From Methanobacteriota archaeon (GTDB lineage: Archaea; Thermoplasmatota; Poseidoniia; Poseidoniales; Thalassarchaeaceae), in the NCBI GenBank assembly GCA_004195715.1, contig PSPX01000007.1:54199-94554 (forward strand): a stretch of DNA of 40,356 nt. The letters are read 5' to 3'. The notes beneath the pieces were generated by a model. It was not told the origin of the DNA. It was given only the letters and a program-made list of their open reading frames with translations, and made no database searches. Positions 1 through 40,356 of this stretch are shown piece after piece (position 1 is the first letter of the stretch; every line of letters begins with the position of its first letter). A program made the translations under genes and the position numbers.

Positions 1-3000
1 CCACTGAATGACACTGCTGGCCACACCGTCTCTCCTGCCGAGTCGAAGGCCTGGGCAACCCAGCGTATGCTATCGACGTCGTCCCAACTCCAAGAAATCT
101 CAAACGCCCAGTGTACGACGACATCGTTCCAACCGTCGTTGTGCATCTCATTACCGATGTAGCTGGCCGCCTCGTCGAGCATAGCAGAATTGCTGCCTGA
201 GGATTGGCTGAACATCACTACAGCTGTCGAATCCCAACCATACGCTGGGTCCTTTGAGACCTCGAACTCAAGAATCACTCCGTCGGAGGCAGTTCCTCGC
301 AAGGTAATCTTCTCGATTTCCGAGTTGTCATACAGGTGGTGGTGCTTGGTCTGAATCTCCACCAGCTGCCTATCTGGGTACATCGTGTTGGGAACTTGGA
401 AGTCACGATTGGTCATGATGTAGTCGAAATCGATATCGCCGTCAATGGCTATAGAACCCATCTCGGCAGAGATGGTGACGGGTATCGAGACCTGCTCTGG
501 AGGCGGGTCGTCCTGCGTCTGCGAGTCGTGATAGGCTGATACTGAGGCGGCTAGTCCAGAGACGTTCTCGAAAATCATGTAACCGATTCCCATCCTAGTA
601 AGCGTCACCGTCTGGGCGCTGCTCGAATCTATACTCAAGGAGACTTCTCTCCACTGCCTTCCGGTGTCGGAGTCAGTATGAGTACCGGGCAGTGAGTTAA
701 TCGCAAGTATCTGAGCATTGTCAAGCATATTGTAAAATGGTGAATCGGCTGAACTGCTACTCTGAGTCGCTGTCCCAACAGAAACTGAGACCGGTGACTC
801 GAATCCGTTGGAATCTGGAGAAACCGCGATGATTCCAGCGTTAACCGCTCCGGCTGCTGGAATCCTGAAGGACAGCGATGCGGGGCTGCTACCGTCGAGG
901 ACGAGTGTGGCCGCTGTGACCTGGTACTGTGGTTCGCCTCCCGAGTCGGAGAGCAGTGATTGCCATCCGTAGTGACCGTAGTCGCCACCGAACGGGAAGC
1001 TCCACTCGTGGGTCCCGTCATCGATGACGTCAATGTCGGGGTTGAGGGCAGGCTCAGCAAAATTGGTTGTCAGGACCAGTCTGTCAATCCATCCGTTCGT
1101 GGGCAGTGATATCGACACCCCGAATCCGGGCTGAGGATAGGTGAAGGTCAACCCGCCTTGCGAGGCAGTTCCCAGAGCCCCTCCGTTGGGGCCTGTGAAG
1201 TCTATTGAGAGGCCACTAGAAAAGTTCCCTGAGAGTCCGATGCTCTTGATCGGCCTCGAAGAGTGGAGGTAATCAGAGGAGACTGTACCAGCGACGCCGG
1301 TGGCATTCAACAGACCATCGATGAGGCTTACGCTATTACTGAGATCCCATCCGTTACCCTCTAACGCTGCGGCGTTCAGAATCCTCTTGCCGCCGATGTG
1401 GATCTTGTTTATCCTAGGAGTCTCCTCCTCGTTGTTGGTGTCCATGTGCACCATGAGTTTCATCTGCGGAGTCGTAGTGGTGTCAACTCCGGCCAGAGAA
1501 ATCGGGAAAGAGACGTTCGAGTATCCGGGAACAGCCTCTCCGGTGAAAGTGTCAATCAGAGATGCCCTGACCCAAGAGTCAGAGGAAATCGCAGCATCGA
1601 CATCGATGAATCCGAGGTTGAAATCGTGGATATCGGAGGCACTGAAGACCGGACTCAGCCAGTCACCCGGACTCCCGTAGTTGGCGATTCTTATTCCGAC
1701 GTTATCGAGGTACCAGCCGGCCATGTTCCAAATGCTGTCTGCACCCCCGTGGAACCTGAAACGAACGTCATCACCCGCATAGGACGCTAGGCTCGCCTCC
1801 TTGGACTCAAACGCGGTCGTTGTAACGGTGTATGTTGAGCCCGAAGTAGTGCAGTGAACCGAGCCGAAGTAGTTGGAACCCTGAGGGATTGAGGTATAGG
1901 TGTACGCGATGCTGGGCGTGTCGTAGAAGTTGTTTCCCGGGTCCCAGTATTGCCATGATCCGCCGTTGATTGAGATGAAAATGCCGCCTCCATCCCAGTT
2001 GTTCTCGAAGCAGGCCCAGTGGTCCATCACGAACGAGGCGCTCGAGTTGGCAGGCAGGCTGTATGTCGGAGAGTATAGATTCGTATTGAGGCTGCTCCCG
2101 TACGTTCCTCCGAGGTTGATTGCTAGGGCATAAGGGAATGAGGGCTCGGTATTCGTGGGGCCGGCGTTTGTTGTGATCTGCCCGTAGGACCACTTGTTTT
2201 CGTTTGAGCCAGACGTGGGGTTTCTGGTCCACCCGGAAGGCATGCCCGTCGAGGGGTTGCTGGCAGTAGAGTCCTCGAAGCCCTTGGTGATGTCCTGAGC
2301 TCCACTGGTGAAAGTGTAGTAGGCCCAGTCGTCGATACCTGCCTGAGTGTTTGAGGAGGGGTTCGGCCAAACAGCGCCATAGTGATACGCGGTAGATGAG
2401 GTCTCCAAGTCGTCCTCAAAGACAGTATTGCCTGAACCATCTACGACACGTATGGCTGCAACGGTCAACCCTTCTTGTTCATCTGGTGTGCTGCCCCCAT
2501 AGTGAGGGACATAGGGGTCGCTATCGACGATGAACCGAAGATATACGTTGGCCTGGTTCTGGAACGAGGTTGGGATGTCAAAGGAGACTGTTCGTATCCC
2601 GTTGCTCTGATCTCCGGAGACACCATCATAGCCGTTGATGCCCGGGATGGCCCCGTTTCTGTCCTCACAGTTGATGGTAGTGCTCGAGCCCGTCGAAGAG
2701 ATGTCGGTCCAGGAGTTGTTGTTCAGGGAGAGTTCGACGCAGGCGTTGTCACCGTAAGAGCCCTGTAGATCCCACTCCATATCTGCCTCGATGCCGAAGG
2801 TGCTGTTGGTTCCTGACAGATTGAGTGTCCTCTGCAGGGCGCCGTACATGCTGGGTGAATAGCTGCATCCAGAGCCGGGGGTGTAGCATCCACCGTGCCA
2901 TGCTCCGTACTGAATCCCGTCGTTATGGAAATTGATGTTGTCGAGGAACCATCCAGGACGCTCATTGGTGGAAGTGGGGTCAGTCCAAATGTGGAATCTG

Positions 3001-4202
3001 AACTGAATCTTGCTGGCATTGTCAATATCAGCAATCGATGACATAGAGATGTTGCTCGAGACCCAGCCGCTGTGAATGGGTGAAGCGAACACAGGAACGG
3101 CCCCAGAGGGGGCGCCCGCTGGAGTGGGAGCGCTGGAGGACATGGTGCTCGGATAGCCGCCGTCAGGGGCGATGTAAGACCAGTCGGTCCAGCCGTTGGT
3201 GTTGATTCTGTACTCGACCCAAGCGCCGTCGCCTCCGCCTGCAGCGGTGCTGTCAAGGTGGTACCAGTGGTCGAAGTTCAGGTAGTAGCTAGTGATGTCC
3301 TCAGCGTCGGGGACATCGACCTGAGGGATTAGGAAGTACCCCGAGCTGCCAGCTGGCACGGGAGATCCGGGCATCGTGCCCACAGAGACAATTCCCTCGG
3401 TCGCCGAAGTAGGAACTACGCCGTGAGACAGCGTCTGCTCGTTGCCGGAGATGTTTCCATTTAGCCCGCTAAAAGTGGTGGCCTGCCAAAGTTTGTGTTG
3501 GTTACAGAAGTAGGTCTGATTGGTAATTTCATTGGAGTCGAGCTGATTGTTGCCGTTGGTGTTCAGTCCCGCCTTCATCAGGTTGCCTGCATACTCGCAG
3601 TTGGATCCGGCAGGGATCGTGAAGAACTGGAAGAGGTAGCCTACAGTCGAACCGTTGATTACGGCGTCGCAGAAGTAGTCTGTCCACACAATCTCATCGC
3701 TGTCGAGGTTGGTGTCGAAATCGCTGTCCCAGCCCCTCTCCATAACAGTCCCGTTACCTCCGCTACAACCAGATAGACCTGTGTTGTAGCCGTAGTCGTA
3801 GACATGACGCCAGCCAGGAGAGTACTTGTACGCGCCATTGAGATTCACTGTGATATCACCATCGTCGAAGGTGCTGATGTTTGACCTCGTACCGTCGTCC
3901 GCGAGAGTCATTGACTCGTCGTTTATCAGTTCGGTACCATAGAAGGTACCTGAGGAGAAGTCGGCACCATCCCATACTATACCGCCATCTAAGGATGTGG
4001 CCATGGGCGAGTCGGTTACATGGAGCCAACCGTCGAGGACGGTGGAGTTACCCGGTACTCTGAACCCTGTCAATGTCACTGCATCTCCTTGGGGATTGAC
4101 CGAAGAAGGTCCTATCCAATTCGTGGACGCGGCGGCGGCAATCGGTGCTGTGAGCATGAGGAGTACAAGGACTCCTGCTAGTCTCTTTCGCTCGGCTGGC
4201 AT
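1..4202 (-). CDS. Giant secreted/surface protein, 3'-truncated by the window edge (about 1400 aa visible); signal peptide, two DUF7151-like Cys/Asp motifs, repeated jelly-roll/MAM-like segments
   Basis: I translated the minus strand from ATG (cat at 4200-4202): MPAERKRLAGVLVLLMLTAPIAAAASTNWIGPSSVNPQGD... The frame stays open to base 1 (...GETVWPAVSFSG). It contains 'WDSDFDTNLDSDEIVWTDYFCDA' and 'GLNTNGNNQLDSNEITNQTYFCNQ', and repeated '(W)FLDNI / GWYLDNVGIR' jelly-roll-like segments. Not in the ORF track because no stop lies in the window. Confidence 0.9.
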   Translation of the reverse strand, partial: MPAERKRLAGVLVLLMLTAPIAAAASTNWIGPSSVNPQGDAVTLTGFRVPGNSTVLDGWLHVTDSPMATSLDGGIVWDGADFSSGTFYGTELINDESMTLADDGTRSNISTFDDGDITVNLNGAYKYSPGWRHVYDYGYNTGLSGCSGGNGTVMERGWDSDFDTNLDSDEIVWTDYFCDAVINGSTVGYLFQFFTIPAGSNCEYAGNLMKAGLNTNGNNQLDSNEITNQTYFCNQHKLWQATTFSGLNGNISGNEQTLSHGVVPTSATEGIVSVGTMPGSPVPAGSSGYFLIPQVDVPDAEDITSYYLNFDHWYHLDSTAAGGGDGAWVEYRINTNGWTDWSYIAPDGGYPSTMSSSAPTPAGAPSGAVPVFASPIHSGWVSSNISMSSIADIDNASKIQFRFHIWTDPTSTNERPGWFLDNINFHNDGIQYGAWHGGCYTPGSGCSYSPSMYGALQRTLNLSGTNSTFGIEADMEWDLQGSYGDNACVELSLNNNSWTDISSTGSSTTINCEDRNGAIPGINGYDGVSGDQSNGIRTVSFDIPTSFQNQANVYLRFIVDSDPYVPHYGGSTPDEQEGLTVAAIRVVDGSGNTVFEDDLETSSTAYHYGAVWPNPSSNTQAGIDDWAYYTFTSGAQDITKGFEDSTASNPSTGMPSGWTRNPTSGSNENKWSYGQITTNAGPTNTEPSFPYALAINLGGTYGSSLNTNLYSPTYSLPANSSASFVMDHWACFENNWDGGGIFISINGGSWQYWDPGNNFYDTPSIAYTYTSIPQGSNYFGSVHCTTSGSTYTVTTTAFESKEASLASYAGDDVRFRFHGGADSIWNMAGWYLDNVGIRIANYGSPGDWLSPVFSASDIHDFNLGFIDVDAAISSDSWVRASLIDTFTGEAVPGYSNVSFPISLAGVDTTTTPQMKLMVHMDTNNEEETPRINKIHIGGKRILNAAALEGNGWDLSNSVSLIDGLLNATGVAGTVSSDYLHSSRPIKSIGLSGNFSSGLSIDFTGPNGGALGTASQGGLTFTYPQPGFGVSISLPTNGWIDRLVLTTNFAEPALNPDIDVIDDGTHEWSFPFGGDYGHYGWQSLLSDSGGEPQYQVTAATLVLDGSSPASLSFRIPAAGAVNAGIIAVSPDSNGFESPVSVSVGTATQSSSSADSPFYNMLDNAQILAINSLPGTHTDSDTGRQWREVSLSIDSSSAQTVTLTRMGIGYMIFENVSGLAASVSAYHDSQTQDDPPPEQVSIPVTISAEMGSIAIDGDIDFDYIMTNRDFQVPNTMYPDRQLVEIQTKHHHLYDNSEIEKITLRGTASDGVILEFEVSKDPAYGWDSTAVVMFSQSSGSNSAMLDEAASYIGNEMHNDGWNDVVVHWAFEISWSWDDVDSIRWVAQAFDSAGETVWPAVSFS

Positions 4203-4204
4203 GT

Positions 4205-4258
4205 GCCCACGTGGGTTTGGGGTATTATGAATGAATTGGTCCTGTTCTAAGAACAGGA
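4205..4258 (-). promoter_or_regulatory. Putative promoter/operator of the giant surface gene: perfect palindrome CCCACGTGGG (4208-4217 region) and inverted repeat TCCTGTTC-TAA-GAACAGGA (4240-4258)
   Basis: Both repeats are read directly in the region just upstream of the ATG at 4202; AT-rich 'TTCATAATA' lies between them on the minus strand. Confidence 0.35.
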
Positions 4259-4310
4259 GGAAATAGCAGCATTTTCATCTTGAAATGTGATTGCCCTCAG
4301 GAGTTCTGGA

Positions 4311-4385
4311 TGGAGCCACTGGGGAGAATTGAACTCCCGACCTTCCCATTACCAATGGGATGCTATACCCCTAAGCCACAGTGGC
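4311..4385 (-). tRNA. tRNA-Thr (anticodon GGT), CCA encoded
   Basis: Reverse complement GCCACTGTGGCTTAGGGGTATAGCATCCCATTGGTAATGGGAAGGTCGGGAGTTCAATTCTCCCCAGTGGCTCCA. Acceptor GCCACTG/CAGTGGC, anticodon arm TCCCA-TTGGTAA-TGGGA, T arm GGGAG-TTCAATT-CTCCC. Confidence 0.95.
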
Positions 4386-4482
4386 AGTGCCCCGGCCATC
4401 AGTGGGCTCGATTTAACCACTGCGGATTGACTTGTGTGAGTGCAACAGACTCAAGAGATTGGTATCACTCGCCGGGTCGCCT

Positions 4483-4568
4483 GCCGAGATCGCATAGCCT
4501 GGTATTGCGCAAGACTGGAAATCTTGTGGGATTTTCCCTCGGGAGTTCAAATCTCCCTCTCGGCGCCA
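4483..4568 (+). tRNA. tRNA-Ser (anticodon GGA), long variable arm, CCA encoded
   Basis: GCCGAGA...TCTCGGC acceptor, anticodon arm CAAGA-CTGGAAA-TCTTG, variable arm GGGA-TTT-TCCC, T arm GGGAG-TTCAAAT-CTCCC, GCCA end. Confidence 0.95.
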
Positions 4569-4647
4569 CTCATCCTCCTCTGCCTATCACGGCGCGGATG
4601 GGCCGTCACAGCGCGTCCCTTATGCGGTGCCTTGATTCGGCGTTAGC

Positions 4648-5793
4648 GTGGATGAGGGTGGAACTGCACCTACAGCCGGTGCCGCTTCGGGCAAAGAGCC
4701 GCTCCGCCTGACTGATGTTCAACTACCGTGGAGGTTTGCTGACAGGGACGAGAGATTGGGCCTGCTGGACATCTTTCTAGAGGATTTCACGTTCCATCTT
4801 GCTATTATGAAAAGGCAGTGGAGAATCGGGGAGCTGACTTGCCTCGGACTGGCCTTCGCCGGAATGGTGCTCGGAGCCTGGGACCTCGGAATCGAGGAAC
4901 TGGCAAGCGGAGGGGACTACAACCGGGTGGGGCTCAGCGGTTTCCAGAACTTGTCCGATTTGTCGCTGATGTTGGCGCTTCTATCGATAATATCCTGGGT
5001 AGGGGTTTTCGTTACGTTGTGGACCAGATATCCGATAATGAGAGAGAACTTGGTCTATCTGTGGATTGCAATGATGACGGTGCAGCTAGGATCGATAAGT
5101 TCCCACTCAAAGTCACCGGGATTTCCTTGGGGGTCAACGGGCATGGACTGGGTAATGCTGGGGATTTCCAATCTCATCCTGTTCTTTCTAGCCATCGTGG
5201 TCGTGCACCGCGCCGTCATAGAGACTCGAGACATTCACGTCGAGGAGCGGCACTCGCATCCGGATCCTCGCGTCGTCCAGAAGGCGTGGAGAGATCATAG
5301 CCTGAGGGCATGGAGTCTAAGCCTAGGGATGTGGATGATTATGGTGAACCTGATGTCATGGTCGGGCTCGCACGCGATAGCACAGAGGCCACCGATAGCA
5401 GACTATAGCGACATGCTGGTGGCAATGTTTGTTGTTACAGGATTCCTCTCAGCGGCCTTCCTGATGCACGTCCTGTGGTACCCCCAGTTCATGCTGGGAG
5501 AGGCCGAGGACAGAATCCAGTCGGTCAGGGCGAGAGAAGTCGCGGGAGAAGCCCCTGAACCAGTTGCCCGGGCCGAGCAGGGCAAGTGCCCAATCTGTAG
5601 CGGACCTACTCCAGCGGTCCGGCACGAGAATGGGAGGATTGAGGTCCCTTGCTCAGAGAAATGCTCTGGCTTAGGTAAACCAGGCACGGCGTGCCCAGAA
5701 TGCGACGCGGTGCTGCCGATTCGCATCGAGTGCCCGAGTTGTAGCTCTAACACGACCATTGTCAGTCACTTTAGCAGGCCCGAAGCTTGGTAG
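4648..5793 (+). CDS. Multi-pass membrane protein with C-terminal double zinc-ribbon
   Basis: 381 aa ORF; several hydrophobic segments, then CPIC...CSEKC...CPEC...CPSC. Confidence 0.8.
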   Translation: MDEGGTAPTAGAASGKEPLRLTDVQLPWRFADRDERLGLLDIFLEDFTFHLAIMKRQWRIGELTCLGLAFAGMVLGAWDLGIEELASGGDYNRVGLSGFQNLSDLSLMLALLSIISWVGVFVTLWTRYPIMRENLVYLWIAMMTVQLGSISSHSKSPGFPWGSTGMDWVMLGISNLILFFLAIVVVHRAVIETRDIHVEERHSHPDPRVVQKAWRDHSLRAWSLSLGMWMIMVNLMSWSGSHAIAQRPPIADYSDMLVAMFVVTGFLSAAFLMHVLWYPQFMLGEAEDRIQSVRAREVAGEAPEPVARAEQGKCPICSGPTPAVRHENGRIEVPCSEKCSGLGKPGTACPECDAVLPIRIECPSCSSNTTIVSHFSRPEAW

Positions 5794-5853
5794 AGGAAAT
5801 GCAGACCTGCCGAGCATTCAAGGGCGGTACGCGTCCGAGTATAGGCGAAACGG

Positions 5854-7191
5854 ATGGCAGAACACGGTTGGTGGAAGGACGATGACGTCTCCGACGTCGC
5901 GGAAGCGTTCGATGCGGAGCATTCTGATGGAGTGCCGGTCCCGGATTACAGCAGCGAAGAAGAAAGTGCCGGCAAGGACGCTCTTGGCATCGTCATTGGT
6001 GCCTCTGCTGCAATCATCGTGCTGCTAAGTGTGGCAGTCGTGATGCTCTGGGTTTGGGCCGAGATAGAGGATGTCAATATCGGAGGTCCTCCTTCGGCCC
6101 TACTAACCTGGGAGGGCGAGTACAGGAGCCTTACCGGACTCGATGCCGTACAGGGCGATGGCACTGGAGTCATCCTGTGCATCGTCGACTCCGGCATCGA
6201 TATGGGACATCCTGATCTCGAGAATCTTGAACTGGCAGGGTGGCTGGATGCGATAGATGGCGCTACTCAGCCATACGATGACGAGGGGCACGGCACTGCG
6301 ATGGCTGGAATCGTGGTAGCGCAGGACGGATTGGAGGGCAACGCTCCCGGAGTCAGTCTCCTTGTGGCCAAGGCGATAGGCGAGGAGGGGACCGGGGACG
6401 ATGTGCAGATAGCAGAGGCTGTCAACTGGTGCGTAGACAACCAAGCGGACATCGTTTCTCTGAGTCTAGGAGGAGACCAAGGGTTCGGCTCTGGATTCCT
6501 TTCTAGCGACGCCCTCGAGGAATCAGTGGAGGATGCCATAGATGAGGGGGTGTTCGTAGTAGCCGCAGCAGGCAACGACGGGGAAGACGATGATGGGGAT
6601 GTGGAGTCCCCGGGATCAGTCGAAGACGTAATCTGCGTCGGCGGCATAACTAGGACGGGGAGTATCTGGACAGGTAGCTCAGAGGGAGACAACAATGGCA
6701 GAATTTGGCCTAACCCCATTCTACCTCGCGACGACCCCGACAAGAAGCCCGAGATCGTGGCTCCTGCGCACGAGGTCCCGATTCTCATGGCGGGCGGGAT
6801 GAACAACGGTGCGTGGTGGGGCTGGTCCAGCGGCACCTCAGCAGCTACAGCGTGGGTATCTGGAGCGCTTGCCATCGTGCTTGAGGCCAATCCAGAGATG
6901 CAGAGAGAGGGTGATGCAGGGGGGCCGTCAGCAGTAGCGCAGATGAAGAGCGTCATCATGCAGAACTCTCAGATGCAGGAAGGGCAGAGCGAGCATGATA
7001 ATCACTATGGATACGGGCACCTCAGGGTCGACCTCTGGGTGCAGGCCCTAGGAAACGAAAGCACAGTAGTTGTATCAGAGGAGCAGGGAGGGAGCCCGTT
7101 CGGATTCGTTTATGCCATATTCGACGATCTTCAAGCTCGGCGCAGCACGGCCAATGTCCCACCTGTCAGCTCGACGAAGCCCAAAGAGTGA
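5854..7191 (+). CDS. Membrane-anchored subtilisin-like (S8) serine protease
   Basis: 445 aa; N-terminal TM (ALGIVIGASAAIIVLLSVAVVMLWVW), catalytic motifs DSGID, GHGTAMAGIV, AAAGNDG, SSGTSAATAWVSGALA. Confidence 0.92.
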   Translation: MAEHGWWKDDDVSDVAEAFDAEHSDGVPVPDYSSEEESAGKDALGIVIGASAAIIVLLSVAVVMLWVWAEIEDVNIGGPPSALLTWEGEYRSLTGLDAVQGDGTGVILCIVDSGIDMGHPDLENLELAGWLDAIDGATQPYDDEGHGTAMAGIVVAQDGLEGNAPGVSLLVAKAIGEEGTGDDVQIAEAVNWCVDNQADIVSLSLGGDQGFGSGFLSSDALEESVEDAIDEGVFVVAAAGNDGEDDDGDVESPGSVEDVICVGGITRTGSIWTGSSEGDNNGRIWPNPILPRDDPDKKPEIVAPAHEVPILMAGGMNNGAWWGWSSGTSAATAWVSGALAIVLEANPEMQREGDAGGPSAVAQMKSVIMQNSQMQEGQSEHDNHYGYGHLRVDLWVQALGNESTVVVSEEQGGSPFGFVYAIFDDLQARRSTANVPPVSSTKPKE

Positions 7192-7922
7192 GACTCGCTG
7201 GCTCGCTTAACGAACTCGATCCAGGTGTTGAAGGACTCTACCTTCCTCTGCGCAGGGGTCATCTTCGAAGAGGAAACGGCTTCCCCTACATCACCGGTGG
7301 GGACCTCGGGCTCCTGCACCAGCATCACTCCCCCGGGCGAGAGCAGTTCGAAGGCTGCAGCTGCGGTCGCTGCCCTCTCATTCTCGGCCGTATCGATGAT
7401 TATGAGGTCCAGAGGGAGTGGTAGGGGAGAGGGGTTGGCAGAGTCCGGCAGCGCCGCGCTGGCTGCTGACCAAGTCGCAGCCTCTGCGGTCAACTCACCC
7501 CAAGGCATCTGGATGATCTGGGTCCAGTTCTCAGCACCGTGACGGCGGATGAGGCGATCAATAATGACCCCGAACTTACCCCCTGGTTCGACTATCCGGA
7601 ACGATTCGGGGTGAGAAGTGGGTTGCTCTGGAGGGTTGGCTGGATCTCCGCACCACAAGTCGAGTAGCCATGCCGACAGGTGACCTATTCCCCCTCCAAT
7701 TAGTACGGCGTTCCTAGCCGGGACTCTTGCGCTGATGTCCCTAATCCTCGCCCTCATCGAGCGTGGCAGGGGCCGCAGACTCATGTGTAGCATTTGCTCC
7801 CCGATTCCAGCAGCGATGGCTGGCTCAGAATCGCCCCGCGCCGAATCCTCGGAAAGAAGCCTGTCAAACATTTCCTGTTCAGACATCTGAGGCAGACCGA
7901 AGCCACTGTCACCGGAAGCCAT
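7131..7922 (-). CDS. Class I SAM-dependent methyltransferase-like protein
   Basis: 263 aa; 'NAVLIGGGIGHLSAWLLDL' motif-I-like, 'LDLIIIDTAENERAA...FELLSPGGVMLVQEP' Rossmann methyltransferase pattern. Confidence 0.65.
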   Translation of the reverse strand: MASGDSGFGLPQMSEQEMFDRLLSEDSARGDSEPAIAAGIGEQMLHMSLRPLPRSMRARIRDISARVPARNAVLIGGGIGHLSAWLLDLWCGDPANPPEQPTSHPESFRIVEPGGKFGVIIDRLIRRHGAENWTQIIQMPWGELTAEAATWSAASAALPDSANPSPLPLPLDLIIIDTAENERAATAAAAFELLSPGGVMLVQEPEVPTGDVGEAVSSSKMTPAQRKVESFNTWIEFVKRASESHSLGFVELTGGTLAVLRRA

Positions 7923-8000
7923 GGGAATTGCTCAGGGGTGCGTCTATTCAATCATCGCATGTGTGGATGGCTTCAAGAGAGGAGTGTAATCCGGAGTGTC

Positions 8001-8606
8001 GTGCAATCAGAGGATAATGGAGGCGACACGGGCGCGGCTAGTTGCCCGAACTGCTCGCGAAGCACCGAGCACGAGGTCCTGCGTAGGACCTCGAGAGGTA
8101 GCGGCGACGACATCCTTGCAAAGTGCGTCGAATGCGGTGAGGTGCACACCATTGTACTACGCCCTCCGAAGGCTGTGCGCGTGAGTGCGACGCTCTCTGA
8201 CGGCAAGGAGAGCGAGGCACGATACATTGAGGTCGACGAGGATGAGATCATCACGATCGGAGACGTCTTCGAACGAGACGGGGCTCTTTGGGAGGTAACT
8301 CGAATTGACGGTGACGCCTCAAGACCTTATGATAGACTGGGGGCATCTGACATCAGAGCGATGTGGGCAGTGCGCCGTGACAGAGCCGTGGTGAAGCTGA
8401 CACTCACCGATGGTGAAGACAGCATCGCTTCAAGCATTGAGTGCGAGCCCGAGATGGTTTTCACCTGCGGGAGCATTCTCGAAGTCGATGGCAGGAGGTG
8501 GCGGATTCGAGCTCTGCATACGGGAAAGGGCAGGACGTTGAGCGGAAGTAGGACAGCTGGAGACCTCAGGAGAATGTACCTCCATCCTCCCGGAACGCGA
8601 TACTAG
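8001..8606 (+). CDS. HVO_0476-family zinc-ribbon protein (probable GTG start at 8001 inside the ORF listed from 7794)
   Basis: MQSEDNGGDTGAASCPNCSRSTEHEVL...AKCVECGEVHTIVL; the in-frame GTG at 8001 gives a conventional N-terminus, and the upstream part of the ORF overlaps the divergent 7922 start. Confidence 0.7.
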   Translation: MQSEDNGGDTGAASCPNCSRSTEHEVLRRTSRGSGDDILAKCVECGEVHTIVLRPPKAVRVSATLSDGKESEARYIEVDEDEIITIGDVFERDGALWEVTRIDGDASRPYDRLGASDIRAMWAVRRDRAVVKLTLTDGEDSIASSIECEPEMVFTCGSILEVDGRRWRIRALHTGKGRTLSGSRTAGDLRRMYLHPPGTRY

Positions 8607-9580
8607 CGACGGTTTGCCCACGGCATCAGCAGGGCCTTGGCAACATGCAACGCCACCTCCGGGTTCTCCCTTAGTCTGCGCATGCTATACTCGTACCACT
8701 TTGTCCCGTACGGAACATACACTCTCGTCCTGTGCCCCTGTTTAGCGAGATTTCGCCTGATGTTGCCTCTGACGCCAAGCAGGAACTGGAACTCATATCC
8801 CGGGCCCTTTCCAGCCGAACGTGGAACTGCCTCGCTATGTCTGGGATCCTCAATATCAGGCCCCATTCCGCGTGACTTGAGAGATTCTAAAGAGTGCTTG
8901 ATTACCGGTGTGTCATGCGACGCGATGGCCGTGTAAGCGCCCGAGTCGAGCATCAGATCGATAGCTCGGTTGGTGGCATCTACTATCTCACGATACCTAG
9001 TGTGAGATATCTCTGCGGACTCGAGGTATATTCCCTTGCAGATGCGGAAATCAGTGTGACTGCCCGTGGCACTTGAGACCTCCAAGATGTCGGAAAGAGT
9101 TCTGAACAGCCGCCCCTGTAGCACTACGCCGATGTTTGTCAGCCCCTTCGTGTGCATAACTATGGCAGTATCTATCGTGGCCTGAGTAACCCTGTGGTCC
9201 TCCATATCCAATCGCACGAAGATATCATCTTCAGCGGCTCTTCTGAGCAGTCCCTCGATATTCGCAAGAGCTGTTGACTCGTCTATCATCAAACCCAATG
9301 CCGTTGGTTTAATCGAGATGTTTGCATCCAAGTTGTTCTCGACTATTGCATCCAGCAACCTGCTGTACTCACCCATGAAGAACTGAGCCTCGTCAAGAGA
9401 CTCTATGTCTTCACCTAGGACGTCTACAGTAAAGCACGCTCCCTCAGAGCTCATACGACTCATCAGTTCGATGGCGCTGGGGATGTCTGTGCCGGCGACG
9501 TATCTCTTGGCGACCCACCTGATTATGAAGCGAGGAGTCAGTGGCATCATGCCTACGATAGCTCGTCCGAATAGGCCCAT
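8603..9580 (-). CDS. Proline dehydrogenase
   Basis: 325 aa; 'ANISIKPTALGL', 'FVRLDMEDHRVTQATIDT', 'VVLQGRLFRTLSD', 'RICKGIYLE', 'YEFQFLLGVR', 'RVYVPYGTKWYEYSMRRLRENP' are ProDH hallmarks. Confidence 0.9.
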   Translation of the reverse strand: MGLFGRAIVGMMPLTPRFIIRWVAKRYVAGTDIPSAIELMSRMSSEGACFTVDVLGEDIESLDEAQFFMGEYSRLLDAIVENNLDANISIKPTALGLMIDESTALANIEGLLRRAAEDDIFVRLDMEDHRVTQATIDTAIVMHTKGLTNIGVVLQGRLFRTLSDILEVSSATGSHTDFRICKGIYLESAEISHTRYREIVDATNRAIDLMLDSGAYTAIASHDTPVIKHSLESLKSRGMGPDIEDPRHSEAVPRSAGKGPGYEFQFLLGVRGNIRRNLAKQGHRTRVYVPYGTKWYEYSMRRLRENPEVALHVAKALLMPWANRR

Positions 9581-9623
9581 GAATGGGTTGCAGCGTACGG
9601 AGAGCCTTCACAATTGCTACGGT

Positions 9624-10601
9624 CTAGCAGAGTTCGCGCCCACGGCGAATCGGGACGTCCAGACCTTCCAGAAGATCCGTGATGGCGTTACGCTGCCATG
9701 CCTTGAACGACTTCCTGTCTAAGTGGGCGAACAGATTGGCACCGGGAAACGCTACGAGAGTGGCCTCGACGGAGACCTCGATGGAATGCCTCCATGCTCC
9801 GCCCGGCAGACCATCATCTGACGGTTCCTCGAAAGGGAGAGCGTAGTTCGCTAGAATATGGCCTGCCCACAGTTCCGAATCCGAGAGAACTGCTTTGTGA
9901 CGAGGCGCGTAGTGTCCGCCACCGAGTCCGATCATCACATCGCCCCCCGGGGCCCATTTCACAGGCTGGTTCCCCGATAGTCCGAGATTGTCTGATATCA
10001 CCTCGGCCCAAAGTTCGGCGGCCCGAGTATTTTCCCACTCCCTCTCTGTAGAGCCAATCTCGATGTACAGTGCCGGTCGCTTGAGGAGGGGGCCGTGATG
10101 AGTAGTCTCCAGAGTCAAGTCAAACTCCTCGTCGAGTTCACGCGAGCGGGCTAGGGAGAGCATTGACCTGAACAGCGAGGCGAAGCGTGGCGAAGGTGGT
10201 ACGACCGACCCCTTCCTGCCGCCAGCTTGTCCCCTCTCTCCGTGCGGGGTCTCACCAGGTATTCCAATGGCGTGAAGTGTCAGTGCGGGAATCTCAGTCG
10301 CCGAGACATGGCGGGACAGGACGAGGACTTCGTCGACAGTACATCCAGTGGCCTCCTCGTGCGTACAATCTATCCCGTCTGCCATTATGTGTAACTCCTC
10401 GATTAGTAGGAGGTGTACGGGACGGTTTGCGTGCTCTCGTAGGAGTCCATAACCCGTGACAGTCGGTTCGCCCCATCCCCCAAGACGCAATATGGCTTCA
10501 TGCATATTGAAGGAGGCGGCATCGGCACTCGATGCGAGCAGCAGGGTTACCACGGGCAGGCGATGGGGGGTGCGCCTTAATCCTCTCAGCCACACCTTCA
10601 A
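9624..10601 (-). CDS. dtdA: D-aminoacyl-tRNA deacylase, archaeal/plant DTD2 (GEK1) type; start may be GTG at 10553
   Basis: 'DLTLETTHHGPLLKRPALYIEIGSTEREW' and 'VMIGLGGGHYAPRH' signature motifs. Confidence 0.88.
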   Translation of the reverse strand: MKVWLRGLRRTPHRLPVVTLLLASSADAASFNMHEAILRLGGWGEPTVTGYGLLREHANRPVHLLLIEELHIMADGIDCTHEEATGCTVDEVLVLSRHVSATEIPALTLHAIGIPGETPHGERGQAGGRKGSVVPPSPRFASLFRSMLSLARSRELDEEFDLTLETTHHGPLLKRPALYIEIGSTEREWENTRAAELWAEVISDNLGLSGNQPVKWAPGGDVMIGLGGGHYAPRHKAVLSDSELWAGHILANYALPFEEPSDDGLPGGAWRHSIEVSVEATLVAFPGANLFAHLDRKSFKAWQRNAITDLLEGLDVPIRRGRELC

Positions 10602-10625
10602 GCATGAACTAGTGCGGCGCTTGTC

Positions 10626-11543
10626 ATGGGCGAAGCGCCTCTGGGCTTCCAGCCGATAAGGGCGGACCGCGGCAAATCTGCCACTGTCATCATAGGCAGT
10701 TTAGGAGAGTTAGTCAGGATAGACGAGTTCGGCGCTACTCTGCACCAGTCTGTCAAGCCGTTCCCAGCCTCTGTAACAGGGGGTGCCGTGCTCGACGGCG
10801 TCTGGGTCGGGACATGGGTCGAGCACGAGTTGCAGCAGGCGAGGATGGCCGCTCTGCCTCTTGCTGGAGAATGGGAATCTGGAGGGAGTAGAGAGATGCT
10901 CAGACAAAAGTCCGAGACGGACGACCTGATGCCCTCATCAGCTATCTGGTCGAGATTTCTCGACGCCGAACCCATGGCTGTCTCGAGGGCGGGGGACGGA
11001 GTGGTCTTTGCCGCTCTGCGAAAAGGGATCTACAAGATAGACGAGGGGGCGACAGAGGTCTGGCGCGCACCGTATCCTGAGTGGTCGCACCTGTCAGGGC
11101 TGGCCTCACGTGACCACCTAGTGTCCAGTAACGAGGTCGATGGTCAAATCTTCTTCTGGTCAATGGCCGGAGGAGTGACGGTATTGGACAGCGAGGACGG
11201 AGGACATGTCCTCAGTACCATAGTATCTCTGCCTGACTCACTCAGCGGCGTCCGGCACAGTAACGAGGGGGGCTGGCTCCTACTGCTCAACAGTGGCAAC
11301 ATAGCCATGCTGGAAGATTTTGAATCCGAACCGACGGTGGTGCAGACCCCTGGACCTGTGTCAGACGCCGTCTATGACGGAAAATGCTGGAAGTGGACCG
11401 GGTGGAGACATGACGGAGTCCTAATCGACGGCGAAGTGCAATGCATAACTAGAGAGCAGATAGGAGTGGCTCTTGTTGGTGACAGGGTACTAACTAACGA
11501 CGGGGACTGGGACGATTTCGGGCTGAATCACTCTGATGACTGA
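10626..11543 (+). CDS. Uncharacterised beta-propeller-like protein
   Basis: 305 aa with repeated beta-strand/Trp-Asp segments (e.g. 'GVVFAALRKGIYKIDEGATEVWRAP', 'QIFFWSMAGGVTVLDSEDGG'). Confidence 0.6.
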   Translation: MGEAPLGFQPIRADRGKSATVIIGSLGELVRIDEFGATLHQSVKPFPASVTGGAVLDGVWVGTWVEHELQQARMAALPLAGEWESGGSREMLRQKSETDDLMPSSAIWSRFLDAEPMAVSRAGDGVVFAALRKGIYKIDEGATEVWRAPYPEWSHLSGLASRDHLVSSNEVDGQIFFWSMAGGVTVLDSEDGGHVLSTIVSLPDSLSGVRHSNEGGWLLLLNSGNIAMLEDFESEPTVVQTPGPVSDAVYDGKCWKWTGWRHDGVLIDGEVQCITREQIGVALVGDRVLTNDGDWDDFGLNHSDD

Positions 11544-11710
11544 TTCAAGATTGTATTCCCGCACTTGCCGCAGACCTTGCGGTCCTCGTGCACACCTAGG
11601 AAAACTCCGGGGCCGCAGTTCTCGCAGGACTCGCCTTTCCTGACCAGTTTTCCGTCCTCTACGGAGTACTTCGAGTGCTTGCCATTGGGATTCGGTCCGT
11701 CGCCCATCAT
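11528..11710 (-). CDS. rps27ae: 30S ribosomal protein S27ae (eS31)
   Basis: KHSKYSVEDGKLVRKGESCENCGPGVFLGVHEDRKVCGKCG; zinc ribbon, follows eS24. Confidence 0.93.
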   Translation of the reverse strand: MMGDGPNPNGKHSKYSVEDGKLVRKGESCENCGPGVFLGVHEDRKVCGKCGNTILNQSSE

Positions 11711-12072
11711 TCCCCACCATCCTCTGATTCGCTCTCATCCGACTCCTCGACGACTTCAGCAGGTGTGGGCTTGACTGTTGCCGGGGCCTTGGATTCTGAC
11801 TCCGCCCCGTGCCTGACCCTAACATACTCGGGCTCAAGTGCAGCTGACTCGGATGAACTGTAGATCAATGCGAGCCCCGAGGTCTGAGGGCGCCCGTAGC
11901 GCGTGCTGACCTCCTTGACGAAGACCAACTCCTTCTTGGCACCGGGCTCCGTCTTGGCCGCAGCTGCGACCATCTCATCCAAAGACGGGGTCGGAGAGTT
12001 TTCGTGGTTCCACATGAATTTAATCTCGACGCGGTCGAGCAGCGGGTTCTCCTTTCTCTCGATGACTTCCAT
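11707..12072 (-). CDS. rps24e: 30S ribosomal protein S24e (eS24) with acidic C-terminal extension
   Basis: MEVIERKENPLLDRVEIKFMWNHENSPTPSLDEM...STRYGRPQTSGLALIYSS. Confidence 0.93.
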   Translation of the reverse strand: MEVIERKENPLLDRVEIKFMWNHENSPTPSLDEMVAAAAKTEPGAKKELVFVKEVSTRYGRPQTSGLALIYSSSESAALEPEYVRVRHGAESESKAPATVKPTPAEVVEESDESESEDGGE

Positions 12073-12084
12073 TGAATCACCTCT

Positions 12085-12303
12085 CTAACGGATGTTGACC
12101 TTGAGAGCGTAGTTGCCCGCGTCGGTCACATTGAGTCTCTTTGCGACCTCAGAGCGCTCTGGGTGCAGAATGACCACGAATCCTTGCCAATCGGTAGTCA
12201 CAGGAGCCCCGGGGCAGTGCATGCACTGAGGCGGGTCGTTCTTATTCTCAGGATCGGGCAATATCCTGTTGCATTCGCCACAGGCGAAAGGCTGCTTGAC
12301 CAT
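12085..12303 (-). CDS. spt4: Transcription elongation factor Spt4 / RNA polymerase subunit E''
   Basis: 72 aa, FACGECNRILP...PQCMHCPGAPVTTDWQGFVVILHPERSEVAKRLN; adjacent to rpoE. Confidence 0.93.
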   Translation of the reverse strand: MVKQPFACGECNRILPDPENKNDPPQCMHCPGAPVTTDWQGFVVILHPERSEVAKRLNVTDAGNYALKVNIR

Positions 12304-12304
12304 C

Positions 12305-12859
12305 TCAGTCTTCCTCCCCTAGCCAGTCGAAGCCCCCAAGGCCGTCCATCTTGCAGTTCAGGCCAATCTTAGACGAACGCGGGTCGTTCTGATTGATTGA
12401 TTTAGATACTATCCTCGAGCGGACCGGGCTGCCCTCCTCAAGGTGCTTGCCGCTCTGAGAGCCCTCAATCCTCTTGTTCTGGGCACTTAGGTGGACTTGT
12501 ACTGGCTCGTCAAGGATCTGGGACTTGTGGAGAAGAGCCTCAACGGGACCTATTCTGACGAAAGCGCCGTACTCGGAGACTTCCGACACAGCGCCGTCGA
12601 CGACCTCGTTGTTCTCCATAGTGAATATCAAGGCCTTGAATTTGACGTTCTGGTAAATCGCCCCATCACCGTGGATAATCTTCCCCCGGCCTACTGTCTC
12701 GTGATCGAAGGTGAGCAGGGTGTAGTCCTCGTTCTCGTCGAATCTTCCCTCAAAAGCGTCGTGAGCCAGTTCGTCGATGTGCTCCTCTAACTTACGCCCT
12801 GCTCGAATGTACTCAGCAGGAATGCGGATGGTATCATCCCGGGTTATGAGACTGTACAT
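12305..12859 (-). CDS. rpoE: DNA-directed RNA polymerase subunit E' (Rpo7); start at internal ATG 12859, not 13126
   Basis: MYSLITRDDTIRIPAEYIRAGRKLEEHIDELAHDAFEGRFDENEDYTLL...S1-like GAVSEVSEYGAFVRIGPVEALLHKSQI. Confidence 0.93.
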   Translation of the reverse strand: MYSLITRDDTIRIPAEYIRAGRKLEEHIDELAHDAFEGRFDENEDYTLLTFDHETVGRGKIIHGDGAIYQNVKFKALIFTMENNEVVDGAVSEVSEYGAFVRIGPVEALLHKSQILDEPVQVHLSAQNKRIEGSQSGKHLEEGSPVRSRIVSKSINQNDPRSSKIGLNCKMDGLGGFDWLGEED

Positions 12860-13103
12860 GCTCTTCTTCCTCCGCCGGGACTCACTCCGAGGTCTGTCGG
12901 AGGAAGGGGAGATTTTCTCCCGTCCCTCATCGGCAATGCCTCTGGAGGAGAGTTCCGTGCGCCCCGGCGACCCGCCCGCCCTGTATAAGCACAACGGATA
13001 GGGCGAAGAGGTCGGCCTGCACCACAGGTCAATCAGACCGTAGGTCTGCTTGAGATTATAGGGCGAATGTTCAAGTGGATTCGGAAGGCCATCTCCGATT
13101 CTG

Positions 13104-16100
13104 ATGATGGTGAGACGCTTGGACAATCGCCTAACTCGACTCCGGCAAGCGAGTCTTGGGGTCGCTCTGTTGCTGCTGATGTCCCTGTCTCCTGCTCTGG
13201 TTCACTACGACTCACCCGTCAGAATGGAGACTGGAGGAGGGAACGAGGAGCCGTGGACCGACGGTGACCAGCCGTGGCCTCAGTCAGGCAGGACTCCTGG
13301 CAGAGTCGCTGAAGTTCCGGTTCACAGCCCTATCGGAGGTGCCGGCAATGGCAGCCCCTCTGATGCATCAGATCTGATGTCGATAGTCGAGCCGGTTGTC
13401 AACTGGGTGTACGGATCATACTCCATCGGCACTGACGCACTGGCGACCCCTGTCGCAGATCTGTCCGCATCAGTGACCAAGGACGAGGACGCTTCCGAAC
13501 GTTGCGGAGGCAGTTCCCTCTACACAATCCTAGTTCAGACAGATCAAAATTCCGATCACACCTACCTCCGAATTGTCGAGGGCGAGGACGCAGATCTGGC
13601 GTGGGAAGTAGACATGGGGATGACGGAGTATGTCAAGGCGGCCCCGGTAGTGGTCGATGTCGATGGCGATGGTTTTGAGGAAGTGCTGGTTGCCTACGAC
13701 GCTTCTGGAACGCTGTACCTCGACGCCTGGTCGCCCCGATTGTCCTGCTCGGTTACCGGTTGGTCCTCCTCAGGAGACTCCAGCCAGATGCTTTGGTCCT
13801 GGAGCGACGAATCTCTGATGATCAGTAGCGATCAGGGACCTTACACATCCAGTTTGTTGGGCGGCCACAGGCCCACAACCCAGCCGCTGCTGGCTGACCT
13901 CGACCTCGATGGTGATGCGGAGATAGTTATTGCTGCCATAGACGAAGTCTCCGGAGAACCGGTTGTGGTCGCCCTAGGACTGTCGGAAACTGGGGCCAGT
14001 CTACTCTGGGATGCTGCTCTGGACAAGGGAAGTCACCCCTCCGACCCTGCTTTTGCCCGGACCGATGAGACCACCGGATATGTTCTTTTGACGACCATCC
14101 AAGAGAGCAGTGGTGCGATGTGGGTGTGGAAACTGGATTCAGACACGGGGGATTCGAACTGGGACGGACTGACGCTGGGCAATTCCGATGGCGACACCAA
14201 TGCCCCTCACATCAGACTCCCTGGCCCCATCATCGCCAACCTCGATGGGAACTCTGACGACCTCGAGATGATACTGACTATTCCTACTGATTGGGATGGT
14301 TCCAGTTCGGTAGACGGAGCCGAGTTTGTTGGCATGGAGATAGGCAACGGCGACGAGCTCTGGTCTTTCGAGGCCTCCAATGGATTCGCCGACGCACCCC
14401 CAGTGGCAATAGACACGAATGGCGACGGTCAGCACGACAGAGTATGCTGGGTGACATGGTCGCAGGATACCACCGACAGGCACGGGCATGCCGGGTGTCA
14501 TGATGTGAGTGGCTCCAGCCCTGATCAGGCCTGGCAGAAAAGCCTCGAGCAGAGCAGCGGTTATCCAAACGACGAGATAGCGGTCGCGCCGCCAACCTGG
14601 ATGGATATAGACGGCAGCGGTGAGCAAGAGCTACTGGTCGCCTACGGTCGCTCGCTATGGGCCTTTGACGGCGATGACGGTTCATCGGCAGCCATCTGGG
14701 GAGGCTCGATCGACCTTTCTCACAGAACTTGGTCTGCCCCTGCTCTCGCTGACGTGGACGGTGATGCCACACTCGATCTGGTTCTCGGCGACACGGTCGT
14801 GTCGCATGCTCTGGCTGATATGAGGCCCCTGCTGGACCAGAGGAGTATCGAATTCAGCCCCAGCGAGCCCGATCCAGGGGAGCTCGTCACTGTGACTGCG
14901 CTGTTCGAGAACTCGGGGACTGCGGACACTGATCATGAGACTGAAGCTAAGTTGTATGTGAACGGTCAGCTGATAGCCAGCTACGAGGCAGGCACGATGG
15001 AGCCGGTCGACCCCACCGGCCCGGGCTCCTTTGAGACATTCAGCGTAGATTGGAGTGGGCCGCTAGGAGAGCACGTATTCGAACTGGTCCTCGACCCCTA
15101 CTCAAACGTATCTCAATCAAGGCGCGACAACGACGCTCAGACCACTACGCTATCCATCGTGGCACCCTACAACGCGACTTTTGAGATACCTACCGAGCCA
15201 ATCAGGGTAACTCCAGGAGAAAGTGCGCTGGCAATCCTTAATGTCCGCTCAACGGGCAGGCTTTCGGGAACATGGAGTCTTACTGTCGACGATGTCAACC
15301 TGCCAGATGGATGGAGTTGGATTGACGAGACCGATGGCGGTCTGTCGGGAGTTTTGATTGGGGCAAATGCGGTCTGGACTCCTCATCTGCGAATCCATTC
15401 ACCGCCGGATGCCCTCGGCTCAGATGCTGGATACCTTGGACTGACGCTGACGCTGGACGATGACCCGGAGAACGTCAGTGTGTCCAGCTTACTACCGTTG
15501 GAGGCAAATCGAACTCGGGGCCTGTCTCTCCGCGGTCCGGATGGGACAGTGTCGAGTACTGGTTACGGCCTGTTGGGCACCGACGCTCATGCTTGGATGC
15601 TGCTGCACAACCTCGGCAACGCTGCAGAGAATCAGATTACCATCTCTTGGGACGGTACCCCGTGGGGTTCCGACCTCAGGCTCTACGACATGGACGGAAC
15701 AGAGCGTCCTGCGCTCTCTCTCGTTGCCGATGAAGTAGTGCTGCTGACAGCGAGGCTGGAAATTCCAGATGATGTCACTCTTGGAGACTCTGTGAGCACG
15801 CCTCTGTCTATGTGTGTAGGCAGTAATGATGAACAAACCTGTCAGACAATCTCACTCACCTTCGTAGCGGCAGGAGTGGTTACGGATGTCCACCAGCGCA
15901 GTGTACCGGCCCAAGGTCTCGAGTGGACAGTCCAAGCAGATATGCCGCTTGGTGTGACTCAGTTGACTTGGTCGCTGTCGGATTCCGGCATGGCCGTACA
16001 AGGATGGTCTTGGAGTGCTTCGGGCGACCTGTCTCTAGTCGGAGATTCAATCATCATGTCCGGAGTTTCCGACTCACTGGCCAGCGGTACTCTGACTCTC

Positions 16101-18704
16101 AACCTCCCCGATGATGCCCCTCCGACCTTCCATTCCTTCTCGGATGTGAGTGACCAGTCTGCTGACCACGTCATCAGATTATCACTGGAGGTCTTACAGA
16201 TCCACAGAGCATCTCTGATTGTGACATCACCGACCGAGCAGCCCCAACTGGTCGAAGTCGGCGAGGAGGCTCTGGTCATGGTGAGGCTGGAGAATCCTGG
16301 GAACGGACAAGACACGTACCACCTGACTCACGAGGTCGTGCTCGACGAGAACATAACAGAGGACCCGGGTGTGACTGTCTCGTTCTCGAATGACATGGTC
16401 TCTCTTGGTGCCGGCAGCCTGACGAACATCCCCGTAACGGTGGCGCTCCCCTCTAGCACCCCCGCCGGGACACCAGTCAGCATAATGATCCACATGACCT
16501 CAATGAGAGACCAGTCGGTGAGTGATTCTGACTCGGTCGCTCTAGAGGCTCGTCAGGGCCACCGCTGGAACTTGTCGGCCAGTACCTCAGACTCTGATGC
16601 TGACGGCCGAACCTTCGCCGTCGCGCCTGGCGAGGGGCTCACAATTGACGTGAATTCGACTAATGTGGGCAACCTGATTGACGGACTGGAACTCAAAGTC
16701 ACCTACATCGTGTCCCTGATTGGAGAAGACGGTTCTCAGAATTGGAACTCCAGCGGAGATTCTGTCACAGGAATCGAAGTCAATCAATCAGCCCAGATGA
16801 CTGTGGAGGTTTCTGTGCCCGAAGACGCCTGGAACGGCTCAGTGATGTCGGTCAGCGTCAGTGCCGAGGTCCAAGGCGAAGTTATGGGGAGTTTTAGCTT
16901 CAATGTCGAGGTCGCTCATGTCCCAGGCTGGTCGGTGGTCGCAGATCAGGCCAATCTCGAGGTCGAACCAGGAGGATCCAGTGTTGAGCTCTCTGTGATT
17001 CAACTAGGAAACTCCCCTTCCGAGGCCTACGCCACAGTCTGGGTCAGTGGAGAGAATGGATGGGAAATCGAGATTCCCGATGACCTGCCCGTTCTCGCCC
17101 CAGGGCAGAGTGCGGCTATGACTCTCAACATCACCCCTCCCGAAACGGCCCAGCACGGAAGAGCCGTAGAATTACACATCCGACTACGTGAGGGCGACGG
17201 CAGTGGTGAGGCAGAAATCACGCTGCCCCTGAGAGTCGCCGTATTCCATGACTTCGATATGAGCGGAGAGGGTGATTGGCTGGTATCAGACGAGGGCGGA
17301 CATCCTCTGACAGAACTGCGTAACCTTGGTAACGCACCGACCACCATCAGCCTGCAGGTACTGAGTCTGCCGCTAGGATGGACGGTATCTGGGCAAACGG
17401 AGGTGGTTCTGGGCGTGGGCGAGATTAAGGGTGTGCCCCTGGAAGTTATTCCCTCGGCAGACTGGGACGGCAGCGTCCGGACCATCAGGATACTAGCCGA
17501 GGACTCAGCCGGGAACCAGCGCGAAGTCTCACTCGACACCGAGCAGTCGGAGTACTCGTGGGCCTCTTCTCCTGTCATTGTAGCAGTGTCCGGGGATCAC
17601 GCATTGGTCGGGATCCACGGTACCGACTCCTTGAGTTCAGTAACAGACTCATCTTCTGGACCTCTGGAGAGAGGTGAGAGCGGTGACTGGGCGCTTCCGG
17701 CGCTTTCCAGCGGGCCCGGCTCACTCAGTGTAGGTGGCTCGGCATTAGTTTACTATGCCCACGTCACCCAACCTTCTCTGAGAACTGCTTTTTGCAGCAT
17801 TCAGGGTGAGTTCGGGGGCGTGGTGGCACAATGCTCTGTGCTCAACGGTTCCGATTCGTTCTCGTTCACTATTCTGTTGATTGATGACAGAGGGGCGATG
17901 CTGAACTCTTTCTCTGGTAAGGCCGCCGGAGGAACTCCCCTCGGGCCGATTAACCTCAGTGCAGAGGGTTGGAGCCCTGAACCGGGCACCCGAATTCTGA
18001 CTCTGCGGCTGCTAGATGACAGGGGGGTCGAGATTGCTTCTGTTACTGGCGACTTCCAGATTCGAAGGACCGACTGGAACATCGGACTAGTGAAATTGGA
18101 ACTGGATGGCGAGGGCTCTGAGCAGCAGATTAGGGTGCTGACGAAGCGGGGTGATGGAGACAGGGCCGTACTTAAGCAATACAATGCTGATTGCAGTTTC
18201 AGTTTGGTCTCCGGCGACTACTCGATGGTACATCAGGTTGACCTTACTGGTACCTTCGCCCCCACCGTCGAAATAGATCGACCTGAGGTTATTGATGATG
18301 GAGAAGAAATCGTGGTCACCATAGGCTGCGCGTTCCCCTGGGATATTGATTCTGATTCGAATGACGATGAGAGCAGGTTGATTCTCTCGGGAGGCATTAC
18401 GGAGCCATCGAAGTACCCTGACATGGGGACTTCACTGGCTGCTGCGATGCTGGTTATCGGGGTATCTGTGGCCTTGGCTTGGATAGTCAGGAACTACCGC
18501 GAAGGCAAGGAGCTGATGGAGATGGCCATGGCCGCTGCCGAGGAGAAGATGGTCGAGCAGGGCGCTAGAGAGGCCGTCGAAGAAGTTCCTGTCGAGGAAG
18601 AAGTCAAGGAAGAGATCGAAGAACCGCGCGAACCTGAACCAGTTCCCGAAGAGCATCCTGAGGATGATTTCGAAGCCAGGCTAAAGCGCCTGACACGGGA
18701 GTAA
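13104..18704 (+). CDS. Giant surface protein (1866 aa): signal peptide, FG-GAP/VCBS-like repeats, CARDB-like domains, C-terminal TM and acidic cytoplasmic tail
   Basis: Repeats 'DVDGDGFEEVLVAY', 'DLDLDGDAEIVIAA', 'DTNGDGQHD', 'DIDGSGEQELLVAY', 'DVDGDATLDLVLG'; CARDB-like 'VTVTALFENSGTADTDHETEAKLYVNG'; TM 'SLAAAMLVIGVSVALAWIV' followed by an E/P-rich tail. Confidence 0.92.
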   Translation: MMVRRLDNRLTRLRQASLGVALLLLMSLSPALVHYDSPVRMETGGGNEEPWTDGDQPWPQSGRTPGRVAEVPVHSPIGGAGNGSPSDASDLMSIVEPVVNWVYGSYSIGTDALATPVADLSASVTKDEDASERCGGSSLYTILVQTDQNSDHTYLRIVEGEDADLAWEVDMGMTEYVKAAPVVVDVDGDGFEEVLVAYDASGTLYLDAWSPRLSCSVTGWSSSGDSSQMLWSWSDESLMISSDQGPYTSSLLGGHRPTTQPLLADLDLDGDAEIVIAAIDEVSGEPVVVALGLSETGASLLWDAALDKGSHPSDPAFARTDETTGYVLLTTIQESSGAMWVWKLDSDTGDSNWDGLTLGNSDGDTNAPHIRLPGPIIANLDGNSDDLEMILTIPTDWDGSSSVDGAEFVGMEIGNGDELWSFEASNGFADAPPVAIDTNGDGQHDRVCWVTWSQDTTDRHGHAGCHDVSGSSPDQAWQKSLEQSSGYPNDEIAVAPPTWMDIDGSGEQELLVAYGRSLWAFDGDDGSSAAIWGGSIDLSHRTWSAPALADVDGDATLDLVLGDTVVSHALADMRPLLDQRSIEFSPSEPDPGELVTVTALFENSGTADTDHETEAKLYVNGQLIASYEAGTMEPVDPTGPGSFETFSVDWSGPLGEHVFELVLDPYSNVSQSRRDNDAQTTTLSIVAPYNATFEIPTEPIRVTPGESALAILNVRSTGRLSGTWSLTVDDVNLPDGWSWIDETDGGLSGVLIGANAVWTPHLRIHSPPDALGSDAGYLGLTLTLDDDPENVSVSSLLPLEANRTRGLSLRGPDGTVSSTGYGLLGTDAHAWMLLHNLGNAAENQITISWDGTPWGSDLRLYDMDGTERPALSLVADEVVLLTARLEIPDDVTLGDSVSTPLSMCVGSNDEQTCQTISLTFVAAGVVTDVHQRSVPAQGLEWTVQADMPLGVTQLTWSLSDSGMAVQGWSWSASGDLSLVGDSIIMSGVSDSLASGTLTLNLPDDAPPTFHSFSDVSDQSADHVIRLSLEVLQIHRASLIVTSPTEQPQLVEVGEEALVMVRLENPGNGQDTYHLTHEVVLDENITEDPGVTVSFSNDMVSLGAGSLTNIPVTVALPSSTPAGTPVSIMIHMTSMRDQSVSDSDSVALEARQGHRWNLSASTSDSDADGRTFAVAPGEGLTIDVNSTNVGNLIDGLELKVTYIVSLIGEDGSQNWNSSGDSVTGIEVNQSAQMTVEVSVPEDAWNGSVMSVSVSAEVQGEVMGSFSFNVEVAHVPGWSVVADQANLEVEPGGSSVELSVIQLGNSPSEAYATVWVSGENGWEIEIPDDLPVLAPGQSAAMTLNITPPETAQHGRAVELHIRLREGDGSGEAEITLPLRVAVFHDFDMSGEGDWLVSDEGGHPLTELRNLGNAPTTISLQVLSLPLGWTVSGQTEVVLGVGEIKGVPLEVIPSADWDGSVRTIRILAEDSAGNQREVSLDTEQSEYSWASSPVIVAVSGDHALVGIHGTDSLSSVTDSSSGPLERGESGDWALPALSSGPGSLSVGGSALVYYAHVTQPSLRTAFCSIQGEFGGVVAQCSVLNGSDSFSFTILLIDDRGAMLNSFSGKAAGGTPLGPINLSAEGWSPEPGTRILTLRLLDDRGVEIASVTGDFQIRRTDWNIGLVKLELDGEGSEQQIRVLTKRGDGDRAVLKQYNADCSFSLVSGDYSMVHQVDLTGTFAPTVEIDRPEVIDDGEEIVVTIGCAFPWDIDSDSNDDESRLILSGGITEPSKYPDMGTSLAAAMLVIGVSVALAWIVRNYREGKELMEMAMAAAEEKMVEQGAREAVEEVPVEEEVKEEIEEPREPEPVPEEHPEDDFEARLKRLTRE

Positions 18705-19439
18705 TCACAAAGTCATCCTGAGTGAATGCATGCTCTCGTAGAGCGGCAAGGCCTCAGACAGAATCGCCTCGTACTCGGGGCCGAGATTACCTAGCCGGCC
18801 CCTGTAGGGCGAGAATCCCGTAGAGGACCAGACCGAGTCGTACCAGTGCTCGGCCCATATCCCGTCGCACTCCCTCGGACCCGGCCTCCATGACAGCATT
18901 CTCTCACTGAAGGGTATCCCAACGCGCTCGCACAACAGACCAAGCATGCCCCTAGGGTCTTCCAAGACATCCCTAGCGTCCATTATTGGCGGGACTTTTC
19001 CGCTTTCCCTCGCTACCTGCTGAAGCAACCTTGCCTGCTGCGGCAAACCAGTCGCCCACAGCGACACCTCATCTGTTATCCTCGACAGCGAGAGCAAGAC
19101 CTCACGGGGATTGCGTATCAGGAAGCAATTATTCAGCGAATCCAGCCACCCGGTCTCCATCTCTGGGAGGATATGGTGGCACATGTGCTTCTGGTACCAC
19201 ACTCCTGCACCTCCTGGAATCTCACCAGTGAGGTAATCAACCACTGAATCGACATCGGCCTCATGGTGTGCAATCACGGCATCTGCGTCGGGGTGCTTGA
19301 TGCCTGTCCTCGCTAGATAGTGAGAGTAGAGCGGCTCGTCGCTGGCGAAACAGTCCTCTCGGTTGTCGAACGAGTACATCATCGCCGTGGAGATATTACG
19401 TGGCCCCGACCACATGGCGATGCTGGCGCCGTCAGCCAC
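18705..19439 (-). CDS. Sulfotransferase-family P-loop protein (probable GTG start at 19439, overlapping the upstream aminotransferase)
   Basis: 'IAMWSGPRNISTAMMYSFDNREDCFASDEPLYSHYL', 'CFLIRNPREVLLSLSRI'; upstream part of the listed ORF (to 19538) overlaps the aminotransferase coding end. Confidence 0.8.
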   Translation of the reverse strand: MADGASIAMWSGPRNISTAMMYSFDNREDCFASDEPLYSHYLARTGIKHPDADAVIAHHEADVDSVVDYLTGEIPGGAGVWYQKHMCHHILPEMETGWLDSLNNCFLIRNPREVLLSLSRITDEVSLWATGLPQQARLLQQVARESGKVPPIMDARDVLEDPRGMLGLLCERVGIPFSERMLSWRPGPRECDGIWAEHWYDSVWSSTGFSPYRGRLGNLGPEYEAILSEALPLYESMHSLRMTL

Positions 19440-20340
19440 CGCACTCACTCCGAACCAGGTCCACATAAAGGGTTTGAAGGCGTTCGCACATAGGGCCCCT
19501 GCGTCCCTCGCCCATCGGCTCACCGTCGAACTCCACAACAGGAGTTAGACCAGCGAACGTACCTGTCACGAAAGCCTCGTCGGCCGTGCTGACGTCCTCT
19601 GTAGTGAAGTCCCTCTCATATGCAGGAATCCTGTTGGAGCGGCACAGCTCAAGCACCTTCCGGCGAGTGATGCCATCCAAGCAGTGCTCGCCTGTTGAGG
19701 TCCAGACCTCACCGTTGCGGACAATGAAGAAGTGGGTCGAGTTACATGTCGCCACATTTCCCGAAGGGTCGAGCATGAGCCCTTCGTCGCCGCCCTTAGC
19801 TGCAGCGTCAATGCATGCAGCGATGCAATTATGCTTCGAAAGGCTGTTGATTCTGGGGTCCTGGACGTTCTGCTCGCCCCTCCTGATGTCAACGGTGACT
19901 AGACTGATTCCATCCACTGCCCTGCGCTTGTCTGCCCTCTTGTACTCAGGGATGATGACCAGCGTCGGAGGGCTGGATATCACCCACGGAGCCTGATAAG
20001 GCGTGGGTTTGAGGCCGCGCGAGACTACTAAGCGAATATGGACATCGTCATGCATGCCATTGGCTGAAATCACACGACCTACTTCTTCGAGAATCTCCGT
20101 GCGGGACAGACCTATGTCGAGTGAAATCGACTCGGCACCTCGGAACAGCCTGTCGAGATGATCCTCTGCGAATGCAATGGTACCTTTGTGGAGTCTGAAC
20201 GACTCCCATACTCCATCGCCCAATAGGAATCCGGCATCGAAGACAGAGACCTTGGCGTTTTGGCGAGGGGTAATCTCTCCGTTCACCGAAATGAGGACGT
20301 CTTGGTTGCGAGAATCTTCCTCGTAGTCGTGAGTGCCCAT
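19432..20340 (-). CDS. Class-IV PLP aminotransferase (branched-chain amino acid aminotransferase-like)
   Basis: 'VSVFDAGFLLGDGVWESFRLHKGTIAFAEDHLDRL', 'INSLSKHNCIAACIDAAAKGGDEGLMLDPSGNVATCNSTHFFIV', 'LDGITRRKVLELC', 'EAFVTGTFAGLTPVVEFDG'. Confidence 0.88.
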   Translation of the reverse strand: MGTHDYEEDSRNQDVLISVNGEITPRQNAKVSVFDAGFLLGDGVWESFRLHKGTIAFAEDHLDRLFRGAESISLDIGLSRTEILEEVGRVISANGMHDDVHIRLVVSRGLKPTPYQAPWVISSPPTLVIIPEYKRADKRRAVDGISLVTVDIRRGEQNVQDPRINSLSKHNCIAACIDAAAKGGDEGLMLDPSGNVATCNSTHFFIVRNGEVWTSTGEHCLDGITRRKVLELCRSNRIPAYERDFTTEDVSTADEAFVTGTFAGLTPVVEFDGEPMGEGRRGPMCERLQTLYVDLVRSECGG

Positions 20341-20348
20341 CGTGCACC

Positions 20349-21293
20349 TCAGAATTCGGCTCCGGTCAGTCGTTCGTACATCGACGCGTACAGTTCTGCA
20401 GTCCTTTCTATCATATCCTGGGGCAAAGCCGGTATCGGAGGCTCCTCGATTCCTTGTTCCCTAGCATCATACAGCACCTCATGATGGCCTATGTCGATGT
20501 AGTGCTCGCGCACGAACTCCTTGGACAGAGATACTATCTGGCCGTTGGCGTAGGTCTCGGCATCCCACCATCTGTCCTCATCTAGAGTGCCAAATGAATC
20601 TACTAGAACCGGTCTCCTTCCTGCACCGAGTGCGAACTCCTTCTTGCCATCGACATGAATCAGACCTCGTTTGCCTGCCTCACGCTCGATGATGGCATCG
20701 ATCCTCAGAACCGCATCGAGAATCGAATCGAATTCCTCTTCCGTGAGATTGGATATCTGCAGCGCCTCCTCCCTGTCCAGAAGTCTGTCGAACGACTCGA
20801 ACTTGGTTGAGACTTCGAGATAGGGGCGAGGTAACTTGCAGCCCTCCTTGATCTCGGTCCCGGGCTCAAAGCCAAACTCCTCGACCCCGGCCTCGCCCTT
20901 GGTGTACCTCCGCCAGCCCGAGCCCGATAGGTGATGTCTGCAAATCACTTCTAGAGGGACGAAAACATTCTCCATGTCGCGAGGTATGGCGCCTGGCTCC
21001 TTGATGACCTCAAAGCGTCTGGCCAGACAGCGGTCCGGAGCATTCATCTCGATGAGATGGGTTTCGCACACCCTCTCCTTGTTGACTAGGTCGAACCAGT
21101 GGCAGGTGGTTCGGTTCAGGCTCTCTCCCTTGCGCGGGATAAGTGAGGGGATAATCTGGTCGTAGACCGAAATTTGGTCTGTGTACCTGAATTCGAGGAC
21201 ATCTGGGTCCTCTGTGCTCCATACTTGCTTGACCTTACCTTGGTAGAGCAGCTCTCCCATGCCTGCGTTTGGTGCGATACCGACGATGAACAT
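20349..21293 (-). CDS. purC: Phosphoribosylaminoimidazole-succinocarboxamide synthase (start may be ATG 21260)
   Basis: 'LLYQGKVKQVWSTEDPDVLEFRYTDQISVYDQIIPSLIPRKGESLNRTTCHWF', 'GLIHVDGKKEFALGAGRRPVLVDSFGTLDEDRWW'. Confidence 0.93.
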   Translation of the reverse strand: MFIVGIAPNAGMGELLYQGKVKQVWSTEDPDVLEFRYTDQISVYDQIIPSLIPRKGESLNRTTCHWFDLVNKERVCETHLIEMNAPDRCLARRFEVIKEPGAIPRDMENVFVPLEVICRHHLSGSGWRRYTKGEAGVEEFGFEPGTEIKEGCKLPRPYLEVSTKFESFDRLLDREEALQISNLTEEEFDSILDAVLRIDAIIEREAGKRGLIHVDGKKEFALGAGRRPVLVDSFGTLDEDRWWDAETYANGQIVSLSKEFVREHYIDIGHHEVLYDAREQGIEEPPIPALPQDMIERTAELYASMYERLTGAEF

Positions 21294-21312
21294 TGCTGGG
21301 GCGAGTTAAGCG

Positions 21313-22293
21313 TTAGTCCCTGCGAACCAGTTGGTAGGCGATGACCAGCGAGAGGAAGCCAATAGCGATCCAGCGCTGGTCGAATTCACTGGACTGATTG
21401 TCCTGCTCCGACATGAACAGATGCTGAACTGTCTGCAGGTTGGGAGACTCCTCCGAGGCCATCAGCACGATTCCCTCGATGTGGTAGGGCAGACCTCCCC
21501 TCAGGCCCTTCGATATGGCTTTCTGGGGAGTTATAGAGGCCATGATGTAACTGCATGTGTCTCCTCTCTTCAGATCTTCAATGGCCTCAAACTCGCCGCC
21601 GCTGTCATGAGGCCTGAATGCAATTGTCACCTCGTAGTGGCTCTCTATTCGTTTCGCCACCATGTCGGCAATCTCTGCCTCGAATCCGTAGAACTTTGCG
21701 GAACCATCCTGCCTAGACATGGGGGATTGTTGATTGTACATGCAAACAACCAACTCGCGCTTATTATCAATTATTTCGTACAGAATCCCTTCTTCGGTCG
21801 GAACCGGCCATTCCCCAATGTAGCCCTCGTAGTCGGAACCATCCAGTTCCGTTTCCCCGAGAAACCAAGTCAAGTAGGTCGCAGAGAGGGAATTGGACCA
21901 AACCAATTCAGCTAATGCGGCGTTAATGGCGTCGAGCAGTTCGGTATTTCCCCTATCCTCCGGGGAGTCAATACGAGCAACGGGCACGTATGACTCGGTC
22001 TCTTCCACCATTCCAACAATAGACAGGCCGGGTGTGTTCTCCGAGTTAACTGGGTCAGCCGCAATCGAGTGGGAAGTGAGGAAGAAGTCGATATTTCCGA
22101 CCATTAACTCTCGCATCGCCGTCTGGTAGTCTTGGTACGACGACTCAGTAATGTGCTCGTGCAATTCCAACAGGTGAACTACGGGAACCTCCTCGGATGT
22201 GCCGACGCTATACTGTGCCTCTCCGACTGCCGACACGCTGGACGCTGTCAGTAACAACGCGCTGAGACAAAGGGCCGCCAGCATGCCTCTCAT
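21313..22293 (-). CDS. Amino-acid-type (SBP_bac_3-like) substrate-binding protein with apparently circularly permuted lobe order, signal peptide and C-terminal TM anchor
   Basis: 326 aa; signal MRGMLAALCLSALLLTASSVSA; lobe-2-like 'YQDYQTAMRELMVGNIDFFL...NTELLDAINAALAELVWSNSLSATYLTWFLGE' precedes lobe-1-like 'RELVVCMYNQQSPMSRQDGSAKFYGFEAEIADMVAKRI...GIVLMASEES'; C-terminal 'WIAIGFLSLVIAYQLVRRD'. Confidence 0.8.
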   Translation of the reverse strand: MRGMLAALCLSALLLTASSVSAVGEAQYSVGTSEEVPVVHLLELHEHITESSYQDYQTAMRELMVGNIDFFLTSHSIAADPVNSENTPGLSIVGMVEETESYVPVARIDSPEDRGNTELLDAINAALAELVWSNSLSATYLTWFLGETELDGSDYEGYIGEWPVPTEEGILYEIIDNKRELVVCMYNQQSPMSRQDGSAKFYGFEAEIADMVAKRIESHYEVTIAFRPHDSGGEFEAIEDLKRGDTCSYIMASITPQKAISKGLRGGLPYHIEGIVLMASEESPNLQTVQHLFMSEQDNQSSEFDQRWIAIGFLSLVIAYQLVRRD

Positions 22294-22378
22294 GGTCCGA
22301 GGGGCTGCGATGTCGACTTAGAATTGATGGTCCGCCGAGACTATATCCGAAGAAGTACGTCAGGAGCCTGAAGTTCGC

Positions 22379-24688
22379 ATGTCCGAAGATGTCTCAAGAG
22401 TTCTCAAACCTCTGGGGAAAAAGGGTAACCGTCTCATCGCAATTCTATCATTTCTGATTCTAATCGCCCTAATCACCCCCGCTCAGGCAATTGATTATGA
22501 CGACGGCGCTAAGTACATCAGCGGGTGGGATGCCGCCGACAGCGGTACCGATGCGGACCTCTTCACATCGGCCTACGATGGCGAGTCGGTCTTCGCTTTC
22601 GGTGCTGGAGGAGTAATTCTCCAGAGCGCTGACAAGGGCGCCACGTGGGTGCAACTCGAATCGCCTGCTACTTCCAACCTGCGTGCGGCTGACTCAGTCG
22701 AAGGTGCAATCGCGGTAGTCGGAGACGGTGGGGCGGCTTACCTGCGTGCTGATGGCAGTGAGACATGGCTGGACATCTCTCTGACTCTCCCTGTAGACTT
22801 CAGAGGAATGGCGATGACCAGTGCTACCTCACTGGTAGCCGTAGGCCCTAGTGGAGCCATCTGGCAATACTCCAGCGAAACTTGGATACAAAGAGATTCT
22901 GGAGTGTCCGCAGATCTCAACGAGGTGTCCTTCCTTGATGCCACCTCGGGGATGATAGTGGGCGATGGCGGTACCATTCTTGCCACCGATGACGGAGGTG
23001 AAAGTTGGGAGTACAGAGATGCCCCGGAAGGGTTGGACGCTGACATAGTAGCGCTCGATTATTACAGTGGCATCAGAGTATATGCAATAACGGACGAGGG
23101 GCACATCGTAAAATCGGTTGGAACGAATTCTGGCACCGCGGCTGGATATGTCTGGGAACTGGTCGAGATTGAATCGGAAGGCAGAAACACCAGCCTAGGG
23201 CTCGAATTGAATTCCATCGACGTATCGTCTGTGAACAAGTTCCTCGTATCAGGCCCCTCTAGCTACACTGCTCTTTCCCTAGACGGAGGCAATATCATCA
23301 CCTCCCAGATAAACCCCCTATCAAGTACCAAGGACTTCAATCACGTCTTGTTTCTCAATCTGTTTGATGCTGTGATTGTAGGTGCGGATGGGGTGATACT
23401 ATTTTCGGAAAATGCCGGAGAGGACGAGGCGGTTGGATTTTTCATAATCGACTACGGCGACTTCGGGCAGTTCGTCGACTACTCAAAGGAAATGCTGATT
23501 GATGGGCTACACGCGACAATCAGAATTGTTCTATTCGGCATGGTCCTCGGTTTCTTCCTCGGTGTCATGCTCTCAATGATGAAGACCGCTCCTACCACTC
23601 TGAAGAATGTTGCACAACTAGATCGATACCGGATAATTATGATGATTCTATACCCATTTTGTATCATTGAGACCGTTATTCCTTTCATTCAATTATATGA
23701 TAAATCGTGGTCTGCAACTGGAATTTCAGAGAGATTACGCATTCTATCATCTACCAATACTAGACCACTCAACACCCTAGTTCTGAGGGTATTTGGATTG
23801 GGGATCCTATGCTACGGAATTATGCTGATTTTCACTTTAATCCCCATAGTTAGGGGCCTCAATCTAGACGGTTGGGAGTACGTCTACACGCCTATTGGAC
23901 TCATATCTCCGGATGGCATCAATGGAGAGCTATACTTCGGGAACTTTCTCCAGGCCCTCCTTGGTATCGCGCTGATCCTGTTGGGCCTACTGTTCCTGAC
24001 CACAAGGAAATTCTTCCTCAAGAGAGAGGTGCTCCTGCCGTTCCGTGGCATCACAGTGAAGTGGAATTTCTGGGATGTGCGGCCGATGAACGCTGTCGCG
24101 ACTGTATATACCGACCTCTTCCGCAATACTCCCCTACTCGTCCAGTTCTTGTTCATCCACTTCGGAGTGCAATTTGGTAAGATGATAGGGGATCCAGGCG
24201 CGGCGATGCTCGAGGGTGAAACGAATTTCGTCCTAGTATACATCAGAGACATGATCCTAGCTGACAGGGCATGCGTTAGCTCCATCTTCGCTCTCGGTCT
24301 GAATTCTGGGGCCTATCAGTGCGAGACAATACGTGGTGCTATCGCGGCGATTCCCTCTGGACAGATGGAGGCGGGCAGGAGTATCGGACTGAACTACATG
24401 CAGACGATGGGGCTGGTCATCATGCCTCAGGCGATTAGAATCTGTATACCCCCAATGGGTAACGAAATGGTCAACCTCGTGCTCAACTCTTCGCTCGCAA
24501 TGGTAGTTGGCTATGCTGAGCTAACTCGAAAAGGCAGACTGATTAATGCCGTTACCTTCCAGATTTTCTGGGCTTACGGCATGGTGCTAGTGTCCTACTT
24601 CGTGGTTACTTGGACGCTGGCTCTGCTCCTGAGGCGTCTCGAGACCAAGTCGAGGATTCCGGGACTTGGAATTTCAGGGGGTACATGA
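22379..24688 (+). CDS. N-terminal YCF48/BNR-like beta-propeller fused to HisM/GlnP-type amino-acid ABC permease
   Basis: 769 aa; 'GDGGTILATDDGGESWEYRDAP', 'FGAGGVILQSADKGATWVQLESP' propeller blades, then 'DGLHATIRIVLFGMVLGFFLGVMLSMM', 'YTDLFRNTPLLVQFLFIHFGV', 'ALGLNSGAYQCETIRGAIAAIPSGQMEAGRSIGLNYMQTMGLVIMPQAIR' (permease EAA-loop). Confidence 0.9.
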   Translation: MSEDVSRVLKPLGKKGNRLIAILSFLILIALITPAQAIDYDDGAKYISGWDAADSGTDADLFTSAYDGESVFAFGAGGVILQSADKGATWVQLESPATSNLRAADSVEGAIAVVGDGGAAYLRADGSETWLDISLTLPVDFRGMAMTSATSLVAVGPSGAIWQYSSETWIQRDSGVSADLNEVSFLDATSGMIVGDGGTILATDDGGESWEYRDAPEGLDADIVALDYYSGIRVYAITDEGHIVKSVGTNSGTAAGYVWELVEIESEGRNTSLGLELNSIDVSSVNKFLVSGPSSYTALSLDGGNIITSQINPLSSTKDFNHVLFLNLFDAVIVGADGVILFSENAGEDEAVGFFIIDYGDFGQFVDYSKEMLIDGLHATIRIVLFGMVLGFFLGVMLSMMKTAPTTLKNVAQLDRYRIIMMILYPFCIIETVIPFIQLYDKSWSATGISERLRILSSTNTRPLNTLVLRVFGLGILCYGIMLIFTLIPIVRGLNLDGWEYVYTPIGLISPDGINGELYFGNFLQALLGIALILLGLLFLTTRKFFLKREVLLPFRGITVKWNFWDVRPMNAVATVYTDLFRNTPLLVQFLFIHFGVQFGKMIGDPGAAMLEGETNFVLVYIRDMILADRACVSSIFALGLNSGAYQCETIRGAIAAIPSGQMEAGRSIGLNYMQTMGLVIMPQAIRICIPPMGNEMVNLVLNSSLAMVVGYAELTRKGRLINAVTFQIFWAYGMVLVSYFVVTWTLALLLRRLETKSRIPGLGISGGT

Positions 24689-25456
24689 ATGCTGGAGAAT
24701 GTGTTGAGTGTTACTAACCTGCACAAGACCTACCCAGGAGGGGTCCATGCCGTCCGCGGCATCTCGTTCGAGGTGAACGAAGGTGAGTCGGTGGCGATCA
24801 TAGGCTCATCAGGAAGCGGTAAGTCGACTGTGCTGCGATGCATCAACCGACTTATCGAGCCCACTGAAGGAGTCGTGCGGCTGCGCGGCGAGCACATCAA
24901 CACCCCCGGGGCCGATATCAACGATGTCAGATCGAGGATTGGGATGGTTTTCCAGTCATTCGAATTGTTTGCACACCTGAAGGTCATTGACAACGTGACA
25001 CTAGGCCTGAGACATGTCAGAAAGATGAGTAAGGACGAGGCCAAAGAAATAGCAATGTCTGCTCTTGAGCGTGTTGATCTTCTTGACCGAGTCGATGCGT
25101 ACCCCGGAAATCTCTCTGGCGGACAGAAGCAAAGGGTAGCCATCGCCCGGGCTCTCGCGATGCATCCCGAGGTTATGCTGTTCGACGAACCGACCAGCGC
25201 CTTAGACCCCGAACTAATAGGCTCGGTTCTGGCCACCATTAGAGGACTGGCTGACGAGGGCATGACTATGGTCATCGTAACTCACGAAATCAGTTTCGCA
25301 AGAGACGTTGCTGACCGTATCATATACCTAGACGAGGGGATTGTGGCCGAGGAGGGGCCCTCCTCAATCATAGAGAACCCCCAGACCGAACGGCTCAAGA
25401 AGTTCCTGTCCTCGATACATGAAGATGAAGTGCCCAAACAAATTCACGAAGAGTAG
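24689..25456 (+). CDS. Polar amino-acid ABC transporter ATP-binding protein (GlnQ/HisP type)
   Basis: Walker A GSSGSGKST, Q-loop VFQSFELFAHL, signature LSGGQKQRVAIARAL, Walker B VMLFDEPTSALDPE. Confidence 0.95.
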   Translation: MLENVLSVTNLHKTYPGGVHAVRGISFEVNEGESVAIIGSSGSGKSTVLRCINRLIEPTEGVVRLRGEHINTPGADINDVRSRIGMVFQSFELFAHLKVIDNVTLGLRHVRKMSKDEAKEIAMSALERVDLLDRVDAYPGNLSGGQKQRVAIARALAMHPEVMLFDEPTSALDPELIGSVLATIRGLADEGMTMVIVTHEISFARDVADRIIYLDEGIVAEEGPSSIIENPQTERLKKFLSSIHEDEVPKQIHEE

Positions 25457-25530
25457 GTGGATAACGACACGGATTATGGATACGTTCCTGATGGCAAGGG
25501 AGACGGGCCGCGTGTCCGTTGAGAAATTTC

Positions 25531-26886
25531 CTAGACCATTCCCTGGGCCTGCATGGCCTCGGCGACCTTGAGGAAACCGGCGATGTTCGCACCGGCGACG
25601 TAGTTGCCGGGCATGCCGTACTTCTCAGCGGTCTCGAAGGCGTTCTTGTGGATGTTGATCATGATGCCCTCGAGCTTCTGGTCCACCTCTTCGCGGGTCC
25701 AGCTCATCCGCAGGCTGTTCTGGCTCATCTCAAGTCCGGAGGTTGCCACTCCTCCGGCATTCGATGCCTTACCGGGAGCGAATAGCACCCCATTGACCTG
25801 GAAGCACTCAACGGCTTCTGGTGTGCATGGCATGTTGGCACCCTCGGCGACTGCAATGACTTTGTTGTTGACTAGCATCTGTGCCTCCTCGCCATTAATC
25901 TCGTTTTGAGTCGCGCACGGCAGCGCGATGTCGACATTGGTATCCCAGAGCCCATTCAAATTGGGCTCCGGCTTGGAGGCAGTGTACTCAACTCCATCGA
26001 ATTGGTCAGCGTACTCGCTCATTCGGCCGCGGCGGTTGTTCTTGAGATCCATGATCCATGTTAGCTTCTCTCTGTCGATTCCTGCCGAGTCGTAGATGAA
26101 TCCGCTACTGTCGGACATCGTTACCGGCTTACCGCCGAGATCGAGAACCTTCTCGCATGCGAACTGGGCGACGTTCCCGGAGCCGCTGATGGCGACCGTG
26201 GCACCATCGAAGCTCTTGCCCTTGGTGGCGAGCATCTCTCGAGCGAAGTAGACCAATCCGTAGCCGGTCGCCTCGGGACGAATTCGAGATCCGCCATATG
26301 AACGTCCCTTTCCAGTCAGTACTCCTGTGAACTCGTTGGCGAGCTTCTTGTACATCCCGAACAGGTAGCCAATCTCTCGGCCACCCACGCCAATGTCACC
26401 AGCGGGTACGTCAAGATCTGCGCCGATGTGACGCCACAGTTCCATCATGAAGGATTGGCAGAAGCGCATGACCTCGGCATCTGATTTGCCCTTAGGATCG
26501 AAGTCGGCGCCACCCTTGCCGCCGCCCATAGGAAGGCCCGTCAGACTGTTCTTGAAGAGCTGCTCAAAGGCGAGGAACTTCAGGATGGACTGATTCACAC
26601 TAGGGTGGAATCTGAGACCACCCTTGTAGGGGCCAATAGCACTGTTGAACTGGATTCGGAATCCACGGTTGATGTGGAGATTTCCATCGTCGTCGTACCA
26701 AGGCACCCGAAACTGGATTATCCTCTCAGCCTCGACGATGGCCTCGACCACTGTGAGATATTCTGGATTGGCCTGTATCACAGGCACCAGGCTGTCTAGG
26801 ACCTCTTCCACCGCCTGATGGAACTCAGGTTGGTTCGGGTCTCTCGCTATCACGCTATCATACACTGTTTTCATTGTACTATCCAT
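25531..26886 (-). CDS. gdhA: NADP-type glutamate dehydrogenase
   Basis: 'IQFRVPWYDDDGNLHINRGFRIQFNSAIGPYKGGLRFHPSVNQSILKFLAFEQLFKNSLTGLPMGGGKGGADFDPKGKSDAEVMRFCQSFM'. Confidence 0.96.
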   Translation of the reverse strand: MDSTMKTVYDSVIARDPNQPEFHQAVEEVLDSLVPVIQANPEYLTVVEAIVEAERIIQFRVPWYDDDGNLHINRGFRIQFNSAIGPYKGGLRFHPSVNQSILKFLAFEQLFKNSLTGLPMGGGKGGADFDPKGKSDAEVMRFCQSFMMELWRHIGADLDVPAGDIGVGGREIGYLFGMYKKLANEFTGVLTGKGRSYGGSRIRPEATGYGLVYFAREMLATKGKSFDGATVAISGSGNVAQFACEKVLDLGGKPVTMSDSSGFIYDSAGIDREKLTWIMDLKNNRRGRMSEYADQFDGVEYTASKPEPNLNGLWDTNVDIALPCATQNEINGEEAQMLVNNKVIAVAEGANMPCTPEAVECFQVNGVLFAPGKASNAGGVATSGLEMSQNSLRMSWTREEVDQKLEGIMINIHKNAFETAEKYGMPGNYVAGANIAGFLKVAEAMQAQGMV

Positions 26887-27013
26887 TGGCTCACCAAGGG
26901 GATTGAACGATTCCTATTTGAGGGACCGGGCGCTTGCGCGACCGAGGGGGGGCTTTTGAATAATATCCTAACTAGATATGTGTTCCATACAGCCCCTTAG
27001 GGGCCGATAAACC

Positions 27014-28330
27014 TCATGAGAACAGATGCCTTTCGGCCAACTGCGCCACATCCGACAGATGTCCTGGTAGAGTAATCACATAGACTGCTGCCTGACTCAC
27101 TTGTCGGTTCCTCAGAGCCTCGGCAATCGGGGTATGTTCGCGGAACCATCGCGTGCGTCCGTCATCTCCTATGATCCTGACATCGACTTGGGACATTCGG
27201 GGTTCGGCGAGGAGTAGTTTGACGTTTGGCACGTCGATGGCGACGTATCCAGGTAGCAGACCGGCTCGGTGTGCCAGATCATCCTCAAACTGCCTGCGTG
27301 AATCCGGGTTCGTGGCAATCTCGAGCAGTCGTTCGACCTGTTGAGGAGTGAGTTCCTCTCTACGGCGACTGCAGCATACCTTCAGCAGCTGTCTGTACTT
27401 CAGCCTGCGAATCATGTCCTGAGCGTAATCGCCAGCACCTCCGAGGACCTCCCATATCTCTGCGTCGACCCGGCGTTGCAGGTCCAGAGATTCTGGCATC
27501 TGATCTGAGCTACGCTCTACCGCTCTGGAGAGCATGACCTCAGTCACCCTAGTGACTCTATGGAAGTAAACTGCACTGTACATTAGCGCCCTTGCCATCA
27601 TCATGCCCTCGAGCGCTGGCAGACCACCTTCCTCCACGGCGATGTCGCCTCCGTGCCTCTCTAGACACATGATTAGGCGGCGGTAGTCCACGATTCCGTG
27701 GGGGACACCTGTGAAATGCGAATCGCGGAGCAGGTAGTCCAGTTGGTCGCAGTCCACAGGCCCGTGTACCAAATGGGCTAGGGTCAGGTCCTTGTCGACG
27801 AAATCTTCGCGGCCCTCGGTCCATGCTGTCAGTGAGCGTTCAGTACCTCCTGCGCCCGGACCCCGAATTAGACCTGCAACCTCCTTCGGGTCTAGATCGT
27901 GCCTCTCGAGTATGTCCGGCACCCTCTGACGTTCTAGAACTGATGACTGCTCACCGTCGCGCAGAACATCGTACTCGCCGAGAATTATCCCTTCAGTGAT
28001 TGACATGTGGTCCATCCCGCCGCGCTCATGCAGGATATGCTCGAGCGTGTGCGAGTAGGGGCCGTGACCCACATCATGGAGCATCGCTGCTGCTTGGACT
28101 GTATTGGTCTCGTGCTCATCCAAACCCAGTGATTCGGCCATCATTCCAGCGATGTGAGACACTCCGAGGGAATGCTCGAACCTAGTGTGATGAGCTCCGG
28201 GAAATACCAGATGAGCCAACCCTAGTTGCTTGATGTGACTGAGTTTATTCATCTCCGGAGTGCCAAGCAGTTCTCTTCGAACACCGTCCAGTCTAAACTG
28301 ACCGTGAATAGCATCGTTGATGACCTTCAT
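27014..28330 (-). CDS. HD-superfamily phosphohydrolase (COG1078/dNTPase-like), probable start ATG 28330
   Basis: 'HHTRFEHSLGVSHIAGMM', 'AAMLHDVGHGPYSHTLEHIL', 'GPVDCDQLDYLLRDSHFTG'. Confidence 0.88.
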   Translation of the reverse strand: MKVINDAIHGQFRLDGVRRELLGTPEMNKLSHIKQLGLAHLVFPGAHHTRFEHSLGVSHIAGMMAESLGLDEHETNTVQAAAMLHDVGHGPYSHTLEHILHERGGMDHMSITEGIILGEYDVLRDGEQSSVLERQRVPDILERHDLDPKEVAGLIRGPGAGGTERSLTAWTEGREDFVDKDLTLAHLVHGPVDCDQLDYLLRDSHFTGVPHGIVDYRRLIMCLERHGGDIAVEEGGLPALEGMMMARALMYSAVYFHRVTRVTEVMLSRAVERSSDQMPESLDLQRRVDAEIWEVLGGAGDYAQDMIRRLKYRQLLKVCCSRRREELTPQQVERLLEIATNPDSRRQFEDDLAHRAGLLPGYVAIDVPNVKLLLAEPRMSQVDVRIIGDDGRTRWFREHTPIAEALRNRQVSQAAVYVITLPGHLSDVAQLAERHLFS

Positions 28331-28514
28331 GCCCGACCCTGCGGGGCTTCGACGGGACACTTAGCCTTGAAACGCACTATTGACGGGACAGGGTGCGACG
28401 ATGATACTTGTTACATTTGAGAGCCGTTTCGCAATCGTTGCATTTCATTTGTCTTTCAATTGCAATACAGTTAAGTGCCCCCCCAGGGTCTGCAAAACTC
28501 AGGAGGAACCCGAA

Positions 28515-28883
28515 GTGGCAGGTGTCAGTCCAATGGTCTCGCTGAGAATTCCCGAGGACCACTTGCTAGAGATTGACCAGCGAGTGGGTTTCGACGGCAT
28601 GCGAAATCGCTCAGACGTGATTCGGAATGCTGTCCGCAGGTACCTCGCTTTGCCTCTACCCTCGATGGGAGAGAGAGTCGAGGTTGACCTTGGTCCCGAT
28701 CTGACTGTGAGGATGCGGGACTTCTGCAAACTGCGAGGTGAGTCCGTCGCTGCGGTGCTGCGGCAGGCAGCCCGCGAGCATATCGCCAAGGGAACTCTAG
28801 AGAGTGCTACGGTAGACCAAGTCCTCTCCATGCGTATGGACGAGTTGCGTGCGCGATTTGATGACGATTCGAACGCTCTATGA
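28515..28883 (+). CDS. Ribbon-helix-helix (CopG/NikR N-domain-like) regulator, possibly tandem RHH; GTG start preceded by AGGAGGAA
   Basis: 'MVSLRIPEDHLLEIDQRVGFDGMRNRSDVIRNAVRRYL' followed by 'VEVDLGPDLTVRMRDFCKLRGESVAAVLRQAAREHI'; aggaggaa at 28501. Confidence 0.8.
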   Translation: MAGVSPMVSLRIPEDHLLEIDQRVGFDGMRNRSDVIRNAVRRYLALPLPSMGERVEVDLGPDLTVRMRDFCKLRGESVAAVLRQAAREHIAKGTLESATVDQVLSMRMDELRARFDDDSNAL

Positions 28884-28926
28884 GGTGAGAGATTGAGCGA
28901 TGATGGGATGCACGAGAAAAACGCGG

Positions 28927-28947
28927 GGGGGCGTCGTCGACGCCCCC
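28927..28947. repeat. Perfect GC hairpin GGGGGCGTC-GTC-GACGCCCCC
   Basis: Read directly; 44 bp after the RHH stop codon, in a 274 bp intergenic gap. Confidence 0.8.
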
Positions 28948-29102
28948 TCGCCCAACCTGTGCTATGCGGCCTAGAAGGGCTGCGGGCTCGGGCTAGACTC
29001 TCTGATGCAGTCGGCTATGAGGCCCGTGATGTCCCGAGGGGCTCCAGAGGGAAGTCTCACAAGACCGATCGGGAGCATCTTCTCTGAGATTCAACACACA
29101 CC

Positions 29103-29125
29103 GTCTCGCACATCTCGTGCGGGAC
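29103..29125. repeat. Inverted repeat GTCTCGCAC-ATCTC-GTGCGGGAC upstream of the PPDK-like gene
   Basis: 9-bp arms with a single G-U-compatible mismatch; read directly. Confidence 0.65.
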
Positions 29126-29157
29126 ACCCCTCAGTGTGACAATCTGAACTTTGATGC

Positions 29158-32091
29158 ATGATGCTCCCATCCGGGGTCATGGGCGAGGGAATCTTCGACT
29201 GGAGTCGGTTCGAGAGGTTGACGCCGTTCAGAGTCAGAGACGTGCTTCTTGTGGCCAGTCACTTTGACCACTATCTGCTAGAGGAATCGGGGTACTTAGC
29301 GGAGATAATGCAGGAGGAGTACTCCGACCTGAACCTCTCTCAGGCACCCCGCATCATCCACAGTCCCGATGCACGTGACGCCCTCAAGCTGCTAAATGCA
29401 CGTGAGTTCGACCTTGTCATCACTATGGCGAGGGTGGGCGAGATGGATGTCAAGGCCTTTGGAACTGAGGCGAAGCGTGTAATCGAGGGCCTTCCTGTGG
29501 TCATGTTGAGTCACAACACGCGTGAATTGGCAACTCTCAGTGCAGGTGACGGAATCGATCGCATATTCGTGTGGACAGGCGATAGCAGGATACTGTTGTC
29601 GATCTGTAAGCTGATCGAGGACGAACGTAATGTCGAAAATGATGTGCGAGACGGCGATGTCCAAGTCATCCTGTTGGTTGAGGACAGTCGCAGATTCTAC
29701 TCCGCTTATCTCCCTCTGCTCTACACTCAGCTGGTGAATCAGACGACGCGGCTTATGGGAGAAGGAGGGAATCTGCACGAGAAGTTGCTGAGGTTGAGGG
29801 CCAGAGCCAAGATTCTACTGGCATCTGACATGAACTCTGCTAAGTCCGTAATCGACAAATACCACAACAACATCATCGGGATCTTTACTGACGGTAAGTT
29901 CCCAAACCAAGGTGGGCAGAGGGACACAGCTGGCCTAGAGTTAGTGCGCTACGCCCAGGAGGGGCATCGCTACATGCCGATACTGTTCCAATCGAAGAAT
30001 CTTGAACTAAAGGAGGCTGCTGAGTCACTGGATGTTCGCTTCCTCCACAAGGAGGACACACAGCTGTACCGGAGGATAGAGGAGTTCATGGTCGACGAGA
30101 TGAACTTCGGTGACTTCGTCTTCAGGATGCCTGATGGGAGCGAGGTCACTAGGGCTTCAAATCTTGAGGAATTCACACGCGGGTTGGAGAACGCGCCCAT
30201 CGAGTCGATAGAGTACCACGCCGGGAGGAACCAGTTCTCACACTGGCTGAGGACGCGTTCGGAGTTCTACCTCGCGGCGGAGATGAGGCCGAAGAAGATC
30301 GGTGACTTCGATAACCCCGAGGAAGTCAGGAAATATCTCGCCGATTCTGTCAGGAATCACATCATCCAGATTCGGATGCGCACTATCGGGGACTACGACG
30401 CGAGTCGAACGGGGGCGGGATTTCAGAGGATCGGTAGAGGGAGCCTAGGTGGCAAGGGCAGGGGCTTGGCCTTCTTCTTCACGCGGATGCTTGACCTAGG
30501 ATTGAGTGGCGCCTTCCCCGATGTTGAGTTCGTGGTCCCTAGATCAGTGGTAATTGGCACAGACGTCTTCGAGGAGTTCGTCGAGGACAATGAACTCGGT
30601 AAGTTCGCCCACGAGGACCACAGCAACGAGGAAGTCAATCAGGCATTCCTCGAAGCCGAATTCACAGACGAGATAGTCGGAGAGATCTCGGTGATGCTGC
30701 AACAGACCAAGTGGCCCCTAGCCATCCGCTCGTCTAGCCTTCTTGAGGACTCCAGCCATCAGCCCTTCGCGGGAGTCTACGCGACCTACATGCTGGCTAA
30801 TGACCATCCAGACTTAGAAGTCAGGCTCAGGAGGCTGCTTGAGGCGATTAAGCTCGTCTATGCGTCTACTTACCACCGCGGGGCCAAGGCGTACGTCGCT
30901 GCCACGCCCAGCACCATCGAGGACGAGCGCATGGCGGTGGTCATCCAAGATCTGGTTGGCGACGAGGTCAACGGGCGCTTCTACCCAATGATATCCGGGG
31001 CCGCCAGGAGCCGTAATCACTACCCAGTTGAACCTCTGGTCGCCGAAGACGGCATTGCAGCCATCTGCATCGGCTTGGGTCGTCAGGTTTCGGCCGGGGG
31101 AAAGTGCCTTAGATACAGCCCTGGGCAACCCCGGAGGATACACCAGTTCCACAGTAATCAAGCGATTCTGGACACCTCGCAGCGTAGCTTCTTCGCTATT
31201 CCAATGGAGCAAGAAGATGGAGCGGTTCACCCTACTGAGGAAGGCAACCTGCTGAACCTCGGTCTGGCCGAGGCCGAGGAAGACGGTTGCCTTACGCTGG
31301 TAGGTTCTACCTACGTGGTCTCGGACGACCGTATCGTCGATTCCGTGGCTGTCGACGGCGGGCCGAGGGTAGTGACCTTCGCCCCGGTTCTCAAACACGG
31401 ACGGTTTCCTCTGTCGAAGATTCTCAGCCACGTACTCAACACCTGCCAGAACTACATCGGATCACCCGTCGAGCTAGAGTTCGCGATGTCAATCGACCAA
31501 GACTCTGGAACTCAGAGGTTCGCCATCCTGCAGGTCAGGCCGATGATGGAGGAGTCCGTGGACATCGATATCGATTTGGCCGAGATTGATCGCTCCAAGG
31601 CGATGTGCATCTGTAGCCAATCTTTGGGCAACGGAGTCATCGAGGGAATCAAGGACGTCGTGTACGTCCACCCAGAGAGGCTGGACAGGATGCGTACGAT
31701 GGACCTGACGGCCGAGATAGAGGCCATAGACGCCGTCCTCAGGGCTGAAGAACGACCCTATGTGCTGATTGGCCCGGGCAGATGGGGGTCTTCGGACCCA
31801 TCACTGGGAATCCCGGTACAGTGGGACCAGATAATGGGCTCTAGGACGATTGTCGAAGTACCGATGACAGATATCCACGTTGAACCCTCACAGGGGACTC
31901 ATTTCTTCCAGAACATCATCACCTTCAACATCGGTTACCTAACGATAGGTGCCGATGATTTCGTCGACTGGGAGTGGCTGGACTCCATCGAAGCGTCGAC
32001 TGAATCCGGAGCTCTCCGTCATGTCAGTCTCGATAAACCGATGAAGGTGATTCTAGACAGCCGCGATTCCGAGGCCATCATAACCAAATGA
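29158..32091 (+). CDS. Receiver-like domain(s) + PEP synthase/PPDK N-terminal ATP-grasp (PF01326-like) protein lacking a recognisable swivelling His domain
   Basis: 977 aa; 'GSLGGKGRGLAFFFTRM', 'WPLAIRSSSLLEDSSHQPFAGVYATYM', 'YVLIGPGRWGSSDPSLGIPVQW'; N-terminal 'ARDALKLLNAREFDLVITMARV' and 'VQVILLVEDSRRFYSAYLPLLY' receiver-like segments; no GGxxSHxAI motif seen. Confidence 0.82.
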   Translation: MMLPSGVMGEGIFDWSRFERLTPFRVRDVLLVASHFDHYLLEESGYLAEIMQEEYSDLNLSQAPRIIHSPDARDALKLLNAREFDLVITMARVGEMDVKAFGTEAKRVIEGLPVVMLSHNTRELATLSAGDGIDRIFVWTGDSRILLSICKLIEDERNVENDVRDGDVQVILLVEDSRRFYSAYLPLLYTQLVNQTTRLMGEGGNLHEKLLRLRARAKILLASDMNSAKSVIDKYHNNIIGIFTDGKFPNQGGQRDTAGLELVRYAQEGHRYMPILFQSKNLELKEAAESLDVRFLHKEDTQLYRRIEEFMVDEMNFGDFVFRMPDGSEVTRASNLEEFTRGLENAPIESIEYHAGRNQFSHWLRTRSEFYLAAEMRPKKIGDFDNPEEVRKYLADSVRNHIIQIRMRTIGDYDASRTGAGFQRIGRGSLGGKGRGLAFFFTRMLDLGLSGAFPDVEFVVPRSVVIGTDVFEEFVEDNELGKFAHEDHSNEEVNQAFLEAEFTDEIVGEISVMLQQTKWPLAIRSSSLLEDSSHQPFAGVYATYMLANDHPDLEVRLRRLLEAIKLVYASTYHRGAKAYVAATPSTIEDERMAVVIQDLVGDEVNGRFYPMISGAARSRNHYPVEPLVAEDGIAAICIGLGRQVSAGGKCLRYSPGQPRRIHQFHSNQAILDTSQRSFFAIPMEQEDGAVHPTEEGNLLNLGLAEAEEDGCLTLVGSTYVVSDDRIVDSVAVDGGPRVVTFAPVLKHGRFPLSKILSHVLNTCQNYIGSPVELEFAMSIDQDSGTQRFAILQVRPMMEESVDIDIDLAEIDRSKAMCICSQSLGNGVIEGIKDVVYVHPERLDRMRTMDLTAEIEAIDAVLRAEERPYVLIGPGRWGSSDPSLGIPVQWDQIMGSRTIVEVPMTDIHVEPSQGTHFFQNIITFNIGYLTIGADDFVDWEWLDSIEASTESGALRHVSLDKPMKVILDSRDSEAIITK

Positions 32092-34151
32092 TGGCCAATC
32101 TTCTTGGTCGGTCTATCATCAGGTCCGCTTCCATGAAGGCAGATGAGGGGGTTGCTTCGACTATTTTCTTCGCTCATGAATCTGTGAGGGAATCCCAACA
32201 AGAGATGATGATTGATGGGATTTCTGCACTCAAAGAGAAGCGTTTCTTACTGGCTGCGGCACCTACTGGAATTGGAAAGACTGCGGCCGCATTGGCTTCC
32301 GCACTTGAGGTTTCGAAAAATACTCATGATTTTCTGTATGAGCCAAAGATTATCTTCATGACGGGCAGACAATCACAGCACAAAATAGTTGTAGACACGG
32401 TTCAACAAATCAACTCCAAAATCCCCAATGGTTTTCCAAAAATCAAACTGATAGACATCATCGGCAGAGAAAGTATGTGCGAACATATAGACAGGTCTAC
32501 TGGAAAGTGCTCGTGCGAAGAAGATATTGTAGAGGAATCAAGGAAAAATCGCAGATCAGATTTACGAGAAAAGATGCTTGAGAAACCTCGACATGTTGGC
32601 TGGGGCATTGAGTATGGAAGGCAACGAAAAATCTGCGCATGGGCGACTGCCAGATCTGCAGTAAAGCATGCAGATATTCTGGTGTGTGATTATAATCATG
32701 TATTCATCGAAGAAGTGAGAGAAAGTTCCCTGCCGGTCATGGGAATTGAACTTGAGAATTCCATATTGATTGTCGACGAAGCCCATAATCTCCCAGATAG
32801 GATCAGAAAGGGGCTGGAGAGAAGAGTTACCAATCATGTATTTCGCAGGGCATTATCCGATGTTCAGGAGTACAAAGGGAACCTCGAGAAAACTGCTCAA
32901 CAGTTGGACATACATGAAATTCATGGATTGGAAGATGCCAGAATATTGGAGAAACAGGTAGAAGCACTCAGTAAAGATCGGGGTTTGAAGAAGTGGTTTT
33001 CAGGAAAACAGGAAGAATTGGAGAATTCAGGGAAGGACGACATTAGAGTAGAGACAGCAGAATTCCTTGACATCGTCTCTAGAACAATAGAAGGTATTGC
33101 AAATGGAAATGGGGCATTAGGAGACTCCCTCATCAAGAGTATGTGCAATTCACTTAAACATGTAAGTATTGAAGGGGATGAGTCGTTAGAATCTGAAGAT
33201 GAAGATAAGAATGACTGCCTAAGATTGGCAGAAATTCTACGAATATGCATGAAATACAGGAATAACCCAGCACTTGCTCTTGTTTTCGATACTATTGGAG
33301 ATGAGAGAAGAATAACAAGTCACTTACTCGATCCCGGAGTGGTTGGCGGACCGATATTCGAGAAAACGTCTGGTTCGATATTGATGTCGGGGACGCTATT
33401 CCCTCCTTCCATGTATTCAGACATACTAGGGATACCAGAAAATCGAGCGGATGGGGTTGAATACAAATCAGGGTTTCCCCCCGAAAATAGGCCAATCCTG
33501 ATTGCAAATGATGTAACAAGTAAATTCTCAGAAAGAGAATCAAGTTACTCAACAATAAGGGATCACATTAGTTCTGTACTTGAAAAGACTCCTGGTAATA
33601 TTGCTATTTTTGCTCCAAGTTATGCTATGATGGATAGAATAGATTCGGATATTTCCTATTCATTTGGAAAGAGGATAGAAAGAGAATCTAGGGGTATGCC
33701 AAAGAACTTGGTTGAGCGGATGATAAACAGGTTGTATGAAAGGAAATCGATGGGAGGAGGCACGGCACTATTGGGAGTTCTGAGAGGTAAGTTCTCTGAG
33801 GGCATAGATTATTCAGAAAATGTCCTTGACGCTGTAGTTTGCGTGGGCCTACCTTTGCCTCCACCGAGCGCTAGGCAAGAAGCCTTACTGGAATACTACA
33901 CCAAACGATTCCGTAGCAGATCAAAAGCTTGGAAGTACGCTAGCCTACAACCTGCTGTAAACAGCGTCCTACAGGCACTAGGAAGGCCGATTCGGAAAGC
34001 CGAAGACAAGGCGATTATTATCCTACTTGAGAAACGCCTATTGGAACGAAAAAGTAAAGATTGTATGCCTATAAAATCAATGCAAATAATGACATCTTCT
34101 AGCCCATCTAGAACTTCCAAACTAGTAGAGAGATTCTTTGAGATGAATTGA
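32088..34151 (+). CDS. DinG/XPD (Rad3-family) superfamily-2 helicase
   Basis: 687 aa; Walker A 'AAAPTGIGKTAAALASALE', Cys-rich insert 'SMCEHIDRSTGKCSCEED...KICAWATARSAVKHADILVCDYNHVF', 'ILIVDEAHNLPDRIR', C-terminal 'LLGVLRGKFSEGIDYSENVLDAVVCVGLPLPPPSARQEALLEYY' and 'QALGRPIR'. Confidence 0.92.
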   Translation: MMANLLGRSIIRSASMKADEGVASTIFFAHESVRESQQEMMIDGISALKEKRFLLAAAPTGIGKTAAALASALEVSKNTHDFLYEPKIIFMTGRQSQHKIVVDTVQQINSKIPNGFPKIKLIDIIGRESMCEHIDRSTGKCSCEEDIVEESRKNRRSDLREKMLEKPRHVGWGIEYGRQRKICAWATARSAVKHADILVCDYNHVFIEEVRESSLPVMGIELENSILIVDEAHNLPDRIRKGLERRVTNHVFRRALSDVQEYKGNLEKTAQQLDIHEIHGLEDARILEKQVEALSKDRGLKKWFSGKQEELENSGKDDIRVETAEFLDIVSRTIEGIANGNGALGDSLIKSMCNSLKHVSIEGDESLESEDEDKNDCLRLAEILRICMKYRNNPALALVFDTIGDERRITSHLLDPGVVGGPIFEKTSGSILMSGTLFPPSMYSDILGIPENRADGVEYKSGFPPENRPILIANDVTSKFSERESSYSTIRDHISSVLEKTPGNIAIFAPSYAMMDRIDSDISYSFGKRIERESRGMPKNLVERMINRLYERKSMGGGTALLGVLRGKFSEGIDYSENVLDAVVCVGLPLPPPSARQEALLEYYTKRFRSRSKAWKYASLQPAVNSVLQALGRPIRKAEDKAIIILLEKRLLERKSKDCMPIKSMQIMTSSSPSRTSKLVERFFEMN

Positions 34152-34183
34152 GCAATGGGTTCATCCGAGTGCGTCCTCTCGTG

Positions 34184-34663
34184 ATGATTAGCATGCAGTG
34201 GTCGAGGGTACAGGTAGAGATCCTCGGCCCCAGCGGGCACGCCCCGAGCCCGCTTGGTATCGCGACCCCAGGGCTTGATGTCGGGGCTGAGCAGATGCAC
34301 GAGGAGTTCCTCGCTGATCTATCCCATTTAGACGAAGTTCGCAGTGGGCATGCCAGAGTTGTCTCCGACGTCTCTGAGCCAATTGAGACGGCCAAGTCCC
34401 TAGCCAGAGATATTCAGCCACTCGATGAGATGCTGGCAGAGTTAGGCGGCTCTTTGAGCGCTGACAGAATCAGTATCCCCCTGCCTTCGGCCATTCCCGA
34501 CGACCTAGTAGTAGAGAGACTTGCGAGCGAACGGGGAGAATTAGTACGGCTCATCGCACCAGAGCGTTTCGGTGGAATCATGAGGCAGTTCGCCCTGCCC
34601 GAGGACAGGGTCCTAACTAGGGCCGTTTGGTCGGAAGGTGAGTTGAACCTGGAGATCATCTGA
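34184..34663 (+). CDS. Hypothetical protein downstream of the helicase (listed ORF starts TTG 34148; ATG 34184 or 34193 more likely)
   Basis: ORF in operon orientation; no family recognised. Confidence 0.6.
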   Translation: MISMQWSRVQVEILGPSGHAPSPLGIATPGLDVGAEQMHEEFLADLSHLDEVRSGHARVVSDVSEPIETAKSLARDIQPLDEMLAELGGSLSADRISIPLPSAIPDDLVVERLASERGELVRLIAPERFGGIMRQFALPEDRVLTRAVWSEGELNLEII

Positions 34664-37600
34664 TTCCATCGTCGGCGATGAACGAGTCACGCTCCGGGAC
34701 CTCTTGCAACTCATCTATCTCCTGTAGCACAGTGGACAGCGCCATCTGCGCGTTCTGCCGATGCGGCTCCCCTAGAACGTGGCTGGAGTACCTAGCCTCC
34801 TCGAAAATCCTGTCCAGTGCGACCAGCGCCTGCTCGCTGATGGGCAGGGCGTTACGAATCGCCAGTTCAAACTCACGGACAGTTTCGAAATCCCTGCGCA
34901 GGAACCCTCTGCGCAACAGTATCTGACACAGACTCTCGTAGCAATTGAAGATGGCTTCTCTGACCTCATCGCCGGCAGCTAGGAGCTCTGCAGTGTAACT
35001 GAACACCCCAGCGAGTTCATCGATGGCGGCCTGCTTACGCCTACGCATCAGCATTGCCGCTCCGGCCACTAGAGCGAGTGCGATGAGTACGGCAACGAGA
35101 ATGGTCGAGAAACCGAACGACTCGCCTGTCTGCTGTTCATATTCTACATCGAGCCCGTCGCGGAAGATAGGTGGCCATGTCTTGTTGATTGGATCGACGA
35201 AGTCAGAGTCGGTAGTAAAGCACACCCGCAGCTCGCCCCAGAAGGTCTGGTTGTAGAATGAGGGGAGTCCTGTGTACGCCTCAAACTGATACACGAACAG
35301 GCCGTTCTGGTCAGTGAGTCCGACCCTAGTGAAATGTGATGTCTCCCTGTTGTCGCAGGTGCCGTTGACGAGATAAGCCGACAGTGGGAAGTCAGGCACC
35401 ACCTGTCCGGTGTCAAGCGCTGTGACGTTGATTGATCCGGACAGCAGCCTCTGATTCTTGGCAACATACAGGGAATCTGGATTGAAGTCGTAGGCCACGG
35501 AAATCAAGATTACCACCTCGACTTCAAGAGAGTCACCATTGAGGTACCTAGAGCTGTCGGGCTCGATCTTGATGGTCAGAGTCAGTGATCCTGGGGGCAT
35601 GGTTTGAATGGCATTCGTGGCGAGGTTGAAGTGCTCGGTCCCGTCATCTTCCCAAGGACTACCTGACAGTGGTAGCAAGAGATTCTCCCAATTCAACGAA
35701 ATTGTCATGTTGTGCATGATGTTGGATTCGCCGCCTATCTCTAGTATCCGCCCCTGCAGCTTGATCTTGGCGTAGGGATCTCCTCGGATGATGTCGAGAT
35801 TATTTGGGAACACCTCGATTTCAATGTCAGCCCTAGTGTAAACAATGACATTGTACTGGACCGGCAGATAGTAGGTCTCACCTGAGAAAGCGAAAGCGAT
35901 GTTATGAGGCCCGCGTGCGATAGCGTATCCAAGGTCATAGGTGTAGCTGAACGTGCCGTCAATTGAAGTGGTGATGGCCCCCACTACCTCGCCATCGAGT
36001 CGCATCGTCAACTCCCTGCCCTCAAGTCCAGGGTGACCGGACGAATCCTCGTCGAACAGCCGCCCGGTGAAGTTCCACGAGCCCCCTCTGGTGACGACAG
36101 ATGAATCGACCTGTAGGGTCATTCCTGTGTGATACGCGATAATCAGAACCGTTTCCGTGGATCCTATCCTGTGATAGCCCTGTTCTGGTGCCCTAATGGT
36201 CAGAGTATGGTTGCCGACCTCAAGGAAGTCGGATACGGTCCACAGATATGACCACTCGCCGTTCTCATCGGAGCTGGTTATGCCCACTAGTATGCCATCG
36301 ACGAATATCTGTAGCGAGTGGTTGGCGAGCCAGCCTCCGGGTAGATTGTCTTTCACCGTCCCGCTGAGCATCAGAGGATCACTCACGGCTACAGCCTGAG
36401 GCTGGACAACCGATATCTCCACGGGCCCATAGACAGTGAAGATAGACGAGGAGTTAGATCCCATAACAAACTCCTCACCTAGATATGTAATCAGAACGAT
36501 ACGTGGCCCCAACTCCATGTCTGGAGGCACGGGTATGTACAGACTGAAGGTCCCGTTCTCACCTACCGAGAGCCCGGTCAGAAACTCACCGTTCATAGAG
36601 ACCTGGAGATTTCTGTTAGGCAGCACTCTCCCCGAGCCGTCGGTGAGCATGCCCTCAATCAGCAGCAATTCGTTTCGGTCGACTTCACTAGGCGGCGTTG
36701 TCAGGACGACTTGTGAGGTCTGAGTGGCGTTGAACACCTCGGTGTACGACGAGGGAAGATAGTACTCCGGGTTGAGCGAATCGCCCTGGCCCATCGGATC
36801 GACCCAGGTGAACCCTCCAAGGAATGTCACCGTGACAGTGTGCATACCGTAGTCGACGTCTAGAGGCAAATCGTAGGTAATCGACCACTCGCCTGTGCTG
36901 GCGTTGGACTGCGTGGAGTACACTGGACCGACGCTTACTCCATCGATGTCCAAGTGGATTATTCCACCCCGGGGGTTGCCCCCGTGCACTAGGAATTGGC
37001 CGTGCTCATCAAGCAGAGTGCCACTGAAGGTCACACTCTCCCCAGCTATGGCTGAACCGGTGATGGAAGTAATCTCCAACTCGGTCGGAGCGAGGATGAT
37101 GACTCGGGTCCACGTCTCGTCGCCGAGGAGTCCGGTTGTGCCGTTGATTCCTGCGAACTCGGCAGAAATCGTCATCGGGCCAGGATTCCTCATGATATCA
37201 ACGCTAAGTACAGCGTTCATGGTTCCGTTAATGTCAGTGAATCCCCTCCAATCGAGGACACCGTCCATCAGGATGTCGACCGCTTCTGCTACAATCGGCT
37301 GTCCGGCGTTATCAATCAGCGAGATGTTTACACTAATCACGTCGCCTCGGATGGTCCTGCTATCCGGATCGAGGTCCTGAGGATCGTCTATAGTCAGCAG
37401 CGAGTACCCGCGACTGTCGAAGGTCGAGTTGCCGGTACTCGAACCGTAGTAGTTCACATTGGGAGTGTAAGTGGCCATCAGGTCGTGAGTTCCCCTCGGG
37501 AAGGTCAGGTCCAAGCGAATGTCAGCATGCCACGAGCCGTTGGGCGCGACGGATCCGCCTGTAACCGTGAAGGTGCTGCTCTGCCCATCGATGGAGAATG

Positions 37601-40356
37601 TCAAGGACGGGGAGAGAGTGTTGCCATCACGGTCGGTGATGCCACTGCCGTTACTGGAGGTCAGCATGCCGCTGACCGTGAATGACTCACCGGCCGCTGG
37701 ATTGTCAGTAATCGAGTCAAGAGTCAGATTGGTTGGAGACCTGACGATGATAGTCGTGATGGTGGTGGCAGTTGAGTGCAGCGTGGAAGAACCGTTGAAG
37801 AACAGCGTGATGGCTATCAGCCCAAGCGGGTGAGAATGCGGTATTGCGAACGAGAAGTTGACCACTCCAGCGCCGTTGCTCTGGAACTCAGGCAACCAAG
37901 TGTCGTGGAACTTCGCCCCTATTGTCGCGTTGCCAATCTGTCTGTCGTTGTCGCTCGACTCGACCAGTCGGGCACCGAAGTTGATTGATGAGCCACGGTC
38001 GGCCACCGTATTGATGATTGGATTCTTATCGACGAACTGGGTCACACCGCGAACCAGTATCGAGGCGTTTCCGGTACCGGTGAGGTAGAACGGCGTACTG
38101 CCATTGATGACGCTGACCACCACAGTCTTGACGCCGCTGGTGACACCGTTTCCGAGCGGATCTGTCGGGACCGATACTGTAAACGAACCATTGCTCGTTG
38201 TAGTGGCACTGTTGACGAGAGTTTCGCTTGAATCTGCGAGGAAGAATACCTCCACTGCCATCGGACCGTTAACGCTCCTGTTGCCATCCACAGCGTCGAT
38301 TACTCTGCCACTCATCGTGAACGTCTGCCCGGCTGTGACCTCGAGCGGTATGCTGTCTATCTCGACAAAGCTTGAAACTTGGACAGTGAGATTGACGAAG
38401 CTGTCGTTACCCAACCACCTCCCTGCATCAGCGACAGTGAGATTATCCGACTTGTCGTCTGGCACGTGCACCCGGATAGAATAGTACCCAGGCGTTGTAT
38501 CGGCGGGAATTACCGGGTTGAATATAGCGACACCATCGGCTCCAGTGGTCTGGTTCTCTATTAGCGCTTGAGAAGGCCCGCCCCAGTCGAAGTAGATGTT
38601 GGCCAGCACTCCCTGCAGCAGCGAGTCGTCCTCAACATCTGTGATGGTGGCGTTCACCCTCATGGTCGAGCCTGCTACGACAATGAGGGCGTTAGGCGCG
38701 GCTTCCACGACGAATTCAGTCTGTATCCCAGCATCATAGACGGCATCGTCCTCGACCTTGAAGTAATACCCGCCAGAGGGAGGATTTACAGTGAAGTCGA
38801 GAAGAACTCTGAGGCCGTACACACCGGAGCCGACCCCCGTTGGCATCTGGAAGCTGAGGTTGTAGCCGCCGGTGGAGTTGTTTATCCAGCCTGAAGCCAG
38901 CCTGTGGATCACTGGCGGCGCAGGGGATCCGTCAGGAGCGGGTGGGAGGGTTGAGGGGACCAGTAGTTGCACCACGACAGACGAGTTATTCCCCAGAATG
39001 GGGATGTCATGGAAGATGTCGTTGGCGAAACCCGATACCCAGTTGGTCATGCCTCTCGGCGTCCAGTCGAGCCCGAGTTCGACTGTGGCGTTGGCCCTGC
39101 CCTGGATGCGAATCACGTCAACTGCGGTAACCGGCTGCAGCCAAGTGGAGCCAGAGAAGTTCAGCACCCAGCTGTAGTCGCCCGCAAAGGTCTCCCAGGG
39201 GGGAGTGAAAGCGACGTCGAGCCTAGGCTGAGATGGGTCGGTGATATTCCATTCCTCAGTACCGTTGAGCTCAAGGATATAGGTGCCCGTGAAATCGCCC
39301 AGAGATGTGCCCGTGTGGTCGGTCAGAATCACTTCGACCACTGCGAGATTACCCCTCGGGATAGCCTGCAGAGAATAACTGAAGTTGACATAACTCCGTA
39401 TCCCGAACTGGTCTGTGAAAGTGGTCTGGTCGTTAGCGTAAAGACCCTCAGAGTCGAACTCCAGCTTGACCTGTACCTCCCCTGCGGGCAGTGGCACGTC
39501 GGCTGCTGAGAACAGCCAGTTAACAGAGAACTCGCCAGGGGAAGATGTCCAATTGCTGCTGTTCAGGTACCACGAGGTAAGCCTGATGTACGGGCCGTTG
39601 GTGTTGGAGCGCCGCATCTTGAGTATCAGCGTCCCATTCAGCGCCTCGGAGCTGGGGCCCCTGCTCAGAACTGTACCGTTCAGGTAGATCTGGGAGTCTA
39701 CCTCTAGGATGCTGTTGTTCGCTCCTGCCGCCTCAAGCGTGACGGTGAGGTTCGGGGCGGGGGTGATGTTGAACATGAACGGCATAGCAGCCGGCCTCAC
39801 ATGGTAAGACGGAGTACTGGCGTTGTTGAGGTCCTCCTCGTGCCAGCCGTAGAAGTTCAATGAGGCGTTAATCAGGCCAAGCGGCTCTGACTCATTGATA
39901 TCCAGTGAGAACTCGTAGTACCCGCCGGCCCCGACATCCGCAATCAGGCTGACCGGTCCGTCACTCGATGTGGTGTAGTTGAGGATGACCTGCAGGTTGT
40001 CGAGGGCGGACGGGTCGTTGAACGGGCTGCTGGCCCACGAAATCTCGCCAGAAACGGTGGTATTTACGCCTGCACCCAGCATCGGCTCGTTGTTGGGCGG
40101 AGGCTCTCTGATGCTTAGATTGGCGTCGTCTGAGACATTGAGGCGCCATGCGAAGGAGATTCCTTGGGAGCCGACGTAACCCTTCTCAAAGACGTGGATC
40201 ACCAGCGAGCCAAATCCGGGATTGATGACCATCTCAGGGGTGCCATTCAGACTGAAGCTGCCATTCGCATCGGTGGTCCCGTTGTCGATCAGGTGCTCGG
40301 GGAGCGAGGCGCTCCCCGGAACGTCCCCGGTGTCGTTGGATCTGACTAGGTAAAGG
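34656..40356 (-). CDS. Giant Ig-like/macroglobulin-like repeat surface protein with C-terminal TM and cytoplasmic DUF4129-like domain; 5' end beyond the window
   Basis: The 1858-aa ORF continues in frame upstream of M(40232): ...LYLVRSNDTGDVPGSASLPEHLIDNGTTDANGSFSLNGTPE-MVINPGFGS... to the window edge. C-terminus: TM 'STILVAVLIALALVAGAAMLMRRRK' then 'EAIFNCYESLCQILLRRGFLRRDFETVREFELAIRNAL' (DUF4129-like). Confidence 0.9.
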   Translation of the reverse strand, partial: LYLVRSNDTGDVPGSASLPEHLIDNGTTDANGSFSLNGTPEMVINPGFGSLVIHVFEKGYVGSQGISFAWRLNVSDDANLSIREPPPNNEPMLGAGVNTTVSGEISWASSPFNDPSALDNLQVILNYTTSSDGPVSLIADVGAGGYYEFSLDINESEPLGLINASLNFYGWHEEDLNNASTPSYHVRPAAMPFMFNITPAPNLTVTLEAAGANNSILEVDSQIYLNGTVLSRGPSSEALNGTLILKMRRSNTNGPYIRLTSWYLNSSNWTSSPGEFSVNWLFSAADVPLPAGEVQVKLEFDSEGLYANDQTTFTDQFGIRSYVNFSYSLQAIPRGNLAVVEVILTDHTGTSLGDFTGTYILELNGTEEWNITDPSQPRLDVAFTPPWETFAGDYSWVLNFSGSTWLQPVTAVDVIRIQGRANATVELGLDWTPRGMTNWVSGFANDIFHDIPILGNNSSVVVQLLVPSTLPPAPDGSPAPPVIHRLASGWINNSTGGYNLSFQMPTGVGSGVYGLRVLLDFTVNPPSGGYYFKVEDDAVYDAGIQTEFVVEAAPNALIVVAGSTMRVNATITDVEDDSLLQGVLANIYFDWGGPSQALIENQTTGADGVAIFNPVIPADTTPGYYSIRVHVPDDKSDNLTVADAGRWLGNDSFVNLTVQVSSFVEIDSIPLEVTAGQTFTMSGRVIDAVDGNRSVNGPMAVEVFFLADSSETLVNSATTTSNGSFTVSVPTDPLGNGVTSGVKTVVVSVINGSTPFYLTGTGNASILVRGVTQFVDKNPIINTVADRGSSINFGARLVESSDNDRQIGNATIGAKFHDTWLPEFQSNGAGVVNFSFAIPHSHPLGLIAITLFFNGSSTLHSTATTITTIIVRSPTNLTLDSITDNPAAGESFTVSGMLTSSNGSGITDRDGNTLSPSLTFSIDGQSSTFTVTGGSVAPNGSWHADIRLDLTFPRGTHDLMATYTPNVNYYGSSTGNSTFDSRGYSLLTIDDPQDLDPDSRTIRGDVISVNISLIDNAGQPIVAEAVDILMDGVLDWRGFTDINGTMNAVLSVDIMRNPGPMTISAEFAGINGTTGLLGDETWTRVIILAPTELEITSITGSAIAGESVTFSGTLLDEHGQFLVHGGNPRGGIIHLDIDGVSVGPVYSTQSNASTGEWSITYDLPLDVDYGMHTVTVTFLGGFTWVDPMGQGDSLNPEYYLPSSYTEVFNATQTSQVVLTTPPSEVDRNELLLIEGMLTDGSGRVLPNRNLQVSMNGEFLTGLSVGENGTFSLYIPVPPDMELGPRIVLITYLGEEFVMGSNSSSIFTVYGPVEISVVQPQAVAVSDPLMLSGTVKDNLPGGWLANHSLQIFVDGILVGITSSDENGEWSYLWTVSDFLEVGNHTLTIRAPEQGYHRIGSTETVLIIAYHTGMTLQVDSSVVTRGGSWNFTGRLFDEDSSGHPGLEGRELTMRLDGEVVGAITTSIDGTFSYTYDLGYAIARGPHNIAFAFSGETYYLPVQYNVIVYTRADIEIEVFPNNLDIIRGDPYAKIKLQGRILEIGGESNIMHNMTISLNWENLLLPLSGSPWEDDGTEHFNLATNAIQTMPPGSLTLTIKIEPDSSRYLNGDSLEVEVVILISVAYDFNPDSLYVAKNQRLLSGSINVTALDTGQVVPDFPLSAYLVNGTCDNRETSHFTRVGLTDQNGLFVYQFEAYTGLPSFYNQTFWGELRVCFTTDSDFVDPINKTWPPIFRDGLDVEYEQQTGESFGFSTILVAVLIALALVAGAAMLMRRRKQAAIDELAGVFSYTAELLAAGDEVREAIFNCYESLCQILLRRGFLRRDFETVREFELAIRNALPISEQALVALDRIFEEARYSSHVLGEPHRQNAQMALSTVLQEIDELQEVPERDSFIADDGIR

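Follow-up and report, generated by a model that had tools for sequence, protein, structure and literature searches.

Circular permutation in substrate-binding proteins

Natural circular permutation of the binding protein of an ABC importer has been described for TpMglB-2 (Tp0684) of Treponema pallidum, classified as "type Ic" or "cluster Bc" (PMC4990184). This glucose/galactose-binding protein has a type I fold and an N-terminal lipid anchor, and its chain is cut within the N lobe, with a fourth cross-over needed as a consequence (PMC4990184). Its authors suggested that the permuted topology is perhaps an adaptation to membrane anchoring or tethering (PMC4990184). The protein described here, encoded in a stretch of 40,356 nucleotides of archaeal DNA (the window), resembles TpMglB-2 in its circular permutation, its membrane tether and a two-lobed flytrap, the last two by prediction. 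It differs in being archaeal, in having a type II fold opened at the hinge between lobe 1 and lobe 2, and in carrying a C-terminal transmembrane (TM) anchor; in Pfam and NCBIfam it yields type II (SBP_bac_3) matches only, and no match to a type I fold. In further contrast to TpMglB-2, the permutants of the Poseidoniia show more than one opening within one lineage.

The canonical type II substrate-binding proteins (SBPs) such as HisJ, ArgT, GlnH and ArtJ (PF00497, cluster F) are homologous to the window protein over both lobes, and the permease and ATPase with which they work belong to the polar-amino-acid (PAAT) type, as do those encoded beside it. The window protein departs from them in its swapped halves, its junction linker, its C-terminal membrane anchor and the loss of ligand residues. 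In terms of the SBD1-SBD2 tandem of GlnPQ (6h30) and of tandem SBP-permease fusions, the permuted protein begins like the C-terminal section of one SBP and continues like the N-terminal section of its neighbor; unlike these, it comprises one domain's worth of sequence and is not fused to a permease. A group of LivK-fused lipoproteins (class C, see below) belongs to the same clade, shares the same junction linker and is likewise circularly permuted. In contrast to the window protein, these are opened after helix 1, begin with a lipobox, are associated with type I domains and a LivH-type permease gene, and retain an intact amino-acid pocket.

Targeted searches of the open-access literature yielded no natural permuted type II SBP, and TpMglB-2 is the only natural permuted SBP that we found there. 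A first-pass annotation of the window had known of no described natural family with this order, which in the open-access literature searched holds for type II proteins; TpMglB-2 provides a permuted precedent of type I. A natural permutation known for type I proteins appears here in the other large class of binding proteins, and does so in abundant ocean archaea. Two cut sites around one shared junction offer a natural experiment on how permutations originate and stay compatible with function, and the permutants also bear on the idea that permutation serves membrane anchoring.

Organization of the permuted protein

The list of open reading frames and their coordinates places a frame of 326 aa on the minus strand at 21313-22293, the parts and neighbors of which are compiled in Table 1. 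Two hydrophobic peaks, at residues 4-20 and 308-324, bear out the signal peptide and C-terminal TM segment already read from the sequence in the first-pass annotation. The anchor is a helix at residues 306-325 in the AlphaFold model and is kept in all orthologues; from these two elements, the protein is predicted to be secreted or tethered outside the membrane. Lobe 2 aligns with an E. coli SBP profile from about position 131 onward and comprises model strands from E28-33 to E91-107. Within residues 106-147, which form model helices at 116-132 and 135-143, the alignments extend to position 231 of 233 in AncQR and 241 of 243 in the ArtI profile. The junction linker has low pLDDT at residues 145-158, and the C-terminal tail, with pLDDT below 50 at residues 296-305, aligns with the end of a second permuted family, f3 (SPTITGVDDLNKA).

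Table 1. Features of the permuted binding protein and the adjacent transporter genes in the window.
Feature	Coordinates	Strand	Details
Signal peptide	22228..22293	-	Residues 1-22; AxA type, without lipobox; hydropathy peak 4-20; cleavage site read by eye
Lobe 2	21979..22215	-	Residues 27-105; canonically second, first here
Canonical C-terminal part of lobe 1	21853..21978	-	Residues 106-147; LLDAINAALAEL..YLTWFLGE
Junction linker	21787..21852	-	Residues 148-169; ..WPVPTEEG; old C-terminus joined to old N-terminus
Canonical N-terminal part of lobe 1	21454..21786	-	Residues 170-280; last here; PF00497 and AncQR matches
New C-terminal tail past hinge strand	21379..21453	-	Residues 281-305
C-terminal transmembrane anchor	21316..21378	-	Residues 306-326; ends RRD
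Divergent intergenic region, permuted SBP/permease	22294..22378		85 bases; divergent layout in 17/17 f1 genomes
Probable partner permease	22379..24688	+	N-terminal YCF48-like propeller and C-terminal PAAT permease domain
Probable partner ATPase (GlnQ-like)	24689..25456	+	PF00005

The halves of the SBP domain are swapped in this frame, a result which we regard as practically certain and which agrees with the reversed order proposed at first reading. In Pfam, the start of the PF00497 profile (positions 1-96) falls on residues 181-285 (37.9 bits, cut-off 26.4). A PDB search with the native sequence aligns residues 50-144 with AncQR 143-231 and residues 191-290 with AncQR 22-113, and among the full-length NCBIfam profiles residues 179-292 match TIGR01096 24-129 while residues 41-144 match ArtI 141-241. 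De-permutation of the window protein replaces the two PDB stretches by a single one covering AncQR 22-231 of 233 (35.5 to 41.3 bits), and the same was observed for the f3 relative L216 (85.3 to 96.5 bits).

The order was further examined by a rotation scan, in which each test sequence was rotated through all starts in steps of three and scored against a canonical profile of 236 positions built from six E. coli proteins (GlnH, ArtJ, ArtI, HisJ, ArgT, and TcyJ). For all 17 orthologues, the highest score falls on a cut within the linker, near residues 150-165. For the window protein, where the linker is likewise the best cut, the score rises from 23.8 to 52.3 bits and profile coverage extends from 131-230 to 7-230, so that both lobes and the C-terminal helix of a type II SBP are present; de-permuted L216 rises from 67.3 to 127.8 bits with a coverage of 5-233. 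The controls, comprising the E. coli proteins, AapJ-like proteins of the same archaea and the canonical-order protein L044, reach their best score within about 1 bit of the native order. Because every orthologue peaks at the linker while canonical proteins score best at their native start or within about a bit of it, a chance reading of the swapped halves is excluded, and the protein is therefore a circular permutant of the SBP_bac_3 (PF00497) family rather than a conventional member.

A second permuted family and a second cut

Among named relatives of the window, MAGs of Candidatus Thalassarchaeum and of marine Euryarchaeota are the nearest, which corresponds to the order Poseidoniales in the class Poseidoniia. 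The orthologues of the window protein (family f1) occur in 17 genomes of three Thalassarchaeaceae genera and, together with family f3, show that the order recurs in related genomes, where the first-pass annotation had proposed to look for it. The five f3 loci, which come from another family of this class, encode permuted SBPs of about 316-331 aa which are also divergent from a YCF48-type permease; one of these relatives scores 86.5 bits against PF00497. Compared with those of the window family, their permeases are about 27-31% identical over the propeller and about 61% identical over a short stretch of permease sequence. The C-terminal anchors of L214-L216 (DSPSV....ALAIGLIAVARRKN) look less like a plain TM helix than like an archaeal sorting signal.

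Class C consists of lipoproteins found in over 60 genomes of the family to which the window belongs, mostly about 1,030-1,300 aa long where complete (examples are L031, L033, L034, L036, L037, and L043). Behind an N-terminal lipobox, their first domain matches PF00497 positions 38-131 and then 1-38, which corresponds to a type II SBP with its chain opened past helix 1; LivK-like type I domains follow. After de-permutation, one class C protein scored 105.7 bits instead of 94.8 against 5t0w in the PDB search, and 112.0 bits instead of 94.8 against 6h30. A LivH-type permease gene follows the lipoprotein gene in L043, L182, and L183. The junction linker is about 18 residues long, with the same length in class C as in the window's class, and the linkers of f3 (VVLTDDTDANTADAYP) and class C (VVLTDDRDANTATAYP) can be aligned, with a mean of 8.4 identities as opposed to 4.3 in shuffles.

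Since standard profiles assume the canonical order, the window frame and the N-terminal domain of many LivK-type proteins are only partly read by standard annotation. In Ca. Thalassarchaeaceae, livK and aapJ rank among the genes with the highest transcription (PMC9723583), and the livK in question would correspond to the class C fusion.

Neighboring transporter, ligand site and proposed function

The permease next to the permuted gene exceeds the cut-offs of PF14870 and PF00528 and has GlnP/TcyL-type NCBIfam matches, with TIGR01726 above its cut-off. The best NCBIfam match of the ATPase is GlnQ with 282 bits, below the equivalog cut-off of 379 bits. A PAAT permease and a GlnQ-like ATPase encoded beside the SBP are as expected of type II SBP family 3. 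Most of the genomes sampled from several Thalassarchaeaceae genera keep the fusion of a YCF48-like propeller to a PAAT permease, and homology indicates it for f3 as well; a limited literature search found no such fusion.

In all f1 genomes, the permuted gene is adjacent to and divergent from the YCF48-propeller permease, and where the surroundings were read it sits between this permease and purC. Because the synteny is fixed, we infer that the window protein works with the neighboring PAAT-type permease and GlnQ-like ATPase. In many other genomes of the family, purC and the YCF48 permease lie side by side without the permuted SBP. Since the SBP is missing from most of the family's genomes that have this permease, it is not obligatory for the permease. 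In these genomes, no PF00497 domain that would indicate an SBP fused to or inserted into the permease is among the matches listed for the permeases.

HisJ binds its ligand by the alpha-amino and alpha-carboxyl groups through D11, R77, D161, and the GTT motif. Equivalents of D11, Y14, R77, T120, and D161 are all present in the f3 and class C proteins, so the ancestor most likely bound an alpha-amino acid. The window protein has Y, Q, I, V, and S at these five positions and V/P at T120/T121; throughout its genus, the D11, R77, and D161 positions are occupied by Y, I/M/V, and S/T. The equivalents of D11 and R77 are lost in all f1 proteins, and that of D161 in genera g1 and g9. With the usual carboxylate- and ammonium-binding residues gone from the window's branch, its ligand probably changed: these substitutions suggest a rebuilt site, the present ligand of which is probably not a free alpha-amino acid. 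The first-pass description of an amino-acid binder is consequently safe for the f3 relatives and does not extend to the branch to which it was applied.

The pocket residues thus point to a ligand either changed or lost, and outright loss would make the protein a ligand-free accessory that regulates or scaffolds the YCF48 permease from its tether, or else acts as a sensor. Besides the missing D11, R77, and D161 equivalents, the very long branch of the f1 clade and the many genomes that keep the permease without the permuted SBP speak for such a role. Nevertheless, we consider it rather unlikely: near relatives are under purifying selection (dN/dS 0.05-0.20), both lobes and the hinge are kept, synteny with the permease is fixed, and two f1 members, L011 and L088, still retain the D161 equivalent.

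In the scheme that we favor, the permuted order, its conservation, the purifying selection, the synteny and the lost pocket residues are results of the analysis, and the fold in solution, the partner, transport and the ligand are what we infer. The old C-terminus in the lobe 1 helix is joined through the linker to the old N-terminus in the first strand of lobe 1. The chain is opened at the hinge, placing lobe 2 first and lobe 1 last, and the two-lobed flytrap fold should remain. The new C-terminus at the hinge would lead through the short tail into the TM helix, which would tether the protein to the membrane on the outside. Most likely, the YCF48-propeller/PAAT permease encoded divergently from it, with its ATPase, would receive the ligand from the permuted SBP or serve as its docking site. 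We consider it likely that this proposal holds as a whole, that is, a natural type II circular permutant which keeps the flytrap fold, is tethered by a TM helix and serves the YCF48/PAAT permease with a changed ligand.

Origin of the permutations

In a phylogenetic tree, the permuted proteins all fall into one clade with the canonical-order L044 and L180, apart from 13 other canonical SBPs (support 100/98). L044 and L180, which nest near the after-helix-1 class C and are closest to it by sequence, carry a canonical-order type II SBP domain as part of a larger secreted protein in which CDNGEEIPASWENDGEADCYDGSDE-like motifs recur; they may have either kept or regained the canonical order. The lobe-2-first proteins of f1 and f3 are not sisters in this tree. 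AU tests rejected neither a single clade of both lobe-2-first groups (f1+f3, p 0.11) nor a clade uniting every permuted protein to the exclusion of L044 and L180 (p 0.14).

Elsewhere in the phylum, type II SBPs are found in tandem, two to four copies at a time (loci L217-L220), which makes a tandem ancestor plausible. L217 (1071-4916, plus strand) combines four tandem type II SBPs and a permease in one protein of 1,281 aa, while L218 has three copies and L219 two. The duplication with subsequent loss of the outer halves that was suggested from the sequence fits these observations; among the frames listed, no tandem type II intermediate was found in the window's family.

Because lobe-2-first and after-helix-1 proteins share the junction of about 18 residues, one junction appears to have been re-opened at different places, and the simplest reading is one joining event with more than one opening. 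In its full form, this account holds that a single joined Poseidoniia type II domain, tandem-derived or circularised, was opened at different places around one junction to yield two permuted families and, perhaps, another in which the canonical order was re-formed, after which one family would have lost amino-acid binding and become the C-terminally tethered partner of a propeller-bearing permease; we judge it to stand about evenly between right and wrong. Alternatively, the permuted order may have arisen several times independently, namely as lobe-2-first in f1, as lobe-2-first in f3 and as the cut after helix 1, with no single joined ancestor. The separate positions of f1 and f3 in the tree and the nesting of two canonical-order proteins near class C would be consistent with this. 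It is rather unlikely, given the near-identical linkers of f3 and class C, the common clade of the permuted classes with L044/L180, the unrejected f1+f3 clade and the same divergent permease neighbor in f1 and f3.

Predicted structures and conservation of the reading frame

The AlphaFold models of the window protein (pLDDT 75.4, pTM 0.64) and of L216 (pLDDT 76.5, pTM 0.70) are of moderate confidence. In both, strands and helices succeed one another as expected if a type II fold is permuted, and of the inner segments the linker is the weakest. The second-best Foldseek match of L216 is the SBD1-SBD2 tandem of GlnPQ, over 242 columns, a match to be expected of a chain that begins like the end of one SBP and ends like the beginning of another. 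The same order-dependent searches matched type II folds with probability 1.00, as they would for an ordinary collinear SBP whose halves had been misassigned since both lobes look alike. The collinear superpositions are poor, however, with TM of at most 0.47 for single SBP folds and mostly 7-12 Å rmsd, and the halves are swapped in every sequence-profile test. A collinear alignment, which the first-pass annotation had named as grounds for abandoning its claim, is very improbable and was rejected based on the rotation scan and the de-permuted PDB searches, in which the sequences align over their full length.

An assembly join, the other objection raised at first reading, or a fusion of two broken genes has a negligible probability. 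Nothing was found in favor of either, and both can be excluded because order, length and neighbors are the same in different, independent assemblies of 17 genomes from three genera, with the order found again in a second family and dN/dS low. The dN/dS range given above likewise led to the rejection of a pseudogene. A search for the permuted order on plasmids gave no record in which a single region matched 80% of the query.

Other reading frames in the window

Two giant frames of secreted type are present in the window: one of 1,866 aa on the plus strand (13104-18704) with CARDB/NEW3/FG-GAP domains and one of 1,858 aa on the minus strand (34656-40232) with Big_3_5/DUF4129 domains.
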